A stretch of 64,000 nucleotides of DNA from Mycolicibacterium sarraceniae (GTDB lineage: Bacteria > Actinomycetota > Actinomycetes > Mycobacteriales > Mycobacteriaceae). The notes under the pieces were generated by a model that was given only the letters and a program-made list of their open reading frames with translations, was not told the DNA's origin and searched no databases. The stretch lies in assembly GCF_010731875.1 (NCBI RefSeq), contig NZ_AP022595.1, positions 682,001 through 746,000 of the forward strand, read 5' to 3'. This document shows positions 1-64,000 of the stretch, piece after piece. Every line of letters begins with the position of its first letter. Position 1 is the stretch's first letter. Position numbers and translations under genes: made by a program.

Positions 1-99
1 CAGCGAGGCGCAGCAGCGGGGACGTCCAATGATCGCCGGTTATCGCGTCACACCCAGCCGACGGTCCATATGCGGTAGTGGACCGCTCCGACCGACCGG

Positions 100-1320
100 T
101 CAGGTGAGCCGGAGCTCGAGTCGTTCCAGACGGCGCACCAGAAGACTGGGTAGCCACCGGCCGACGCCGGCGGACTCGATCGTCGAGGTGCGTTCGAGGA
201 GTTGTTCGATGACGATTCTGGCTTCCAACCGCGCGAGCGCTGCCCCGATGCAGAAGTGCGAACCCTTGCCGAAAGCGATGTGGCCCTTGCCCTCCGCCCT
301 GTCGAGCCGGAACTCTGCGGGATCATCGAAATGGGATGGGTCTCGGTTCGCCGCACCCCAAAGCAGGAGCAGACGCGACCCCGCAGGGAGTTCAGTGCCG
401 TACAGCTCGGTGTCGTTGACGACGTGGCGGTAGTGGGCACGGAAGGGCGGCTCGTAGCGCAGTACCTCTTCCAGGAATGCCCCCACGAAGGAGGGCTCGG
501 CGCGGAGTCGTTGTTGTAGTTCGGTGTGTGTCGCGAGAAGGTAAGCGGCGGAACCGATCAGCGAAGCAGTGGATTCACCCCCGGCGCTGAAGAGCGTGAT
601 CATCATCGTCTGCGCCGCGATACTGTTCAGAGCGCCGGTCGCGCACGCCGAGGCCAGATCCCCCAGCAGATCGTCGCGGGGGTCTGCTGCCGCACGGCCG
701 AACTGTTCGGTTATGTAGGCGCTGAGTTCCATCACCGCGACGCCCGCGGACTCCATATCAGCCTGGGTCACCAGGCCTTCGACCATCTGGGTGGCGGCGT
801 ATCCCCAATCGATGAGCTTGTCGATATCGGTATCGGGGACGCCGATGATGCGGCCGACGATCATCATCGGCAGGCGATTGGCCACCGCGCTCATCCACTC
901 GATGCCAACGCCTTTCGCATCCTCGTCCCACAACTGCGCCGCGGCGTCGGCGATGTAGGGCTCGAACCCGCGAATGCGCTTGACGACCAAGTGCGGCAGC
1001 AAGAGCTTCCGGTGCACCGAATGCGCGGGCTCGTCAGCGGTCGCCAGCGCCTGCATCGGTCCGCCGAGTTCACCGATCTGGAATTCGGTGACGGCACCGC
1101 CCGGTTGACACATCATCGTCGCGGTCAGGTTGGACGAGAAATCACCGCACCGGCTGACCGCCTCGTTGACCGCAGCCCAACTGCTCACGGCGTAAAAACC
1201 CGAGTCCCCGATGTGGTGGACGTGCCCGGCCCGATGCATCCGCGCGTACAGCTCGTGCGGATCCTGGATGTACCGGTCGTCGAACAGCGCCAGTCCCAAA
1301 CCGGTATCCGCCGATGTCAC
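100..1320 (-). CDS. Cytochrome P450, CYP144-like
   Basis: Heme-thiolate monooxygenase of 406 aa if it starts at the GTG at 1320. The heme-binding loop FGKGSHFCIGAALA carries the Cys ligand at about residue 357. The I-helix motif AGGEST and the K-helix ExxR (EEVLRYEPP) are both present. By recall the whole chain resembles M. tuberculosis CYP144A1 (Rv1777), including the stretches YAVSSWAAVNEA and LLLLWGAANRDPSHF. An ATG at 1404 would add 28 residues that look non-native and would run into the divergent promoter region, so the GTG was preferred. No clear Shine-Dalgarno sequence precedes it. The substrate is unknown. The divergent TetR gene next door is the likely regulator, the same pairing as Rv1776c/Rv1777. 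The family call is firm; the exact start is uncertain. Confidence 0.88.
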   Translation of the reverse strand: MTSADTGLGLALFDDRYIQDPHELYARMHRAGHVHHIGDSGFYAVSSWAAVNEAVSRCGDFSSNLTATMMCQPGGAVTEFQIGELGGPMQALATADEPAHSVHRKLLLPHLVVKRIRGFEPYIADAAAQLWDEDAKGVGIEWMSAVANRLPMMIVGRIIGVPDTDIDKLIDWGYAATQMVEGLVTQADMESAGVAVMELSAYITEQFGRAAADPRDDLLGDLASACATGALNSIAAQTMMITLFSAGGESTASLIGSAAYLLATHTELQQRLRAEPSFVGAFLEEVLRYEPPFRAHYRHVVNDTELYGTELPAGSRLLLLWGAANRDPSHFDDPAEFRLDRAEGKGHIAFGKGSHFCIGAALARLEARIVIEQLLERTSTIESAGVGRWLPSLLVRRLERLELRLT

Positions 1321-1403
1321 TTTTCTACGCTGAGCCGCCCGCACCCGGCGCGTCAATGACAATCGATCAAGTCGCGAAACTGATCCCCCGGCGGAAACGC
1401 CCA

Positions 1404-1464
1404 TTGTCTCAAACCAGCGTATTTACCTGCAGAAAGAGTGATATCGGCAGCATTCTTTGTCTCA
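1404..1464. promoter_or_regulatory. Direct repeat TTGTCTCA in the P450/TetR divergent promoter
   Basis: The 155-bp gap between the divergent P450 and TetR starts contains two exact copies of TTGTCTCA, at 1404-1411 and 1457-1464. They are 53 bp apart, close to five helical turns. This spacing would suit an operator for the TetR protein. Binding is inferred only. Confidence 0.3.
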
Positions 1465-1475
1465 TCCCTGAGAAT

Positions 1476-2051
1476 ATGGCAATCATGGCGCACGGCGATT
1501 GGGTAATTGGTGGCGATCGCTCGACAGCCGCGGCGAATCGCATCTACGCGGCCGCGACCGAGCTCGTCGTCCGAGACGGGCTCGACGCCCTCGACATCGA
1601 CACCGTGGCAGCGAAGGTCCACTGCTCGCGCGCCACGGTGTACCGCCATGCCGGGGGTAAGGCCCAGATTCGCGACGCGGTGCTGACGCGTCTGGCGGCG
1701 GGCATCGTCCAAAAGGTGCGCGACGCCGTCGACGGTCTCACCGGTTCGGATCGCGTGCTTGTCGCGATCACAGTGGCGCTGCAGCTGATCCGGTCGGACC
1801 CGTTGCGGCGGCTGATGTTCAGCGCGGGCAACCTACCCGACGTCAAGGAACTGCACTCGTCACCCGTGCTGGCTCACCTTGCCGCCGAGCTTACCGGCAT
1901 TACCGACGACGATCCCCAAGCGGCGCAGTGGATCGTGCGGATCGTCGTATCCCTGGCCTACTCGCCGATCGCGAATGTCCGCGACGAGCGAGCGGTGCTC
2001 GAGCGTTTCGTGGCGCCCGCGTTCGATCGGAACCCACGAGACACTGACTAG
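1476..2051 (+). CDS. TetR/AcrR-family transcriptional regulator
   Basis: 191-aa DNA-binding regulator. The N-terminal TetR helix-turn-helix is recognisable at about residues 15-60, with the motif IDTVAAKVHCSRATVYRHAG. The C-terminal ligand/dimer domain is helical and has no motif I can assign. The ATG at 1476 was chosen because residues before it are not TetR-like; an ATG nine bases downstream is also possible. The gene is divergent from the CYP144-like P450, so autoregulation and control of the P450 are likely. Its stop overlaps the stop of the convergent DUF4239 pseudogene. Confidence 0.88.
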   Translation: MAIMAHGDWVIGGDRSTAAANRIYAAATELVVRDGLDALDIDTVAAKVHCSRATVYRHAGGKAQIRDAVLTRLAAGIVQKVRDAVDGLTGSDRVLVAITVALQLIRSDPLRRLMFSAGNLPDVKELHSSPVLAHLAAELTGITDDDPQAAQWIVRIVVSLAYSPIANVRDERAVLERFVAPAFDRNPRDTD

Positions 2052-2619
2052 CCAGAGGGTTGGCCGAGAACCGAAATAACCTCGTCCAAAGGATCATTCG
2101 TGGTTGAGATGCCTCCGATGATCCGGTGAGACAACTCGAGTAGGAGCAACAGATTGGTCGCGACGATCACGCCGACGATCGCCACCATCGGATAGTGCGT
2201 CCCAGGCTTCTCAACTCCGTAGATGATGACTGTGCCGAGCCCCATGACCCTGGTCAGGAAGATGACCGCCCACAATGGCCACGGCGGCCCGGTGTCTTCG
2301 CGGGCGGTCAGCAGGCGAAGAGTGCGCGCCTGACTGATCTTGTCCAGGTTGAACTGCCACCGCCCCTTCGGCCTGGCGTTGGCGTCGGCGGTATTGGTCT
2401 GGCCCCACATCGACGAGACGATGAAACCGATCAAGAAGGCATAGACGAAGCCGATGAAGCTGTCGGTGAATTTGGTGACATCATTGTGCTCATCACGCGT
2501 GAGGACCGGGAACTGTCGCCGAACCACTTGGCGAGCAGCACCGCTCCCCCGGCGGTCACGCCCACCAGACCGACGAGAAGCAGCCGCGGCGGGATATGGC
2601 TCACAATCCATCCAGTCAT
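2048..2619 (-). pseudogene. DUF4239 membrane protein, broken
   Basis: Remnant of a membrane protein of the DUF4239 (bestrophin-like) type. The natural N-terminus starts at the ATG at 2619 (MTGWIVSHIPPRLLLVGLVG). Near 2520 the homologous reading changes frame and resumes as FPVLTRDEHNDVTKF and then GFVYAFLIGFIVSSMWGQ. After NTADANAR the frame appears to slip again, because the alternative frame reads AEGAVAVQ as the family expects. A large central part is missing. The tail (VIIYGVEKPGTHYPMVAIVG, then LLLLELSHRIIGG) is family-like up to the stop at 2048-2050. Only about 190 codons remain against roughly 250 expected. It cannot make a normal product. Confidence 0.75.
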
Positions 2620-2687
2620 CGGGTCCGACTCTTTGGGTTCGCCGGTTGGTGGACAGCCGATTCCCCCGCAGACGGCCCGACCGGTGG

Positions 2688-2945
2688 ATGTCCGCGACAC
2701 TGGAAGCCCGGCTCGAAGAGGCCTTGACCTTCACCGCACCGTGCGTCACCGACCGGCTGGTGCGGGATGGGGTCACCGACGATCCGGCAGAGGCGGAGCA
2801 GCTGTTCACAGAGGCCAAGCGATACCTGGTGCTCTGCGCGGCGACTCCGTGGATGTGCCAGGCAGCATCGCCCTCCATCGAGTCAGTCCTCGTCGGTGGT
2901 CCGTTCGATTACAGCTGGGCCCACACGGATTTGGTCTTGAGGTAG
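2688..2945 (+). pseudogene. Truncated N-terminal fragment of a small actinobacterial protein
   Basis: Begins at an ATG at 2688 and reads MSATLEARLEEALTFTAPCV, then DPAEAEQLFTEAKRYLVLCA. This resembles the N-terminus of actinobacterial proteins that continue with a conserved Trp-His-containing segment, which is absent here. After about residue 60 the sequence loses resemblance and runs into the 3' end of the convergent aldehyde dehydrogenase, stopping at 2943-2945. It is probably a gene cut off by a deletion. Function is not known to me. Confidence 0.45.
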
Positions 2946-4363
2946 GCGTCCAGTCCGTCCTTGCCGAACTCATGGCCCCAACCGGACTGCTTGTAGCCGC
3001 CGAAGGGCACGTCGTGGTCGAAGATCAGCTGGCAGTTAATCTGCACGCTGCCCGCCTGCAGGCGCTTCACGAGCCGGTGGCCCCGGCTGATGTTGGTGGT
3101 CCACACCGTGCCCGCAAGCCCGTAGCTCGTGTCGTTGGCCATCGCGATGGCTTCGTCTTCGTCGTCGAACGGGATGATCGACACCACCGGTCCGAAGATC
3201 TCCTGCTGATAGAGGCGCATGCTGGGGTCGACGTTGGTGAGCACCGTGGGGTGTACGAAGTACCCCCTGCGATCGAGCCGGTGCCCGCCGGTGACCACCT
3301 CGGCGCCGTCGCGCTTACCTTCGTCGATGAATCCCAGGACCCTGTCGAGTTGTTTGGCACTGATCAGCGGGCCGCTCATGACTCCTTCTTCGTCCGGGCC
3401 GCCGTACTTCATGAAGTTGGCCACTCCGGCGATACCTTCGACGACCTGGTCGTAGACGCCGCGCTGCACGAAAATCCTTGAGCCGCAGACGCAGCCCTGG
3501 CCGGAATGCACGAAGATGCCCATGGCGGCGCCGAAGATGGCCTGGTCCAGATCGGCATCGTCGAAGATCAGCACCGGCGACTTGCCGCCAAGCTCGAGCA
3601 TGACCTTCTTGAGGTTGCCGGCTGAGGCCTGCACGATCATCTTGCCGACCTCGGTGGAGCCGGTGAAGGCGACCTTCTCGACTTCAGGGTGCGCGCTGAT
3701 CGCCGCCCCCGCGGTGTGCCCGTATCCGGTCAGCAGGTTCACCACACCGTCGGGGACGCCGGCCTGGGAGATAAGCTTATCGAGCAGTAATGCCGAAAGT
3801 GGCGTCTCCTCAGCGGGTTTCACTAGGCTGCTGCACCCCGCCGCGAGCGCGGGGGCGATCTTGGCGCATGCATTGAAGATCGGTCCATTCCACGGAAAGA
3901 TCAGGCCGACAACGCCATAGGGCTCCTTGAGCGTGTAAGCGTGGAGGTTGACGTAGCTTTCGGCGGCAATGCCGGTGGTCTTCACGTCATAGGAAGTGCC
4001 GTTGATCTTGGAACACCAACCGGCGTAGTAGCGGAAGAATTCGGCGCAGGTGGGGACCACCATCTCCGACTGCAGTTTCATCATTCCGGTGTTGGCAGAG
4101 TCGATCGCCGCGAACTCGGCCGCATGCTCGTCGATCAGATCGGCGATCCGCCACATCACCTTGGCCCGCTCGCGCCCGGGCAGTTCGGACCAGACACCGG
4201 ATTCGAATGACGACCTGGCCCGCCCGACCGCCTCGTTGACGGCCTTCTCGCCGCAGTCGGTGAACTCCCCGATCCGCTCCTCGCTCACCGGATCAATGAT
4301 CGGGATGATGTCGCCGTCACCTGGCCGGTTTCGAATGTCGTCCAGTACGGCCTGCAGCGTCAT
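2909..4363 (-). CDS. NAD(P)-dependent aldehyde dehydrogenase
   Basis: 484-aa aldehyde dehydrogenase of ordinary length. The cofactor/oxyanion motif FPWNGP, the general base in LELGGKSP and the nucleophilic Cys in GQGCVCGSR are all present. It should oxidise an aldehyde to the carboxylate; the substrate is not evident. The start was set at the ATG at 4363 because GAGGT sits six bases upstream; an ATG at 4375 is an alternative. It is one of the few intact genes in a stretch of gene remnants and is preceded by a broken alpha/beta hydrolase on the same strand. Confidence 0.88.
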   Translation of the reverse strand: MTLQAVLDDIRNRPGDGDIIPIIDPVSEERIGEFTDCGEKAVNEAVGRARSSFESGVWSELPGRERAKVMWRIADLIDEHAAEFAAIDSANTGMMKLQSEMVVPTCAEFFRYYAGWCSKINGTSYDVKTTGIAAESYVNLHAYTLKEPYGVVGLIFPWNGPIFNACAKIAPALAAGCSSLVKPAEETPLSALLLDKLISQAGVPDGVVNLLTGYGHTAGAAISAHPEVEKVAFTGSTEVGKMIVQASAGNLKKVMLELGGKSPVLIFDDADLDQAIFGAAMGIFVHSGQGCVCGSRIFVQRGVYDQVVEGIAGVANFMKYGGPDEEGVMSGPLISAKQLDRVLGFIDEGKRDGAEVVTGGHRLDRRGYFVHPTVLTNVDPSMRLYQQEIFGPVVSIIPFDDEDEAIAMANDTSYGLAGTVWTTNISRGHRLVKRLQAGSVQINCQLIFDHDVPFGGYKQSGWGHEFGKDGLDAYLKTKSVWAQL

Positions 4364-4488
4364 CGTTGACCTCATCTTGTTGGCGGCGTCGAGCGGTTCC
4401 AATGCTGTGCAACTGCTTAGCAGAAAGGCATGTGACGGGTCAATAGCCGCATCTGCGGCAGGAACAACTGATAGCTCCGCGGGAGCGG

Positions 4489-4740
4489 TTACATCTTTTG
4501 CGGTGTGGCCCAAACTGGCCGCCTGGCCGCCCAACGAATGACCGACGACGACCACCCATCGGGTTCCTCGGCAGGGACGGCGGCGGCAAGATCCTGCTGC
4601 AGAACCTCGCCCGAGGCGAACTCCCGGTTGAGATCGGGAGCGGTCGAGCTGACCGAAAGGCGACCGCGCACGTCGTCCCAAAAACCGGGACCCAGCGGTG
4701 TGCCGTGCAGCAGCATCCATTGCGTCGCAGGTCCGGTCAT
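4489..4740 (-). pseudogene. Alpha/beta hydrolase, 5' fragment with frameshift
   Basis: The start (MTGPATQWMLLHGTPLGPGF) is the classical oxyanion-hole segment of an alpha/beta hydrolase. About 55 codons later the reading must change frame near 4550 to give RWVVVVGHSLGGQAASLG, which contains the nucleophile elbow GHSLGG. Nothing of the acid or His part of the triad follows before the aldehyde dehydrogenase. The gene is therefore both frameshifted and 3'-truncated. Confidence 0.65.
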
Positions 4741-4785
4741 CAGCGCTCGATTCGATCGCTAGGGGCCGCGAGCGTCGAAGGCCGT

Positions 4786-4962
4786 GTGTCGTTCGTGGCG
4801 ACTCCGGCAGCCGGCTTCGGTGCTCAGATCGAGCTGGTACCTGCCCTCACCGATCGAACCATGTTGTCCCACATCTATTCTCGGATCAAGAAGCAGATGA
4901 TTGACGGCACCCACGCACCGCACGAAACCCGGCCATCCCGTTGCCGGCTCGTCACCAGGTGA
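4786..4962 (+). pseudogene. Unidentified ORF tail
   Basis: A 58-codon open stretch ending DRTMLSHIYSRIKKQMIDGT then HETRPSRCRLVTR before a stop at 4960-4962. Amino-acid composition looks protein-like but I do not recognise the family. Upstream in frame the sequence passes into the antisense of the hydrolase fragment, so this is either a small gene or, more likely, the 3' tail of a deleted gene. The rest of 4741-4971 shows nothing I can name. Confidence 0.25.
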
Positions 4963-4971
4963 GGCGGCGGC

Positions 4972-5427
4972 TCAGAAGAACGGGTTGCTGTTCTTCTGGT
5001 ACTCGGCTTCTTGCGGCCGAGGTCCGAAGCGGGCGATGTAGTCCTGGTCGACCTGCGCGTTCTTCTGACGTTTGAGGACGTCAACCAGATTGGGATCCAG
5101 ACCGTGCGCGGCGAGCCGGTGCCGTCGCCACACCTTGTTCAGGGCCAGTGAGATGGCCAAAGCCCAGCAGTAGATGGGCACCGTCATGGTCGAGTGCACA
5201 TACAGGGCATCTTGTTCGACAGGGAACAACCAGAAGGGCGCCAGGACGAAGATCGGCGGTATCGCCATCCTGATCATGAAGCGCCTGACGCTGCCCGGAC
5301 CTGCGAGGTCGTTGGCTACCCAGTCACGCATGCTCGCCGGCAAGCGGCGGAAGCCGTACGCGTAGGCGACGGTTTGGAGAAAGTTAGGCCTGGTGGCGGA
5401 CGTGGTCTCCTCCTCGGTTCGATGCAC
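4972..5427 (-). CDS. DUF5313 family membrane protein
   Basis: 151-aa mycobacterial membrane protein. Two hydrophobic segments are visible: IPPIFVLAPFWLFPV at about residues 56-70 and TVPIYCWALAISLAL at about residues 82-96. They are followed by the basic, conserved NKVWRRHRLAAHGLDPNLVD and a C-terminal tail with ARFGPRPQEAEYQ. This layout matches DUF5313 as I remember it. No enzymatic motif is visible. It seems intact although its neighbours are decayed. Confidence 0.75.
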   Translation of the reverse strand: MHRTEEETTSATRPNFLQTVAYAYGFRRLPASMRDWVANDLAGPGSVRRFMIRMAIPPIFVLAPFWLFPVEQDALYVHSTMTVPIYCWALAISLALNKVWRRHRLAAHGLDPNLVDVLKRQKNAQVDQDYIARFGPRPQEAEYQKNSNPFF

Positions 5428-5502
5428 CCAGTGGCACCTTACTCGCCTCTTCGGTGACAGATATCAGCCGGCTGACGCAGCTGTCAGTCCTGGCCTCGAT
5501 GC

Positions 5503-6044
5503 ATGGAACAACTCGCAGAAGAAGTAATTGCATTCCTGTCCGCCGGCACCCGCACCGCCAAGCTGGGCTACGCCGCCGCCGACGGCAGACCGCTGGTGGC
5601 TCCGGTGTGGTTCGTCGTCGAGGGCAACGAACTGGTGTTCAACACCGGAAAGGACGCCGCCAAGGGGCGCGCACTGAGCCGCCGCCCGCGGGTGGCGTGT
5701 GCGTGGACGACGAGCATCCCCCGTTCTCATTCGTGCAAGTCCGGGGAACGGCGTCGACGTCCGAAGACCCCGACGGCATGATCCGGATCGTCGTAGCCCA
5801 CGACAACCCGGGTACCGCGAACTGGGTCGAAACCCCGGGCCATCGACGCGGCTACCTGCAGTTCCGCTGGCAGCGGACATCACGCGAGTTCAGCAGGGCC
5901 GAGGGGCCGATTGCCGAGGTCGTCGACTTCGACGCGATACCGTCCAGGTTGCAGTACTTTGACTATAACGCCATCAGCAATGACGAGTTCCGAACTCGAA
6001 TTGCTCTGCGCCAGAATCAAATCGCGAACCGCATGGGGGCGTAG
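5503..6044 (+). pseudogene. PPOX-class flavin/F420 protein fused to a DUF1214-like tail
   Basis: From the ATG at 5503 the sequence reads as a pyridoxamine-5'-phosphate-oxidase-like protein (TRTAKLGYAAADGRPLVAPV, then WFVVEGNELVFNTGKDAAKG). Near 5692-5698 an indel shifts the frame; the family continues in another frame as VCVDDEHPPFSFVQVRG and SEDPDG. Around 5775 the PPOX sequence ends abruptly and an unrelated tail follows, RIVVAHDNPGTANWVETPGH, which looks like the C-terminus of a DUF1214-type protein, up to a stop at 6042-6044. It is thus a frameshifted 5' gene joined by deletion to the 3' end of another. Confidence 0.6.
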
Positions 6045-6072
6045 CCACCTTGGTGGGAGAATGTGGAGCTAA

Positions 6073-6225
6073 CCTCGATATGCCGACCTGTTTGACACCG
6101 ACCCAGACGCGGTGGCGGTCGAGTTGGATACGGCAATCAAAGCTGCTGCGGCACAGGCTGATCGGGACTCGAAATTGAAGGCTACTGCGGGCCGGTTGCG
6201 GGCCGGGACACCCGAACCCGTCTAG
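6073..6225 (+). pseudogene. C-terminal gene remnant beside the IS element
   Basis: An in-frame stretch with no start codon of its own reads YADLFDTDPDAVAVELDTAI and ends RLRAGTPEPV before a TAG at 6223-6225. It is protein-like and probably the tail of a lost gene. The IS1380-family element is inserted nine bases after this stop. I cannot identify the family. Confidence 0.3.
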
Positions 6226-6234
6226 CCAGCTAAA

Positions 6235-7892
6235 CCTGAATCCACCGACTGACCTGGTTGTCTGCAGGGTGTCGGAATGAAGAAAGTGCCCTCTGAGCTG
6301 GGATGATTGGTGTTCTCGAGGCATCAATCGGGCCAGTTCAGAAAGGCACTTCCGGTGCAAGTTTCGCATACGTTCTCCGCTGAGTCAGCAGTGTTCGACG
6401 ACGGCAATCTCGTGTCGTCTGCTGGGCTGGTCCCGGTGATGAGATTGGCCCAGCAGACCGGGCTGCTCACCTTGCTCGAGGAGAAGGTCCAGATCACGAC
6501 GCCGCGGATCAAGTCCGGGTCGGCGAACCCGGCGCCGAAGCTGGCCACCGTGATCGCAGGGATGCTCGCCGGTGCGGACTGCATCGATGACATCGACGTG
6601 CTGCGCAGCGGCGGGATGACGACACTCTTCGACGGCGTGTACGCACCCTCGACGGTGGGAACACTGTTGCGAGAGTTCACCTTCGGTCATGCCCGCCAGT
6701 TGGAGTCGGTGCTGCGCGAGCATCTGGTCGCGTTGTGTTCCCGGGTTGATCTGCTCCCCGCCGCCGATGAGCGGGTGTTCATCGACATCGATTCGCTACT
6801 ACGACCGGTCTACGGTCACGCCAAACAAGGCGCCTCCTACGGCCACACCAAGATCGCCGGCACGCAGATCCTGCGCAAGGGACTCTCCCCGCTGGCGACC
6901 ACGATCAGCACCGCGGGCTCGGTGCCGGTGATCGCCGGGATGCGGCTCCGCGCCGGGCGGACCAGTTCAGCCAAGGGCGCCGGGCGGATGGTCGCCCAGG
7001 CCATCGGCACCGCCCGCGCCGCCGGAGCCAGCGGCCCAATTCTGGTCCGCGGCGACTCGGCCTACGGCAACCGCGCAGTGGTGCAGACCTGCCTACGCGC
7101 GGGCGCTCAGTTCTCGCTGGTGATGACACGCAACCCCGCTGTGGACCGCGCGATCAACGCGATCGAGGAGACCTCGTGGACCCCCGTGTCCTATCCCGGT
7201 GCGGTCCGCGACCCTGATACCGGCGGCTGGATCTCCGATGCCGAAGTCGCCGAAATCCCCTACACCGCCTTCGCATCCACCCCCGACCGGATCACGGCCC
7301 GACTGGTCGTGCGCCGGGTCAAGGACGCCCGCTTCCCCGACGCGTTGTTCCCGGTGTGGCGGTATCACCCGTTCTTCACCAACACCGACCTACCCGTCGC
7401 CGACGCCGATATCACCCACCGCCACCACGCCATCATCGAAACCGTGTTCGCCGACCTGATCGACGGACCGCTGGCTCACATCCCCTCGGGACGCTTCGGC
7501 GCGAACTCCGCCTGGGTGCTGTGCGCGGCGATCGCCCACAACCTGCTCCGCGCCGCCGGCGTCCTCGCCGGAGAACCACACACCCGGGCACGCGGATCGA
7601 CGCTGCGCCGCAAGATCGTCAACATCCCGGCCCGCCTCGCGCGCCCCCAACACCGACCGGTCCTGCACCTACCCAGTCACTGGCCCTGGTCAAGGACCTG
7701 GCTTGCACTGTGGCACAACACCATCGGACATAGCCCACCACTGACCGCCACACCCTGACCACTCGCCGAACAGGCCCAACCGGAACGCACAGGAAAAGCT
7801 GGACAGACCAGCAGCTATCCCATGCCCGCCAAACGATCGTCGGAATCGACGAACCTCAACTCACATCAACAACGAACATCGGTGGATCGAGG
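6235..7892 (+). mobile_element. IS1380-family insertion sequence, apparently intact
   Basis: A 1658-bp element with imperfect 14-bp terminal inverted repeats: CCTGAATCCACCGA at 6235-6248 and the complement of CCTCGATCCACCGA at 7879-7892 (12 of 14 match). It is flanked by an exact 5-bp target duplication CTAAA at 6230-6234 and 7893-7897. One transposase gene fills it. The CCT ends and the size agree with the IS1380 family. The intact duplication implies a fairly recent insertion, immediately downstream of tRNA-Ala. Confidence 0.85.
6355..7758 (+). CDS. IS1380-family transposase
   Basis: 467-aa DDE transposase starting at the GTG at 6355, which has GAAAGG upstream. Candidate catalytic positions are the Asp in FIDIDSLLRPVYGHAKQG, the Asp in LVRGDSAYG and the Glu in HHAIIETVFADLIDGP, followed by the family's SGRFGANSAWVLCAA segment. 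No frameshift or internal stop is seen, so the element may be active. A second, internally deleted IS1380-type transposase lies at 44.8 kb. Confidence 0.87.
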   Translation: MQVSHTFSAESAVFDDGNLVSSAGLVPVMRLAQQTGLLTLLEEKVQITTPRIKSGSANPAPKLATVIAGMLAGADCIDDIDVLRSGGMTTLFDGVYAPSTVGTLLREFTFGHARQLESVLREHLVALCSRVDLLPAADERVFIDIDSLLRPVYGHAKQGASYGHTKIAGTQILRKGLSPLATTISTAGSVPVIAGMRLRAGRTSSAKGAGRMVAQAIGTARAAGASGPILVRGDSAYGNRAVVQTCLRAGAQFSLVMTRNPAVDRAINAIEETSWTPVSYPGAVRDPDTGGWISDAEVAEIPYTAFASTPDRITARLVVRRVKDARFPDALFPVWRYHPFFTNTDLPVADADITHRHHAIIETVFADLIDGPLAHIPSGRFGANSAWVLCAAIAHNLLRAAGVLAGEPHTRARGSTLRRKIVNIPARLARPQHRPVLHLPSHWPWSRTWLALWHNTIGHSPPLTATP

Positions 7893-7901
7893 CTAAATCA
7901 C

Positions 7902-7932
7902 AAACCCCTCCCGTGCAGCTTGGTAGGGGTTT
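7902..7932 (-). terminator. Hairpin downstream of tRNA-Ala
   Basis: AAACCCCT at 7902-7909 pairs with AGGGGTTT at 7925-7932 around a 15-nt loop. It lies directly after the tRNA gene in its direction of transcription and is a plausible terminator. Confidence 0.5.
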
Positions 7933-7936
7933 TCCC

Positions 7937-8012
7937 TGGTGGAGCTAAGGGGAATCGAACCCCTGACCTTCTCGATGCGAACGAGACGCGCTACCAACTG
8001 CGCTATAGCCCC
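7937..8012 (-). tRNA. tRNA-Ala (anticodon CGC)
   Basis: Read on the minus strand, a complete cloverleaf folds: acceptor GGGGCTA/TAGCTCC with one G-U pair, D-arm GCGC-AGTTGGTA-GCGC, anticodon arm TCTCG-TTCGCAT-CGAGA, and T-arm AGGGG-TTCGATT-CCCCT. The loop TTCGCAT gives anticodon CGC, which reads the GCG alanine codon. The 3' CCA is encoded in the DNA. Accessory DNA including an IS abuts the 3' side, a common integration position. Confidence 0.95.
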
Positions 8013-8063
8013 TTGATCCGTAGCAGGCTACCAGCCGGAGCCCGCCTTACCGAAACCGGTGAC

Positions 8064-9122
8064 CTACTGGCCGGCCGCGCGCGGCAGGTCGAAGTGCCGG
8101 GCGAACGCGACCTCGTCGAGGTGCTCGAAGATCGGGTCCTCGTCGTCGATGTCGAGCACCGCGGCACCCGGCCGGCGCAACCGTGACGGCACCACGTCGA
8201 ACTCGCGGTCCTCGGTGTTCTCCACCCCGAGGCGCGACCGTGCCATCCGCTTCTGACGACGCCGGCGCACCTGCTCCTCGATCCGCGTCTGGCGGCGCAG
8301 ATAACCCAGGTACAGGATCGTCACGGCACCGGCCGACCCGCAGGCCCACCACAGATCGGGGCTGACGGTGAAGGACAGCACAGCCGTGATCACCATGGCC
8401 GCCGCCATCGCCATCAGCATGCGCTTGCGGAAGCGGTACTTGCGCGCGCTGACCGCCGCGGCCGTCGCCTCGGCCCGGCGCGGCCGGCTGGCTCGCGGAG
8501 CACTGACTGTGGCCGGCTCTTCCTCGGCCTCGAGGCCCGAAGTGTCCTCGACGTATTCATATTCGTCGGCCGTGCCGTCCTGCGGCTCGTCCTCGGCGAT
8601 CGCCTGGAACGTGTCGGTGGCCTCGCCCTCGGCGATGGTTTCCGGCTCGTCATCATCGGCGACGACAGGTTCTTCCGCCACCGGCTCGGGAGCCTCGTCG
8701 AACGCTGGAGCTTCGTCGAACAGGGTCGGCTGCGGCTCTGCCACCCGAGCAGTGCCACCGACGGGCAGCGCACCGGAGTCCTCGTCGACCACGTCGACGT
8801 CGAGGTAGTCGGGCTCGGCCTCCTCGAACACCGCGGCAACCACGACGACCGAACGGGTGCGCGACGGCGCTACCTCGTCATCAGATCCCTCATCGAAGTG
8901 GTCTTCCTCGGGCTGCCACTCTGGGTCGTGCCGATGCCCGGCAGACGGTCCGCTGCGCTTGAATCGGCGCGATTTCGCGCCCCCGTTGAGCACCCGGGTG
9001 GCCAGCGCGACGTCACTGGTACGTCGGACGTTGTCGCGCTTGCTGATGAGCATTGGAACCAGAACGAACAACCAAAGCACCACGAGCGATATCCAGAGCA
9101 ATGACTGGGGGATGCTTGGCAT
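8064..9122 (-). CDS. glpR: GlpR/SepX-type membrane protein
   Basis: 352-aa membrane protein with one N-terminal helix (LLWISLVVLWLFVLVPMLI), a long acidic disordered middle rich in E/D/P/A, and two further helices (AMAAAMVITAVLSFTV and GSAGAVTILYLGYL) before a basic RRQTRIEEQVRRRRQKRMAR segment. This matches the actinobacterial gephyrin-like-protein receptor (GlpR/SepX, Rv0996 in M. tuberculosis by recall). That protein recruits the MoeA-like Glp to the growth and division machinery. AAAGGAG precedes the ATG at 9122. The partner Glp is encoded two genes upstream on the same strand, supporting the call. Confidence 0.8.
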   Translation of the reverse strand: MPSIPQSLLWISLVVLWLFVLVPMLISKRDNVRRTSDVALATRVLNGGAKSRRFKRSGPSAGHRHDPEWQPEEDHFDEGSDDEVAPSRTRSVVVVAAVFEEAEPDYLDVDVVDEDSGALPVGGTARVAEPQPTLFDEAPAFDEAPEPVAEEPVVADDDEPETIAEGEATDTFQAIAEDEPQDGTADEYEYVEDTSGLEAEEEPATVSAPRASRPRRAEATAAAVSARKYRFRKRMLMAMAAAMVITAVLSFTVSPDLWWACGSAGAVTILYLGYLRRQTRIEEQVRRRRQKRMARSRLGVENTEDREFDVVPSRLRRPGAAVLDIDDEDPIFEHLDEVAFARHFDLPRAAGQ

Positions 9123-9191
9123 GATGGCCTGCTCCTTTCCCGTCCAGGCTAGGTCCGTGACCTACGCAAACCGTGACGGCGCGCCGGGCTC

Positions 9192-9209
9192 AATTACACA
9201 CGTGTAATT
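9192..9209. promoter_or_regulatory. Perfect 18-bp inverted repeat upstream of glpR
   Basis: AATTACAC-AC-GTGTAATT is a perfect dyad, AT-rich in a GC-rich genome. It sits 70 bp upstream of the glpR start and downstream of rimJ. A second element, GTTAC-TAAT-GTGAC on the minus strand, lies near 9240-9255. Both may be regulator sites. The 146-bp rimJ-glpR gap contains nothing else. Confidence 0.45.
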
Positions 9210-9268
9210 ACCCCTTTACAAGCACCAACAGCCCCAAATGTCACATTAGTAACAAGGAGGCTCGGCGA

Positions 9269-9880
9269 TCATGCCCACTGAGCCAGACCGCGGTGCACCA
9301 ACCGGCCCGTTACCGACCCCTCGATCTCCTCCACCGTCATCGCCACCAGCAGGTGGTCCCGCCACGCGCCATCGACGTCGAGGTACCGCTCGAGAAGGCC
9401 TTCCTCCCGGAAGCCGACCTTGCCCAACACCGCCCGGCTCGCCGCGTTCTCCGGGCGCACCGTCGCCTCTACCCGGTGCAACGTGACCGGCCCGAAACAG
9501 TGGTCCAGACCCAGCGCCAACGCCCCCGTGGCCACCCCGGCTCCGGTCACCGCACTGGACACCCAATAACCGATCCAGGCCGAGCGCAACGCCCCGTGCG
9601 TCACGTTGCCGATCGTGAGCTGGCCGCAGAACTGCCCGTCAAGTTCGATCACATACGGCAGCATCCGGCCCTTACGCGCTTCCGCGCGCAGTCCCGAACA
9701 CACCGGCGGCCATGACGAAACTGCATGCCGCACAGCCCAATCCACCTCAGCCGTCGGCTCCCAAGGTTCAAGGTAGCGACGATCGGCCATCCGGATACGG
9801 CTCCACATCGCCGCGTCACGCATCCGCACCGGACGCAACCGGATGACACCGGCGCCGACCCGGAGCGGACCAACCCGCAT
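9269..9880 (-). CDS. rimJ: GNAT-family N-acetyltransferase, RimJ-like
   Basis: 203-aa GNAT acetyltransferase of the RimJ/RimL type, predicted to acetylate a protein N-terminus from acetyl-CoA. Family features include IRLRPVRMRDAAMWSRIR near the N-terminus, YWVSSAVTGAGVATGALALG as the acetyl-CoA loop region, and HRVEATVRPENAASRAVLGK with VGFREEGLL near the end. The start at 9880 (MRVGPLRV) was chosen by similarity to the Rv0995 N-terminus as I recall it; an ATG at 9964 would overlap the glp 3' end. It lies in a glp-rimJ-glpR strand. Confidence 0.8.
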   Translation of the reverse strand: MRVGPLRVGAGVIRLRPVRMRDAAMWSRIRMADRRYLEPWEPTAEVDWAVRHAVSSWPPVCSGLRAEARKGRMLPYVIELDGQFCGQLTIGNVTHGALRSAWIGYWVSSAVTGAGVATGALALGLDHCFGPVTLHRVEATVRPENAASRAVLGKVGFREEGLLERYLDVDGAWRDHLLVAMTVEEIEGSVTGRLVHRGLAQWA

Positions 9881-9935
9881 AGGCCAGCCAGGGTGCAGAG
9901 AGCTGTTACGCCACAGATTCACAATGATCCGCGGT

Positions 9936-11192
9936 TCAGCCGCGTTGAGCCAGGAAGGCGACATCGACCAACTCGCCGGTCCGGACCTGATCGACCTCGG
10001 TGGGCACCACCACCAGGCAGTTGGCCTCGGCCAGCGTTGCCAACAAATGCGACGAGGCGCCCGGCACGCCGCCGAGTGCCTGCACCAGATACTCGCCGGT
10101 GTCCTGGTCGCGCATCAGCTGCCCGCGCAGGAATCCCTTCCGGCCCGCGACCGACGAGATCGGCGATAGCGCGCGGGCTTGCACGACACGCCGCATCGGC
10201 TGCCGCTTACCCAGCGACAGCCGGATCAATGGGCGAACCATGACCTCGAAAACCACCAGAGCGCTCACCGGGTTGGCCGGCAGCAGGAAGGTCGGCACGC
10301 CTTCGCGACCGAGCTGGCCGAAACCCTGGACCGACCCCGGATGCATGGCGATACGGGTGACTTCCATCTCGCCGAGCTTGGATAGCACCGTGCGCACCCC
10401 CTCGGCGGCCGCGCCGCCGACGGCACCGGCAATCACCACCAGCTCGGCGCGATTGAGCTGACCCTCGACCACCTCACGCAGAGCCTTGGGCTCGGTGCTG
10501 ACGATGCCGACCCGGTTCACCTCGGCCCCCGCATCGCGAGCCGCGGCGGCGATCGCATACGAGTTCACGTCGTAGACCTGGCCGTTGCCGGGCGTACGGG
10601 CGATATCGACCAGCTCGCCACCCACACTGAGCACAGTCACCCGCGGCCGCGGATGCACCAATACCCGTTCGCGACCGACCGCCGCCAGCAACCCGACCTG
10701 TGCGGCGCCGATGATCGCGCCCGCACGTACCGCGACATCGCCGGGCTGTACGTCATCGCCGGCCCGGCGCACATAGGCCCCGGACCGAACCCCGCGTAGC
10801 ACCCGCACCCGCGCCTGGCCGCCATCGGTCCACCGCAGCGGGAGCACCGCGTCGGCCAGCGTCGGCATCGGCGCACCGGTCTGTACTCGCGCCGCCTGTT
10901 TGGGCTGCAGCCGGCTCGGCGTGCGGGTACCCGCTTCGATCACACCCATCACCGGCAGGCTGATCTCGCCGCCAGCCCGCTCGTCGTCGGCGTCGCCGCC
11001 GATTCCCTGCACATCCACGCTGCGTACGGCGTAACCGTCGATGGCGGCCTGGTCGAAACCAGGCAATGGATGCTCGGTGATGACTTCCTCAGCGCACATC
11101 AGGCCCTGAGCCTCGGCGATCGGCACCCGGACGGGCCGTGGCGCCACCGCGGCGGCCGCCACCCTGGCTTGCTGTTCCTCTACCGAACGCAC
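9936..11192 (-). CDS. moeA1: MoeA-like molybdotransferase / gephyrin-like protein Glp
   Basis: 418-aa MoeA-fold protein. The GFDQAAIDGYAVRS segment in the N-terminal half and LPANPVSALVVFEVMVRPLI in the C-terminal half are typical. The usual loop after the fourth strand, SGG-x-S in canonical MoeA, reads VIAGAVGGAAAEGV here, so molybdenum-insertion activity is doubtful. In actinobacteria this paralogue (Rv0994, Glp) binds GlpR, encoded two genes downstream, and helps cell division. The GTG at 11192 was chosen because AGAAAGG lies just upstream and the M. tuberculosis protein begins RSVEEQQ. Confidence 0.85.
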   Translation of the reverse strand: MRSVEEQQARVAAAAVAPRPVRVPIAEAQGLMCAEEVITEHPLPGFDQAAIDGYAVRSVDVQGIGGDADDERAGGEISLPVMGVIEAGTRTPSRLQPKQAARVQTGAPMPTLADAVLPLRWTDGGQARVRVLRGVRSGAYVRRAGDDVQPGDVAVRAGAIIGAAQVGLLAAVGRERVLVHPRPRVTVLSVGGELVDIARTPGNGQVYDVNSYAIAAAARDAGAEVNRVGIVSTEPKALREVVEGQLNRAELVVIAGAVGGAAAEGVRTVLSKLGEMEVTRIAMHPGSVQGFGQLGREGVPTFLLPANPVSALVVFEVMVRPLIRLSLGKRQPMRRVVQARALSPISSVAGRKGFLRGQLMRDQDTGEYLVQALGGVPGASSHLLATLAEANCLVVVPTEVDQVRTGELVDVAFLAQRG

Positions 11193-11241
11193 CACGCGCC
11201 TTTCTGCTTCGAGCACCGGTCGCACGGGCCCGCCGCAGCTT

Positions 11242-12162
11242 CTACTGTTCGGTCTTCCCGGCCAGGCCTAGGCGCGCCACCAACCATCGCCGCAAATCCG
11301 GGCCATAGTCGTCACGATCCAACGCAAAGTCAACCGCAGCCTTGAGGTAGCCGCCGGGATTTCCCAAGTCGTGTCGAGAGCCGCGGTGCACCACGACATG
11401 CACCGGATGGCCTTCTTTGATCAGCAACTCGATGGCGTCGGTCAACTGGATCTCGCCGCCGACGCCCTTGTCGACTCGGCGCAGCGCGTCGAAGATCGCC
11501 CGGTCCAGCAGGTAGCGGCCGGCCGCCGCGAACAGCGACGGCGCATCCTCCGCCTTGGGCTTCTCGACCATGCCGTTGACCTTGAGCACGTTCGGGTTGG
11601 CCGCATCGGGCACGGGTTCGACATCGAAGACGCCGTAGGCGCTGACTTCCTCTTCCGTCACCTCGATCGCGCACAGCACCGTGCCGCCGCGCTTGGCCCG
11701 CACCTTCGCCATCGTCTCCAGCACGCCGGTGGGCAGCACCAGATCATCGGGCAACAGCACCGATACCGCGTCCTCGTCCGGCGACAACACCGCTTCCACG
11801 CAGCCGACGGCGTGGCCCAAGCCCAAGGGTTCGTGCTGAATGACGGACTCGACCTTGATCAGGGCGGGCGCACGGCGCACCTTTTCCAGCATCGCCTTCT
11901 TGCCGCGGGCCTCCAGCGTGCCTTCGAGGACGAGATCCTCCACGAAGTGGGCGACCACGCTGTCCTTGCCTTCGGAGGTGATGATCACCAGCCGCTCGGC
12001 ACCGGCCTCAGCGGCTTCCTCGGCGACCAGCTCGATGCCGGGGGTGTCCACCACGGGCAACAATTCCTTGGGCACCGTCTTGGTGGCGGGCAGGAAACGC
12101 GTACCCAACCCGGCCGCCGGAACGATCGCCGTACGCGGAAACGGGACCTCTGACGGCCTCAT
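11242..12162 (-). CDS. galU: UTP-glucose-1-phosphate uridylyltransferase
   Basis: 306-aa GalU, making UDP-glucose from UTP and glucose-1-phosphate for trehalose, glycogen and cell-wall sugars. The nucleotide-binding N-terminus AIVPAAGLGTRFLPATKTVP, the PKELLPVVD signature, the sugar-binding GLGHAVGCVE and the C-terminal GGEIQLTDAI are all visible. Length is normal. It lies 49 bp upstream of glp on the same strand and is divergent from the formyl-THF cyclo-ligase. Confidence 0.95.
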   Translation of the reverse strand: MRPSEVPFPRTAIVPAAGLGTRFLPATKTVPKELLPVVDTPGIELVAEEAAEAGAERLVIITSEGKDSVVAHFVEDLVLEGTLEARGKKAMLEKVRRAPALIKVESVIQHEPLGLGHAVGCVEAVLSPDEDAVSVLLPDDLVLPTGVLETMAKVRAKRGGTVLCAIEVTEEEVSAYGVFDVEPVPDAANPNVLKVNGMVEKPKAEDAPSLFAAAGRYLLDRAIFDALRRVDKGVGGEIQLTDAIELLIKEGHPVHVVVHRGSRHDLGNPGGYLKAAVDFALDRDDYGPDLRRWLVARLGLAGKTEQ

Positions 12163-12225
12163 CGTTCACACCCTATCGCCATCATGTTGGCCCTTCACTC
12201 TGGCGCAATTGACACGCGCGCTGAC

Positions 12226-12831
12226 ATGGTGGACGGCGTGGTCGCCGGTAGCAAAGCCCAACACAGGCAAGCCCTCTTGGCGGCGCGACGCGCGGTTCCC
12301 GGTGCGACCCGGACGGACGAGGCGCTGGCATTGGCCGGTCACCTCGGCGAGTTCGTGGCTCCCGGCGACACCGTGTGCGCCTACCTGCCCGTCGGCACTG
12401 AGCCCGGTTCGCCGCACCTGGTGGACCGGCTTCGTGAGCTGAGCGCCCGAGTGCTGTTGCCGGTGACTCGCTTCGGCGGCGACGGTGAGCCATTGGCTCT
12501 GATGTGGGGTGTCTACGTCCCCGGCGCGCTGGTCGCCGCCCGGTTCGGCCTGCTCGAGCCCGCCGAGCCCTGGTTGCCCAGCTTGGTGGTGGCGCAGGCC
12601 GACACGGTGCTGGTCCCAGCACTGGCGGTGGACCGCAATGGAATTCGGCTGGGGCGTGGCGGTGGGTTCTACGACCGGTCGCTGCCCCTGTGCCGACCCG
12701 GCGCCAGGCTCGTCGCGGTGGTCCGCGACGACGAGGTTGTCGACGAACTGCCTAGTGCGGCGCACGACGTTCGGATGACCCATGCCCTCACCCCCGCACA
12801 AGGACTGTTCGCGCTGGCCCACACGTTGTGA
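12226..12831 (+). CDS. 5-formyltetrahydrofolate cyclo-ligase
   Basis: About 201 aa. It converts 5-formyl-THF to methenyl-THF with ATP in folate metabolism. Family motifs: KAQHRQALLAARRAVP near the N-terminus, YLPVGTEPG, and the phosphate-binding RLGRGGGFYDRSL near residue 145. The start is uncertain: ATG at 12226 was chosen, but GTG at 12238 has a better upstream GGTGGA, and an ATG at 12184 is also in frame. It is divergent from galU, as with Rv0992c/Rv0993. Confidence 0.88.
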   Translation: MVDGVVAGSKAQHRQALLAARRAVPGATRTDEALALAGHLGEFVAPGDTVCAYLPVGTEPGSPHLVDRLRELSARVLLPVTRFGGDGEPLALMWGVYVPGALVAARFGLLEPAEPWLPSLVVAQADTVLVPALAVDRNGIRLGRGGGFYDRSLPLCRPGARLVAVVRDDEVVDELPSAAHDVRMTHALTPAQGLFALAHTL

Positions 12832-12944
12832 GGCCCTCGACTCACGATGCACCCGAGCGTCCCCCCTCAAACCCCTTTTGACGCTTTTCGTCACACCGCT
12901 CCCGCGTGCGGCATTGGGGGAATGATGCGTACCACATGGCTGTT

Positions 12945-12971
12945 CTAGCACTTGGCACGATAGAGTGCTAA
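12945..12971. promoter_or_regulatory. CIRCE element (HrcA operator)
   Basis: CTAGCACTT-N9-GAGTGCTAA at 12945-12953 and 12963-12971 matches the CIRCE consensus TTAGCACTC-N9-GAGTGCTAA with two mismatches, both in the left arm. It ends 27 bp before the start of the FmdB/Ruc gene. HrcA repression with release on heat or protein stress is the known role of this element. Confidence 0.88.
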
Positions 12972-12998
12972 AGACCAAGTTTCGTCCCGGAGGTTCAT

Positions 12999-13328
12999 GT
13001 GCCAACCTACAGCTACGCGTGCACCGAGTGCGACAACCGTTTTGACGCGGTGCAGGCATTCACTGAAGATGCTCTGACCAGCTGCCCGCAGTGCTCGGGG
13101 CGGCTGCGCAAGCTGTTCAACTCGGTTGGCGTCGTGTTCAAGGGCAGCGGTTTCTACCGCACCGACAGCCGGGATTCGTCGCCCAAGAGCTCCAAGTCGG
13201 AGTCATCGTCATCGTCATCGTCATCGTCGAGCTCCGAGAAGCCGTCGAGTTCGAGCGACTCGTCATCCAGCTCATCAAGTTCAACGAACTCGGTCAGCCC
13301 GACGCCGGCCGCTGCAGCCTCGAGCTGA
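12999..13328 (+). CDS. ruc: FmdB-family zinc-ribbon protein, Ruc-type redox chaperone
   Basis: 109-aa protein. The N-terminal zinc ribbon has CTEC and CPQC pairs (residues about 8-11 and 28-31). It is followed by a linker and a C-terminal tail made mostly of Ser with some Lys, Glu and Asp. By recall it is the homologue of M. tuberculosis Rv0991c (Ruc), a chaperone whose cysteines release zinc on oxidation, exposing a disordered tail that binds unfolded proteins. The start is GTG at 12999 with GGAGG at 12989-12993. The CIRCE operator just upstream fits a protein-stress role. The Ser tail is partly coded by four tandem TCATCG hexamers at 13203-13226. Confidence 0.85.
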   Translation: MPTYSYACTECDNRFDAVQAFTEDALTSCPQCSGRLRKLFNSVGVVFKGSGFYRTDSRDSSPKSSKSESSSSSSSSSSSEKPSSSSDSSSSSSSSTNSVSPTPAAAASS

Positions 13329-13349
13329 CCCGCCGAAATTTAGGAAGCA

Positions 13350-13368
13350 ACCCCAGTCGAGCTGGGGT
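13350..13368 (+). terminator. Short hairpin after ruc
   Basis: ACCCCAG pairs with CTGGGGT around TCGAG. There is no T-run, so it is only a possible terminator. The remaining gap to 13724 has one further dyad, TGATAACC at 13628-13635 and GGTTATCA at 13660-13667, and no gene I can support. Confidence 0.4.
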
Positions 13369-13724
13369 CGGCGACGGGGATGAATTGATCCGGCGGGATG
13401 TAGCCCTCGACCGGATTATGCCAACGGGCAAGAACTTCGAAGCCAGAACGTGTCCGTCATCCAGCGACACGATCGGGCTGTGAGAAGGGCTCCACGCGGT
13501 CGCTGCCGAGCGCGGGGATAATGTTGCGCGCGAGAAGCCTGATCAGCGTTCAAAGCGCGCCTCCTTGCTCACCGCCCAGGCACCATAAGCGCTCTTAGGT
13601 AATCAACACGCCAGCCCATCGGAGGGCTGATAACCAGCGAAAAGCACAGTACATCGCCCGGTTATCAACAGGCTGGAATCTGCGGCGAAGCCCCGCCCAG
13701 TGTTGCGCAGTTACGGTGACCGGC

Positions 13725-14378
13725 ATGGGTGAGTCGCTCAATCCGACGCTACCGAGCCGAATCCGGCGTTTCCTGCGTCCCGACTTCACCCGCACAATGC
13801 TGGCGCGACGAATAGCGGCCGGCGGCTTGGTGATTCTCGCCGGCATCGCCGCGCTCCGGCCTAATCCCGACGACCAGCGCTCCGATGTCGTCGTGGCCGC
13901 CCACGACCTCAGCCCTGGGCTGGCCTTGACAGCCGCCGATATCAAGCTCGAAAAACGTTCTGTCACAATGATTCCCGACGGCGCGCAGCTGGCGATCGAC
14001 GACCTCATCGGTAGCACCCTGGCGGGTCCAGCCCGCCGCGGTGAAGTGCTCACCGACGCCAGAGTGCTGGGCTCACGCCTGACCGGCCTCGCCGCCGGTC
14101 CGGACGCACGGATCGTGCCCCTGCATCTGGCCGACGTGGCGGTGCTCGATTTGATCAGGCCCGGGGACGTCGTCGACGTCATGGGCGCGGCCGACGCGGG
14201 GAGCGAGGCCAAACCTGCCCTGGCCGCCTCCGACGCCGTCGTCGTGCTCGTTTCGCCGAAGCAGAAGGCTGCGGGGGCAGGTGATGACCGGGTGGTTCTG
14301 GTGGCCCTACCGGCAGCAGCCGCACACGCGTTGGCCGCAGCCACGCTGGTGCAGACCGTCACGCTCACGATCCGCTGA
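13725..14378 (+). CDS. SAF-domain protein (CpaB/RcpC-like, Rv0990c type)
   Basis: 217-aa protein with a basic N-terminus, one membrane segment (AAGGLVILAGIAAL) and then an SAF domain beginning VVVAAHDLSPGLALTAADI and continuing through LAGPARRGEVLTDARVLG. SAF domains occur in the pilus-assembly proteins CpaB/RcpC, but no pilus genes are nearby. By synteny it matches Rv0990c, annotated as Hsp22.5. In M. tuberculosis it follows ruc closely; here about 400 bp separate them, so it may have its own promoter. The ATG at 13725 was preferred over the GTG at 13716. Confidence 0.7.
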   Translation: MGESLNPTLPSRIRRFLRPDFTRTMLARRIAAGGLVILAGIAALRPNPDDQRSDVVVAAHDLSPGLALTAADIKLEKRSVTMIPDGAQLAIDDLIGSTLAGPARRGEVLTDARVLGSRLTGLAAGPDARIVPLHLADVAVLDLIRPGDVVDVMGAADAGSEAKPALAASDAVVVLVSPKQKAAGAGDDRVVLVALPAAAAHALAAATLVQTVTLTIR

Positions 14379-14379
14379 G

Positions 14380-14601
14380 CTAACCGCCCGGCGGTGGCGG
14401 AGGCAGCGGCGGCGCCATTGGGGCTGGCGGCGCGGGCTGCGCGATCGCATCCATCACCATGTCGGCGATCTCATCGGAGGAGGACGTCGTCGTCAGGCCC
14501 GGCGTGGGGGTGGGGGTGGGGGTCGGCGCTGCAGTGGCGATACCACCAGCCAGCGTCAGCGCACCGAACCAGGCCGTCATCGCGACCGCGCGAACCCACA
14601 T
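14380..14601 (-). CDS. Small exported proline-rich protein
   Basis: 73 aa. A strong GGAGGGGG lies seven bases before the ATG at 14601. Residues 1-25 ([20 protein letters not shown], then IATAA) form a Sec signal peptide. The mature part has a TPTPTPTP run, an acidic middle ([15 protein letters not shown]) and a polyproline C-terminus. Function is unknown. It is convergent with the SAF gene and divergent from mscL. The good ribosome-binding site and signal peptide make it a real gene in my view. Confidence 0.7.
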
Positions 14602-14705
14602 GCTTTCCCCCTCCGGAGACGTCTACCGCCAAGCTAACAGCTCCCCCGCCGGCCCGCCTGGCCCGTATTAGTCTCAGGAAAAGCTCGCATCGAAAGGGAA
14701 AAGCC

Positions 14706-15161
14706 ATGTTGAAAGGGTTCAAGGAGTTTCTCTCCCGCGGAAACATCGTCGACCTGTCGGTCGCGGTGGTGATCGGTACCGCCTTCACCGCGCTGGTCAC
14801 CAAATTCACCGACAGCATCATCACGCCGTTGATCGATCGCATCGGTGCGGGCAAAAACGCCGAATACGGCATCCTGCGGATCGGCATCGGTGGTGGGCAG
14901 GTCATCGACTTGAACATCCTGCTGTCGGCGGCGATCAACTTCGTCCTCGTCGCGGCTGTGGTGTATTTCCTCGTCGTCGCGCCGTACAACCGGCTTCGCA
15001 AGAAGGGTGAGGTCGAACAGGCCGGCGATACCGAGCTGAGCCTGCTGACCGAGATCCGCGATCTTCTGGCCGATGCGAGCGAAACGCCGAAGAAGGTCAC
15101 CGGCCCGGGCACCGGCCCGAGCCCCGATACCGCAGCGACCACGAGCGCTGACCGGGACTGA
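14706..15161 (+). CDS. mscL: Large-conductance mechanosensitive channel
   Basis: 151-aa inner-membrane channel that opens under membrane tension to release solutes in osmotic downshock. It has the N-terminal amphipathic helix ([20 protein letters not shown]), TM1 ([19 protein letters not shown]), a short periplasmic loop, TM2 ([19 protein letters not shown]) and a C-terminal helix with KKGE. An acidic and Thr/Pro-rich tail follows. AAAGGGAAAA precedes the ATG. A strong terminator follows the gene. Confidence 0.95.
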
Positions 15162-15183
15162 CGCCGCCCGAACAGCGACCGAC

Positions 15184-15218
15184 AAAATGGCCCCCGGCGG
15201 TGTGCCGGGGGCCATTTT
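15184..15218. terminator. Bidirectional terminator between mscL and the porin gene
   Basis: A perfect 15-bp stem, AAAATGGCCCCCGGC with GCCGGGGGCCATTTT, and a 5-nt loop GGTGT. The flanking A- and T-runs allow it to work for both convergent genes. Confidence 0.92.
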
Positions 15219-15236
15219 GATGACGTGCGCAGGGAG

Positions 15237-15875
15237 TTAGTTCATGTTCCAGGGTTCGCCGTAGGTGGTGACGCTGTCACCGGCCTTGGAGATGAGTCGG
15301 GCGAAGGGGCGCAGCAACACACCGCCGGCGGCGCCGGTGACGGTGCCGTGGGCGTTAGACACCGCGACCGAGCCGTTGGGGCCGGAGACGTCCACCGAGA
15401 AGGTGGCGACTTCCTGGATACCGGGGCCGTTGCCCAGGTCAGCGCTGATCGAGACACCCGGGAACAGGTTCGGGGTGATCGCCGAGCCCAGCGGGTTGAA
15501 GCCCGCCGGGGAGAGATTCGCGTCGTCGAGCAGGATGTTCGGGGTGGTGTAGCTGAAGTTGATGCCCACACCCAGCGACCAGGGGAAGCCGACCTGGTAG
15601 CCCAGCTCCAAGGTGCCCGCGAACTCATCGGCACCGGGGCCGACCACGCTGTAAACAGCCTTGCCGGAGTGGAACCACTCACGAGTCAGCCGGTTGCGGT
15701 CCAGGGGGAACACACCGTTGAGGAAGGTGTCCCACTGCTGAATCGTCATCGTGCGGCCACCGCCGTCGACCAAACTCAGTTCATTGTCCAAACCTGCGTG
15801 CGAGGTACCTGTCCCGACGAACAACGCCGCGACGGCAGCGATCATCGCCACCAGTACCCGACCTATTACCTTCAT
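15237..15875 (-). CDS. MspA-family outer-membrane porin
   Basis: 212 aa: a 27-residue signal peptide ending GTSHA and a 185-residue mature porin beginning GLDNELSLVDG. It matches MspA nearly throughout by recall (QWDTFLNGVFPLDRNRLTRE, GFPWSLGVGINFSYTTPNIL, SVTTYGEPWNMN). MspA forms octameric channels for hydrophilic nutrients in the mycolate outer membrane. At the constriction MspA has D90, D91 and D93; here the residues are D90, D91 and N93. GGGAGAAC precedes the ATG at 15875. The gene lies beside moaB2-pepD, the position I recall for mspC in M. smegmatis. About 320 bp of non-coding upstream DNA (15876-16196) may hold a long leader; I see no other gene there. Confidence 0.93.
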   Translation of the reverse strand: MKVIGRVLVAMIAAVAALFVGTGTSHAGLDNELSLVDGGGRTMTIQQWDTFLNGVFPLDRNRLTREWFHSGKAVYSVVGPGADEFAGTLELGYQVGFPWSLGVGINFSYTTPNILLDDANLSPAGFNPLGSAITPNLFPGVSISADLGNGPGIQEVATFSVDVSGPNGSVAVSNAHGTVTGAAGGVLLRPFARLISKAGDSVTTYGEPWNMN

Positions 15876-16196
15876 GTTCTCCCTAGCTATGTCGACGGTG
15901 ACCCGTGGGCTCACCGAGTGTGTGGTTCGTGCTCGGGCCCCAACATGCTGACACCGCACACGGCGTTAGGCAGTCCAATGCGAGTCCTCACACACCGCTC
16001 TTACGCTCTGCTCATCGTTGACACGAGGAACATAACGGGATGACATCTGGGCGGCAACGCATAGAAGCGGGGTGCGCCAAATCAGCGTCGGGGTGGGGCA
16101 GTTTGCTGGAAGGCCAACCGCGGTTAACCGGATCCCGATCCGGCCGCGTCGGGCCGACCGTGTTCGCCGGGACCTTCGGGCTGCGGCACCGACCGA

Positions 16197-16355
16197 TCAT
16201 CGGTCGTGGTGCGGCGGAACGTTATCTCTGAGCCACTGCTCGCGGTCGCCGGTGTCGCGATTGTCGTCGGGATCACGTTCGTCGGACGACTCCTGGGGCA
16301 GTTCGATACCGAAGATCTTGTTAACTGCGCTCCGGTTCTGGCGCGAAGTTGCCAT
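16197..16355 (-). CDS. Small conserved mycobacterial protein
   Basis: 52-aa protein starting at an ATG at 16355 with AGGGGA upstream. It begins MATSRQNRSAVNKIFGIELP and is very hydrophilic, with an Asp/Arg-rich second half ending REQWLRDNVPPHHDR. I recall similar short proteins in other mycobacteria but know no function. Confidence 0.6.
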   Translation of the reverse strand: MATSRQNRSAVNKIFGIELPQESSDERDPDDNRDTGDREQWLRDNVPPHHDR

Positions 16356-16508
16356 CAGTTCCCCTGACGATTGTGACAAAAATCACAATCTTGACATTTG
16401 TCCAGTTCACAGGGCGTTAACAAAACGCCGACCGCCCTTGTTAGCGCGCTCTTGATTGACAGTACGCCGCCACGAGCAGCCACCGCCATCACTCGCCGCG
16501 GAGCTTGC

Positions 16509-17006
16509 TTAGATCTCCAGGCTGGACAACTGGCCGATGACATGCGTCGCCAGCGGGTTCAGCGTTGCCATGCCGTCGCGAACCGCGTAGCGCGAGCCCG
16601 CGATATTGACGACCAACGTGCTACCGGAAATCCCGGCCAGACCACGCGATAGGCCGGCGTCAGTGATGCCCGCCGACAGACCGGAAGCACGCAGTGCCTC
16701 CGCGATGCCGAGCAGCTCCCGATCAAGGATGGTCTTGGTGGCTTCCGGCGTCACATCGCGCGGAGTCACACCCGTACCGCCGACCGACACCACAAGGTCG
16801 ACGCCACCGATCACCGCAGTGTTCAGCGCGTTGCGAATCTCGATCTCGTCGGCAGACACCACCACGACACCGTCCACCACGAAGCCCGCCTCCGCGAGCA
16901 GCTCGGTGACCAACGGGCCGCTATGGTCCTCCTCATCGCCGTGGGCAGTGCGGTCATCGACGACGACGACGAGTGCACGACCCACCAGCTCCCCTGGATG
17001 TTCCAT
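16509..17006 (-). CDS. moaB2: MogA/MoaB-family molybdenum cofactor protein
   Basis: 165-aa MogA/MoaB-like protein expected to adenylylate molybdopterin. The molybdopterin-binding core is clear: DLVVSVGGTGVTPRDVTPEA followed by SGSTLVVNIAGS. The start at 17006 (MEHPGELVGRALVVVVDDRT) matches the M. tuberculosis MoaB2 N-terminus as I recall it; upstream in-frame ATGs would run toward pepD. It lies 80 bp downstream of pepD on the same strand, as Rv0983-Rv0984 do. Confidence 0.9.
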   Translation of the reverse strand: MEHPGELVGRALVVVVDDRTAHGDEEDHSGPLVTELLAEAGFVVDGVVVVSADEIEIRNALNTAVIGGVDLVVSVGGTGVTPRDVTPEATKTILDRELLGIAEALRASGLSAGITDAGLSRGLAGISGSTLVVNIAGSRYAVRDGMATLNPLATHVIGQLSSLEI

Positions 17007-17086
17007 GGATGTCACCGTATATCCGCCCGACGACATCCTGGCAGTCGTGCTGGTCAACGTCATGGGATGTTCACCGACCACCCGAA

Positions 17087-18583
17087 TCACTGGGCTGCCT
17101 TTCCGAGAGTGACCTGCACCGTTCGAGGGGAACCCGACGGGTCGTTGTACGTCAGCGTCACCTGGTCACCGGGCGCCCGCGACCGGACTGCGGCGACCAG
17201 CGCATCGGCGCTGCCGATCACGCGGTCGTTCAGCTTGGTCACCACCACGCCGCTGGGCAGGCCCGCGGCCGCAGCAGCACCGCCCTTCGTGACGTCAACG
17301 ATCTTCGCTCCGTGGGTGGTGGTGTCATTGCTGACCTGTACGCCAAGCGATGCGTGCGTTGCGGTGCCGGTGCTGATCAGCTCATCGGCGATCCGCTTGG
17401 CCTGGTCCACCGGAATGGCGAAGCCGAGCCCGATCGAACCGCTCTGAGCGTCCGGCGAGTCGCCGCCAAGGGTGGCGATCGCCGAGTTCACTCCGACCAG
17501 CTCTCCACTCATGTTGACCAGAGCTCCACCAGAGTTGCCGGGGTTGATCGCGGCGTCGGTCTGGATGGCATCCAGCACGGTGTTCTGGTTGTTGGCGTCG
17601 CCGCCGGTGGCCACCGGGCGGTTCAGTGCGCTGACGATGCCGGTGGTGACGGTGCCTTCCAGGCCCAGCGGTGAGCCGACCGCGACGACGTCCTGGCCGA
17701 CCCGCAGGTTGGACGACGAGCCGACGCTGATCGGCGTCAGGCCCGATACGCCCTGCGCCCGGACGACAGCGATATCGCTGGCCGGATCAGTACCGATCAC
17801 GGTGAAGGTCGCGGTGCGGCCGTCGGCGAACGTCACGGTTGTCGTGGGTGCTCCACCGGCTTGGCCCCCGCGACCGCCTTGCCCTCCCTGGCCCCCCTGG
17901 CCACCCGGCCCCCCGGGCGCGCCTGGCAGGCCGGGCGCTCCTGGCAGGCCAGGGGCCCCCGGCTGTCCCGGGGCCCCCGAGGGTCCGGGTGTTCCCGAGT
18001 CCAGCTTGGCCGCAGCCACGACGTGGTTATTGGTCAGGATCAGCCCGTCGGCGGACAGGATGATTCCCGAGCCCTCCTCGGACTGCCGGCCGAACTCGGT
18101 CTCGAGCTTGACGACGCTGGGCACGACCTTGGCGGCCACCTGCTCGACCGAACCCACCGGCAGATTTGCCGCCGGGGCACCGGACACTCCGTTGGGCCCG
18201 CCTTGGGGGACCGAACCGATCGGTTGCCGATCCGGGTGCTCAAGCAATACGACACCGCTACCCACGCCCGCCGAGACTACGGCGATCGCCAGCGCGCCTG
18301 CCATCAACGCTACTGCGCGCGAACGCCTGCGTGGCGGCATCGGCTGCATCGGGGGCACGCCCGGCGCGGCGGCCGGATGTCCTTGTCGCACAGCCTGATA
18401 CGGATCATAAGGCGGCCTGTACTGCGGGGGCTGCTGCTGGGTGGCGTACCGCCAGTCATAGGGCTGCTGATAGCCGGCCGTACGGGGCTGCTGCGAATAC
18501 CCCGGTGCCGCATGCTGATTCGGCCCTGGATGGCCTGACTGGCCGGCCTGGTGCTGCGGCGAGTACCTCTGCGGGTCGGTCAT
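17087..18583 (-). CDS. pepD: HtrA-like serine protease PepD with a collagen-like insert
   Basis: 498-aa membrane-anchored protease/chaperone. Residues 1-85 are a Gln/Pro/Tyr-rich cytoplasmic tail, 88-114 a membrane helix, about 145-395 the trypsin-like domain, and 405-490 a PDZ domain. The triad is H187 (LTNNHVV), D270 (SDIAVVR) and S351 (GNSGGAL). Between the His and the Asp, residues 197-241 form fifteen uninterrupted Gly-X-Y triplets, first Pro-rich (GPSGAPGQPGAPGLPGAP) and then Gly/Gln-rich. M. tuberculosis PepD has only a short loop here by recall. MprAB, encoded just upstream, is known to control pepD. Confidence 0.93.
   Translation of the reverse strand: MTDPQRYSPQHQAGQSGHPGPNQHAAPGYSQQPRTAGYQQPYDWRYATQQQPPQYRPPYDPYQAVRQGHPAAAPGVPPMQPMPPRRRSRAVALMAGALAIAVVSAGVGSGVVLLEHPDRQPIGSVPQGGPNGVSGAPAANLPVGSVEQVAAKVVPSVVKLETEFGRQSEEGSGIILSADGLILTNNHVVAAAKLDSGTPGPSGAPGQPGAPGLPGAPGLPGAPGGPGGQGGQGGQGGRGGQAGGAPTTTVTFADGRTATFTVIGTDPASDIAVVRAQGVSGLTPISVGSSSNLRVGQDVVAVGSPLGLEGTVTTGIVSALNRPVATGGDANNQNTVLDAIQTDAAINPGNSGGALVNMSGELVGVNSAIATLGGDSPDAQSGSIGLGFAIPVDQAKRIADELISTGTATHASLGVQVSNDTTTHGAKIVDVTKGGAAAAAGLPSGVVVTKLNDRVIGSADALVAAVRSRAPGDQVTLTYNDPSGSPRTVQVTLGKAAQ
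17861..17995 (-). repeat. Gly-X-Y coding repeat inside pepD
   Basis: 135 bp coding for fifteen consecutive Gly-X-Y triplets (residues 197-241). The DNA is degenerate between triplets in the first half and nearly homogeneous in the second, where GGQ repeats. Such a tract can change length by replication slippage. Confidence 0.85.
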
Positions 18584-18661
18584 ATCGTCAGATCGCTCTT
18601 TCTCGTCACGAGAGACACGCTCTTCTGGATCAAAGAGACGTTGTGTACAGCTTGCCTTGCA

Positions 18662-20206
18662 CTACTGAGAATCGACTGAGACAACACTCGGCACGGCCGG
18701 TGCTTTTTGCCGGGAAACCCCTCGGTCATCATTGGTTTTGGCTCTTCTGGTAGTGATTTCGCTCTCAGCTGAAGCAGCCGGATAGCTCGTCGCAGTGAGC
18801 GGCAGGCCGGGCAGCAGGACATAGAACGATGTGCCGGGCGGCCGGCCGCCGGGCACGGTGTCGGCGATCCGAATCAGCCCGCCGTGTTTGACGACCACCT
18901 GTTTGACGATCGCCAAGCCCAGTCCCGATCCGGGCATCGCCCGCGCCGACGTCGCCCGGTAGAACCGCTCGAACACCAGACCGCGTTCATCGGGCGGAAT
19001 ACCCGGCCCGTAATCAGACACCACAAGCTCGGCGTGGGCGGCGTCCACCTGACGTAGCCGCACCCCGACGTGGGCGCCCGACGGACTCCACTTCGCCGCA
19101 TTGTCCAGCAGGTTCACCACCGCCCGCGAGAGTCCGGCGGAGTCGCCGTAGACCTGCCAGCCGATGACGTCGACGTCGAACTGAACGTCGTTGCGGCGCC
19201 GGCGCGCCCGCTCCAGGCTGCGTTCCACGACATCGCTCAGGTCGACCGCCTCATGCACGACTCCGCCCGCGTCCTCACGTGTGAGGTCAACCAAATCGCC
19301 TACGAGAGTGGACAATTCCTCGATCTGACCGATCACATCGGTTCGCAGATCGGCCATTTCGCCCTCCGGCAGCCGGGGGGCACCCGGTTGCATAGACGCC
19401 ATCAACAGTTCGACATTGGTGCGCAGCGATGTCAGCGGGGTGCGTAGCTCGTGCCCGGCGTCGGCGACGAGGCGAGCCTGCCGCTCCCGCGATTCGGTCA
19501 ACGCCCGAAGCATCGTGTTGAACGTCTCGGTAAGCCTGGCGAGCTCGTCACTGCCGAACACCGGAATGGGCCGCAGATCGTCGGTCCGCGCCACCCGCTC
19601 GGCCGCCTCGGTCAGCTTGGCCACGGGCCGCAGCCCGGTTCGCGCCACCATCCCGCCGGCGATGGCGGCAACCACCACGCCGATACCGCCGACCGCCAAC
19701 AACACCCATTTCAGCTTGGTCATCACCGCGCCGGTGGGTGCCAGGCTCTTCGAGATCAGCAATGAGCTGCCATTGGGCAAGTGCACCGCCAGCACCCGCT
19801 GGTTGGACACCGTCCGGCGGGACATCAACAACTCGCCGCTGATCACGGATTTCTCCGGCTCACCAACCGGTAGCCGCTGACCCTGTTGGTTTGCCGTGTA
19901 GATCGAGCGGCCCGGGTTGACTAGCATCGCGTTGACGTCGGAATAGGCGGTGCCCTCGATCGCCTTGCCCGGGTCTGCAGCCAACGACCCGCTGGCAATC
20001 AGCAGACCGGCCCGGCTCTGCAGCTGGTTGTCGATATCGGTGTAGAGCGCGGCCGAGACCACCGCGTACACCGCGACCGCCATCAGAACCACGACCATCG
20101 CCACCATGGACATCGCCAGCAGCATCACCCGCCATCGCAGGGATAGCGATGTCGTCGATTCGTCGGGCACCCGCCCCGATCGCGCGCGCCGCCTCAGTCG
20201 GACCAT
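18662..20206 (-). CDS. mprB: Sensor histidine kinase MprB
   Basis: 514-aa membrane kinase. Two membrane helices (about residues 28-55 and 163-187) flank an extracytoplasmic sensor domain. HAMP (ARTGLRPVAKLTEAAERVAR), the H-box DAGHELRTPLTSLRTN, the N-box LLDNAAKWSP and the G-boxes GPGIPP and GSGLGLAIVK follow. It phosphorylates MprA under envelope stress; in M. tuberculosis MprAB controls sigE, sigB and pepD. The start ATG overlaps the mprA stop by one base (TGATG), indicating translational coupling. Confidence 0.95.
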   Translation of the reverse strand: MVRLRRRARSGRVPDESTTSLSLRWRVMLLAMSMVAMVVVLMAVAVYAVVSAALYTDIDNQLQSRAGLLIASGSLAADPGKAIEGTAYSDVNAMLVNPGRSIYTANQQGQRLPVGEPEKSVISGELLMSRRTVSNQRVLAVHLPNGSSLLISKSLAPTGAVMTKLKWVLLAVGGIGVVVAAIAGGMVARTGLRPVAKLTEAAERVARTDDLRPIPVFGSDELARLTETFNTMLRALTESRERQARLVADAGHELRTPLTSLRTNVELLMASMQPGAPRLPEGEMADLRTDVIGQIEELSTLVGDLVDLTREDAGGVVHEAVDLSDVVERSLERARRRRNDVQFDVDVIGWQVYGDSAGLSRAVVNLLDNAAKWSPSGAHVGVRLRQVDAAHAELVVSDYGPGIPPDERGLVFERFYRATSARAMPGSGLGLAIVKQVVVKHGGLIRIADTVPGGRPPGTSFYVLLPGLPLTATSYPAASAESEITTRRAKTNDDRGVSRQKAPAVPSVVSVDSQ

Positions 20207-20898
20207 CAGGGCGGTGTCTCACGCAGCACGTAACCCACACCCCGCACGGTGTGGATCAGCCGCGGTTCTCCTTCTGCTTCGGTCTTTCGGCGCAGATAGC
20301 CGACGTACACCTCGAGCGCGTTGCCGGAGGTCGGGAAGTCAAAACCCCACACCTCCTCGAGGATGCGGCTTCGTGTCAGCACCCGCCGCGGATTGGCGAT
20401 CAGCATCTCCAGCAGCGCGAACTCGGTGCGCGTCAGGCTAATGGCGCGTTTACCCCGAAACACCTCGCGAGTCACGGGGTCCAGCGTCAGGTCGCCGAAC
20501 ATCATCACCGCCGAGTCGGACTGCTCGTCGGGGCTGGTCCGGCGCAGCAGGGCACGCATCCGGGCCAGCAATTCCTCGAGAGCGAAAGGCTTGGGCAGAT
20601 AGTCGTCGGCGCCGGCGTCCAGTCCGGCCACCCGCTCGGACACCGAGTCGCGGGCGGTCAGAACGAGGATCGGCATATCGTCGCCGGTGCTGCGCAGCTG
20701 ACGACAGACCTCGAGTCCATCGAGGCGGGGCATCATCACATCCAGCACCACCGCATCGGGGCGTTCGTTGGCGATCGCCTCGAGTGCTTCGACACCGTCC
20801 TGCGCCAGGTCTACGGAATACCCGTTGAAAGAAAGAGATCGGCGCAGGGACTCGCGCACCGCGCGATCATCGTCAACGACAAGTATTCGCACACCCAC
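20206..20898 (-). CDS. mprA: Response regulator MprA
   Basis: 230-aa OmpR/PhoB-type regulator. The receiver domain has the acidic pocket DDD near residue 8, the phospho-acceptor Asp in [13 protein letters not shown] and the Lys in DYLPKPF. The C-terminal winged helix contains [20 protein letters not shown] and [15 protein letters not shown]. The GTG at 20898 (VGVRILVV) gives the 230 residues known for M. tuberculosis MprA. It is followed immediately by mprB. Confidence 0.95.
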
Positions 20899-20974
20899 CA
20901 GTTTCAACCCAACGCCTGAGATAGGCCTAAGAGGCACGCCGCGCGAGCGGGCAATTCGCGGCGAGCGAACGCGA

Positions 20975-21148
20975 TCAGCGCTTGTCGAGGTCGATCAGTC
21001 CGAGCCGCGCCGCCTTGAGCAAGCGACGGGGAACCTTGTGCAGACGGCCGGCGACGGAAACGTTGACCAGACCCGTGGCCTCGGTCTTCCACTGCGCGCG
21101 CCGACTGCGGGTGTTCGACCGCGACATTCTGCGCTTGGGCACAGCCAT
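20975..21148 (-). CDS. rpmF: 50S ribosomal protein L32
   Basis: 57-aa ribosomal protein: begins [20 protein letters not shown] and ends [20 protein letters not shown]. It lacks the Cys pairs of zinc-binding L32, so it is the cysteine-free form. GGAGAAGC precedes the ATG at 21148. It lies just upstream of mprA on the same strand, as in M. tuberculosis. The 230-bp gap to the divergent AtuA-like gene must carry both promoters. Confidence 0.95.
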
Positions 21149-21378
21149 GACGTGCTTCTCCTTGATCAGGGGTGGCGCCGCGCAGAGACAAACACATGCC
21201 GGCGGCCAACAGTTGGGGATCAGGATAGCCGCTCACCTGGGTCGGCTCCAAAACGTCCCGGCAGGGGCCCGTACCCCTTGACTCAAGACCGCCACTCGCC
21301 AGTAACCTACCAGTTGGTTGATCGGCGGGCAGGAGCGGAGCGACTGGGGGTTTGGAATCGTCGAAGGGAAGAGAGCGC

Positions 21379-23076
21379 GTGGCAAATGCGGTGCGGATCG
21401 GCAACTGTTCAGGCTTCTACGGTGACCGCCTCGCCGCGATGCGCGAAATGCTGACCGGCGGTGAGCTGGACTATCTGACCGGCGACTACCTCGCCGAGCT
21501 CACCATGCTGATCCTGGGCCGCGACAAGATGAAACATCCCGAACGCGGTTACGCCAAGACCTTCCTGACCCAGCTCGAAGAATGCCTCGGACTGGCGCAC
21601 GACCGGGGTGTGCGCATCGTCGCCAACGCCGGCGGCCTGAATCCGGCCGGACTGGCCGCCGCGGTCCGCGAACTCGCCATCCGGCTCGGGATCCCGGCGA
21701 AGGTCGCTCATGTCGAGGGCGATGACCTTCTCCCCCGCGCTGCCGAGCTCGGCTTGGGTTCACCGCTGACCGCCAACGCCTACCTGGGCGCGTGGGGTAT
21801 CGCGGACTGCCTGCAGGCCGGCGCTGACATCGTCGTCACAGGCCGGGTCACCGACGCCTCGGTGGTGGTGGGTCCGGCCGCGGCGCATTTCGGGTGGGGT
21901 CGCGACGACTACGACCAACTGGCCGGCGCGGTGGTAGCCGGCCACGTCATCGAATGCGGTGTACAAGCCACCGGGGGCAACTACTCCTTCTTCACCGAGA
22001 TCGCCGACCTCGACCACGCCGGCTTTCCGCTCGCGGAGCTCTACGCTGACGGCTCGTCGGTGATCACCAAGCATGCCGGCACCGGCGGGCAGGTGAGCGT
22101 AGGCACCGTGACCGCGCAGCTGCTCTACGAGATCGCCGGCCCGCGCTACGCTAACCCCGACGTCACCGCCCGGTTCGACACCCTTGACCTGACTGACGAC
22201 GGGCCCGACCGGGTGCGCATCAGTGGCGTGCGCGGTGAGCCGCCCCCACCGTCGTTGAAGGTGTCGCGCAACAGCATCGGTGGATTCCGCAACGCGGTGA
22301 CGTTCGTGCTCACCGGCCTGGACATCGAGGCCAAGGCCGCGTTGGTACGCGAGCAACTCGAGTCCGCGCTGCGCGCCAGACCCGCCGAGCTGGAGTGGAC
22401 GCTGGCGCGGACCGACCACGCCGATGCCGACACCGAAGAGGCCGCGAGTGCTCTACTGAGCTGCGTCGTGCGCGACCACGATCCGAAGAAGGTCGGCCGC
22501 CAGTTCTCCTCGGCTGCAGTTGAACTCGCACTGGCCTCTTATCCCGGGTTCACCTCCACCGCACCGCCCGGAGATGGTCAGGTCTACGGGGTCTTCACCG
22601 CTGGCTATGTTCCTGCCGGCGCGGTCGCCCAGGTCGCCGTGCGGCCCGATGGAACGCGCATCTCGATCGCCGCGGCCGCCACCACGCTCGAGCTATCCGA
22701 TGTCGACCCTCCCGCACTGCCGAAAGCCCCGGCTGCCGGGCCGACCCGACGGGTGCCGCTGGGTGCCATCGCCGGGGCGCGCAGCGGGGACAAGGGCGGA
22801 GCGGCCAACATCGGTGTGTGGGTGCGCACCGACGACCAGTGGCTCTGGTTGGCACACACGCTCACAGTCGACGCCCTGCACGAATTGCTACCGGAGACAA
22901 CGGATCTCCCGGTCTCCCGACACCTGCTGCCAAATCTGCGCGCGGCGAACTTCGTCATCGACGGGCTCCTCGGGCAGGGCGTGGCATACCAGGCACGGTT
23001 CGATCCGCAAGCTAAGGGCCTTGGCGAGTGGCTGCGCAGCCGGCATCTCGATATCCCGGAAGCGATCCTGTCATGA
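21379..23076 (+). CDS. AtuA-family (DUF1446) protein
   Basis: 565-aa protein of the acyclic terpene utilisation AtuA family. The N-terminal core has RIGNCSGFYGDRLAAMREML and GGLNPAGLAAAVRELA. A C-terminal domain is marked by LGAIAGARSGDKGGAANIGV. The reaction is unknown, but these proteins are encoded with biotin-dependent acyl-CoA carboxylases and acyl-CoA dehydrogenases. GAAGGGAAGAG precedes the GTG at 21379. Its stop overlaps the next start (ATGA). It corresponds to Rv0976c by synteny and heads a six-gene operon. Confidence 0.88.
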   Translation: MANAVRIGNCSGFYGDRLAAMREMLTGGELDYLTGDYLAELTMLILGRDKMKHPERGYAKTFLTQLEECLGLAHDRGVRIVANAGGLNPAGLAAAVRELAIRLGIPAKVAHVEGDDLLPRAAELGLGSPLTANAYLGAWGIADCLQAGADIVVTGRVTDASVVVGPAAAHFGWGRDDYDQLAGAVVAGHVIECGVQATGGNYSFFTEIADLDHAGFPLAELYADGSSVITKHAGTGGQVSVGTVTAQLLYEIAGPRYANPDVTARFDTLDLTDDGPDRVRISGVRGEPPPPSLKVSRNSIGGFRNAVTFVLTGLDIEAKAALVREQLESALRARPAELEWTLARTDHADADTEEAASALLSCVVRDHDPKKVGRQFSSAAVELALASYPGFTSTAPPGDGQVYGVFTAGYVPAGAVAQVAVRPDGTRISIAAAATTLELSDVDPPALPKAPAAGPTRRVPLGAIAGARSGDKGGAANIGVWVRTDDQWLWLAHTLTVDALHELLPETTDLPVSRHLLPNLRAANFVIDGLLGQGVAYQARFDPQAKGLGEWLRSRHLDIPEAILS

Positions 23077-24230
23077 GCATCTGGAACACCCCCGAACGCC
23101 AGCAGCTACGCAAGACCGTGCGCAGCTTCGCCGAACGCGAGATCCTGCCCCACATCGAGGACTGGGAGCGCGCCGGTGAACTCCCGCGCGATCTGCACCG
23201 ACGGGCCGCGGCCGCCGGCCTGTTGGGCACCGAGCTACCGGAGGCGGTTGGCGGTGGTGGCGGCGACGCCGCGGACTCCTTGATCATCTGCGAGGAACTG
23301 CACGAAGCCGGCACTCCCGGTGGCGTTTTCGCCTCGTTGTTCACCTGCGGTATCGCGGTGCCGCACATGGTCGCGTCCGGCGACCAACGGCTGATCGACA
23401 AGTTCGTACGGCCAACACTGCGTGGTGAGCTGATCGGCTCACTGGCCATCACCGAACCGGGTGGCGGCTCCGACGTCGGGCATTTGACGACGACGGCGTT
23501 GCGAGCCGGTGACGAGTACATCGTCAACGGCGCCAAGACCTACATCACGTCGGGCGTGCGTGCCGACTATGTCGTCACCGCCGTGCGTACCGGTGGCACC
23601 GAACTTCCTGGTGCATCTGGGGTTTCGCTGCTCGTCGTAGAGAAGGGCACACCCGGATTTGTTGTCACCCGCAGGCTGGACAAAATGGGCTGGCGATCTT
23701 CGGACACCGCTGAGCTGTCCTACAGCGAGGCGCGAGTGCCCGTGGCCAACCTCGTCGGTGCCGAGAACACCGGCTTCGCCCAGATTGCGCAGGCCTTTGT
23801 CTCCGAGCGCATCGGTCTTGCCGCCCAGGCCTATTCGTCGGCGCAGCGCTGCTTGGACCTCACCGTGCAATGGTGTCGTGACCGCGAGACGTTCGGGCGT
23901 CCGCTGATCTCCCGGCAATCGGTGCAGAACACACTGGCCGAGATGGCTCGCCGTATCGACGTGGCACGGGTGTACTCGCGCAATGTGGTGGAACGTCAGT
24001 TAGCGGGCGAGGCCGATTTGATCGTGGCGGTGTGCTTCGCCAAGAACACCGCGGTGGAGGCCGGCGAGTGGGTGGCCCACCAGGCCGTGCAACTGTTCGG
24101 CGGGATGGGTTACATGACCGAATGCGAAGTCGAACGCCAATACCGGGATATGCGAATCCTGGGTATCGGCGGGGGAACCACCGAAATCCTGACCAGCCTG
24201 GCCGCCAAAGCACTGGGATACCAGGCATGA
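23073..24230 (+). CDS. fadE13: Acyl-CoA dehydrogenase (FadE13-like)
   Basis: 385-aa FAD-dependent acyl-CoA dehydrogenase forming an alpha,beta-unsaturated acyl-CoA. Typical motifs are AITEPGGGSDVGHLTTTALR, VNGAKTYITSG and VQLFGGMGYMTECEVERQYR, the last near the flavin and catalytic region. The start overlaps the AtuA-like stop by four bases and its own stop overlaps accD2 by four, so translation is coupled. By order it is Rv0975c. Confidence 0.92.
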   Translation: MSIWNTPERQQLRKTVRSFAEREILPHIEDWERAGELPRDLHRRAAAAGLLGTELPEAVGGGGGDAADSLIICEELHEAGTPGGVFASLFTCGIAVPHMVASGDQRLIDKFVRPTLRGELIGSLAITEPGGGSDVGHLTTTALRAGDEYIVNGAKTYITSGVRADYVVTAVRTGGTELPGASGVSLLVVEKGTPGFVVTRRLDKMGWRSSDTAELSYSEARVPVANLVGAENTGFAQIAQAFVSERIGLAAQAYSSAQRCLDLTVQWCRDRETFGRPLISRQSVQNTLAEMARRIDVARVYSRNVVERQLAGEADLIVAVCFAKNTAVEAGEWVAHQAVQLFGGMGYMTECEVERQYRDMRILGIGGGTTEILTSLAAKALGYQA

Positions 24231-25822
24231 GCCCGCTGCAAAGCACTCTGGACACGAAAGCACCGGCGTACGTCGAGGCGGCTGAGGTCATGGTGGCCAA
24301 ACTCGCCGAGATCGATGGCGAACTCGCAAAGGCACTGGCCGGCGGCGGCCCCAAATACGTTGACCGGCATCACGGTCGCGGCAAGCTCACCGCCCGCGAA
24401 CGCATCGAACTGCTCGTCGACCCGGATTCGCCGTTCCTGGAACTGTGCCCGCTGGCCGCCTACGGCAGCGATTTCCAGGTCGGGGCCAGTCTGGTGACCG
24501 GCATCGGCGTGGTGGAAGGCGTCGAATGCCTGGTGATCGCCAACGATCCCACCGTCAAGGGCGGCACCAGTAACCCGTGGACCCTAAAGAAGATGCTGCG
24601 GGCCAACCAGGTCGCGTTCGAGAACCGGCTACCGGTGATCTCGCTGGTGGAGTCCGGCGGTGCCGATCTGCCCACCCAGAAAGAGATCTTCATCCCCGGT
24701 GGCCAGATGTTCCGGGATCTGACCCGGCTCTCCGCGGCCGGCATCCCCACGATCGCGCTGGTGTTCGGTAACTCCACCGCCGGTGGCGCCTACATCCCGG
24801 GGATGTCGGATCACGTGGTGATGATCAAGGAACGGTCGAAGGTCTTCCTCGCCGGTCCCCCTCTGGTGAAGATGGCCACTGGCGAGGAGGCCGACGACGA
24901 ATCCCTCGGCGGGGCCGAAATGCACGCCAGGGTTTCGGGTTTGGCCGACTACCTCGCCGTCGACGAGCTCGACGCCATTCGCATCGGGCGTCGTGTCATC
25001 GCCCGGCTCAACTGGACCAAACACGGCCCCACCCAGCGACCGGTGATCCCGCCGCTGGCCGACCCCGACGAACTGCTGGGCATCGTCTCGGCCGATCTGC
25101 GGATCCCGTTCGACCCCCGCGAGGTGATCGCCCGCATCGTCGACGGCTCTGATTTCGACGAGTTCAAGGCGATGTACGGGGCCTCCCTGGTGACTGGCTG
25201 GGCCACCGTGCACGGCTATCCGGTGGGCATCCTCGCCAACGCCCGCGGTGTGCTGTTCAGCGAGGAGTCACAGAAGGCGACCCAGTTCATCCAACTGGCC
25301 AACCGATCCAACACGCCGCTGTTGTTCCTGCACAACACGACCGGCTACATGGTGGGTAAGGCCTACGAGGAAGGCGGCATGATCAAGCACGGCTCGATGA
25401 TGATCAACGCCGTATCCAATTCGCGGGTACCGCATATCTCGCTGCTGCTCGGCGCCTCCTACGGAGCCGGCCATTACGGGATGTGCGGACGCGCCTACGA
25501 TCCTCGGTTCCTGTTCGCCTGGCCCAGCGCCAAATCCGCGGTGATGGGCGGTGCCCAACTGGCGGGCGTGCTGTCGATCGTCAACCGTGCGGCCACCGAG
25601 GCCCGCGGTGGCACTGTCGACGAAGCGGGCGATGCCGCGCTACAAGCCGCCGTCGAGGCCCAGATCGAGGCCGAGTCGCTACCGATGTTCCTGTCCGGGC
25701 GGCTCTACGACGACGGAGTGATCGACCCCCGCGACACCCGCACCGTACTCGGAATGTGCTTGTCCGCCATAGCCAATGCGCCGATCGAGGGGACGTCGAA
25801 CTTCGGCGTCTTCCGGATGTGA
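24227..25822 (+). CDS. accD2: Acyl-CoA carboxylase beta (carboxyltransferase) subunit
   Basis: 531-aa carboxyltransferase subunit that moves CO2 from biotin to an acyl-CoA. The acyl-CoA site has FGNSTAGGAYIPGMSDHVVM and FLAGPPLVKMATGEEADDES; the carboxybiotin site has HNTTGYMVGKAYEEGGMIKH. It most resembles methylcrotonyl/geranyl-CoA carboxylase beta chains rather than acetyl- or propionyl-CoA types. It works with the biotinylated alpha chain encoded 40 bp downstream. Confidence 0.93.
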   Translation: MSPLQSTLDTKAPAYVEAAEVMVAKLAEIDGELAKALAGGGPKYVDRHHGRGKLTARERIELLVDPDSPFLELCPLAAYGSDFQVGASLVTGIGVVEGVECLVIANDPTVKGGTSNPWTLKKMLRANQVAFENRLPVISLVESGGADLPTQKEIFIPGGQMFRDLTRLSAAGIPTIALVFGNSTAGGAYIPGMSDHVVMIKERSKVFLAGPPLVKMATGEEADDESLGGAEMHARVSGLADYLAVDELDAIRIGRRVIARLNWTKHGPTQRPVIPPLADPDELLGIVSADLRIPFDPREVIARIVDGSDFDEFKAMYGASLVTGWATVHGYPVGILANARGVLFSEESQKATQFIQLANRSNTPLLFLHNTTGYMVGKAYEEGGMIKHGSMMINAVSNSRVPHISLLLGASYGAGHYGMCGRAYDPRFLFAWPSAKSAVMGGAQLAGVLSIVNRAATEARGGTVDEAGDAALQAAVEAQIEAESLPMFLSGRLYDDGVIDPRDTRTVLGMCLSAIANAPIEGTSNFGVFRM

Positions 25823-25862
25823 GCCCGGCGATGAGCGCTTGCGCGAAGAGCAGAGGACTGCA

Positions 25863-27839
25863 GTGATCACTCGTATTTTGGTTGCCAATCGTGGCGAGAT
25901 CGCCCGCCGCGTCTTCACCACCTGCCGCCGGCTCGGAATCGCGACAGTGGCCGTCTACACCGACCCCGACGCACAGTCGCCCCACGTCGCCGAGGCCGAC
26001 GCCCGGGTGCGCCTCGAGACCACCCTCGGTTATCTCGATGCTGCCCAGTTGATCGCCGCGGCCCGCTCGTCGGGTGCCGACGCCGTCCATCCTGGCTACG
26101 GATTCCTCTCCGAGAATGCCGATTTCGCCAAGGCCGTGCTCGACGCCGGACTGATCTGGATCGGACCGCCGGTCGCCGCCGTCACGTCGATGGGCTCCAA
26201 GATCGAAGCCAAGAAGATGATGGCTGCCGCCGGCGTTCCGGTGCTCGACGAACTCGACCCGGACACAGTCACCGAAGCGCAACTCCCGGTGCTGGTCAAG
26301 GCGTCGGCCGGCGGCGGTGGGCGTGGCATGCGCGTGGTCACGAGCCTGTCCGAGCTGTCCGACCAGGTGCAGGCCGCAAGCCGCGAGGCCCAATCCGCAT
26401 TCAGCGATCCGACGGTGTTTTGCGAGCGGTATCTGGCAGGAGGTCACCACGTCGAGGTGCAGGTGCTCGCCGACGAGCACGGCACGGTCTGGGCGGTCGG
26501 CGAGCGGGAATGCTCCATCCAACGCCGACACCAGAAAATCATCGAGGAGGCGCCCTCTCCTCTTGTTGAACGCGTTGCGGGCATGCGCGCGAGGCTGTTT
26601 GCGGCTGCCCGGCAAGCGGCGGAGGCCATCGGTTACACCGGCGCGGGCACTGTGGAGTTCCTCGCCTCCGACGACGGGGAGATCTTCTTCCTCGAGATGA
26701 ACACCCGGCTGCAGGTGGAACACCCCGTCACCGAACTCACCACCGGCCTGGACCTGGTCGAATTGCAGTTGACCGTGGCCGAGGGGCAGCGACTCGATCC
26801 CGAGCCGCCTGTCGCCCGGGGGCACTCGATCGAGGCCCGGATTTACGCCGAGGATCCGGCCAAGAACTGGCAGCCCCAGGCCGGCCGTATCCACCTCTTC
26901 GAGGTGCCTGGCGCGGGAACGTCTTTCGGTCCACTGACCGGCACCGGCGTTCGGCTGGACTCCGGCATCTGCGACTCCGCGAACGTGTCGATCCACTATG
27001 ACCCGATGCTGGCCAAGGTAATCTCCTACGCTGCGACCCGGTGCCGGGCGGCACAGGTCCTCGCCGATGCACTCGCCCGCACTCGGTTGCACGGCATCCG
27101 CACCAACCGCGATCTTCTGGTCAATGTCCTTACCCACCAGTCTTTTCTGGACGGTGCCACCGACACCGCGTTCTTCGAGAAGCACGGTGTGACCGAACTC
27201 GCCCGCCCGCTGGCCAACGATCGCACAATCCGGCTGGCGGCGGTGGCCGCCGCCTTGGCCGATGCCGCCCACAATCGCGCCAACGCCACCGTGCTCGGCG
27301 AAATATCCAGCGGGTGGCGCAACGTCGTGTCCGGCACTCAACATAAGACCTACCGTGACGCAACTGAGCACGAACACAGGGTCGCCTACCGGTTCACCCG
27401 TAACGGCCTGACATTGCCCGACGACGACGGCGTGGCGCTGGTATCGGCACGGCCGGACGAGGTGGTGCTGGCCGACGACGGGGTGGCCACGGCGTTCGCG
27501 GTATCGCGCTACGGCGCCGAGGTTTTCGTCGACTCGCCGTTGGGACCGGTCACCTTGACTGCAGTCCCGAGGTTCCCCGAGCCCGGCTCGACTATCGAGA
27601 AGGGTTCGCTGCTGGCCCCCATGCCCGGCGCCGTGATCCGGCTCGGCGCCGCCTTGGGTGACACGGTCACCCTCGGTCAGCCGCTGGTCTGGCTGGAGGC
27701 GATGAAGATGGAGCACACCATCACCGCGCCCGCCGACGGCGTGCTGACCCAACTCGACGTCCATGTCGGCCAACAGGTCGACGTGGGCGCAGTACTTGCC
27801 CGGGTAGAGAACCAGAACGAAGCAGAAGGAGAGCTGTGA
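25863..27839 (+). CDS. accA2: Biotin-dependent acyl-CoA carboxylase alpha subunit
   Basis: 658-aa alpha subunit. A biotin-carboxylase domain (RILVANRGEIARRVFTTCRR, ATP-grasp loop KASAGGGGRGMRV, FLEMNTRLQVEHPVTE) precedes a linker and a C-terminal biotin carrier domain with the biotinyl-Lys in EAMKMEH. The GTG at 25863 is preceded by AGAGGA. With AccD2 it forms a carboxylase whose natural substrate is not settled. Its stop overlaps the fadE12 start (GTGA). Confidence 0.94.
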   Translation: MITRILVANRGEIARRVFTTCRRLGIATVAVYTDPDAQSPHVAEADARVRLETTLGYLDAAQLIAAARSSGADAVHPGYGFLSENADFAKAVLDAGLIWIGPPVAAVTSMGSKIEAKKMMAAAGVPVLDELDPDTVTEAQLPVLVKASAGGGGRGMRVVTSLSELSDQVQAASREAQSAFSDPTVFCERYLAGGHHVEVQVLADEHGTVWAVGERECSIQRRHQKIIEEAPSPLVERVAGMRARLFAAARQAAEAIGYTGAGTVEFLASDDGEIFFLEMNTRLQVEHPVTELTTGLDLVELQLTVAEGQRLDPEPPVARGHSIEARIYAEDPAKNWQPQAGRIHLFEVPGAGTSFGPLTGTGVRLDSGICDSANVSIHYDPMLAKVISYAATRCRAAQVLADALARTRLHGIRTNRDLLVNVLTHQSFLDGATDTAFFEKHGVTELARPLANDRTIRLAAVAAALADAAHNRANATVLGEISSGWRNVVSGTQHKTYRDATEHEHRVAYRFTRNGLTLPDDDGVALVSARPDEVVLADDGVATAFAVSRYGAEVFVDSPLGPVTLTAVPRFPEPGSTIEKGSLLAPMPGAVIRLGAALGDTVTLGQPLVWLEAMKMEHTITAPADGVLTQLDVHVGQQVDVGAVLARVENQNEAEGEL

Positions 27840-29002
27840 GCGACACCGGCTTCATCGAGAGCGCCGAACGTCGAGAATTGCGCAAAGCGGTGGCGGCGCT
27901 CGCGTCGAGCTACGGCCAGGAGTATTACCTGGCAAAGGCGCGAGCCGGCGAATACACCGACGAATTATGGTCCGAGGCAGGCAAACTCGGCTTCATCGGG
28001 GTCAACCTGCCCGAGGAATACGGTGGCGGCGGCGCCGGTATGTACGAGCTGTCGCTGGTCATGGACGAGATGGCGGCAGGCGGTTGCTCCCTGCTGATGA
28101 TGGTCGTGTCACCGGCGATCAACGGCACGATCATCAGCAAGTTCGGCACCGACGAGCAGAAGAAGCGCTGGCTGCCCGGGATCGCGGACGGCTCGATCAC
28201 CATGGCGTTCGCGATCACCGAACCCGATGCCGGCTCGAACTCGCACCGCATCACCACCACCGCACGCCGCGACGGCAGCGACTGGATCTTGTCGGGGCAG
28301 AAGGTCTACATCTCCGGCGTCGACCAGGCTGACGCCGTGCTCGTCGTGGGCCGGATGGAAGATGCCAAGACCGGCAACCTCAAGCCGGCGCTGTTCATCG
28401 TGCCCACCGACACCCCCGGTTTCACCTACACCAAGATCGACATGGAGATCGTCAGCCCGGAGAACCAGTTCTCGTTGTTCATCGATGACGTCCGCGTGCC
28501 GGCCGACGCACTGGTGGGCTCCGAAGACGCCGCGATCGCACAGCTGTTCGCCGGCCTGAATCCGGAACGGATCATGGGTGCCGCCAACGCAATCGGGGTA
28601 GGGCGCCATGCGATCGCCAAGGCGACCGACTACGTCAAGACGCGCCAGGTCTGGAAGACCCCGATCGGCGCCCATCAAGGTATCTCGCATCCGCTGGCGC
28701 AGAACCATATCGAGCTCGAACTGGCCAGGCTGATGATGCAGAAGGCGGCGACACTGTACGACGCCGGCGACGACTTCGGTGCCGCCGAGGCCGCGAACAT
28801 GGCCAAATACGCCGCGGGCGAGGCATCCACTCGCGCTGTCGACCAGGCTGTGCAGTGTCTCGGCGGCAACGGGCTGACCAAGGAGTACGGCGTCGCATCG
28901 ATGATCACCGCCTCGCGGCTGGCCCGCATCGCCCCGGTGAGCCGCGAGATGATCCTCAACTTCGTCGCCCAGACGTCGCTGGGCCTGCCGCGGTCGTACT
29001 GA
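27836..29002 (+). CDS. fadE12: Acyl-CoA dehydrogenase (FadE12-like)
   Basis: 388-aa acyl-CoA dehydrogenase, paralogue of the one at 23 kb. It contains GFIGVNLPEEYGGGGAGMYE, AFAITEPDAGSNSHRITTTA and CLGGNGLTKEYGVASMI, where isovaleryl/citronellyl-type enzymes have their C-terminal flavin motif. It starts at a GTG overlapping the accA2 stop. Two dehydrogenases in one operon suggest two successive oxidations of a branched chain. Confidence 0.92.
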   Translation: MSDTGFIESAERRELRKAVAALASSYGQEYYLAKARAGEYTDELWSEAGKLGFIGVNLPEEYGGGGAGMYELSLVMDEMAAGGCSLLMMVVSPAINGTIISKFGTDEQKKRWLPGIADGSITMAFAITEPDAGSNSHRITTTARRDGSDWILSGQKVYISGVDQADAVLVVGRMEDAKTGNLKPALFIVPTDTPGFTYTKIDMEIVSPENQFSLFIDDVRVPADALVGSEDAAIAQLFAGLNPERIMGAANAIGVGRHAIAKATDYVKTRQVWKTPIGAHQGISHPLAQNHIELELARLMMQKAATLYDAGDDFGAAEAANMAKYAAGEASTRAVDQAVQCLGGNGLTKEYGVASMITASRLARIAPVSREMILNFVAQTSLGLPRSY

Positions 29003-29004
29003 CC

Positions 29005-29772
29005 ATGGACACGCTGGTCACCTATGCCGTGGACGGTCACGTCGCCAGGCTGACGCTGGACTCGCCCCACAACCGCAATGCCCTGTCCACCCGGCTGGTC
29101 GAACAGCTGTACGCCGGACTCCGCGACGCCGCCGCCGATGCCGCGGTCCGGACCGTGCTGCTCGGCCACACCGGTGGGACGTTCTGTGCCGGCGCCGATC
29201 TGAGCGAGACGTCCGACGGCGATCCGTTAGAGACCACCGCGGCGCGGGCCCGGGAACTGGCGACGGTCCTGCGCGCCATTGTCGAATCACCGGTGCCGGT
29301 GGTAGCGGCCATCGACGGCCACGTCCGCGCCGGGGGGCTGGGCCTGATCGGGGCGTGCGACATCGTGGTCGCGGGACCGCGCAGCACGTTTGCACTCACC
29401 GAGGCGCGCATCGGTGTGGCGCCGGCCATCATCTCCCTGACACTGCTGCCCAAGCTGTCGCCGCGCGCGGCTGCCCGCTACTACCTGACGGGTGAGACGT
29501 TCACCGCGGCGACGGCCGCCGAGATCGGGTTGATCACCATCGCCACCGATCACCTCGACACCGCGGTGGCGGGCGTTGTGGCCGATCTGGGCCGGGGCTC
29601 ACCCCAGGGGCTGGCCGCGTCAAAGGCCTTGACCACCGCCGACGTGCTGGCCGGATTCGACCGAGACACCGAGCGGTTGACACAAGAGTCGGCGCGGCTG
29701 TTCGTCTCCGAGGAAGCGCGAGAGGGGATGCTGGCGTTTCTGGAGAAACGCCCACCCCACTGGCTGCGATAA
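29005..29772 (+). CDS. echA7: Enoyl-CoA hydratase/isomerase family protein
   Basis: 255-aa crotonase-fold hydratase, two bases after fadE12. The CoA-binding loop GTFCAGADLSE and the oxyanion segment AIDGHVRAGGLGLIGACDIV are present. It probably hydrates the carboxylated unsaturated acyl-CoA, like methylglutaconyl- or isohexenylglutaconyl-CoA hydratase. It is the last gene of the operon; a 64-bp gap with no clear hairpin precedes the DUF1707 gene. Confidence 0.92.
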   Translation: MDTLVTYAVDGHVARLTLDSPHNRNALSTRLVEQLYAGLRDAAADAAVRTVLLGHTGGTFCAGADLSETSDGDPLETTAARARELATVLRAIVESPVPVVAAIDGHVRAGGLGLIGACDIVVAGPRSTFALTEARIGVAPAIISLTLLPKLSPRAAARYYLTGETFTAATAAEIGLITIATDHLDTAVAGVVADLGRGSPQGLAASKALTTADVLAGFDRDTERLTQESARLFVSEEAREGMLAFLEKRPPHWLR

Positions 29773-29836
29773 CACCACTGTGAGAGATCAGCGAACACTC
29801 TTGCGGTTGCCTTCCAGAGTCGTACCCTCGTAGTCG

Positions 29837-30439
29837 ATGAGCAATTTGACACCACGGGACGCGACGACGCGGGCCGCTGACACCGACCGCATCCAGGTTG
29901 CTCAGCTGCTCACCGAAGCCACCGCCAAGGGACGTCTGGAGCTCGGCGAATACGAGCAGCGACTGGTCAAGGCCTACGCCGCACAGACGTATGAACAACT
30001 CGATCGGCTCACGGAGGACCTGCCGGAAGCCGCGGAAGCATCGCACCGGCGCGGTGCCTCCAAACCGGCGCCGAAAACGCTCCTGCTGGCCATCCTGAGC
30101 GGGTTTGAGCGCCGCGGCCGGTGGAACGTGCCGGGCCAGATCACCACCTTCACCTTGTTCGGCGGCGGCGTCGTCGACCTGCGCTATGCCGACTTCACCT
30201 CGGCGAACGTAGATATCCACGCGTATTCGATCATGGGAGGGCAGACCATTCTGCTGCCACCGGAGATCAACCTGGAAGTCCGCGGGATCGGCGTGATGGG
30301 CGGCTTTGAGCACAACGTCGACGGCACGGGTACGCCCGGAGCGCCGAAGGTCACCATCCGAGGCTTCTCGTTGTGGGGCGGCGTTGGGGTCAAACGAAAG
30401 AACCGGAAGCCCGGCGGTCCCGAACCCTCGGTGCCCTAG
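29837..30439 (+). CDS. DUF1707 protein with LiaF-like C-terminus
   Basis: 200-aa protein matching Rv0966c by position and layout. The N-terminal DUF1707 domain (AADTDRIQVAQLLTEATAKG, ELGEYEQRL) is followed by a beta-rich domain with ITTFTLFGGGVVDLRYADF and YSIMGGQTILLPPEINLEV, similar to the cell-wall-active LiaF/DUF2154 repeat. No membrane segment is visible. A role in envelope sensing is inferred from the LiaF resemblance only. Confidence 0.82.
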   Translation: MSNLTPRDATTRAADTDRIQVAQLLTEATAKGRLELGEYEQRLVKAYAAQTYEQLDRLTEDLPEAAEASHRRGASKPAPKTLLLAILSGFERRGRWNVPGQITTFTLFGGGVVDLRYADFTSANVDIHAYSIMGGQTILLPPEINLEVRGIGVMGGFEHNVDGTGTPGAPKVTIRGFSLWGGVGVKRKNRKPGGPEPSVP

Positions 30440-30454
30440 CCGCGCAGCTGCGGA

Positions 30455-31678
30455 TCAGGCGGCGCTGTGCCGCTTAACCGCCCGGCTGCCCGAGGGGCTG
30501 GAATCCTTCTTGGATTGCCGTTGCCCCTGCGACGCATTAGCCGCATCCGCCTTGCGCGCGGACTTCTCCGCCGCGGTGCCATCAACCGAATCGGTTCCGG
30601 CCGCCCGTCGCGGTGACTCCGCATTGGACCGCGCCGGTGACGCCTTCGTCACCGCGGCACGCTCGTTGCTCGCGGCCGGCGCTGTATCGTCGTCGGCGGC
30701 CTGCACAGAAGCCTTGCGCGCGGCGGCCGCGGCGAACGGTGTCGGCGCAATCGGCGTGGGAAGCAAACTCAGCAGGCCGGAAACAGCGTTGACGAAGTTT
30801 GTGTGGAGCTCATACGCCAACCCGTCCTGGGCACCGAAGCCGGTCTCACCGATCGGCGACGGCAGGTAGAAGAACGGTTTGGCGAGGGTGATCGCGATCG
30901 ATCCCAGCATCCCGTACCCGAGGCGCGGGTCCAAGGCGTCGTAGACGAGATTGCTGAGCAGCCCAGGGATGTTGGCCGGCACCTGGATGGCTGACTCGAC
31001 TGTCGCCGCCACATTGGCCGGCAGGTAGGCGGCCCAGTGGACCACTGCATCGATGAGCTGGACTGGGATCGAGAGGGTGAACTGCGCGGCGTACAGCGCC
31101 CGGCCCGGAACCGTGTTGTAGAGGTTCCACATGGCCTCGACGCCCGCGGCCGGGTCCGGCAAGTTGGCGAAAGCGTCGTTGATTGCGTCGGCCACGCCGT
31201 TGATGCCTTTGGCGACAACGGAATTCAACGGTGCCGGCAGGATCCCGGCCAGCGGCTGGAGGACCAAGTCATTCAGGTACCACGGGTAGTAGTAGTTCGT
31301 GCTGTTGTACGAGGGGTTCAGGTAGAGCTGCGCGACGTAGCTCAGGATGCTGCCGACGTCGCCCGGGGACTGCAGAGCCGCCAGCCCGGCGAACACCGAG
31401 TTGAACGGTACGCCCCACCCGAAGTCGGAGTCGTCAAGGTAGAAGTTCAGTCCGAGAGCGGCGTCCGTCGCGATCACGACGGCATTGGCCACCGAGTTGA
31501 TCGCGTCGCCGGCGTTATAGAGCAGGTCGGTGACGACGGACGCCGGCTGTACCGCAACATGACTCACGCCGGGAATCACCCCATGCTCCGGTCCGACCAT
31601 GGTCGGCGCCGTGGCCACCGCGCCGGCGGTCAGCAATGCTGCAGCCAGCTTGGCAGGTATACGCACAGCAAACGACAT
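30455..31678 (-). CDS. Exported protein of unknown function
   Basis: 407 aa. An N-terminal hydrophobic segment (IPAKLAAALLTAGAVATAPT) suggests export. The middle, residues about 40-320, has many amphipathic or hydrophobic stretches with repeated LPAP/LPAN turns (LQPLAGILPAPLNSVVAKGI) and a Tyr/Asn-rich patch NSTNYYYPWYLND. The last 90 residues are Ala/Ser/Lys/Arg-rich and disordered. I do not recognise the family. It follows the PGRS-type gene on the same strand behind a strong terminator and shares the Ala/Lys/Ser tail, so both may be surface proteins. Confidence 0.6.
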   Translation of the reverse strand: MSFAVRIPAKLAAALLTAGAVATAPTMVGPEHGVIPGVSHVAVQPASVVTDLLYNAGDAINSVANAVVIATDAALGLNFYLDDSDFGWGVPFNSVFAGLAALQSPGDVGSILSYVAQLYLNPSYNSTNYYYPWYLNDLVLQPLAGILPAPLNSVVAKGINGVADAINDAFANLPDPAAGVEAMWNLYNTVPGRALYAAQFTLSIPVQLIDAVVHWAAYLPANVAATVESAIQVPANIPGLLSNLVYDALDPRLGYGMLGSIAITLAKPFFYLPSPIGETGFGAQDGLAYELHTNFVNAVSGLLSLLPTPIAPTPFAAAAARKASVQAADDDTAPAASNERAAVTKASPARSNAESPRRAAGTDSVDGTAAEKSARKADAANASQGQRQSKKDSSPSGSRAVKRHSAA

Positions 31679-31734
31679 TAAAGCCCCCGGTCTTTGGTCG
31701 CAAGATCCGCAACCGGGCAGAGCACCCCAGGGAC

Positions 31735-31779
31735 AAATAGCTGCGGCCCCTTCCAATTCGGAAGGGGCCGCAGCTATTT
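31735..31779. terminator. Strong terminator after the PGRS-type gene
   Basis: A perfect 20-bp stem, AAATAGCTGCGGCCCCTTCC and its complement, around loop AATTC, with a T-run on the plus-strand side and an A-rich base. It separates the PGRS-type gene from the next minus-strand gene. Confidence 0.9.
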
Positions 31780-31796
31780 TCGATGGGTAGGGGAGA

Positions 31797-33740
31797 TCAG
31801 CTCTGGCTGGCGCTCTTGGCCGGCTTCTCGGCGGCCCCCGTCTTGGCGCCTGCGGCACTCTTGTTGGCAGCGGCACTCGAGCTGACCGGGCTGGGCGTGC
31901 CGTTCGTCCCGCTGGTGCCGTTGGTGCCACCGAAGCCGCCGGAGCCGCCCGAGCCGCCGTAACCGCCCGCCGGGTTGACATGACCGGTCTTCGGTGCAGC
32001 GCCGCCACCGATGGCATTGCCACCGCTGCCGCCCTTGCCGCCGTGCGAGCCGAAGGAACCGCTGCCGCCGTAACCGCCGTCGCCGCCGACGTTGTCGCCG
32101 GTCGTGCTGTTACCGGGCTTGGTGCTGGTGCCTCCCTTACCGCCGTTGCCGCCGGTCCCGGTGATCACGCTGCCGCCGTCACCGCCGTAGGCGCCGCCGG
32201 AGTCGCCGGCGCCGGCAGCCCCGTTGCCGCCGGCACCGCCGTTGCCGCCGGTCCCGGTGGTCGAGTTGCCGCCGTTACCGCCCGGTCCGGCGTAGCCGGC
32301 AGCCTTGCCGCTGCCGGTGCCGTTGCCGCCGGTGCCGCCGTCGCCGCCCTTGCCGGAGGTGGAGCCACCACCGGTGCCGCCGTAACCGCCTGCTGCGTAA
32401 TCAGCGCCGCTGACGCTGGTCGCCGTGGCATTGCCGCCGTTGCCGCCGTTGCCGCCGGCGCCGATCAGGCCGCCATAGCCACCGTTACCGCCGTAACCGG
32501 CCTCGGCACTGCCCGCGGTGGGTGCCGATGCGTTGCCGCCGTCACCGCCGGCACCGCCACTGCCGGACAACGCTCCGCCGTTGCCGCCACGGCCGCCATC
32601 ACCGCCGCTCGAAGTGGCTTTGATGTTGGTGTTGTCAGAGCCGCCGTCGCCGCCGTTACCGCCGTTACCCACCAGCAGCCCGCCCTTGCCACCGTTACCG
32701 CCAGCGGTGGCTGCCACGTAGTTGGCCGAGGTGGTTCCGCTGGCGTCGACGCCATTACCGCCGTCGCCGCCATTGCCGCCGAAGAAGCCCGCGTTGCCGC
32801 CGTTGCCACCCTTGAGGCCATAACCGCCATTGCCCCAGAGCAGGCCGCCGTTACCGCCGTTGCAGGCCGCACCGGTGCAGTTGGCCGCGGCGTTCGCGCC
32901 GTTGCCAACCAGGAAGCCGACCAGCGAACCGGCGGTCGCCTGTGCCGAAGCCGCTCCCGTGACTGCCAACTTGGCAGCCCCTGAACTAGCAGCGGCCTGG
33001 GGCACGGCACCGGTCAGCGACGACGTGATGTAGCCCCAGACCGCCGCGAGACCACTAGAGCCGTAGTTGTACCGGCCGGTGTTGGTTTTGTAGTTCCAGT
33101 CCGGCGTGGCGCCGGTCAAGTAGAGGTTCGTCAGGATGCTGCCGCCCACGACGACGGGTCCGATATTGGCCGTCGGCAGCAGGGAGGTGACGCCGAGGAT
33201 CTGGGTGTTGACCCAAGCCGGGAACTCCTGGGCGATGTAGAGGAGGCTGCTAGCTCCGGATCCCAGGTACTCGTTCGCGGCGACCAGCGCGACTGCGCCG
33301 ATTCCGCTGTACAGCGAGCCGAGCCCGCCGTAGGCGTTGGTATTGCCGTTGCGGTAGGACTTGGAGATCTCGAAGTAGTAGTTGTCGAGGTTGGTCTGGT
33401 CGAGGATCTTGTCGGTGATGTAGTACAGGGCACCGCCGACACCGCTCAACTTAACGTCGCTGACGCTCGGGAAGTACGGATCGGGGCTGCCATTGCCGTC
33501 GGGTTTAGCCGCGCCGACGTAACCGCCGTAGCCGTTTGTGTAGGCGTCGATGATGCCGTTGATCGTGATATCCGTCAGCGCCGTCAGCTCGTACTGAGCT
33601 TGCGACAGCGGCAGCGGAGTGGGGGTTCCCGCCACCGTGTAGTCGTGAGCCGACATGAGAGACGGTGTCGCCGCGACGATCGCGGCCGCACTGGCCAGCG
33701 CCGCACCTGTCATCACGAAGGACTGAGTCCGTTTCGCCAT
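31797..33740 (-). CDS. Exported protein with PGRS-type Gly-rich repeats, no PE domain
   Basis: 647 aa. Residues 1-31 form a Sec-type signal peptide (MTGAALASAAAIVAATPSLM) rather than a PE domain. Residues 32-290 are non-repetitive and rich in Tyr, Asn and Ala (DKILDQTNLDNYYFEISKSY). From about residue 294 to 610 the chain is GGNGG/GGDGG/GGTGG triplets interspersed with Ser/Thr/Ala loops, exactly like the PGRS part of PE_PGRS proteins. The last 35 residues are Ala/Lys/Ser-rich. AAGGGGAA precedes the ATG. It is probably a surface or cell-wall protein. The 375-bp upstream gap (33741-34115) is relatively AT-rich near the gene and shows no other gene. Confidence 0.82.
   Translation of the reverse strand: MAKRTQSFVMTGAALASAAAIVAATPSLMSAHDYTVAGTPTPLPLSQAQYELTALTDITINGIIDAYTNGYGGYVGAAKPDGNGSPDPYFPSVSDVKLSGVGGALYYITDKILDQTNLDNYYFEISKSYRNGNTNAYGGLGSLYSGIGAVALVAANEYLGSGASSLLYIAQEFPAWVNTQILGVTSLLPTANIGPVVVGGSILTNLYLTGATPDWNYKTNTGRYNYGSSGLAAVWGYITSSLTGAVPQAAASSGAAKLAVTGAASAQATAGSLVGFLVGNGANAAANCTGAACNGGNGGLLWGNGGYGLKGGNGGNAGFFGGNGGDGGNGVDASGTTSANYVAATAGGNGGKGGLLVGNGGNGGDGGSDNTNIKATSSGGDGGRGGNGGALSGSGGAGGDGGNASAPTAGSAEAGYGGNGGYGGLIGAGGNGGNGGNATATSVSGADYAAGGYGGTGGGSTSGKGGDGGTGGNGTGSGKAAGYAGPGGNGGNSTTGTGGNGGAGGNGAAGAGDSGGAYGGDGGSVITGTGGNGGKGGTSTKPGNSTTGDNVGGDGGYGGSGSFGSHGGKGGSGGNAIGGGAAPKTGHVNPAGGYGGSGGSGGFGGTNGTSGTNGTPSPVSSSAAANKSAAGAKTGAAEKPAKSASQS
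31905..32861 (-). repeat. PGRS-type coding repeat tract
   Basis: About 950 bp of imperfect 9-bp-based coding repeats (Gly-Gly-Asn/Asp/Thr) within the exported protein gene. Interruptions of 5-15 residues without the motif occur every 25-40 residues. It is not a CRISPR: there are no constant repeats or unique spacers. Confidence 0.8.
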
Positions 33741-34115
33741 TGCTAGTTCCCCTTGCTAGTGCAGGTCCGTCCAAGTCGTGACGAACTCGATGCTTTGCTG
33801 ATGCGAGTCTTAGAAGATCCTGATAGATACTAAGGGGCTGTTTGCCCTTCAGCAAGCGGTACGGGCGAACTTGATGGCTTTAGCACTGTGCTTTTTTCAC
33901 ACCAATCACGCCGCGTAGGCGCGCATCGAGTAGCTAATTGACGGCTGCGAGACATTGGGGTTGCTGCTGTGTTGCCTGCGTTCGCTGTCCGCACACCTCA
34001 GGAATGACACGGTCGTTAATGGAAATCAGTTTGCCGGGCTCTTGCTGCACTCGATTGACGGACGCGCAAAACCTCGCGGGCGGTAGAGCTTTGCTGAACG
34101 AGCGCTGTCGTCGGC

Positions 34116-36101
34116 TCAACGACGGCGCCGGCGGGACCCCAGGTAGTCGCCGACGACCGCGGCGCCCAGGCCGTCCAGGTCGGGAACGACTACCCTTCCT
34201 TCCACCCGTCGAGCAACCTGATCGATGAATTTGGCGAGCCCCGGATCGTTCCCGAGCCGGAAGATCGTGACCTGCGCTCCGAGCCGGGCGACCTCGTCGA
34301 ATCCACGCACGGTGTGCGCGATCGTCCGTGGATGGGGCGGATAGTCGAAAAACACCGACGAACCCTGGCCGTCGAAATCCTCCAGGTGCGCGGTCGGCTC
34401 GCCGTCGGTGACCACCAGCACCACCGGCTGGGCGTTGGGATGACGGCGCAGATGCTGTACCGCCAGGGCCAGCGCATGGTGCAGATTGGTGCCCTGCTCG
34501 TAGACGCCCTCGAGTCCGGTCAACTCGGCCGCGCTCACCGTCCTGGCGTAGCGGCCGAAGGCGACGATCTGCAGGGCATCGGAGCGGAACCGCGTGCTCA
34601 CCAGGTGATTGAGCGCCAGCGCGGTCTGCTTCATCGGCAGCCAGCGGTTCTCCATAACCATCGAGAAGGAGGTGTCGACCAGCAGTGCCACTGCCGCTTG
34701 GGTACGCGTCTCGGTCTCCGACACCTCGACATCGTCGACAGTGATCCGCAGCGGAGCGTCCAAAGTGTGCGTGCCGGCTTGCCGCAACACCGCATTGGTC
34801 AATGTCCGGGTGACATTCCACGGCTCGGTGTCGCCGAACGCCCACGGCCGGGTCCCGCCGGTCAACTCGCCGGCCGCACCGGCGCGACGGGTGTCCCGCT
34901 CGCCGTGGCGCCCCGAAAGTTGTTGGGCGACATCGCGGAGAGCGGCTTGACCGAGCTGCCGCATCGCCTTGGGCGACAACCGCCACTGCCCATCGGAGCT
35001 GCGATCCAAGAAGCCCTGATCCATCAGGGCTTTCTCCAGCTCCGCCAGGGTGCGCGCATCGATGGCCGCCTGATCGCCGAGTTGGCGGGCCAGGGCCTCC
35101 AGATCGACGTCTTCCATGGTCGCCCCGGCGTAGCTCTGCGACAGCTGGTCGGCCAGTTGCTCGAGTTCGGCGATATCGGACAGGGCCTGCGCCCCCTCCC
35201 CCATGCCCAGCGGGTTGTCGCCGGAGAATTCCGACGCACCGTTCCAGTCCTCTCCGGGCCGGGCCGCCTGCAGGTGGCCATCGAGCCGGTTGAGCGCGTT
35301 CATCAGCTCTGGTGAACCGAATGCCTGCTGCGCCAACGCATCCAGCTCGGCACGCTGGTCAGGGCTGAGGCTGTTGCGGAACCGCTGAGCCGCTGCGGCT
35401 CGTTTGGCCAACGAGTCCAGCAACTCATCGACATTCTTCGGGTTCTCCGGGAAATACTGGCCATGCTTGTGCATGAAATCCTGGAAGTCTTGCGCGCTGT
35501 CCTCACCGCGAGAATGCTTGTCCAGCAGGTCGTTGAGATCGTCGAGCATCTCATTGACGGCTTGGCGATCCTCGTCAGTGGCGTTCTCCAGCGCCTGCTT
35601 CATCCCCGAGAACCGCTGATCGAGCATCTCGCGGCCGAGCAAATCCTTGATCTGCTCGTACTTCTGGCGGGCCTCGGGGCTGCGCCAGTTGTAATCGGAC
35701 AATTCCTGGACGGCTTTAGCCGGTGCTGGCGACAACGCTTCGATCTGCAGTTCGGCGAACCGGGCGTCGTCATCGAGCGCCCGCGCCAGTTCCTTGCGCT
35801 CGGAGAGCACCGCTTCATCGAGCAGCTGTTTGATCTCTTGCAGGGTGCCGTCAAGGTTGTTGCGGTTCAGCAGCTCTCGCCGACGGCGGTTGACCTCCGC
35901 GGCGAGTCGGTCAGCGCCCTTGGTGTCCTTAGTTCCGCGGCGCAACAGCTCGGACAGCGCCCTGCGCGGCGAGGTGCCCTCCATGACGTCCTGCCCGATC
36001 TGCTCGAGCGCGTCACGCAGATCCACCGGCGGCGCCAGTGGATCCGGGCCCCCGGTATAGGCCGAATATCGTAAGTCGTGACCGTGCGGTCGTTTAGCCA
36101 T
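34116..36101 (-). CDS. VWA-domain protein paired with a MoxR/chelatase-type ATPase
   Basis: 661 aa, homologue of Rv0959. Residues 1-420 are helical and strongly charged (NVDELLDSLAKRAAAAQRFR, DIAELEQLADQLSQSYAG). The C-terminal von Willebrand A domain has the metal-site motif DTSFSM, then a Thr in GTNLHHA and an Asp in VTDGEP, so the MIDAS site is complete. VWA proteins of this kind work with AAA+ ATPases as metal inserters or chaperones. Its start overlaps the 3' end of the ATPase gene by eight bases. Confidence 0.88.
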   Translation of the reverse strand: MAKRPHGHDLRYSAYTGGPDPLAPPVDLRDALEQIGQDVMEGTSPRRALSELLRRGTKDTKGADRLAAEVNRRRRELLNRNNLDGTLQEIKQLLDEAVLSERKELARALDDDARFAELQIEALSPAPAKAVQELSDYNWRSPEARQKYEQIKDLLGREMLDQRFSGMKQALENATDEDRQAVNEMLDDLNDLLDKHSRGEDSAQDFQDFMHKHGQYFPENPKNVDELLDSLAKRAAAAQRFRNSLSPDQRAELDALAQQAFGSPELMNALNRLDGHLQAARPGEDWNGASEFSGDNPLGMGEGAQALSDIAELEQLADQLSQSYAGATMEDVDLEALARQLGDQAAIDARTLAELEKALMDQGFLDRSSDGQWRLSPKAMRQLGQAALRDVAQQLSGRHGERDTRRAGAAGELTGGTRPWAFGDTEPWNVTRTLTNAVLRQAGTHTLDAPLRITVDDVEVSETETRTQAAVALLVDTSFSMVMENRWLPMKQTALALNHLVSTRFRSDALQIVAFGRYARTVSAAELTGLEGVYEQGTNLHHALALAVQHLRRHPNAQPVVLVVTDGEPTAHLEDFDGQGSSVFFDYPPHPRTIAHTVRGFDEVARLGAQVTIFRLGNDPGLAKFIDQVARRVEGRVVVPDLDGLGAAVVGDYLGSRRRRR

Positions 36102-37476
36102 AGACGGTTTCGCCTTCTCCCGTCACCTTATCGATACGCTTGGCCAAATACAGTGCCTCCAGCGCCAATTCGAGCGCGGCGGCGCGTTCGCCCTCGGTCT
36201 CTGCCTCCAGCCGGTCGGCGATCGCCTCGATTACCGGCAGGTCGGGCAGGGCTGCCAGCACGTCCTTGGCCGACACCTGTTCACCGGTCGTCACGGCCGA
36301 CCCACCCTCGACGGCGGCCACCAGCGGGCCGACATCGATGCCACCCAGCACCCGCTGCGCGGTGTCCGCGGTGGCCCGGCGCAGCAGGTGCTCAAGCACC
36401 GCCTGCTCGCGGCCCTCCTCGCCGGATTCGAACTCCAGCTTGCCGCGCAGCACGTCGATCACGGTGCCCAGATCGACCACCCGGGCGACCGGTTCCTCCT
36501 CACCCAGCACCGCGCCGCGGTGCCGGGCCGAGGCCGCGACGGTCTCGGCGGCCGCGATCGCAAACCGCGCCGACACCCCGGAGCGCTGGTCGATGGAGGT
36601 CGACTCCCGCAGGTAGCGCGCGAAGCGGGCAACGATGTGCACCAGGTAGGTCGGAACCTGCGCTGACAGGTGCGCTTCCTGGGTGATGACGCCGACCTCG
36701 GCGTCGAGTTCGCGCGGGTAGTGCGTGCGGATTTCGGCACCGAACCGGTCCTTCAGCGGGGTGATGATGCGTCCGCGGTTCGTGTAGTCCTCCGGGTTGG
36801 CGCTGGCAACCACGAGCACGTCCAGCGGCAGCCGCAGCGTGTACCCGCGTACCTGGATATCGCGCTCCTCCATCACGTTGAGCATCGAGACTTGAATGCG
36901 CTCGGCCAGGTCGGGCAGCTCGTTGACGGCGACGATGCCGCGGTGCGCCCGCGGGATCAGGCCATAGGCGATGGTTTCGGGATCACCAAGAGACCGCCCT
37001 TCGGCCACCTTGATCGGGTCGATATCACCGACCAGGTCCGCGACGCTGGTGTCCGGGGTGGCCAGCTTCTCGGTATAGCGCTGGGTGCGGTGCCGCCATT
37101 CGACCGGCAGGGCATCACCGGAGTCGGCGGCCCGGCGGATCGATTGCGGCGTGATCGGGGTGTACGGATGCTCACCGAGTTCGGAGCCGGCAATCACCGG
37201 CGTCCACTCATCGAGCAGGTTCTGCAACGAACGGAGCAGCCTGGTCTTGCCCTGCCCACGCTCGCCGAGAAGGACGAAATCGTGCCCGGCGATCAGGGCC
37301 CGCTCCAGCTGCGGCAAGACGGTGTCCTCGAACCCGAAAATACCTGGCCAGACGTCATCCCCTTCGGCCAGCGCGGTCAGCAGGTTCTCCCGGATCTCCT
37401 GCTTGACGGTGCGCGCCCGATGGCCGGAAGCGCGCAGTTCGCCACGTGTGCGGGGGAGGTTGTCAGGTGAAGTCAC
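36094..37476 (-). CDS. AAA+ ATPase, magnesium-chelatase/MoxR type
   Basis: 460-aa ATPase, homologue of Rv0958. Walker A is GERGQGKT at about residues 72-79. The Walker B region reads GIVAVNELPDL, with Asn where ChlI/MoxR proteins usually have Asp. VVASANPEDYTNRGRIITPL is the sensor-1/pre-sensor segment and DRFGAEIRTHYP follows. It is co-transcribed and overlapping with the VWA gene, suggesting a two-part remodelling or metal-insertion machine whose target is unknown. Confidence 0.88.
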   Translation of the reverse strand: MTSPDNLPRTRGELRASGHRARTVKQEIRENLLTALAEGDDVWPGIFGFEDTVLPQLERALIAGHDFVLLGERGQGKTRLLRSLQNLLDEWTPVIAGSELGEHPYTPITPQSIRRAADSGDALPVEWRHRTQRYTEKLATPDTSVADLVGDIDPIKVAEGRSLGDPETIAYGLIPRAHRGIVAVNELPDLAERIQVSMLNVMEERDIQVRGYTLRLPLDVLVVASANPEDYTNRGRIITPLKDRFGAEIRTHYPRELDAEVGVITQEAHLSAQVPTYLVHIVARFARYLRESTSIDQRSGVSARFAIAAAETVAASARHRGAVLGEEEPVARVVDLGTVIDVLRGKLEFESGEEGREQAVLEHLLRRATADTAQRVLGGIDVGPLVAAVEGGSAVTTGEQVSAKDVLAALPDLPVIEAIADRLEAETEGERAAALELALEALYLAKRIDKVTGEGETVYG

Positions 37477-37502
37477 CTCCCCACGCTACGACTGCTGCGA
37501 GC

Positions 37503-39083
37503 TCAGTGCGCGAAGTGTCTCGCTCCGGTGAGGTATAGCGTGACGCCGGCCTTGGTGGCAGCCTCGGTGACAAGGTCGTCGCGCACCGAACCGCCAGGAT
37601 GTACGACGGCCTTGACCCCGGCCGACGTCAGCGTCTCCAGCCCGTCGGGGAACGGGAAGAACGCGTCGCTGGCCGCGACCGCACCACGCACCCGCTCACC
37701 ACCGCGCTCCACCGCAAGCCGGGCCGCGTCGACCCGGTTGACCTGACCCATGCCCACACCGACGGTCGCCCCGTCAGCGGCCACCACGATCGCGTTCGAC
37801 TTGACCGCGCGGCAGGTGCGCCAGGCGAACGCCAGATCGGACAGGGTGGCGTCATCCGCCGGCGTCCCGGTAGCCAGCGTCCAGTTGGCCGGATCATCAC
37901 CGGGTGCGTCGAGGGCGTCGCGCTCTTGGATGAGCAGACCACCGCTGATCTGGCGCAGCTCGGTTCCGCCCACCGGCGGTTCGGCGGCGACCAGCACGCG
38001 AATGTTCTTCTTGCGGGACAAGATTTCCACCGCACCGGGCTCGTACGCCGGCGCGATGATTACCTCGGTGAAGATCTCCGACACGAACTCGGCCATCTCC
38101 ACGGTGACCTCCGCGTTGGCGGCGATCACTCCACCGAACGCGCTCAGCGGATCGCATTCGTGGGCCTTCCGGTGCGCGTCGGCCACCGAGACCGACGAGA
38201 TCGCGATGCCACAGGGGTTGGCGTGTTTGATGATCGCCACGCAGGTCTGCTCGTGGTCGAAAGCCGCCCGCCAGGCCGCATCGGCATCGGTGAAGTTGTT
38301 GTAGGACATCTCTTTTCCGTGCAGCTGCTCGGCTTGCGCCAGCCCCGGCCAGCCGGCGTCGTCGCGGTAGAGCGCGGCCTGCTGGTGGGGGTTCTCGCCG
38401 TAGCGCAGCTGCGACGAGCGCCGCCACGTCCGGCCGAACCATGGCGGCAGGAATACCGGCGCATCTTCGTCTTGGGGTGCCAGCACCGATCCCATCCAGC
38501 TGGCGACTGCGACGTCGTACTCCGCGGTGTGCCGAAAGGCCAGCGACGCCAACTTCTGTCGCTCGGCCAGGGTGAAACCACCGGCGCGAACCGCGGCCAG
38601 CACGCCGTCATAGCCGAGCGGTTCGACGACCACCGCCACACTGGCGTGGTTCTTGGCAGACGCGCGCACCATCGAGGGACCGCCGATGTCGATCTGCTCG
38701 ATGCACTCGCCGACTTCGGCACCCGAGTCGACGGTCTCGGTGAACGGGTAGAGGTTGACCACAACGAGGTCGAACGCCGCGATCTTGAGCTCTTCGAGAG
38801 CCTGGACATGCGCGGGATTGCGGGTGTCTGCCAGCAGGCCGGCGTGGATGTGCGGGTGCAGGGTCTTCACCCGGCCGTCGAGCACCTCGGGAAAGCCGGT
38901 GACGGACTCCACCGGCGTGACTGCAATGCCCTTGTCGGCAATGGTTTTGGCGGTGGACCCGGTGGAGACGAGCTCCACGCCCGCCTCGTGCAGACCCTGC
39001 GCGAGCGGAATCAGTCCGCTCTTGTCGTACACGCTGATCAGCGCGCGCCGGATCGGCCTCTTCCCCACTGTCCCCGCGGTCAT
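37503..39083 (-). CDS. purH: Bifunctional AICAR formyltransferase/IMP cyclohydrolase
   Basis: 526-aa enzyme for the last two steps of IMP synthesis. The N-terminal cyclohydrolase domain has [33 protein letters not shown] and [20 protein letters not shown]. The transformylase domain has [16 protein letters not shown], the catalytic KHANPCGIA and a C-terminal [14 protein letters not shown]. Its ATG overlaps the purN stop (ATGA), so the two are coupled. Confidence 0.96.
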
Positions 39084-39709
39084 CCTATGGTCGCCTTTCT
39101 GCCATTCCAGGTCACGCCGCGCGTCGCCAGCGCGGCCAACACGTCCACCAACAGTCGTCGTTCCACGACCTTGATCCGTTCGTGGACAGTGGCTTCGTCG
39201 TCGCCGTCGAGAATCTCGACCGCCTCCTGGGCCACGATGGGGCCGGTGTCCACGCCGGCATCCACCAGGTGCACGGTGCAGCCGGTAACCCTGACCCCGT
39301 AAGCCAGCGCATCGGGTACGGCGTGCGCGCCCGGGAAGGCTGGCAGCAGCGCCGGATGGGTGTTGACGACACGGCCCAAGAAGCGCGAAAGGAATTCGTG
39401 CCCAAGTATTTTCATGAAACCAGCGGACACGATGAGGTCCGGGTTGTGCGCTTCGGTGGCAGCGGTGATCGCGGCGTCCCAGTCGGCGCGGTCGGGATAA
39501 TCCCGCAGGCGCACGCAGAACGTGGGGATCGACGCAGCGTTGGCGATGTCCACGGCCGGGCAGTCCCGGTCCACCCCGACCGCGACCACCCGCGCGGGAT
39601 AGTCGCCGACGGCAGCCGCCAGCAGGGACTGCAGCAGCGACCCGGTCCCCGACGCCAGGACGACGAGCCGTGCGGGCGCGCTCGGGGGGACGTGGATGGG
39701 CTGCGGCAC
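39080..39709 (-). CDS. purN: Phosphoribosylglycinamide formyltransferase
   Basis: 209-aa GAR transformylase using 10-formyl-THF. Visible: the substrate loop [15 protein letters not shown], the catalytic [12 protein letters not shown] with Asn and His, and the catalytic Asp in [18 protein letters not shown]. Canonical enzymes often have SGxGSN in the loop; here Leu replaces Asn, as I recall for mycobacteria. It is first of the purN-purH pair. The 293-bp gap upstream (39710-40002) carries the divergent promoters for purN and the PASTA gene; no other gene is seen there. Confidence 0.94.
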
Positions 39710-40002
39710 GGCGATGAGCCTATCGGTACCTATCGGCGCCTCATTCGCCGCGCAGCGGAAGTGTTGCCGTCAGGCCCGCGGGCCGGAGAGCGGAACTATC
39801 CGAGGCGGGATTGTAACCGGTGCCGATTCGACAACCTTGTGGCACAGATGCCGAGAAGCTGCTAGTTTGCTGTGCATAGACAGATTGTTGTGTCGGCGAT
39901 CGCCGCGGTCTGAGACCACCCGAGTGGTTTGTGGGCCGGCAACGGGTATGCCGCCGCAACGTCCGTTTCGGAACTCAATGCGCCGCCCGGAAGGTTTATG
40001 AC

Positions 40003-40566
40003 ATGGTCCGCATCCGAACCGTATTCGCAGTGACTCCGGTGGCCATTGCGGCGGCGCTCGCCAGCGCCGCCGTCGCCCACGCGTCATCCCCCAACGTCGT
40101 CGGCAAGACATTCGATGAGGCGAACTCGACGTTGAGCTCGTCGGGATACACCGCGGTCGTCGTCAGCACCTTGGGCGAGAGAACCAAACGGGGCGACTGC
40201 GTCGTGACCCGTCAGCAGGACCGGCAGACATCGAACGGGCGTCAGACATTGCTCGCTCTGGACTGCGACGCGCCACTCGCGGCGGCTGGGGTGCCGGGGA
40301 ACTCCGCGGCCAGCCCCGCCGGCCGAGCGGCAGCCGCAGCGCAGGTGACAAAGGTGTCCAAGGCCGATATCGAGGCCGCGCTGGTGAGTCAGCTGGCGAC
40401 GCAGCCCGGGCCGGCGTGGGCGCAATGCTCCGATGGTTTGGTCGGCACGATCGGCAGTAGCATCGACTGCACCGTCCTAGCGGACCATGAGAAGCACGCC
40501 TACACCGTGACTGTGTCCGAGGTGAACGACGGGCGGGTCAGCTACAGCCTCGAGCTCAAGTCGTAG
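40003..40566 (+). CDS. Exported PASTA / DUF4333 protein
   Basis: 187 aa. The signal peptide (MVRIRTVFAVTPVAIAAALA) ends near AVAHA. Residues about 30-90 form a single PASTA-like unit beginning SPNVVGKTFDEANSTLSSSG and containing a Cys pair in GDCVV and ALDCD. After an Ala-rich linker, the C-terminal DUF4333 has two Cys (WAQCSDGLVGT and SIDCTVL). A ligand such as a peptidoglycan fragment is inferred from PASTA domains generally. GGAAGG precedes the ATG. The gene sits on the opposite strand between purN and perM. Confidence 0.82.
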   Translation: MVRIRTVFAVTPVAIAAALASAAVAHASSPNVVGKTFDEANSTLSSSGYTAVVVSTLGERTKRGDCVVTRQQDRQTSNGRQTLLALDCDAPLAAAGVPGNSAASPAGRAAAAAQVTKVSKADIEAALVSQLATQPGPAWAQCSDGLVGTIGSSIDCTVLADHEKHAYTVTVSEVNDGRVSYSLELKS

Positions 40567-40586
40567 CCGCGCGGCCCCGTGACGCT

Positions 40587-40612
40587 CGCTGACCCGATGT
40601 CTGGGGTCAGCG
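40587..40612. terminator. Terminator between the convergent PASTA and perM genes
   Basis: CGCTGACCC at 40587-40595 pairs with GGGTCAGCG at 40604-40612. It covers the perM stop and the 3' flank of the PASTA gene. No T-run follows. Confidence 0.55.
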
Positions 40613-41986
40613 TCCGGGCGGCATCGTCTCTATGTCGTCATCGACGACCATCAAGTCCTCGACATCTTCCAGATCCGGCGCGGGCGCAACCGGTGTCGGC
40701 GGTTCCACCGGGTCGGGCACGGACTCGGGTTCGGGCTCGTCGGCGACGTCCGTGATCGGCGTGGTGGGCGGGTCGTCGTCAAGCTCCTCGACATCCTCGT
40801 CGCTCGCGACTGGCGTCACCGACTCGGGTGGCCTCACCCGTCTCGGACGGCGTCGGACTCCCCCGGTCATCACCACCGTGACCGCCCCGATCACGAAGAA
40901 CCAGAAGAACACCGCCGGACCGAACGTGCTCTGGTCCACCCCGACGTCGCCGAAGTTGCCCAGCTGGCCGCCGCCGGCATACCCCAGCACCACCATCGCC
41001 ACCGCCGCCAGCAGCGACGCGACCGCCAGCTTGCCGAGCGCCTCTGGCCAGGGCAGCGGCCGGCGGGCGCACTGCTGGCCGACGGCGACCCCGGCCGCGG
41101 CGCCCACGATCAACAGCGCCACCCAGACCGGACCCAGCGGTGGCGTCGGCACCGCGGCCAGGATCGGCACCGCAGGGATGTCCCCGCCGAACACCGTGAA
41201 CGAACTGAAGGTCGCAAAGCCGATATGGGCGCTGGAGCCGACCGCGATCGCCGATGCGCCGACGATCACATTGGGCACGTACAGCGCGGATAACAGCGTG
41301 AGGCTCAGCTGACCGAACAGCGAGTCGGTCACCGTGTACAGCTCGTGCATGGTGCCCCAGTGCACAACCAGCGACACCGCGGTGGCCGCACCGGACAGCC
41401 CCAGCAGTGCCAGCACGCCGGCCCTCGCGGCCCGCACGGTATCGCCCAGCCAGAGTGGCAGGCGCAGGGCGGTCAGCGCACGCCACCCGAGCTGTGACCC
41501 CACCCCGATCAGCGCACCGATCCCGTGCACGGCCAACACGCCGGAGAACGCGCGCAACGCGCTGGGTGTCTGCAACTCGGTGATCACCGATGACGCATCG
41601 TGGATGACGGCCAGTGCGATCGCGGCGAACAACATCGGGCCGCCCAGAGCCGAGGCCACAATCCACCGGGCCACGAACCACGAGGCCTGCGGGGAGGTTG
41701 CGCGCGCCGTCGTCCGCGCGGTGCCCCACACCATCAGCAGCACCGGCAGAAGCGGCAGCACCGCCAGCTGGTGGCCGGCAATCGAAATCGGCACCTGGTG
41801 CACGGCCAGCCACATGCTGGCGATGGCACCCAGGGTGCCGGTCATATCGCTGTTGGCGATGACCAGCTGCAGCAGCGTCACCGCGGCAATCACGCCCAAC
41901 GCCACCACCGACGGGCCGAACGCGACCCGCACCAGGTCACGAGCCTGGCGCGCCCCGACTGGTCGCCTGTCCTCCATCCGTATCAC
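40607..41986 (-). CDS. perM: DUF6350 integral membrane protein PerM
   Basis: 459 aa with at least eight hydrophobic helices between residues about 25 and 375 ([59 protein letters not shown]). An acidic, Pro-rich cytoplasmic tail ([10 protein letters not shown] and later repeats) follows. By position and layout it is Rv0955/PerM, a divisome-associated protein needed for persistence and for division under stress in M. tuberculosis. It lies just downstream of the 34-kDa-antigen-type gene. Confidence 0.85.
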
Positions 41987-42023
41987 TCGACGCGCCAGTC
42001 AGAACTGCGCGATGAGCGCCCGA

Positions 42024-42824
42024 TTACGACGGGTTGGGACCCGATGACGGCGACGATGACGGCGCCTGCGGCTGGTCCGGATGAGCGGCGGGCTGCTGGC
42101 CACTCGGCGGGGGGCTGAAGCTCGGGAAGCCGGTCGGCGGGGTCGGCGGACCATTCTGCGCACCGAATCCGCTACTCGACGGACCTGACGGGTGACCACC
42201 GGCGTACTGCGAGGGGTAACCCGGGCGGGGCGAAAATCCCTGCTGCGGCGGGGCCGCAGGCGCGGGCTGGCCGTAGTAGCCACCCGGCGGCGGGCCGTAC
42301 TGACCGAACTGGTCGTAGCGGGGCCGGGGGGCGGGTGCGGTGATGATTCCCGCCTCGAGCAGCAGCGCTGCCACCGCGACGACGGTCTGCGACAGGGTGA
42401 AGGCGATCATCACCCACAGGCCCCAGCCGACGGTGAATCCGTTCGGCCGGCCGATCACCTGGGCGATCGCCGTCAACAGCGCGAGGGCCGACGCCGTAGC
42501 GATGACACCGCCGTAATCCCTGGCTTTGGGCAGCAGGCTGGCTGCCGCCAAGAGTGCGGCGACGAGCGTCGCAAGCACCGGGTAGCCACCGCCACCTCCG
42601 GAGAGCTCCGCACCTCCGAAGGGACCGAGTTCGGCTTTGATCGTCATGATCGGTCCGAAGCTGGCCAGGTAGGCAACCAAGCCCAATACGACGACGGCAA
42701 CGTTCAGATACAGCGGTAACTTGCTGGGTCCGGGGTCCGCAGGTGCGAACGACGGCGCGGGTGCCCCGTAAGGACCGGGTGGTTGCGTCGGTGGGTAGCC
42801 CGGGTTGGTGGGCGGGTACGTCAT
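42024..42824 (-). CDS. 34-kDa antigen-type membrane protein (Rv0954-like, DUF5336)
   Basis: 266 aa. A Pro/Gly/Tyr-rich N-terminus (MTYPPTNPGYPPTQPPGPYG) precedes four hydrophobic helices between residues about 34 and 165. A long disordered Pro/Gly/Gln/Ser C-terminus follows (FSPRPGYPSQYAGGHPSGPS). This is the layout of Rv0954, reported to associate with the division machinery. GAAGGAGAGGCC precedes the ATG at 42824. It is followed by perM on the same strand. Confidence 0.83.
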   Translation of the reverse strand: MTYPPTNPGYPPTQPPGPYGAPAPSFAPADPGPSKLPLYLNVAVVVLGLVAYLASFGPIMTIKAELGPFGGAELSGGGGGYPVLATLVAALLAAASLLPKARDYGGVIATASALALLTAIAQVIGRPNGFTVGWGLWVMIAFTLSQTVVAVAALLLEAGIITAPAPRPRYDQFGQYGPPPGGYYGQPAPAAPPQQGFSPRPGYPSQYAGGHPSGPSSSGFGAQNGPPTPPTGFPSFSPPPSGQQPAAHPDQPQAPSSSPSSGPNPS

Positions 42825-42993
42825 GGCCTCTCCTTCAGCCTCGTCACGCCGGCGCGTCCCCCGCGGGGCTGCATCGGTTGTGGCTCGCGAACGGACCCGC
42901 AGGCCCGGTTCGAACACCACGCTAGCGCACACCGCCGTCGCAACCGTGACCATCGGCGTGTCACACAGGCAGTTGGCAAACGGCCGTCACGGG

Positions 42994-43304
42994 TCAGGCG
43001 GATGCCTGCAGCGGCGCCCCGATCGAATCGCTTTCGGCGGCTTCGATGTCGCGCACGAGCGGCAGCATGCGGGAACCGAAGTACTCGATTTCCTCCTGGA
43101 AGCGCAGGAAGCCGCCGGCCCACATACCGCGCTTGTCGCCCGTAGAAATCGCCGCGGAAGTCCACGTCGTCCTCGGTCCAGATCCACCTGACCGTTGTTC
43201 TCGGCCGTTTGCGCGAGTTTGACGTTGTCGTCGCAACCCCAGTCGGTGCGCTGCTCGATGGCGCTGGTCACCGGAATGGTCGCTGCGCCGTTGGCCGGGG
43301 TCAC
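42994..43304 (-). pseudogene. LLM-class flavin oxidoreductase, internally deleted
   Basis: The N-terminal part (VTPANGAATIPVTSAIEQRT, then NVKLAQTAENNG) resembles luciferase-like monooxygenases of the alkanesulfonate/dimethylsulfone type. After a jump and a frame change, the same strand gives GFLRFQEEIEYFGSRMLPLV, matching the extreme C-terminus of the same family, and a stop at 42994-42996. Most of the 350-residue enzyme is missing, so this is a deletion remnant. The region 42825-43387 otherwise holds only promoters. Confidence 0.55.
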
Positions 43305-43387
43305 CCCTTGAGTTCGCCAAGAGTGCAGATGTCGACCACCAGGACCGCGCCTTGCCCGGAGGTAGGCAACCCGTTCTAATTCAGCGC

Positions 43388-44236
43388 ATGGATTATGGGC
43401 TCGTTCTGTTCACCAGTGACCGCGGTATCGCCCCGGCGGCGGCGGCCAAACTCGCCGACGACCACAACTTCACGACCTTCTACGTGCCCGAGCACACGCA
43501 TATCCCGGTCAAACGCGAAGCCGCGCATCCGAGCACCGGCGACAAGTCACTGCCCGACGACCGCTATATGCGCACCCTGGACCCGTGGGTCAGCCTGGGC
43601 ACCGCGGCCGCAGTGACCTCGAAGGTACGGCTGTCCACGGCGGTCGCGCTGCCCGTCGAGCACGACCCCATCACGCTCGCGAAATCCATTGCGACCCTTG
43701 ATCATCTGTCCGGTGGGCGAGTCAGTCTCGGGGTCGGCTTCGGCTGGAACACCGACGAGCTGGCCGACCACGGGGTTCCGGCCGGGCGTCGCCGCACCTG
43801 TCTGCGGGAATATCTCGAAGCGATGCGGGCGCTGTGGACCCAGGAAGAAGCCGAATACGACGGTGAATTCGTCAAGTTCGGGCCGAGCTGGGCCTGGCCC
43901 AAGCCGGTGCAGTCGCACATCCCGGTGCTCGTCGGCGCGGCCGGCACCGAGAAGAATTTCAAGTGGATCGCCCGCAGCGCCGACGGCTGGATCACCACCC
44001 CACGCGACTTCGACATCGACGCGCCGGTGAAGCTTCTGCACGACACCTGGGCGGCCGCCGGTCGCGATGGCGCTCCGCAGATCGTGGCGCTCGACTTCAA
44101 GCCGGTGCCCGAGAAGCTGGCGCACTGGAAGGAGATTGGCGTTACCGAGGCCCTTTTCGGCTTGCCCGACAAGCCGGCCGACGAGGTTGCCGCCTACGTG
44201 GAGCGACTGGCGGGCAAGCTCGCTGCCATGGCCTGA
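43388..44236 (+). CDS. LLM-class F420-dependent oxidoreductase (Rv0953c-like)
   Basis: 282-aa luciferase-like TIM-barrel oxidoreductase, probably F420-dependent as for most mycobacterial members. Family segments: MDYGLVLFTSDRGIAPAAAA, STAVALPVEHDPITLAKSIA, LDHLSGGRVSLGVGFGWNTD and the later IPVLVGAAGTEKNFKWIA. The ATG at 43388 gives a natural N-terminus. The substrate is unknown. The gene is convergent with the fadD fragment. Confidence 0.88.
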   Translation: MDYGLVLFTSDRGIAPAAAAKLADDHNFTTFYVPEHTHIPVKREAAHPSTGDKSLPDDRYMRTLDPWVSLGTAAAVTSKVRLSTAVALPVEHDPITLAKSIATLDHLSGGRVSLGVGFGWNTDELADHGVPAGRRRTCLREYLEAMRALWTQEEAEYDGEFVKFGPSWAWPKPVQSHIPVLVGAAGTEKNFKWIARSADGWITTPRDFDIDAPVKLLHDTWAAAGRDGAPQIVALDFKPVPEKLAHWKEIGVTEALFGLPDKPADEVAAYVERLAGKLAAMA

Positions 44237-44257
44237 GCCGCCGAACTTTCCCGACGG

Positions 44258-44641
44258 CTATTCACCGGCGCCATCGAACATCCTGGCGGTGTGCTCGCGC
44301 ATCTCGACCTTGCGGATCTTGCCGGTGACCGTCATCGGAAATTCGTCGACGACGTGGACGTAGCGCGGAATTTTGTAGTGCGCCAGCCGACCCGCGGCAA
44401 AGGACTGCACGGCGGCGGCATCGAGAGCGGGCCGTCCCGGTTTCATCCGGATCCAGGCGCAGACCTCTTCGCCGTAACGCACGTCAGGAACCCCGATGAC
44501 CTGTGCGTCTTCGATATCGGGATGGGTGTAGAGAAACTCTTCGACCTCGCGCGGATAGATGTTCTCACCACCTCGGATCACCATGTCCTTGATGCGCCCG
44601 ACGATGTCGCAATAGCCGTCTTCACGCATGACCGCTAAGTC
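44258..44641 (-). pseudogene. Acyl-CoA synthetase (FadD), 5'-truncated
   Basis: Only the C-terminal AMP-binding lid domain remains: REDGYCDIVGRIKDMVIRGG, ENIYPREVEEFL, and PMTVTGKIRKVEM with the catalytic Lys. Upstream, the in-frame residues DLAV are the expected start of the TGDLAVM motif, and then homology stops at about 44640 where insertion-sequence DNA begins. About 400 N-terminal residues are lost, so it is inactive. Confidence 0.8.
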
Positions 44642-44757
44642 GGATTTTTCGTGGAATGTTGTGAGTTTTGGGGTGTAGATACGCGAAAGCGCCTGTCCTG
44701 CAGGGGATAATCGGACTTCTCTACGGTTCGATCAATCATTGGGAAGGCACTTCGCAG

Positions 44758-45170
44758 GTGAAGAGTGTCGCGGTGGCATCACGGGTGGAAGTGTCGGCTG
44801 ACGGCCAGGGTGTCGTGTCGCATGCTGGGATGGGCTTGCTGCGTGAGCTCGCCGATCTCACGGGCCTGTCCTTGCAGGTCACCGCGGTGACCGCCGATAC
44901 CTACCGCGGCCGGTGGGTGTACGCCCCTGGTGAGGTGTTCGCCGATCTGGCGGCTGCGGTCGCCGACGGTGCGGACTGCATCGACGGTGTGGGACAGCTG
45001 TGCGGCGACGGTGAGCACGTGTTCGGCGCGAAGGCGTCGACGACCACGATGTGGCGGCTGGTCGACGAGCGCATTGATGCCGCGCACCTGCCCGGGATCC
45101 GCACCGCCCGTGGTGTAGCCAGGGCAGCGGCGTGGGCCGCGGGTGCAGCGCCGTGCAGCGGTGAGTGGTT
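44758..45170 (+). pseudogene. IS1380-family transposase, 3'-truncated
   Basis: Begins at a GTG at 44758 after GGGAAGG and reads VEVSADGQGVVSHAGMGLLR, then DLAAAVADGADCIDGVGQL and STTTMWRLVDERID, the N-terminal third of an IS1380-type transposase. None of the DDE residues is reached before homology ends near 45170. The leader shares AAGGCACTTC with the intact IS1380 element at 6.3 kb, but the proteins are only distantly related. Confidence 0.7.
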
Positions 45171-45183
45171 GCACATCGTGCAG

Positions 45184-45379
45184 TGCGCGCGGGGACCTCG
45201 AAATCGAGAACATCTTGGTCGCCGGTCGCGATCTGGCGGGCCCGTTGCAGCAGCACCCCCAACTCGGCATCGGTATGCGCCGAACCGACGTGCTCAACGA
45301 GCACGTCACGGCGGCCGTCCTTGCGCATCACCTGCACGGCTACCGCGCCCGAGGCGGTGCGCACTTTGCGCACGAACAC
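45184..45379 (-). pseudogene. IS1634/IS4-type transposase, N-terminal fragment
   Basis: A GTG at 45379 starts FVRKVRTASGAVAVQVMRKD, then VLVEHVGSAHTDAELGVLLQ and ATGDQDVLDFEVPAR, the typical N-terminus of actinobacterial IS1634-type transposases. After about 66 residues the sequence passes into the IS1380 fragment. Confidence 0.65.
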
Positions 45380-45482
45380 CCACCGGACCCTACCCGCTTA
45401 GTAAGCCAAAACCCGACCCGCAGAAACCAAAACAGCAGGTCAGAGCGATCCCATCCCCAAAACCCCAGAGGGGTGTCCTAAC

Positions 45483-46802
45483 TCAGGAGTAGTGGTAGAG
45501 CGAACTTGCCAGCGTCAACCCGGCCACGGACTCGCCCGGCTGCTCTACGCAGAACTCCAGTGCCGCAAGCCGATTCGCGATATCGTCGCACAGAATCCGC
45601 AACCGTTCGTTGCGACTAACCGTGCGCCAGTCCAGGAAAGTCTGACGCACAACTTCGAGATACCAGTCACGGTGACGACGCCGCCAGGTCAACACCGCGG
45701 CGGGACTCGTCTCCAGGATCGACTGTCCGAACTGCCTGATGGTCTGTAACAGCCGGTAGCGCACCCGACCCTCAGCTTCGTCACGGATCAGGATCGATTT
45801 GTCCACCAACGAAGTCAACAGCAGCATTATTTCGAAGGCGGGCAGGTCATCGTCAGCGCAAATCGCCTCGGCGGCATCGAGTTCCACGGCACCGGAGAAC
45901 ACCGACAGCCGGGACCACAGCAGCTGTTCTTTCGGCTCACACAGGTCGTAGCTCCATCCCCTGGACGCGGTCAGGGTGCGGTGCCGCAGCGGGCCACCCC
46001 GGCGTGCGCCGTCGAGCAGATCAGGCCGAGCGATCAGCAGCTCGACGATCTGTTCCAGGGACAGCGCACGCAGCCGCACCGCAGCCAGCTCAAGAGCGAG
46101 CGGCAGGCCGTCGAGGGTTCGACACAGCTCGGCCACCTGCCGATGGTTGGATGACGACAGCTCGAACGTCGGCAGCACCGATCTGGCGCGCTCAACGAAT
46201 AATTCGACGGCGTCGTACTGGCCGAACGCCTCCAACGGACAGTCTGGCGCCGGAACCGTCAACGGCAGAATCGGAAAGGTGTGCTCTCCGGGCACTGCGA
46301 GCAACTCCCGGCTGGTGGTCAGGATTGTGAGCCGCGGGTTGACCCGCAGGAGGGTGTCCACGAGATCGGCACATGGACCGACCAGCTGCTCGCAGTTGTC
46401 CAACACCAACAGCATGCGGCGGTCGCCGATCTGAACAGCCAGCAACTCCGCCGTCCATCGGTGCATCGCGCCGGTCAAACCCATTGCCCCGGCAACCAGT
46501 TGGCCGATCAGTTCGCCATCTTGCAAATCGGCCACCGAAACGTAAGCAGTGCCGTCGGGAAAAGCCTGCCGACCCCGGCGGGCTGCCTGCAATGCCAGCC
46601 GGGTCTTGCCGGCGCCACCCACACCGGTGACGGTGACCAACCGCGCTCGAGTGAGCAGATTCGACAGCTGCTTTAGTTCACGAGAGCGGCCGACGAAACG
46701 ACTGGACTCGGCCGGGAGACCGACGCTCGGCGCGTTCCCTGCTGACGAGGCCATAGGTTTTCTGCGGGTCTCCTTCGGAACGGTCCCACCAGTATCGCCC
46801 AT
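45483..46802 (-). pseudogene. NB-ARC/AAA ATP-binding regulator, 3'-truncated
   Basis: 439 residues remain of an ATP-binding regulator of the large LuxR/AfsR (STAND) type. After FVGRSRELKQL come the P-loop GVGGAGKTRLAL, the Walker B segment MLLVLDNCEQL, LTILTTSRELL and GLPLALELAAVRLRALS. The chain ends ASSLYHYS at the boundary with insertion-sequence DNA, where intact relatives continue into repeats and an HTH domain. Without a DNA-binding end, regulation by this fragment is doubtful. The start at 46802 is uncertain; an ATG at 46754 is possible. Confidence 0.7.
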
Positions 46803-46870
46803 GGCAGCGGCGACCCGCAGGGCAACGGAGGCAACATCGGTGACAGTTCGGTGCCGAGCGCCGGGGGGAG

Positions 46871-48400
46871 TCAGCGCAGCGTCGCGCGGTTTCCGCTGTC
46901 TGTCGATTTGACCGCGATCGCCGCGCCCAGCGGGTCACCGTCGGTCATCAACGCCAGCAGGGCCGGATCGGTCGTCAGCGCCATGAAGCGGCTGTCATCG
47001 GCGTCGAGACGGCCGATGATGACACCGGTGCGCTCCGGCCAGTCATAGCGCACCGAGTAGGTCTCGATCACGCCGGCACCGTTGGCGTTGCGGGTGACCG
47101 CCACCTTCGGCAGCGCGGCGATATCGGCCTGCAGTTCCTTGCTGCGGTCAGCCGTCCAGCCGACCGGGGTTGTCGAGTACACGCCCACCGAATACTTGCT
47201 CATCACACCGCCGTTGGCGCCCACCAGCCCGAACGCGCCGGGTTTGTCCCGCATCGCGGCGACGGTCTCGGCGATACCGTGCAGCGAATAGCTGTTGCCC
47301 GGTCCGCCGAAGTACGGCAGCCCACCGGTGAGGGTGAGTCCGCGCGGATCGTCGGCAGCCAGCCCGAAGTCGTCACACACCACAAAGACCGGGAACGGGA
47401 AGCAGCTGTACAGATCGAAGGTGGCCACATCGTCGATGGTGATCCCGGCGCCCCGAAGAGCCTCTGCCACAGCCTGTTTCGACGAGTAGCTGATGCTGAC
47501 ATCTTCGCGGTCCAGCAGATCCTGTTCACGCTGATCGGCATGCCCGTGCAGGTAAACCCACTTCTCTTCGGCAACACCGAGCTTGCGGGCCGCGTCGACT
47601 GACATGAGCAGAGCGGCCGCCCCTTGGTTGACGGTGTCACGGGCGACCAGATAACGCGGGTACGGGTCACAGATCATCCGGTTCTCAGCGGTGACCGTCG
47701 CCAATTCCTTGACCGAACGCTCCACCGGCGACGACGAAAATGGGTTCTTGGCAGCCACTTTCGATAACGGCGCGAATAGTTCCGCCATCTGGATCCGGTA
47801 TTCCTCGACGCTGAGACCCAGCCGCGCGCGGCGGGCATTGTCCAGCAGCCCGTACTGCACGGGGGCGCCGGTCAGGCCGTGCTTGGCGGTGTACTCACTC
47901 ATGTACTGCTCGAAGCCGTAGCCCCGATCATCGAGCTGTCCGCCGACGGTCTCGCTGTGGTCGGGCTTATTGTCTTGACCCGCGAACGTCTTCAGCGTCG
48001 AGCCGTTCTCCGAGCCGAGGATCAGCGCCACCTCAATATCGCCCGCCGCGATCTCGCCCGCGAACTCCGTCACCAGCTTCTGGGAGCCGTTGCCACCGAT
48101 CGATTCGAGCACCGCGCGGGCGGGGTCGGCGCCCACCCGCCGGGCGACCGAGCGGATGTAATTGTCGGAGGCACCCAGCGGCGCGCTGGCATATGGCGTG
48201 CAGATCTCGAACTGCCGCAGGCCGGCGAACACCTGGATGGCCTTGGCGACGGCCGCGACGTCGGCCCCGGTGTCAGCCAGTGCGGCCCGGACCGCCTCGG
48301 TGGCCAGCTCGACGGCTGACATGCCGCGGTAATCCGGATCATCGATGCGCTCGGTGAACTGCCCGACGCCGACGAGGACAGGAGTGCGCGGATCGACCAT
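46871..48400 (-). CDS. Thiolase-like acetyl-CoA acetyltransferase family protein
   Basis: 509-aa thiolase-fold protein, longer than a classical 390-residue thiolase. It starts TPVLVGVGQFTERIDDPDYR and includes the His-containing YSLHGIAETVAAM and GLVGANGGVMSKYS. Where a thiolase has its nucleophilic Cys loop, this reads VLESIGGNGSQKLV with no Cys. That places it nearer the thiolase-like (TLP) proteins than to degradative thiolases. The reaction is therefore uncertain. It is followed on the minus strand by the truncated regulator. Confidence 0.75.
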   Translation of the reverse strand: MVDPRTPVLVGVGQFTERIDDPDYRGMSAVELATEAVRAALADTGADVAAVAKAIQVFAGLRQFEICTPYASAPLGASDNYIRSVARRVGADPARAVLESIGGNGSQKLVTEFAGEIAAGDIEVALILGSENGSTLKTFAGQDNKPDHSETVGGQLDDRGYGFEQYMSEYTAKHGLTGAPVQYGLLDNARRARLGLSVEEYRIQMAELFAPLSKVAAKNPFSSSPVERSVKELATVTAENRMICDPYPRYLVARDTVNQGAAALLMSVDAARKLGVAEEKWVYLHGHADQREQDLLDREDVSISYSSKQAVAEALRGAGITIDDVATFDLYSCFPFPVFVVCDDFGLAADDPRGLTLTGGLPYFGGPGNSYSLHGIAETVAAMRDKPGAFGLVGANGGVMSKYSVGVYSTTPVGWTADRSKELQADIAALPKVAVTRNANGAGVIETYSVRYDWPERTGVIIGRLDADDSRFMALTTDPALLALMTDGDPLGAAIAVKSTDSGNRATLR

Positions 48401-48461
48401 AGTTCGACAGGCTAATAGAACACGTTACTGTTTTGCCAACCGGGGCCATCACCCTCGAAAA

Positions 48462-48506
48462 CGACATCAGGGCTGCGATCCGGTGCGGATCACAGCCCTG
48501 ATGTCG
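48462..48506. terminator. Terminator after sucD
   Basis: A long near-perfect hairpin: CGACATCAGGGCTG at 48462-48475 pairs with CAGCCCTGATGTCG at 48493-48506, with an inner GATCC/GGATC stem separated by single-base mismatches. It follows the sucD stop by 15 bp. Confidence 0.85.
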
Positions 48507-48520
48507 AACTCGCGAAAGAA

Positions 48521-49423
48521 CTACAGCCCGGCGAGGATCTCCCTGGCCAGGGCGGCGGTCTCCGACGGCGTCTTGCCGACCTTGACTCCGGCGGCCTCAA
48601 GGGCCTCCTTCTTGCCCTGCGCGGTGCCGGCACCGTCGGAGACGATGGCACCCGCGTGGCCCATGGTCTTGCCCTCCGGCGCGGTGAAGCCGGCGACATA
48701 CCCGACGACCGGCTTGGAGACATTAGCCTGGATGTAAGCGCCGGCCTTCTCCTCGGCGTCGCCGCCGATCTCGCCGATCATCACGATGATCTTGGTCTCG
48801 GGATCGGACTCGAACGCCTCGATGGCGTCGATGTGGGTGGTGCCGATGACCGGGTCGCCGCCGATACCGATGGCGGTCGAGAAGCCGAGATCGCGAAGCT
48901 CGTACATCATCTGGTAGGTCAGCGTGCCGGACTTGGACACCAGGCCGATCGGGCCCTTGCCGGTGATGTTGTTCGGCGTGATGCCGACCAGCGACTCACC
49001 GGGGGTGATGATGCCGGGACAGTTCGGCCCGATGATGCGGGTCTTCTGCCCCTTCTCGACGTTGTAGGCCCACGCATAGGCGCTGTCCTGCACCGGGATT
49101 CCCTCGGTGATGACAACCAGCAGCGGGATCTCGGCGTCGATCGCCTCGATGATGGCGTCCTTGGAGAACGCCGGCGGCACAAAGGCGATCGAGACGTCGG
49201 CGCCGGTGGCCTTGATGGCCTCGGCCACCGAGCCGAACACCGGGAGCTCGACGTCGTTGCCGTCCTTGTCCTTATGGGCGACCGTGGTTCCGGCCTTACG
49301 TGCGTTGACGCCGCCGACCACCTGGGTGCCGGCCTTCAGCATCAGTGCGGTGTGCTTGGTGCCCTCGCCGCCGGTGATGCCCTGGACGATGACCTTGCTG
49401 TCCTTGTTCAGGAAGATAGACAT
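48521..49423 (-). CDS. sucD: Succinyl-CoA synthetase alpha subunit
   Basis: 300 aa. CoA-binding Rossmann domain near the N-terminus ([15 protein letters not shown]), the phosphohistidine loop [20 protein letters not shown] near the end, and [18 protein letters not shown]. With SucC it interconverts succinyl-CoA and succinate with substrate-level phosphorylation in the TCA cycle. It starts 12 bp after sucC. Confidence 0.97.
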
Positions 49424-49435
49424 TTGTTGGCTCCC

Positions 49436-50599
49436 TTACTTGTTGGCCAGCTCGGCGGCCTTATCGGCCCCGGAGTCCATAGTGTCGGCCTGGATCACCA
49501 GGGGGTGGTTGGCTTCGTTGAGGATGCGGCGACCCTCTTCGACGTTGTTGCCGTCGAGGCGCACGACGAGCGGCTTGTTCGCGCTGTCACCCAGCTTCTT
49601 CAGCGCGCCGACGATGCCGTTGGCGACCGCGTCGCACGCGGTGATGCCGCCGAACACGTTGACGAACACGCTCTTGACCTGGCTGTCGCCCAGGATGACG
49701 TCGAGACCGTTGGCCATCACCTCAGCCGACGCACCGCCGCCGATGTCGAGGAAGTTGGCGGGCTTCACGCCGCCGTGCTTCTCGCCGGCGTAGGCGACGA
49801 CGTCCAGGGTCGACATGACCAGGCCCGCGCCGTTACCGATGATGCCGACCTCACCGTCGAGCTTGACGTAGTTGAGGTCGTTCTCCTTGGCCTTGAGCTC
49901 GAGCGGATCGGTGGCGTCCTTGTCCTCGAACTCGGCGTGGCCGGGCTGCCGGAAATCGGCGTTCGCGTCCAGGGTGACCTTGCCGTCCAGCGCCAGAATC
50001 TGGTCGTCCGGGGTGCGCACCAACGGGTTGACCTCGACCAGGGTGGCATCCTCACCGACGAAGACCTCCCACAGCTTCTGGATGGTCACGGCGGCGGCGT
50101 CAAGCACCTCGGCGGGCAGATGGCCCTGCTCGGCGATCGACCGGGCAAAGGCCAGGTCCACACCGGTGACGGCGTCGACGGGCACCTTGGCCAGCCGCTC
50201 GGGCTTGGTGGCGGCAACCTCTTCGATCTCCATGCCGCCCTCGACCGAGCACATCGCCAGGTAGGTCCGGTTGGAGCGGTCGAGCAGGAAAGAGATGTAG
50301 TACTCCTCGGCGATGTCACTGGCCTCGGCGACCAGCAACTTCTTCACGATGTGGCCCTTGATGTCCAGGCCGAGGATGTTCGTGGCGTGGGTGTAGGCGT
50401 CCTCGGGGGTGGCGGCGTACTTGACGCCACCGGCCTTACCGCGGCCACCCACCTTGACCTGAGCCTTGACCATCACGGGCTTACCGATTTCCTCGGCGAT
50501 GGCTTTGGCATCCTCCGGGGAGTCGGTGACCCGGCCCGGGGTGGTGGGAACGTTGTGCTTGGCGAACAGTTCCTTCGCCTGGTATTCGAAAAGATCCAT
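49436..50599 (-). CDS. sucC: Succinyl-CoA synthetase beta subunit
   Basis: 387 aa with an ATP-grasp domain: [45 protein letters not shown], then the C-terminal [20 protein letters not shown]. It is first gene of the sucCD operon. The 258-bp gap to the divergent M23 gene holds its promoter; I see no hairpin or gene there. Confidence 0.97.
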
Positions 50600-50857
50600 T
50601 GGCTCACTGTCTGGTCGGCGCTGACTGTTTTGATGACGTTGTATGAGGGAAGTCGCTCCGTGGGGAACTGTATCTAGACGGTTTGGGGTCGCCGTCCTCG
50701 CCCACCACTCATGTGGCCCATCTCACCGCGGCACCGAAGTGATTCAACTCACAATCACCGGTGGAATATCGTCATGGGTTGCCACCCTCGTTCCATCTTC
50801 GTTAACGTCTTCGGGATCCAGATAACGCTTTGGTCACGACTAAAGGGACTGTGAGTT

Positions 50858-51931
50858 TTGACGCAGCATCGGCCGGCCCCGACTCCCGTGGGTGATTCTT
50901 CGGCCTCGCACGCAAAGACCAGGCCTTTTGGTGGGTCGGCACCGCATTGGCCGGCACCGTCAACCCGGGCTCTGGATCCCGAGCGGCTGGACGTCACCGA
51001 CATCATCCCGTTCAACGAGTTCGGCGATCTCTGCGATATCGACTTCCGCGAGAGCACCGCGTTCGACTCTCTCCAGGTCGCGCGCTGCCCCGAACTCGAC
51101 GATCTGCACGACGCGGATGACCTGCAGCCACGCCGGCTGGTCGTGCCTGCCGAGTTCGCCGCCCATGCCGATCGGCACAGCGAAGTCCCGCGCTACGGCA
51201 ACAGCGAGAACACCGACATCCTGCCGCGCACGCCGCAGCACCGCAGGCAGCCGACCAGTGCCGCCAAGGGCCGCGTGATGATCGCGGCGATGGCCGCCGG
51301 TGCCGCGGCGGCCGCCGCCTACACTGCCGTCAAGCCGGCCACTGAGACCACCACACAGACCGTCCTCGCCGCCGCCAAGGCGCCGATGGGCGGCAGCGCC
51401 GGCGCGCCACGCGGCGTGCAGCTGATCGTCGTGACGCCGATTGCCGACGCCGCCGTGCACGGCGAGGAACTGGCCAACGGCCAGGCGTTCGCCCAGGAGC
51501 GAGCCGAGCGTGAGGCACGTCTGCAGCGGCCGTTGTTCGTCATGCCCACCAAGGGCGTCTACACCTCGGGCTTCGGCTATCGCTGGGGCGCGCTGCACGC
51601 CGGTGTCGACCTGGCCGCTCCGATCGGGACCCCCATCGTCGCCGCATCCGATGGTGTCGTCATCGATGCCGGGCCGACCGCGGGCTACGGCGCATGGGTC
51701 AAGCTCCGTCATTCCGACGGCACTGTGACCCTCTACGGCCACGTCAACACCTGGACAGTCCAGATCGGTCAACGGGTGTTCGCCGGCGACCAGATCGCCA
51801 CCGTCGGCAACCGGGGCAACTCGACCGGACCGCATCTGCATTTCGAAGTTCTGCTGTGCGGCACAAACCGGGTCGATCCGGTGCCGTGGCTGGCGCAGCG
51901 GGGGCTGTCCGTCGGCCCCTACGTCGGCTGA
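50858..51931 (+). CDS. M23-family (LytM) metallopeptidase, membrane-anchored
   Basis: 357 aa, homologue of Rv0950c. Residues 1-135 are a polar, acidic cytoplasmic-type region. One hydrophobic segment follows (MIAAMAAGAAAAAAYTAV), then a short coiled region and the M23 domain from about residue 225. Zinc ligands are His and Asp in LHAGVDLAAPIG and His in GPHLHFEV, so it is likely catalytic on peptidoglycan cross-links. A TTG at 50858 is used as start; the true start may be the GTG 30 bases downstream. It is followed after four bases by a membrane protein gene. Confidence 0.87.
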   Translation: MTQHRPAPTPVGDSSASHAKTRPFGGSAPHWPAPSTRALDPERLDVTDIIPFNEFGDLCDIDFRESTAFDSLQVARCPELDDLHDADDLQPRRLVVPAEFAAHADRHSEVPRYGNSENTDILPRTPQHRRQPTSAAKGRVMIAAMAAGAAAAAAYTAVKPATETTTQTVLAAAKAPMGGSAGAPRGVQLIVVTPIADAAVHGEELANGQAFAQERAEREARLQRPLFVMPTKGVYTSGFGYRWGALHAGVDLAAPIGTPIVAASDGVVIDAGPTAGYGAWVKLRHSDGTVTLYGHVNTWTVQIGQRVFAGDQIATVGNRGNSTGPHLHFEVLLCGTNRVDPVPWLAQRGLSVGPYVG

Positions 51932-51935
51932 CCCG

Positions 51936-52550
51936 GTGTGTGAGCCGGACGAACCGCACACCCGCATCATCCGACGCCAGCCGTCGGGACCAATCCTCCA
52001 GCCCGATGAACCACGCACCAGCATCATCCGCCGTGCACCGACCGGACCCATTTCGCAGGCGCCCGAACCTGATTCGCGCACTACGAACATTCCGCGGCCA
52101 CCGGTCGAGGAGGCACCCACCGGGCTCATCCGCCGTGCCACCCCGGTCGCGGTGCCGGCCCGGCCGGGTCCGGTGGGTGTCTCGACCGGACGAACCGCGA
52201 TCGCGGCCAGCGCCGTCAGCATCGTCGGCGGCTGGGCAACTGCGGTGGTGGCCACCGATCTGATCACCGGATGGTGGGATACCGATCGGCTGTTCTGCGT
52301 CGCGGTCGGATTCCTGACTCTGCTGTTCGCGGTCAGCACCATCGCGGGGGTCATCGCGCTGCTGCTGCGTCGCTCGGCCGGCCGTCACCTGATCGCTTTC
52401 GGCTCCGTCATCGCGCTACTGACGTTCGGCAGTGTGTTCGTGGCCGGTGCGCGAATCCCATTGGTGATCTATCTGATTCCGGCACTACCGGTGGCCAGCC
52501 TGATCCTGGCCATGCACCCCTCGACCCGGCGGTGGTGCCGGCCCCGATGA
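51936..52550 (+). CDS. Four-helix membrane protein of unknown function
   Basis: 204 aa. The N-terminal 80 residues carry three imperfect repeats built on the motif IIRR-x-P-x-GPI (HTRIIRRQPSGPI, RTSIIRRAPTGPI, TGLIRRATP). Four hydrophobic helices follow (IAASAVSIVGGWATAVVATD and onward). It starts at a GTG four bases after the M23 peptidase stop, so the two are coupled. The repeats may be a docking tail. The family is unknown to me. Confidence 0.65.
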   Translation: MCEPDEPHTRIIRRQPSGPILQPDEPRTSIIRRAPTGPISQAPEPDSRTTNIPRPPVEEAPTGLIRRATPVAVPARPGPVGVSTGRTAIAASAVSIVGGWATAVVATDLITGWWDTDRLFCVAVGFLTLLFAVSTIAGVIALLLRRSAGRHLIAFGSVIALLTFGSVFVAGARIPLVIYLIPALPVASLILAMHPSTRRWCRPR

Positions 52551-52662
52551 CGCGCCACCCAGATCGCGAGGCCGCACCAGAACAGCAGGGCCACAAGCAC
52601 GATCGCGCTGAGGATCCCGAACCCGGGCGAGCCCGGTCCATCTGGCTGCCCATGGCCGCGGT

Positions 52663-55020
52663 CTACAGCTTCTGCAGCGGCGCGTGGTTGTGCATCAATT
52701 TGACCCGGCCAGCACTGCCGAAGTCGATCAGCGACATCGCCGACTCCCCCATCCCGGACACTTCCTCGACGCGGCCGAGACCGTACTTGTCGTGGTTGAC
52801 CCGGTCGCCGGGTTCCAGCACCATCAGCGGACGCTTGCTGCCGCCGGCCGGCCGCATCGGCGATGGACGCGGGGTGCCGAACCGGCCCGCCCCACTGACC
52901 GGTGCACTCAACGACGGTGCGGTATCGGTACGGCGCCAGTCGAGAAGATGCTCGGGGATCTCGCGCAGGAAGCGCGACTCCGGATTCAGCATCGGCTGCC
53001 CCCACGACGAGCGGACCTTCGCCCGGGTGAGGTAAAGCCGTTGGCGGGCACGGGTTATGCCGACATAAGCCAGCCGGCGTTCCTCAGACAGCTCGCCCGG
53101 GTCACCCAGGGCTCGCATGTGCGGGAACATGCCGTCCTCGCACCCGGTGACGAAGACCACCGGGAATTCGAGCCCCTTGGCGGTGTGCAGCGTCATCAGC
53201 GTGACCACACCGGCACCGTGCTCGGGCAGCTCATCGGAGTCGGCCACCAGCGACACCCGCTCCAGGAACTCGGCGAGGATGCCGGTCTGCGGGACGTCCT
53301 CATCGTCGGGCGCGGCGTCATCGGTCGCGTTATCGTCGAGCGCGGCCGCATTGGCCCGGTCGATACTGAATTCGTGTGCGACGCTGACTAATTCGTTCAG
53401 GTTGTCCAGGCGGGCCAGATCCTGCGGATCGCTGGAGGACTCCAGCTCCTTGCGATAGCCGGTGCGGTCCAGAACCGCCTCGACCAGGTCGCCGAGCTCG
53501 TCGTCGAGGTTGCCGCGTAAATCGTCGAGCAGCTTGACGAAACTCGCGATCGCCTTCTCCGAGCGAGTGTTCAGCATCGCCACCCGGCCTTCAGCGGCCG
53601 CGACCAGCGCGTCAGCGAAGGAGCCACCGGTGTTTTCGGCGTGCACCGCCACACACGCTTCGGCACGGTCGCCGATACCCCGGCGTGGAGTGTTGAGAAT
53701 GCGGCGCAGGCTGACGGTGTCGCCAGGGTTGTCTAGCACCCGCAGGTACGCGACCATATCGCGAATCTCCTTGCGCTCGTAGAACCGAACGCCGCCGACC
53801 ACCTTGTACGGGATGCCGGCGCGGATGAACACCTCTTCCACCGCACGTGACGAGTTGTTGGTGCGGTAGAACACCGCGACGTCCCCGAAACTGTATGTCG
53901 AGGGGATTCCGCTGCCACCTTCGACAAGCGAATCGATCTCCGTCGCAACAAATCTGGCCTCGTCGTGCTCGTTGTCGGCGACGTAGCCGACGATCAGCTC
54001 ACCGTCGCCCTCGTCGGTCCACAGCCGCTTCTCGCGCCGGTTGGCGTTACGGGAGATGACGGCGTTGGCCGCGTTCAGGATGTTCTGGGTCGACCGGTAG
54101 TTCTGCTCGAGCAGGATCGTGGCGGCGTTGGGGAAGTCGCGTTCGAAATCCTCGATATTGCGGATCGTCGCGCCGCGGAACGCGTAGATCGACTGGTCGG
54201 CGTCACCGACGACGCACAGCTCGCTGGGCGGCACCGTGTCAGTGTCCGGGGCAGTCACCCCCACGAGTTCGCGCACCAGCACGTACTGGGCGTGGTTGGT
54301 GTCCTGGTACTCGTCGACCAGGATGTGCCGGAACCGCCTGCGGTAGTACTGGGCGATCTGCGGGAAGTTCTGCAGGACCGCCACGGTCTCGCCGATGAGG
54401 TCGTCGAAGTCCAGTGCGTTGGCCGCACGCAGCCGCCGCTGGTATTCGCCGTAGACGCTGGCAACGGTGCGGGCCAGGTCATCGGACCCCGGCTCCAGTG
54501 CGGCCACCGCATCCTCGGGCACGATGAGCTCGTTCTTGAGGTTGGAGATCGCGTTGGCCAGCAGCCGCGGCGAGTATCGCTTGGTGTCCAGCCCCATGTC
54601 CTTGCCGATCATCAGCAAGAGACGACGGGAATCGTCGGCGTCGTAGATCGAGAAGTTCGAGTTCATCCCGGGCAGCAACGACGCCTGGTTGCGCAGGATC
54701 CGCACGCAGGTCGAGTGGAACGTCGACACCCACATATTGCGCGCCCGGGGGCCGACCAGGGTGACCACTCGCTCGCGCATCTCGGCAGCCGCTTTGTTGG
54801 TGAACGTGATGGCCAGCACCTGGCCTGGCCCGACATCGCACGCTGCCAGCAGGTAGGCGATCCGCCGGGTCAGCACCGCAGTCTTGCCCGACCCGGCGCC
54901 GGCCACGATCAACAGCGGCGGGCCCGAGTGCAGCACCGCCTGGCGCTGCTGGGGGTTGAGACCCTCGAGGAGTTCGGCCGCGTCGGCCGGGGGCTTGTAA
55001 TCAGTCACGTGCACACTCAT
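52663..55020 (-). CDS. uvrD1: UvrD/PcrA-type DNA helicase UvrD1
   Basis: 785-aa superfamily-1 3'-5' helicase. Motif I AGAGSGKTAVLTRRIAYLL, motif II LVDEYQDTNHAQY, motif III VVGDADQSIYAFRG, motif IV QNYRST, motif V VTLMTLHTAKGLEFPVVFV and motif VI YVGITRARQRL are all present. The C-terminal 75 residues form the extension known in mycobacterial UvrD1 to bind RNA polymerase or Ku. It acts in nucleotide-excision repair and is Rv0949 by order. The 52551-52662 gap codes nothing certain. Confidence 0.96.
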   Translation of the reverse strand: MSVHVTDYKPPADAAELLEGLNPQQRQAVLHSGPPLLIVAGAGSGKTAVLTRRIAYLLAACDVGPGQVLAITFTNKAAAEMRERVVTLVGPRARNMWVSTFHSTCVRILRNQASLLPGMNSNFSIYDADDSRRLLLMIGKDMGLDTKRYSPRLLANAISNLKNELIVPEDAVAALEPGSDDLARTVASVYGEYQRRLRAANALDFDDLIGETVAVLQNFPQIAQYYRRRFRHILVDEYQDTNHAQYVLVRELVGVTAPDTDTVPPSELCVVGDADQSIYAFRGATIRNIEDFERDFPNAATILLEQNYRSTQNILNAANAVISRNANRREKRLWTDEGDGELIVGYVADNEHDEARFVATEIDSLVEGGSGIPSTYSFGDVAVFYRTNNSSRAVEEVFIRAGIPYKVVGGVRFYERKEIRDMVAYLRVLDNPGDTVSLRRILNTPRRGIGDRAEACVAVHAENTGGSFADALVAAAEGRVAMLNTRSEKAIASFVKLLDDLRGNLDDELGDLVEAVLDRTGYRKELESSSDPQDLARLDNLNELVSVAHEFSIDRANAAALDDNATDDAAPDDEDVPQTGILAEFLERVSLVADSDELPEHGAGVVTLMTLHTAKGLEFPVVFVTGCEDGMFPHMRALGDPGELSEERRLAYVGITRARQRLYLTRAKVRSSWGQPMLNPESRFLREIPEHLLDWRRTDTAPSLSAPVSGAGRFGTPRPSPMRPAGGSKRPLMVLEPGDRVNHDKYGLGRVEEVSGMGESAMSLIDFGSAGRVKLMHNHAPLQKL

Positions 55021-55165
55021 GTCTGACCCAACTTAGCGCTGTAGGGCGACAGATTTTTGCGAAGCCCGCCATCGGAGTGGCACACTCGGACCGTGCTTTC
55101 TTCGCAGCGATTTTTTTACGGGTACCGGTTCGCGGTGCCCGTGGGAATCTAGCTGCTCAACCCGA

Positions 55166-55198
55166 GAGCCCCGCGGTCCGCATCCGGACCCGGGGCTC
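55166..55198 (+). promoter_or_regulatory. Stable hairpin in the chorismate mutase leader
   Basis: GAGCCCCG then GGTCCG pairs with CGGACC then CGGGGCTC around a CATC loop, giving 14 base pairs with one bulged C. It lies 61 bp upstream of the chorismate mutase ATG. It could be a terminator, attenuator or simply a 5'-UTR stem; no T-run follows directly. The rest of 55021-55259 holds the divergent uvrD1 promoter. Confidence 0.5.
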
Positions 55199-55259
55199 GT
55201 CTCTTGTGTGAGGCCCGGGCACGAATGAGACCAGACCCACACATGAGGAGAACGAAGCG

Positions 55260-55532
55260 ATGACTCTGAAAATGGTTCCTGAAGCCGAACACGACATCGA
55301 CAGCCTGCGCGGCGAGATCGACCAGCTCGATGCTGCGATCCTGGCTGCGGTCAAACGCCGCACCGAGGTATCCCAGGCGATCGGCAAGGCCCGGATGGCC
55401 TCCGGCGGCACCCGACTGGTGCACAGCCGCGAGATGAAGGTCATCGAGCGCTACAGCGAGCTCGGCCAGGACGGCAAGGACCTGGCGATGTTGCTCCTGC
55501 GCATGGGCCGCGGCCGACTCGGGCACTCCTAG
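55260..55532 (+). CDS. Chorismate mutase (AroQ, short mycobacterial type)
   Basis: 90-aa intracellular chorismate mutase converting chorismate to prephenate for Phe and Tyr. It is all-helical: IDSLRGEIDQLDAAILAAVK, RTEVSQAIGKARM, then LVHSREMKVIERYSELG. Length and the C-terminal LRMGRGRLGH agree with Rv0948c, which is active only in complex with DAHP synthase AroG. AGGAGAACGAAGCG precedes the ATG. Its stop overlaps the convergent acyltransferase stop by four bases. Confidence 0.93.
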   Translation: MTLKMVPEAEHDIDSLRGEIDQLDAAILAAVKRRTEVSQAIGKARMASGGTRLVHSREMKVIERYSELGQDGKDLAMLLLRMGRGRLGHS

Positions 55533-57553
55533 CGGACGGCGTCCAATAACCAGGGCGTCAGCCACTTGACCGCATTCGGCGTGGGGTGCACCCCGTCGAT
55601 GCGGACCTGCACACCGTTGATCTTGTTGGTGTAGCCGCCATTCGGCGCGAGCTTCTTGTTCAGGTCGAGCACGGTGACGTTCTTGCGGTCACTGACGACC
55701 TTGCGCAACAAGGTGTTCCACTGATCGACCCGGCTGGGCAAGTCCTCGGGATAGAGGTTGCCGTTGGGCTGCTCACCGTGCCGGTTGTACGGCTCGGTGG
55801 TCACCACCACCAGCGCCCCGGTGGAAGTCAGGATGTCCAGCGCGTGGTGCAGCTCGCTCTCGAGGTATTTGTCGAAATCGGGTTGGCCGATATGCGCCCA
55901 ATTGCCGTTCCACTTGCGGTCGACGGTCTCCCAGCGCCCGACGACCATCAGCACCACATCGGGCTTGTCGTAGGCGATGCGTTGCGCCCAGCGTTCCGGC
56001 CAGGCGTCGCACTCGGGTTTCTGCTCGAGGCTCTGCCCGGAGTATTTGTAGGGCCCGCCGCGCACCAGCCCGCACCCGATCGTGGTGCGGTCCAGGAAGC
56101 TGATCCCCGGGGTGGGCGGCAGATACCGCATCATCGTCCAGCCGATCGAGTCGCCGAATACCGAGACGGTGTGCTCGCGCGGACCCACATGCGATGGCGC
56201 GGCCAGTCGCACCGTTTCGACCGGTGCGACCAGCGCGGCCTGGGTGATGTCGGGACTCGACGGGTCGATGCGGGCGCCGATCGGTACGACGGCCATAGCG
56301 ACCGCGACAGCCGTGGCCATCGTGGCGGCGGCCAGCCGAAGTTGCGGGACGTGCACCGGGCGCCAGCGTCGCACCGGCCGCTCGATGAGCCACCACGAGC
56401 CCACCGCCAAGACCAGCGTCACCACGCAGCGCGCGGCGAACAGCGGAAGGCCCGACCAGTCGGTACGCTCGCCGTTGAGCACCAGGAACACCGGCCAGTG
56501 CCAGAGGTAGACGCTGTAGGAGATCACGCCGAGCGCCACCAGTGGCGGGCTGGACAGCACCCACGCCACCGGGCCGTTCTGCTCGATTGCCACCGGCACG
56601 ATCACCGCAACCGCGGCGACGGCAATCACGATTAACAGGCCGTTGCGGAACTCGGTGGCGCTCCCGGTTGCCACGTGGGTGATCGCTGCCAGCACCGCGA
56701 CCCCGCCCACCGGCACACCCCAGGCCAGCCAGCGGACCCACCGCGAATGGATCAGGGGTACGCCCGCCATGATCGCCGACCAGTCGCGGACCAGCAGCGC
56801 GGCTGCCGCGGCGCCAATCAGCAGTGCCTGGGCGCGAGTATCGGTGCCGAAGTACACCCGGTTCAGCGTGTCACCGGAAGCCATCAGAATCGCCTCGGTC
56901 GCCGACGCGGCCGTGCCGACGACGGCGAGGACCAGCACCGCACGCCGGACCGCGACGATCGTCGGTGTCTTCTTGCGGCGGCGCGCGACGAGAGCCAGGA
57001 GCACCGCGGCCGCGGCGATCAGCACCGGCCAGATCAGGTAGTACTGCTCCTCAACACCCAGTGACCAGGTGTGCTGCAGCGGCGACGGCGGCGCGCCCTG
57101 GCTGAAGTAATCGGTCTGATGCGACACAAAGGCCCAGTTCGCGACCCACAGGAATGCCGCGATCGAGTCATTGCGCAGGCCGCTGACCGCGTCCGGTTCG
57201 AACAGGATGCGGCCGGCGATCACCGCGAGCACCATCAGCAGCAGCGCGGGCAGCAGCCGACGGACCCGGCGGCCCCAGAACGCGCCGAGGTCGAGCCGGC
57301 CGGTTCGGCCGAGCTCGTCGAGCAGCAATGACGTGATCAGGAATCCGCTGAGAACGAAGAACACGTCGACGCCGATGAACCCGCCTGCGACGCCGGGGAT
57401 TCCGCTGTGTCCGAGCAGGACGAGAGCGACGGCGACACCGCGGATCCCGTTCAGTGCGGGAACGCCCTCGCCACGGGGTTTTGGCCCGCGCCGCGGGCTT
57501 GGCTGCGAGGCGGGATCAACCCATGGACTCTGCGCGAATAAGCGCGCCGTCAA
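55529..57553 (-). CDS. Acyltransferase-3 / SGNH fusion protein (OafA-like)
   Basis: 674 aa. Residues about 33-400 form the acyltransferase-3 domain with ten or so helices (VPALNGIRGVAVALVLLGHS, DVFFVLSGFLI, and HTWSLGVEEQYYLIWPVLI with its conserved Glu). An extracytoplasmic SGNH domain follows with block I FGDSIGW near residue 460 and block V DGVHPTP at about 654-660. Such proteins O-acetylate or O-acylate surface glycans. The start is probably a TTG at 57553. The 330-bp gap before the next gene (57554-57883) shows nothing I can identify. Confidence 0.86.
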   Translation of the reverse strand: MTARLFAQSPWVDPASQPSPRRGPKPRGEGVPALNGIRGVAVALVLLGHSGIPGVAGGFIGVDVFFVLSGFLITSLLLDELGRTGRLDLGAFWGRRVRRLLPALLLMVLAVIAGRILFEPDAVSGLRNDSIAAFLWVANWAFVSHQTDYFSQGAPPSPLQHTWSLGVEEQYYLIWPVLIAAAAVLLALVARRRKKTPTIVAVRRAVLVLAVVGTAASATEAILMASGDTLNRVYFGTDTRAQALLIGAAAAALLVRDWSAIMAGVPLIHSRWVRWLAWGVPVGGVAVLAAITHVATGSATEFRNGLLIVIAVAAVAVIVPVAIEQNGPVAWVLSSPPLVALGVISYSVYLWHWPVFLVLNGERTDWSGLPLFAARCVVTLVLAVGSWWLIERPVRRWRPVHVPQLRLAAATMATAVAVAMAVVPIGARIDPSSPDITQAALVAPVETVRLAAPSHVGPREHTVSVFGDSIGWTMMRYLPPTPGISFLDRTTIGCGLVRGGPYKYSGQSLEQKPECDAWPERWAQRIAYDKPDVVLMVVGRWETVDRKWNGNWAHIGQPDFDKYLESELHHALDILTSTGALVVVTTEPYNRHGEQPNGNLYPEDLPSRVDQWNTLLRKVVSDRKNVTVLDLNKKLAPNGGYTNKINGVQVRIDGVHPTPNAVKWLTPWLLDAVR

Positions 57554-57883
57554 CCCATGCCCTCCTCGTTCGGAACTACTTCAGAAATCTAGATCCCCGC
57601 GAGGGCTGATCGGTGCAGGCGCGCGGTCAGCGCGGTCAAATATCCGATCGGGAGGTAGACAGACCCTCTTGGAGAGATTCCGGCGGTGGTCGGCGGGGCA
57701 CACACTTCGGCCAGGCGATTACCGACGGATGGACCGAAGTTGTTGAGCACCAACGTATGACCGCCGGCATGTGCCTAACGCAGGGGCTGCACCGGTCGAG
57801 TGGCGCGGCTGGCCGGGGCGAGGTCGGCGAGAACGTGTGTTCGGTCGAGGTGGAGAACGCGCTGGCCCGCTCGGTCGGTTGAG

Positions 57884-59341
57884 CTACTTCGTCAGCGCGA
57901 TGTACTTGGTGTCGAGGTATTCCTCGATACCTTCGGAGCCACCCTCACGACCGAAGCCGGATTCTTTGACCCCGCCGAACGGCGCGGCCGGATCCGAGAT
58001 GACGCCCCGGTTGACCCCGACCATGCCGGACTCGATCGCCTCGGCCACCCGCAGGGCCCGGTCGAGGGACTCGGTGTAGATATAGGACGCCAGACCGTAT
58101 TCGGTGTTGTTGGCTGCGGCGACGCCATCCTCCTCGGTGTCGAAGCCGATGATCGGCGCGACGGGACCGAAGACCTCCTCGGTGAGGATGCGGGCGTTCG
58201 GCGGGACGTCGGTCAGCACGGTGGCAGGGTAGAAGTTGCCGGGGCCGCCGGGGGCCTGACCGCCGAGGGCGACGGTCGCGCCCTTCTCGACCGCATCGTC
58301 GACCAGCTCCTGAACCTTGGTCAGCTGCTTGGTGCTGACCAGCGGGCCGAGCTTGGCCGACGGGTCGAGCCCATTGCCCAGATTGACCTCACCCATCCGC
58401 TTGACGAACTTGTCGGTGAATTCCTCGATGACGGCGTTGGCGACGTGGATGCGGTTGGCGGCCGTGCAGGCCTCACCACCGTTGCGCATCTTGGCCAGCA
58501 TCGCGCCGTCGACCGCGGCATCAACGTCGGCGTCGTCGAAGACCACGAACGGCGCATTGCCGCCGAGTTCCATCGAGGTGCGCAGCAGCTTGTCCGCCGA
58601 CTGGGCGACCAGCGCCTTGCCGACCCCGGTGGAGCCGGTGAAGGTCAGCTTGCGCAGCCGGCCGTCGTCGATCAGGGCCTTGGTGACCTCGCCGGGCTTG
58701 CTGGTGGGCAGCACCGACAGCACACCCTTGGGCAGGCCGGCCTCAGCCATCAACTTGGCCAGCAGCAGCATCGTCAGCGGGGTCTCCTGCGCCGGCTTGA
58801 CGATCATGGTGCAGCCGGCCGCGAAGGCGGGCCCGATCTTGCGAGTCCCCATGGCCAGCGGGAAGTTCCACGGTGTGATCGCATAGCAGGGGCCGACGGG
58901 CTGCTTGGTGACGATGATGCGCCCGGTGCCGGCCGGCGACGGCGTGTACCGCCCGCCGATGCGCACCGCTTCCTCGGCGAACCACCGGAAGAACTCGGCG
59001 CCGTACTTGACCTCGCCCAGGCTTTCGGCGACGACCTTGCCCATCTCCAGTGTCATCAACGTCGCGAGATCGTCAGCGCGAGCGGTGATCGTCTCGAAGA
59101 CCGACCGCAGGATCTCGCCGCGGTCGCGAGCCGGTGTGGCCGCCCACTGGGCTTGCACAGCGCACGCCGCATCAAGGGCGGCCACGGCGTCGGCGGCGGT
59201 CGCGTCGGCCACGGTGGTCAGAAGGGTGTCATTGGCGGGGTCATAAACCTCGAACGTCGATGAGCCGGGCCGCTCTTCGCCACCGATCCAGAGTCCGGTG
59301 GGGACCGACGACAGCAGCCGTTCAATGTCTGGGTTGCTCAT
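57884..59341 (-). CDS. Succinate-semialdehyde dehydrogenase-like aldehyde dehydrogenase
   Basis: 485-aa aldehyde dehydrogenase of the GabD type. Motifs: [33 protein letters not shown], catalytic base in [12 protein letters not shown], and nucleophile in [12 protein letters not shown]. The substrate is probably a short semialdehyde. The start is taken at the ATG at 59341; GGAGG is only one base upstream, so an in-frame start at 59371 is possible. It is divergent from pgi with a 50-bp shared promoter region. Confidence 0.88.
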
Positions 59342-59391
59342 ACCTCCATCATGTACACCTTTGGACACCACGTCACACTAGGGTCGAACGA

Positions 59392-61041
59392 ATGACAGGA
59401 GACATTTCCGCTACCCCCGAATGGAACGCGCTGCGTCGGAACCACGACCAGATCGCCGGGAAACACCTCCGAGAGCTTTTCGCCGAAGACCCCGATCGCG
59501 GCAGCGAGCTCACGCTCACCGTCGGTGACCTCTACATCGACTACAGCAAGCACCGCGTCACCCGGGAGACGCTGGCGCTGCTAGTCGATCTGGCCAGGGC
59601 CGCTGACCTCGAAGGCCGCCGCGACGCGATGTTCGCCGGCGAGCACATCAACACCTCCGAAGACCGTGCGGTGCTCCACACCGCGCTGCGACTGCCGCGG
59701 GGCGCCGAGCTGGTGGTGGACGGCCAGAATGTGGTGGCCGACGTGCACGAGGTGCTTGACGCGATGGGCGACTTCACCGACCGGCTGCGCAGCGGCGACT
59801 GGCTGGGCGCCACCGGCGAACGCATCAGGACCGTCGTCAACATCGGCATCGGCGGCTCGGATCTGGGCCCCGTGATGGTGTGTCAGGCGCTGCGGCATTA
59901 CGCCGACGCCGGCATTTCGGCACGGTTCGTCTCCAACGTCGACCCAGCCGATTTGGTGGCCAAATTGGACGGACTCGACCCTGCCACAACACTTTTCATC
60001 ATCGCTTCCAAGACGTTCTCGACGCTGGAGACGCTGACAAACGCGACTGCGGCGCGGCGCTGGCTCACCGACGTGTTGGGTGATGCCGCGGTGTCGAAAC
60101 ACTTCGTGGCCGTCTCGACCAACTCCAAGCTCGTCGACAACTTCGGTATCGACACCGCCAACATGTTCGGGTTCTGGGACTGGGTGGGCGGCCGCTATTC
60201 GGTGGACTCGGCGATCGGCCTTTCGGTGATGGCGGTCGTCGGCAAGGAGCGCTTCGCTGAATTCCTCGCCGGCTTCCACGTCATCGACGAGCACTTCCGC
60301 ACCGCGCCCCTGGAAGCGAATGCGCCTGTGCTGCTGGGCCTCATCGGGCTCTGGTACAACGAGTTCTTCGATGCGCAGGCCAGGGCTGTGCTGCCGTACT
60401 CCAACGACCTGACGCGCTTCGCGGCGTACCTGCAACAGTTGACGATGGAGTCCAACGGCAAGTCGGTGCGTGCCGATGGATCGCCTGTCACCACCCGGAC
60501 CGGCGAGATCTTCTGGGGCGAGGCCGGCACCAACGGCCAGCACGCCTTCTACCAACTGCTGCACCAGGGCACCCGCCTGGTGCCGGCCGATTTCATCGGA
60601 TTCTCCCGGCCCACCGACGACCTGCCCACCGCCGACGGCACCGGCAGTATGCACGACCTGCTGATGAGCAACTTCTTCGCGCAGACGCAGGTGCTGGCGT
60701 TCGGCAAGACCGCGGCCGAGATCGCCGCAGAGGGAACTCCGGCGAACGTGGTGCCGCACAAGGTGATGCCCGGAAACCGGCCCACCACGTCGATTCTCGC
60801 GACCAAGCTGACGCCGTCGGCGGTCGGGCAGTTGATCGCGCTCTACGAGCACCAGGTGTTCACCGAGGGCGTGATCTGGGGCATCGACTCGTTCGACCAG
60901 TGGGGTGTCGAGCTGGGCAAGACGCAGGCCAAAGCGCTGCTGCCGGTGATCACCAGCGACGGCTCACCGGCCGAGCAGACCGACAGCTCGACCGACGAAC
61001 TGGTGCGCCACTACCGGGTGCAGCGCGGCCGGACTCGCTGA
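59392..61041 (+). CDS. pgi: Glucose-6-phosphate isomerase
   Basis: 549-aa enzyme interconverting glucose-6-P and fructose-6-P. Signatures: [51 protein letters not shown], and the C-terminal [20 protein letters not shown]. The start at 59392 ([20 protein letters not shown]) fits the family. The final codons and stop lie inside the first copy of a 50-bp tandem repeat. Confidence 0.97.
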
Positions 61042-61139
61042 GCCGCCAGGCGAAGCAGAGGTCCGGCCAACGGCACAGCCGGACTCGCTGAGCCGCCAGG
61101 CGAAGCAGAGGTCCGGCCAACGGCACAGCCGGACTCGCT
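61028..61139. repeat. 50-bp perfect tandem duplication at the pgi 3' end
   Basis: Two exact 50-bp copies (61028-61077 and 61078-61127) plus the first 12 bases of a third (61128-61139). Copy 1 contains the last pgi codons and the TGA. The partial third copy ends one base before the outer end of the stop of the convergent SDR pseudogene. Confidence 0.97.
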
Positions 61140-61521
61140 AGGCGAACGGCGTGGTGAACCGCGGCGGCAGCACCTTCAGCAAGGCCACCAACGGAATCCA
61201 CGGCCAGCCCGGTACGCCCGCTTTCGCATTCGATAGCGTTGACCATGTGGCGCGCACCGGTGTCGTTGTCCACCATCAGCATGGTGCTGTCGGACTTGCC
61301 GGTCATCTCCGACTCGATGTGGCCGGGCTCGACGACCGTGACTTTGATTGGGCCGGAGGCATATTCGGCGCGCAGGGATTCACCCAGCGAGGTCACCCCG
61401 GCTTTGCTCGCGGCGTAGGCGGCCTTGTTCGCCCACAGCTTGCCCGAGCCGAGCACCGCACCCGTGCAGATACCGGCGTTGGCGATGATCCGGTGGTGAT
61501 GAGTATCTTCTGGCGGATCAC
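61138..61521 (-). pseudogene. Short-chain dehydrogenase (Rv0945-like) with several deletions
   Basis: Starts at a GTG at 61521 with VIRQKILIT, the opening of an SDR Rossmann fold, and then jumps, with a frame change, to RIIANAGICTGAVLGSGKLW containing the NAG motif. It jumps again to AAYAASKAGVTSLGESLRAE with the catalytic Tyr-x3-Lys, and continues VTVVEPGHIESEM. A last frame change is needed to reach the natural end VALLKVLPPRFTTPFA and the TAG at 61138-61140. At least two internal deletions and two frame changes are therefore present. It follows the glycosylase gene by 10 bp. Confidence 0.8.
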
Positions 61522-61531
61522 CGAGGAGACG

Positions 61532-62395
61532 CTACTTGAGCAGCTTCGACATCCGTCTATCGGCTAACACCTTGCCCCCGGTCTGACAGGTCGGGCAGTA
61601 CTGAAACGACTTGTCGACGAACGACACCTCACGCACGGTGTCCCCGCACACCGGGCATGGCAAGCCGGTGCGGGCGTGCACCCGCAGCCCGGATCGCTTC
61701 TCCCCCTTCAGCGTTGCCGCCTGCTGCCCCACCGAACGCTGCACGGCATCGGTCAGCACCGAGATCATCGCGTCGTGCAGCGCACCCAGTTGTGCGGCGG
61801 TGAGTTTATTCGCGGTCGCGAACGGGGACAGCTTCGCGACGTGGAGGATCTCGTCGCTGTAGGCGTTTCCGATCCCGGCGATCACCTTCTGATCGGTGAT
61901 CACCGTCTTGATCCGGCCACTGTGGGGTTTGAGGATCTCGGCCAGCTGTTCGGGCCCGATCTCCAGCGCGTCGGGGCCCAGTGTCGCGATGCCCGGCACC
62001 GTGGCGGGAGCGTCGACGATCCACACCGCCAGCCGTTTCTGGGTGCCGGCCTCGGTCAGGTCGAAACCGGCCGCCTCGCCGGGTGTTCCGAGGTGCACCC
62101 GTAGGCCGATCGGTCCCTTGCCCGGTTTGAGCGGCACCGCCGCGAGCTTGTCACTCCATTTCAGCCACCCGGCGCGCGATAGGTGGGTGATCAACCACAC
62201 CCCGCCGACCTGCATACCGAGGTACTTACCCCACCGCGCCGCACCCGTCACGGGTTGCCCGTGCAGCGCCGTCGGCGGCGGATCGAAGGTCTTCAGCACC
62301 GACAGCGCCGCGACGTCGATGCGCCCGACCGATGTGCCGACGGCATGTCGGCGCAGATGGTCAGCCAGGGCCTCGACTTCGGGCAGTTCAGGCAT
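61532..62395 (-). CDS. Fpg/Nei-family DNA glycosylase (Rv0944-like)
   Basis: 287 aa. The N-terminal catalytic MPELPEVEALADHLRRH keeps the Pro-2 nucleophile and Glu-3. Other marks are RWGKYLG with the conserved Lys, the helix-two-turn-helix IAGIGNAYSDEILHVAKLSP, and a C-terminal zinc finger CPVC and CPTC. It should remove oxidised bases. It is distinct from the main MutM (from memory, Rv2924c). It precedes the SDR pseudogene. Confidence 0.9.
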   Translation of the reverse strand: MPELPEVEALADHLRRHAVGTSVGRIDVAALSVLKTFDPPPTALHGQPVTGAARWGKYLGMQVGGVWLITHLSRAGWLKWSDKLAAVPLKPGKGPIGLRVHLGTPGEAAGFDLTEAGTQKRLAVWIVDAPATVPGIATLGPDALEIGPEQLAEILKPHSGRIKTVITDQKVIAGIGNAYSDEILHVAKLSPFATANKLTAAQLGALHDAMISVLTDAVQRSVGQQAATLKGEKRSGLRVHARTGLPCPVCGDTVREVSFVDKSFQYCPTCQTGGKVLADRRMSKLLK

Positions 62396-62404
62396 GCTTC
62401 CAGA

Positions 62405-62665
62405 CTAGAGAAGCGTCTCGCACGTGATGGGTAGCCCGGTGATTCGTCTACCGGTCGCGTTGAAGACCGCGTTCGCGATCGCGGCCGCTACCCCGACGAT
62501 CACGGTCTCCCCGAGCCCCTTGCCGCCGATCGGTTCGGCTATGGAGTATTGGAATGCGTCACCTTTCTTGGCGCCGGTCAGACTCAGGTGTTCGCGCCGC
62601 AGGCCCAGTAAGGCGGTCGACATCAGGGCCACGGTCGCCGCAGTGGCCACCCGATGCGCCGACAC
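62405..62665 (-). pseudogene. Xanthine dehydrogenase-type molybdenum subunit, remnant
   Basis: The end, GGKGLGETVIVGVAAAIANA then RRITGLPITCETLL, is the typical C-terminus of xanthine/aldehyde dehydrogenase molybdopterin subunits. The part before it (ATVALMSTALLGLRREHLSL) resembles an internal segment of the same family several hundred residues upstream. Two distant pieces are therefore joined by deletion. The stretch 62666-62748 shows nothing further. Confidence 0.55.
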
Positions 62666-62748
62666 CTGCTGCAGCGCCGAGAGACGTGCGCCCGGGACGT
62701 GGCATTCTGTCCGCTGCCGACCTCAGGACGTGACGCTGGCAGCGGGTC

Positions 62749-63141
62749 CTAGTGGCGGTCGGCGTCTTTGAAGGGCAATGAGAACAGCCAGCTGACGATT
62801 GAGAGCACGATCGCGGCCCAGATGGCGGTCCACCAGAACTGGTTGATCTGCAGTCCCCAGTGGGTGGTGTGCTCGGTGATCCCGGCGGTGATCCACAGCA
62901 TCAACGCATTGATGACGACGTGGATCAGCCCAAGGGTGAGGATGTAGAGCGGTATCGACAAGAACTGCACGAGCGGTTTGAGAATCGCGTTCACCAAGCC
63001 GAAGATGACCGCGACCACGAGAATGATGCCGGCCCGCTGCAGCGTGGAATCCCCGCCGACGAAACTGATGCCGGGCACGACCAGTGTGACGACCCATAGC
63101 GCCAGTCCGGTGACTGCTGCGCGGAGGATAAACTGTCCCAT
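62749..63141 (-). CDS. Small membrane protein of the phage-holin-like (YvlD/DUF360) family
   Basis: 130 aa with four hydrophobic helices. Conserved features are GLVNAILKPLVQFLSIPLYI and TLGLIHVVINALMLWITAGI, the family signature. Despite the 'phage holin' name in databases this is an ordinary chromosomal membrane protein. Its role is unknown. It is 18 bp downstream of cobF. Confidence 0.82.
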   Translation of the reverse strand: MGQFILRAAVTGLALWVVTLVVPGISFVGGDSTLQRAGIILVVAVIFGLVNAILKPLVQFLSIPLYILTLGLIHVVINALMLWITAGITEHTTHWGLQINQFWWTAIWAAIVLSIVSWLFSLPFKDADRH

Positions 63142-63159
63142 GCGGCGATCTTCGCAGAG

Positions 63160-63894
63160 CTAAGCCCGCAAGAGATAGATGTCCATGATCCAGCCGTGTC
63201 GGGCACGCGCGTCGGCCCGCAGCGCCGCGAGGGTTTCGCCGATCTCACCGACGGTGCCCGACATCAGCAATTCGTCGGGCGTGCCGAGGTAGGCCCCCCA
63301 CCAAATCCGGGTCTGCGGTGGGCACCTGAGGAACGAACACTCGCCGTCGAGCATCACCACCGCCGAGCCCGCCAGGCCGGTGCTGCGCAGCTGCCGCCCG
63401 GTGGTGATCAGCACGGGTTCGCCGACGTCGTTGAGTGGGATCCGGTGCCGCGCGGTGAGTGCCTGCACCGCGGTGATCCCGGGGATCACGTCGAATTCGA
63501 ACTCGACATGGTCGGCGACCTCGTTGAGGATCCGCAAGGTGCTGTCGTACAGCGACGGATCGCCCCACGCGAGAAAGGAACCGACGCCGTCGGGCCCAAG
63601 CTCGGTCTCGATAGCCTGAGCCCACAACCGAGCGCGGGCATGGTGCCAGTCGGCGACGGCCTGGGTGTACTCGCCGTCGGCCGCTCGTTGCGGATCGGGC
63701 AGCTCGACAAAGCGATAACGCTGATCGACGATGAACCGCTGGCAGATCTCTCGGCGTAATGCGACGAGATCGCTCTTGGCCTCGCCCTTGTTCATCGCGA
63801 AGAACACATCGGTGTCGCCCAGCGCACGGATCGCCTGCGATGTCACGTAATGGGGGTCGCCGGCGCCGATGCCGATGACGTGGATGGTGCGCAT
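63160..63894 (-). CDS. cobF: Precorrin-6A synthase (deacetylating)
   Basis: 244-aa SAM-dependent C1-methyltransferase of aerobic cobalamin synthesis, acting on precorrin-5 with release of acetate. The N-terminal HVIGIGAGDPHYVTSQAIRA, SFLAWGDPSLYDSTLRIL and FDVIPGITAVQALTARHRIP are characteristic. To my memory M. tuberculosis lacks cobF, so its presence supports a non-tuberculous species. Other cob genes are not in the window. Confidence 0.92.
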   Translation of the reverse strand: MRTIHVIGIGAGDPHYVTSQAIRALGDTDVFFAMNKGEAKSDLVALRREICQRFIVDQRYRFVELPDPQRAADGEYTQAVADWHHARARLWAQAIETELGPDGVGSFLAWGDPSLYDSTLRILNEVADHVEFEFDVIPGITAVQALTARHRIPLNDVGEPVLITTGRQLRSTGLAGSAVVMLDGECSFLRCPPQTRIWWGAYLGTPDELLMSGTVGEIGETLAALRADARARHGWIMDIYLLRA

Positions 63895-63938
63895 GTCGGT
63901 GAGCCTATCGAGCGGCTCGTGCGCCGAGAATCGAAAGC

Positions 63939-64000
63939 ATGTCGAGATTCAACGGACTTCCCGCCCACGTTCTGTTGGTTCACTTCATCGTGGTCTTGGG
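63939..64000 (+). CDS. DUF2231-like membrane protein, 5' end only
   Basis: An ATG at 63939 opens MSRFNGLPAHVLLVHFIVVL and runs off the window. This N-terminus is typical of DUF2231 membrane proteins. It is divergent from cobF. Only 20 codons are visible. Confidence 0.6.
   Translation, partial: MSRFNGLPAHVLLVHFIVVL

Follow-up and report, generated by a model that had tools for sequence, protein, structure and literature searches.

A three-residue-periodic Gly-X-Y loop beside the active site of mycobacterial PepD, with evidence that points to an extended, self-protected loop over a collagen triple helix

The HtrA-family serine protease PepD of Mycolicibacterium sarraceniae carries an unbroken run of Gly-X-Y triplets inside its protease domain, which raises the question of whether a collagen triple helix has been built into an enzyme or whether the repeat has another shape and another history. 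The question was addressed from the window, by which we mean the whole stretch of 64,000 nucleotides that was analysed (contig NZ_AP022595.1, positions 682,001 to 746,000), and from related proteins and genomes. The gene, its main parts and its neighbours lie in the window as follows:

17087..18583, minus strand: pepD, encoding a 498-aa HtrA-family serine protease
17144..17350, minus strand: PDZ domain, residues 412-480 (PF13180)
17531..17533, minus strand: catalytic Ser351, invariant in 49 sequences and completing the triad
17774..17776, minus strand: catalytic Asp270, invariant in 49 sequences
18023..18025, minus strand: catalytic His187, invariant in 49 sequences
18242..18316, minus strand: likely membrane helix, residues 90-114, judged by eye from the sequence
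18662-20206, same strand, upstream of pepD: putative sensor kinase (NCBIfam match below cut-off)
20206-20937, same strand, upstream of pepD: putative response regulator (NCBIfam match below cut-off)
16509-17090, downstream of pepD: protein with a molybdenum-cofactor (MoaB-type) domain (match over its cut-off)

The pepD frame (17087-18583, minus strand) is free of internal stops and translates into a protein made up of a Pro-rich N-terminus, the likely membrane helix, a trypsin-like domain and a PDZ domain, and both PF13365 (Trypsin_2) and PF13180 (PDZ_2) exceeded their Pfam cut-offs. With a His-Asp-Ser triad in the trypsin-like domain, a PDZ domain and an HtrA fold, the protein has the make-up of an HtrA/PepD serine protease; its closest solved relative was Rv0983/PepD of M. 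tuberculosis (E 5.5e-142). The gene order of the window agrees with that of M. tuberculosis, mprA-mprB-pepD-moaB2. An AF2 monomer model built from 60 diverse sequences, which replaced an earlier, poor one from 49 close relatives (pLDDT 52), reached a mean pLDDT of 85.8 and a pTM of 0.83. Confidence was high over most of the protease and PDZ regions, and outside the loop residues the model matched the PepD structure 2z9i. Residues 200-237 had a pLDDT below 50, a value that separates a polyproline-II (PPII) strand from disorder not at all, in a monomer model that is blind to the trimer.

These poorly modelled residues fall within the repeat, the parts of which were delimited as follows:

17840..18016, minus strand: the 59-aa loop LB, taken here as residues 190-248
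17861..17995, minus strand: Gly-X-Y tract, residues 197-241, 15 triplets
17906..17995, minus strand: Pro-rich block of the tract, residues 197-226, 10 triplets, the last being GGP
17913..17950, minus strand: 18-bp tandem repeat of 2.1 copies within the Pro-rich block (TRF)
17861..17905, minus strand: Gly-rich block GGQ GGQ GGQ GGR GGQ, residues 227-241

The tract reads GTP GPS GAP GQP GAP GLP GAP GLP GAP GGP GGQ GGQ GGQ GGR GGQ, and translation reproduced exactly the 15 unbroken triplets that the initial annotation had reported at 17861-17995, as well as their position between His187 and Asp270. As the tract begins ten residues past His187, it was assigned to loop LB by comparison with Deg5, in which the catalytic residue is His147 and residues 155-159 of loop LB are untraceable in the crystal (excerpts of PMC3640471). 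When the loop residues were shuffled 20000 times, the longest run was of 11 triplets and 15 were reached 0 times; a chance origin of the run is excluded. An assembly error, on which the observation was said to stand or fall, was rejected together with any sequencing or frame error, given an open frame, a genome in one contig and like tracts in independent assemblies of other species (the genus search covered one genome per species, and among the 120 proteins listed the top one was 86% identical). A sequencing artefact is thus an unlikely source of the tract.

The loop turned out to be long in part of this genus and short where it was read outside it. In M. tuberculosis PepD (Rv0983; 1y8t, 2z9i), loop LB has about 15 residues and no Gly-X-Y, compared with 59 in the window protein, and the short loop that the initial annotation expected for that species was seen in chain 1y8t. 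The HtrAs read outside the genus had short loops of 5-18 aa, and many other HtrAs span the same two points with 5-6 residues. Of 29 loci from other genera of the family, the 25 that could be read had loops of 9-11 aa; of 80 named loci, the 42 that could be read had loops of 5-18 aa, and two of these 42 (L036, L037) belong to mycobacteria. Within the genus, all 396 of the 396 genomes searched contained a match to the window PepD, which may be any HtrA relative. An even sample of 108 genomes was drawn, of which 106 were read and G050 and G097 (L246) left out; loop LB ranged from 8 to 65 aa with a median of 18, was at least 30 aa long in 33/106 genomes, and had at least 8 consecutive triplets in five, the window genome included, leaving 101/106 without such a run. 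On these sequences, loop LB, just after the catalytic His, appears to be a fast-evolving part of PepD in this genus. The M. sarraceniae genome also encodes a second PepD-like protein (L002, G000:C1:3964703-3966052; 61% identity), with a loop LB of 41 aa that lacks a Gly-X-Y run.

Long runs do not follow a single line of descent. Twelve of 183 deduplicated genus loci had at least 8 triplets, and their placement on a tree took 9 changes, at least 5 of them forced by well-supported branches; the underlying searches favour relatives of the query and brought in a few second PepD-like copies (e.g. L167, L188), and one of 187 loci (L246) was missing from the later loop parse and 8/111 from the first. 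Among the 120 best protein matches, all of whose loops were read, 27 had at least 8 triplets. Genome loci and proteins together, not deduplicated against each other and biased towards the query, gave 39 such rows out of 303, with 17 changes, at least 10 of them forced, gains and losses being counted alike. A single inherited collagen domain was rejected, as forcing the 39 rows into one clade cost 536 log-likelihood units (p-AU 0.00019), on a quick tree with 122/278 inner branches weakly supported and for a group defined by its own trait. The nearest relative of the window PepD (L008), 98% identical outside the loop, has no run of 8, and it shares with its neighbours L007 and L009 Pro/Gly-rich loops of 46 aa whose longest runs are only 2.

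The initial annotation had stated that random Gly-rich loops in homologues would undo the collagen interpretation. Homologous loops without long runs are not of that kind, being three-periodic in both Pro and Gly. After redundancy reduction there were 52 long loops in which no run reached 8 triplets, and in these Pro-Pro pairs at distance 3 numbered 289 against 147 in shuffled loops (z 15.8) and Gly-Gly pairs 166 against 101 (z 8.6), the shuffles ignoring whatever kinship remained after that reduction. Short loops had a weak three-residue period with a like excess at distance 4. Controls came from 328 GC3-filtered ORFs in the window and in 20 stretches of 20 kb each, covering about a tenth of the genome, from which 28 Pro/Gly-rich segments were taken with PepD omitted. 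These segments, picked by composition and differing in make-up from the loops, had no three-residue period (Pro z -1.1; Gly z -1.4, a comparison of low power with 16 pairs seen and 21 expected). Among the 328 sampled ORFs, PepD alone has at least 8 triplets, and its own Pro-rich N-terminus had a weaker Pro period (z 4.0) and no Gly period (z 0.8).

A repeat of this kind could have arisen without function, by neutral low-complexity expansion in which slippage on GGN-NNN-CCN units of GC-rich DNA happens to encode Gly-X-Y, and we consider this unlikely, though it is the rival to be weighed most seriously. The highly variable loop length (8-65 aa over the 106 genomes) speaks for it, as do the 9- and 18-bp repeats that TRF detected in parts of the tract and a Pro codon signal, weak and at the 18-bp spacing, in which the same codon recurs at lag 6 in 50/94 cases and at spacings other than multiples of 3 in 133/355. 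Frames with at least 8 triplets also occur elsewhere in the genome, in 4/5 of the Pfam-Collagen loci inspected (L196, L197, L201, L203), apart from the PepD site itself, and the antisense strand of pepD is collagen-like as well. The Gly codons keep little memory of a repeat: over 12 Gly-X-Y loops the same codon was found in 63/180 pairs at lag 3 and in 429/1311 pairs whose spacing is no multiple of 3, and all four Gly codons are used across the window's 15 intact Gly. Recent copying of DNA units is disfavoured because the Gly codons agree no more at lag 3 than elsewhere, and the period is not explained by it. DNA slippage as the sole cause was judged unlikely from this codon agreement and retained as a rival, against which the 28 aperiodic Pro/Gly-rich segments and the singular position of PepD among the sampled ORFs also count.

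We then consider the collagen triple helix that the initial annotation had proposed on the grounds of the tract. Like the bacterial collagen-like proteins Scl1/2 and BclA (PF01391), the window protein has unbroken Gly-X-Y, over 15 strict triplets. The Pfam Collagen model (PF01391) scored it at 15.8 bits in the genome search and gave the loop, when excised, 14.7 and 16.1 bits, all below the cut-off of 27.2, while the antisense strand of pepD scored higher, at 20.9 bits. Genome-wide there were 14 weak matches, among which the coding-strand PepD tract ranked tenth; with the antisense strand scoring higher and this rank, the match to the collagen profile is therefore no evidence here. On the plus strand, opposite pepD, an open frame of 308 aa (17472-18398) also reads as Gly-X-Y, probably as a mirror of GGN/CCN codons. 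The highest-scoring Pfam Collagen match in this genome (L196; G000:C1, 1164143-1164298) reached 25.3 bits, also below the cut-off; it has 14 Gly-X-Y triplets on both strands and, on the minus strand, a 165-aa frame with an apparent membrane helix. Two further loci, L201 and L203, have long frames with Gly-rich, PGRS-like triplets and are, we presume, possible PE_PGRS-type proteins. The PepD loop shares Gly-rich triplets with PE_PGRS-type mycobacterial tracts (PF21526) and scored 9.5-10.1 bits with that model, whose cut-off is 27.

The residues between the glycines are also not those of bacterial collagens. The first half of the tract is indeed Pro-rich, as had been noted, but not in the bacterial manner that had been claimed for it: Pro lies mostly in Y (GXP), whereas theirs tends to be in X. 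X-Pro accounts for 1/15 triplets in the window, and across 34 distinct tracts (373 triplets) there were 258 Y-Pro, 18 X-Pro and 0 Y-Thr. Unlike Scl1/2 and BclA, the window tract thus has Pro in Y, lacks Y-Thr, stays below the Pfam cut-off and is closed at both ends within one domain; for Gram-positive collagens a table in PMC8968730 gives 31% Pro at X and 48% Thr at Y. Moreover, ten related loops had the in-register Gly replaced in 6 of their 100 triplets (AVP, SGS, SAP, DGS, VIP, DGP), of which SGS and DGS are the final triplets of their tracts and the other four are internal, with Asp and Val among the substitutes; this clade of ten omits P0041 (0 replacements), P0049 (two in-register) and L116 (Gly replaced twice). 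A search bearing on prolyl hydroxylation says little: the genome's sole match to PF13640 (2OG-Fe(II) oxygenase; L294, G000:C1:2073369-2073641) lies in a frame interrupted by a TGA stop and may be a pseudogene.

Geometry sets a further limit. By textbook dimensions a rod of 15 triplets measures 129 A, and as a single small domain anchors the tract at either end, such a rod cannot be closed and a full-tract triple helix is therefore ruled out. With these anchored ends, the Y position of Pro, the replaced Gly and the 101/106 sampled orthologues that lack a run of 8, the triple helix of the initial annotation is not supported. HtrA proteins form trimers, and a parallel triple helix between three protomers could hold at most 8-10 of the 15 triplets by the same dimensions, the rest serving as the way back. 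The Pro-rich block precedes the Gly-rich block in 8 of the 10 reduced tracts that have both, an order that, with this limit, would suit a partial triple helix; the three Pro-rich blocks of a trimer would zip into a parallel helix of about 8-10 triplets at most, which we regard as improbable, and the Gly-rich blocks would act as flexible return strands of a locked or extended trimer, an equally improbable part of the same proposal. The spacing of gaps in a four-species clade, of 3, 3 and 9 residues within the tract and of one residue only behind it, is in keeping with such a helix. Still more doubtful is the extension of this idea, in which loop LB would have become a collagen-type zipper next to the active sites independently in several mycobacterial lineages, with tract length tuning trimerisation and access to the cleft. 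The initial observation was right and proved more general than first described, and its collagen reading, partly supported, is a live minority hypothesis.

Another possibility is an intramolecular bundle, like those of Obg or the snow-flea antifreeze protein, in which the tract would double back into two or three antiparallel PPII helices, and we give this little credence: the tract ends, anchored near each other, would suit a hairpin, and antifreeze bundles typically have G-X1-X2 repeats in which X1 is often Gly, but the loop has no Cys, no confident AF2 fold and no GGX pattern in its Pro-rich half, and the solved bundles have at least six helices, the four-helix keratin-associated protein being a model (excerpts of PMC10235112 and PMC8409303). 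Gly-rich PPII bundles (Obg, acetophenone carboxylase, snow-flea antifreeze protein) do share Gly-rich three-residue repeats with PepD; compared with them the PepD tract is shorter, is Pro-rich in its first half and has no predicted fold.

The evidence as a whole points to an extended, self-protected loop over a collagen triple helix, and we consider it about an even chance that the PepD loop is of extended PPII type and has been selected both for a three-residue period and against self-cleavage. The second part of this proposal rests on the residues that precede Pro. In 58 loops without long runs, Val, Ile, Leu or Met (VILM) was followed by Pro in 99/147 cases where 49 were expected (z 9.1), and in seven Gly-X-Y loops in 16/18 cases where 4.8 were expected (z 6.2). 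Pro before VILM was found in 57/159 cases, the preceding residue being counted without a shuffle. Ser/Thr followed by Pro were not biased (60/182, 57 expected, z 0.6), nor were VILM followed by Pro in the control segments (29/93, z 0.4). Ala followed by Pro was biased in the controls too (58/123, z 4.3), and therefore only the VILM part is specific to the PepD loops. Ser/Thr often stand after Pro in the loops (101/180, again with no shuffle for the preceding residue), and aliphatics often before it.

Proline at P1' generally blocks cleavage by serine proteases. The P1 preference is for Val, and also Leu and Ile, in HtrA of H. pylori and for aliphatic residues in that of E. coli (excerpts of PMC6509562), and PepD of M. 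tuberculosis is autoproteolytic (excerpts of PMC3062566). Taken together, the VILM-then-Pro bias, the P1 preference of HtrAs and the autoproteolysis of PepD suggest that the loop would be hard for PepD to cut. Three observations weigh against self-protection. Polar residues are also followed by Pro more often than expected in loops without long runs (101/256, z 3.5), and VILM are so in the Pro-rich N-terminal segment of PepD (48/196, z 3.5), which is expected to be cytosolic and beyond reach of the protease. Finally, animal collagen also favours Leu or Ala in X with Pro in Y.

According to the proposal of an extended, self-protected loop, loop LB would protrude as a PPII-type strand or hairpin, stiff, soluble and mostly unfolded as a monomer, and would form a spacer or rim next to the active-site cleft. 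An autocleaving PepD would spare its own loop, since the likely P1 residues (Leu, Ile, Val, Met) mostly precede Pro. Gly-X-Y would then be the most regular form of a G-x-P pattern, reached or kept several times, and not a separate collagen domain.

No description of an HtrA with a collagen-like insert was found in open-licence full-text searches whose matches were judged by titles and the starts of abstracts, in line with the expectation of the initial annotation. If part of the loop does zip up as a triple helix, an enzyme domain would contain a collagen element that is closed at its two ends, a topology of which we know no example. Across the genus, this envelope stress protease often has a long loop LB, in which case the three-residue period is strong, and Gly-X-Y has been gained or lost several times. 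If, as the self-protected loop would have it, Pro placed after the likely cut sites makes the loop resist self-cleavage, this would explain how PepD can carry a long exposed loop beside its own active site.
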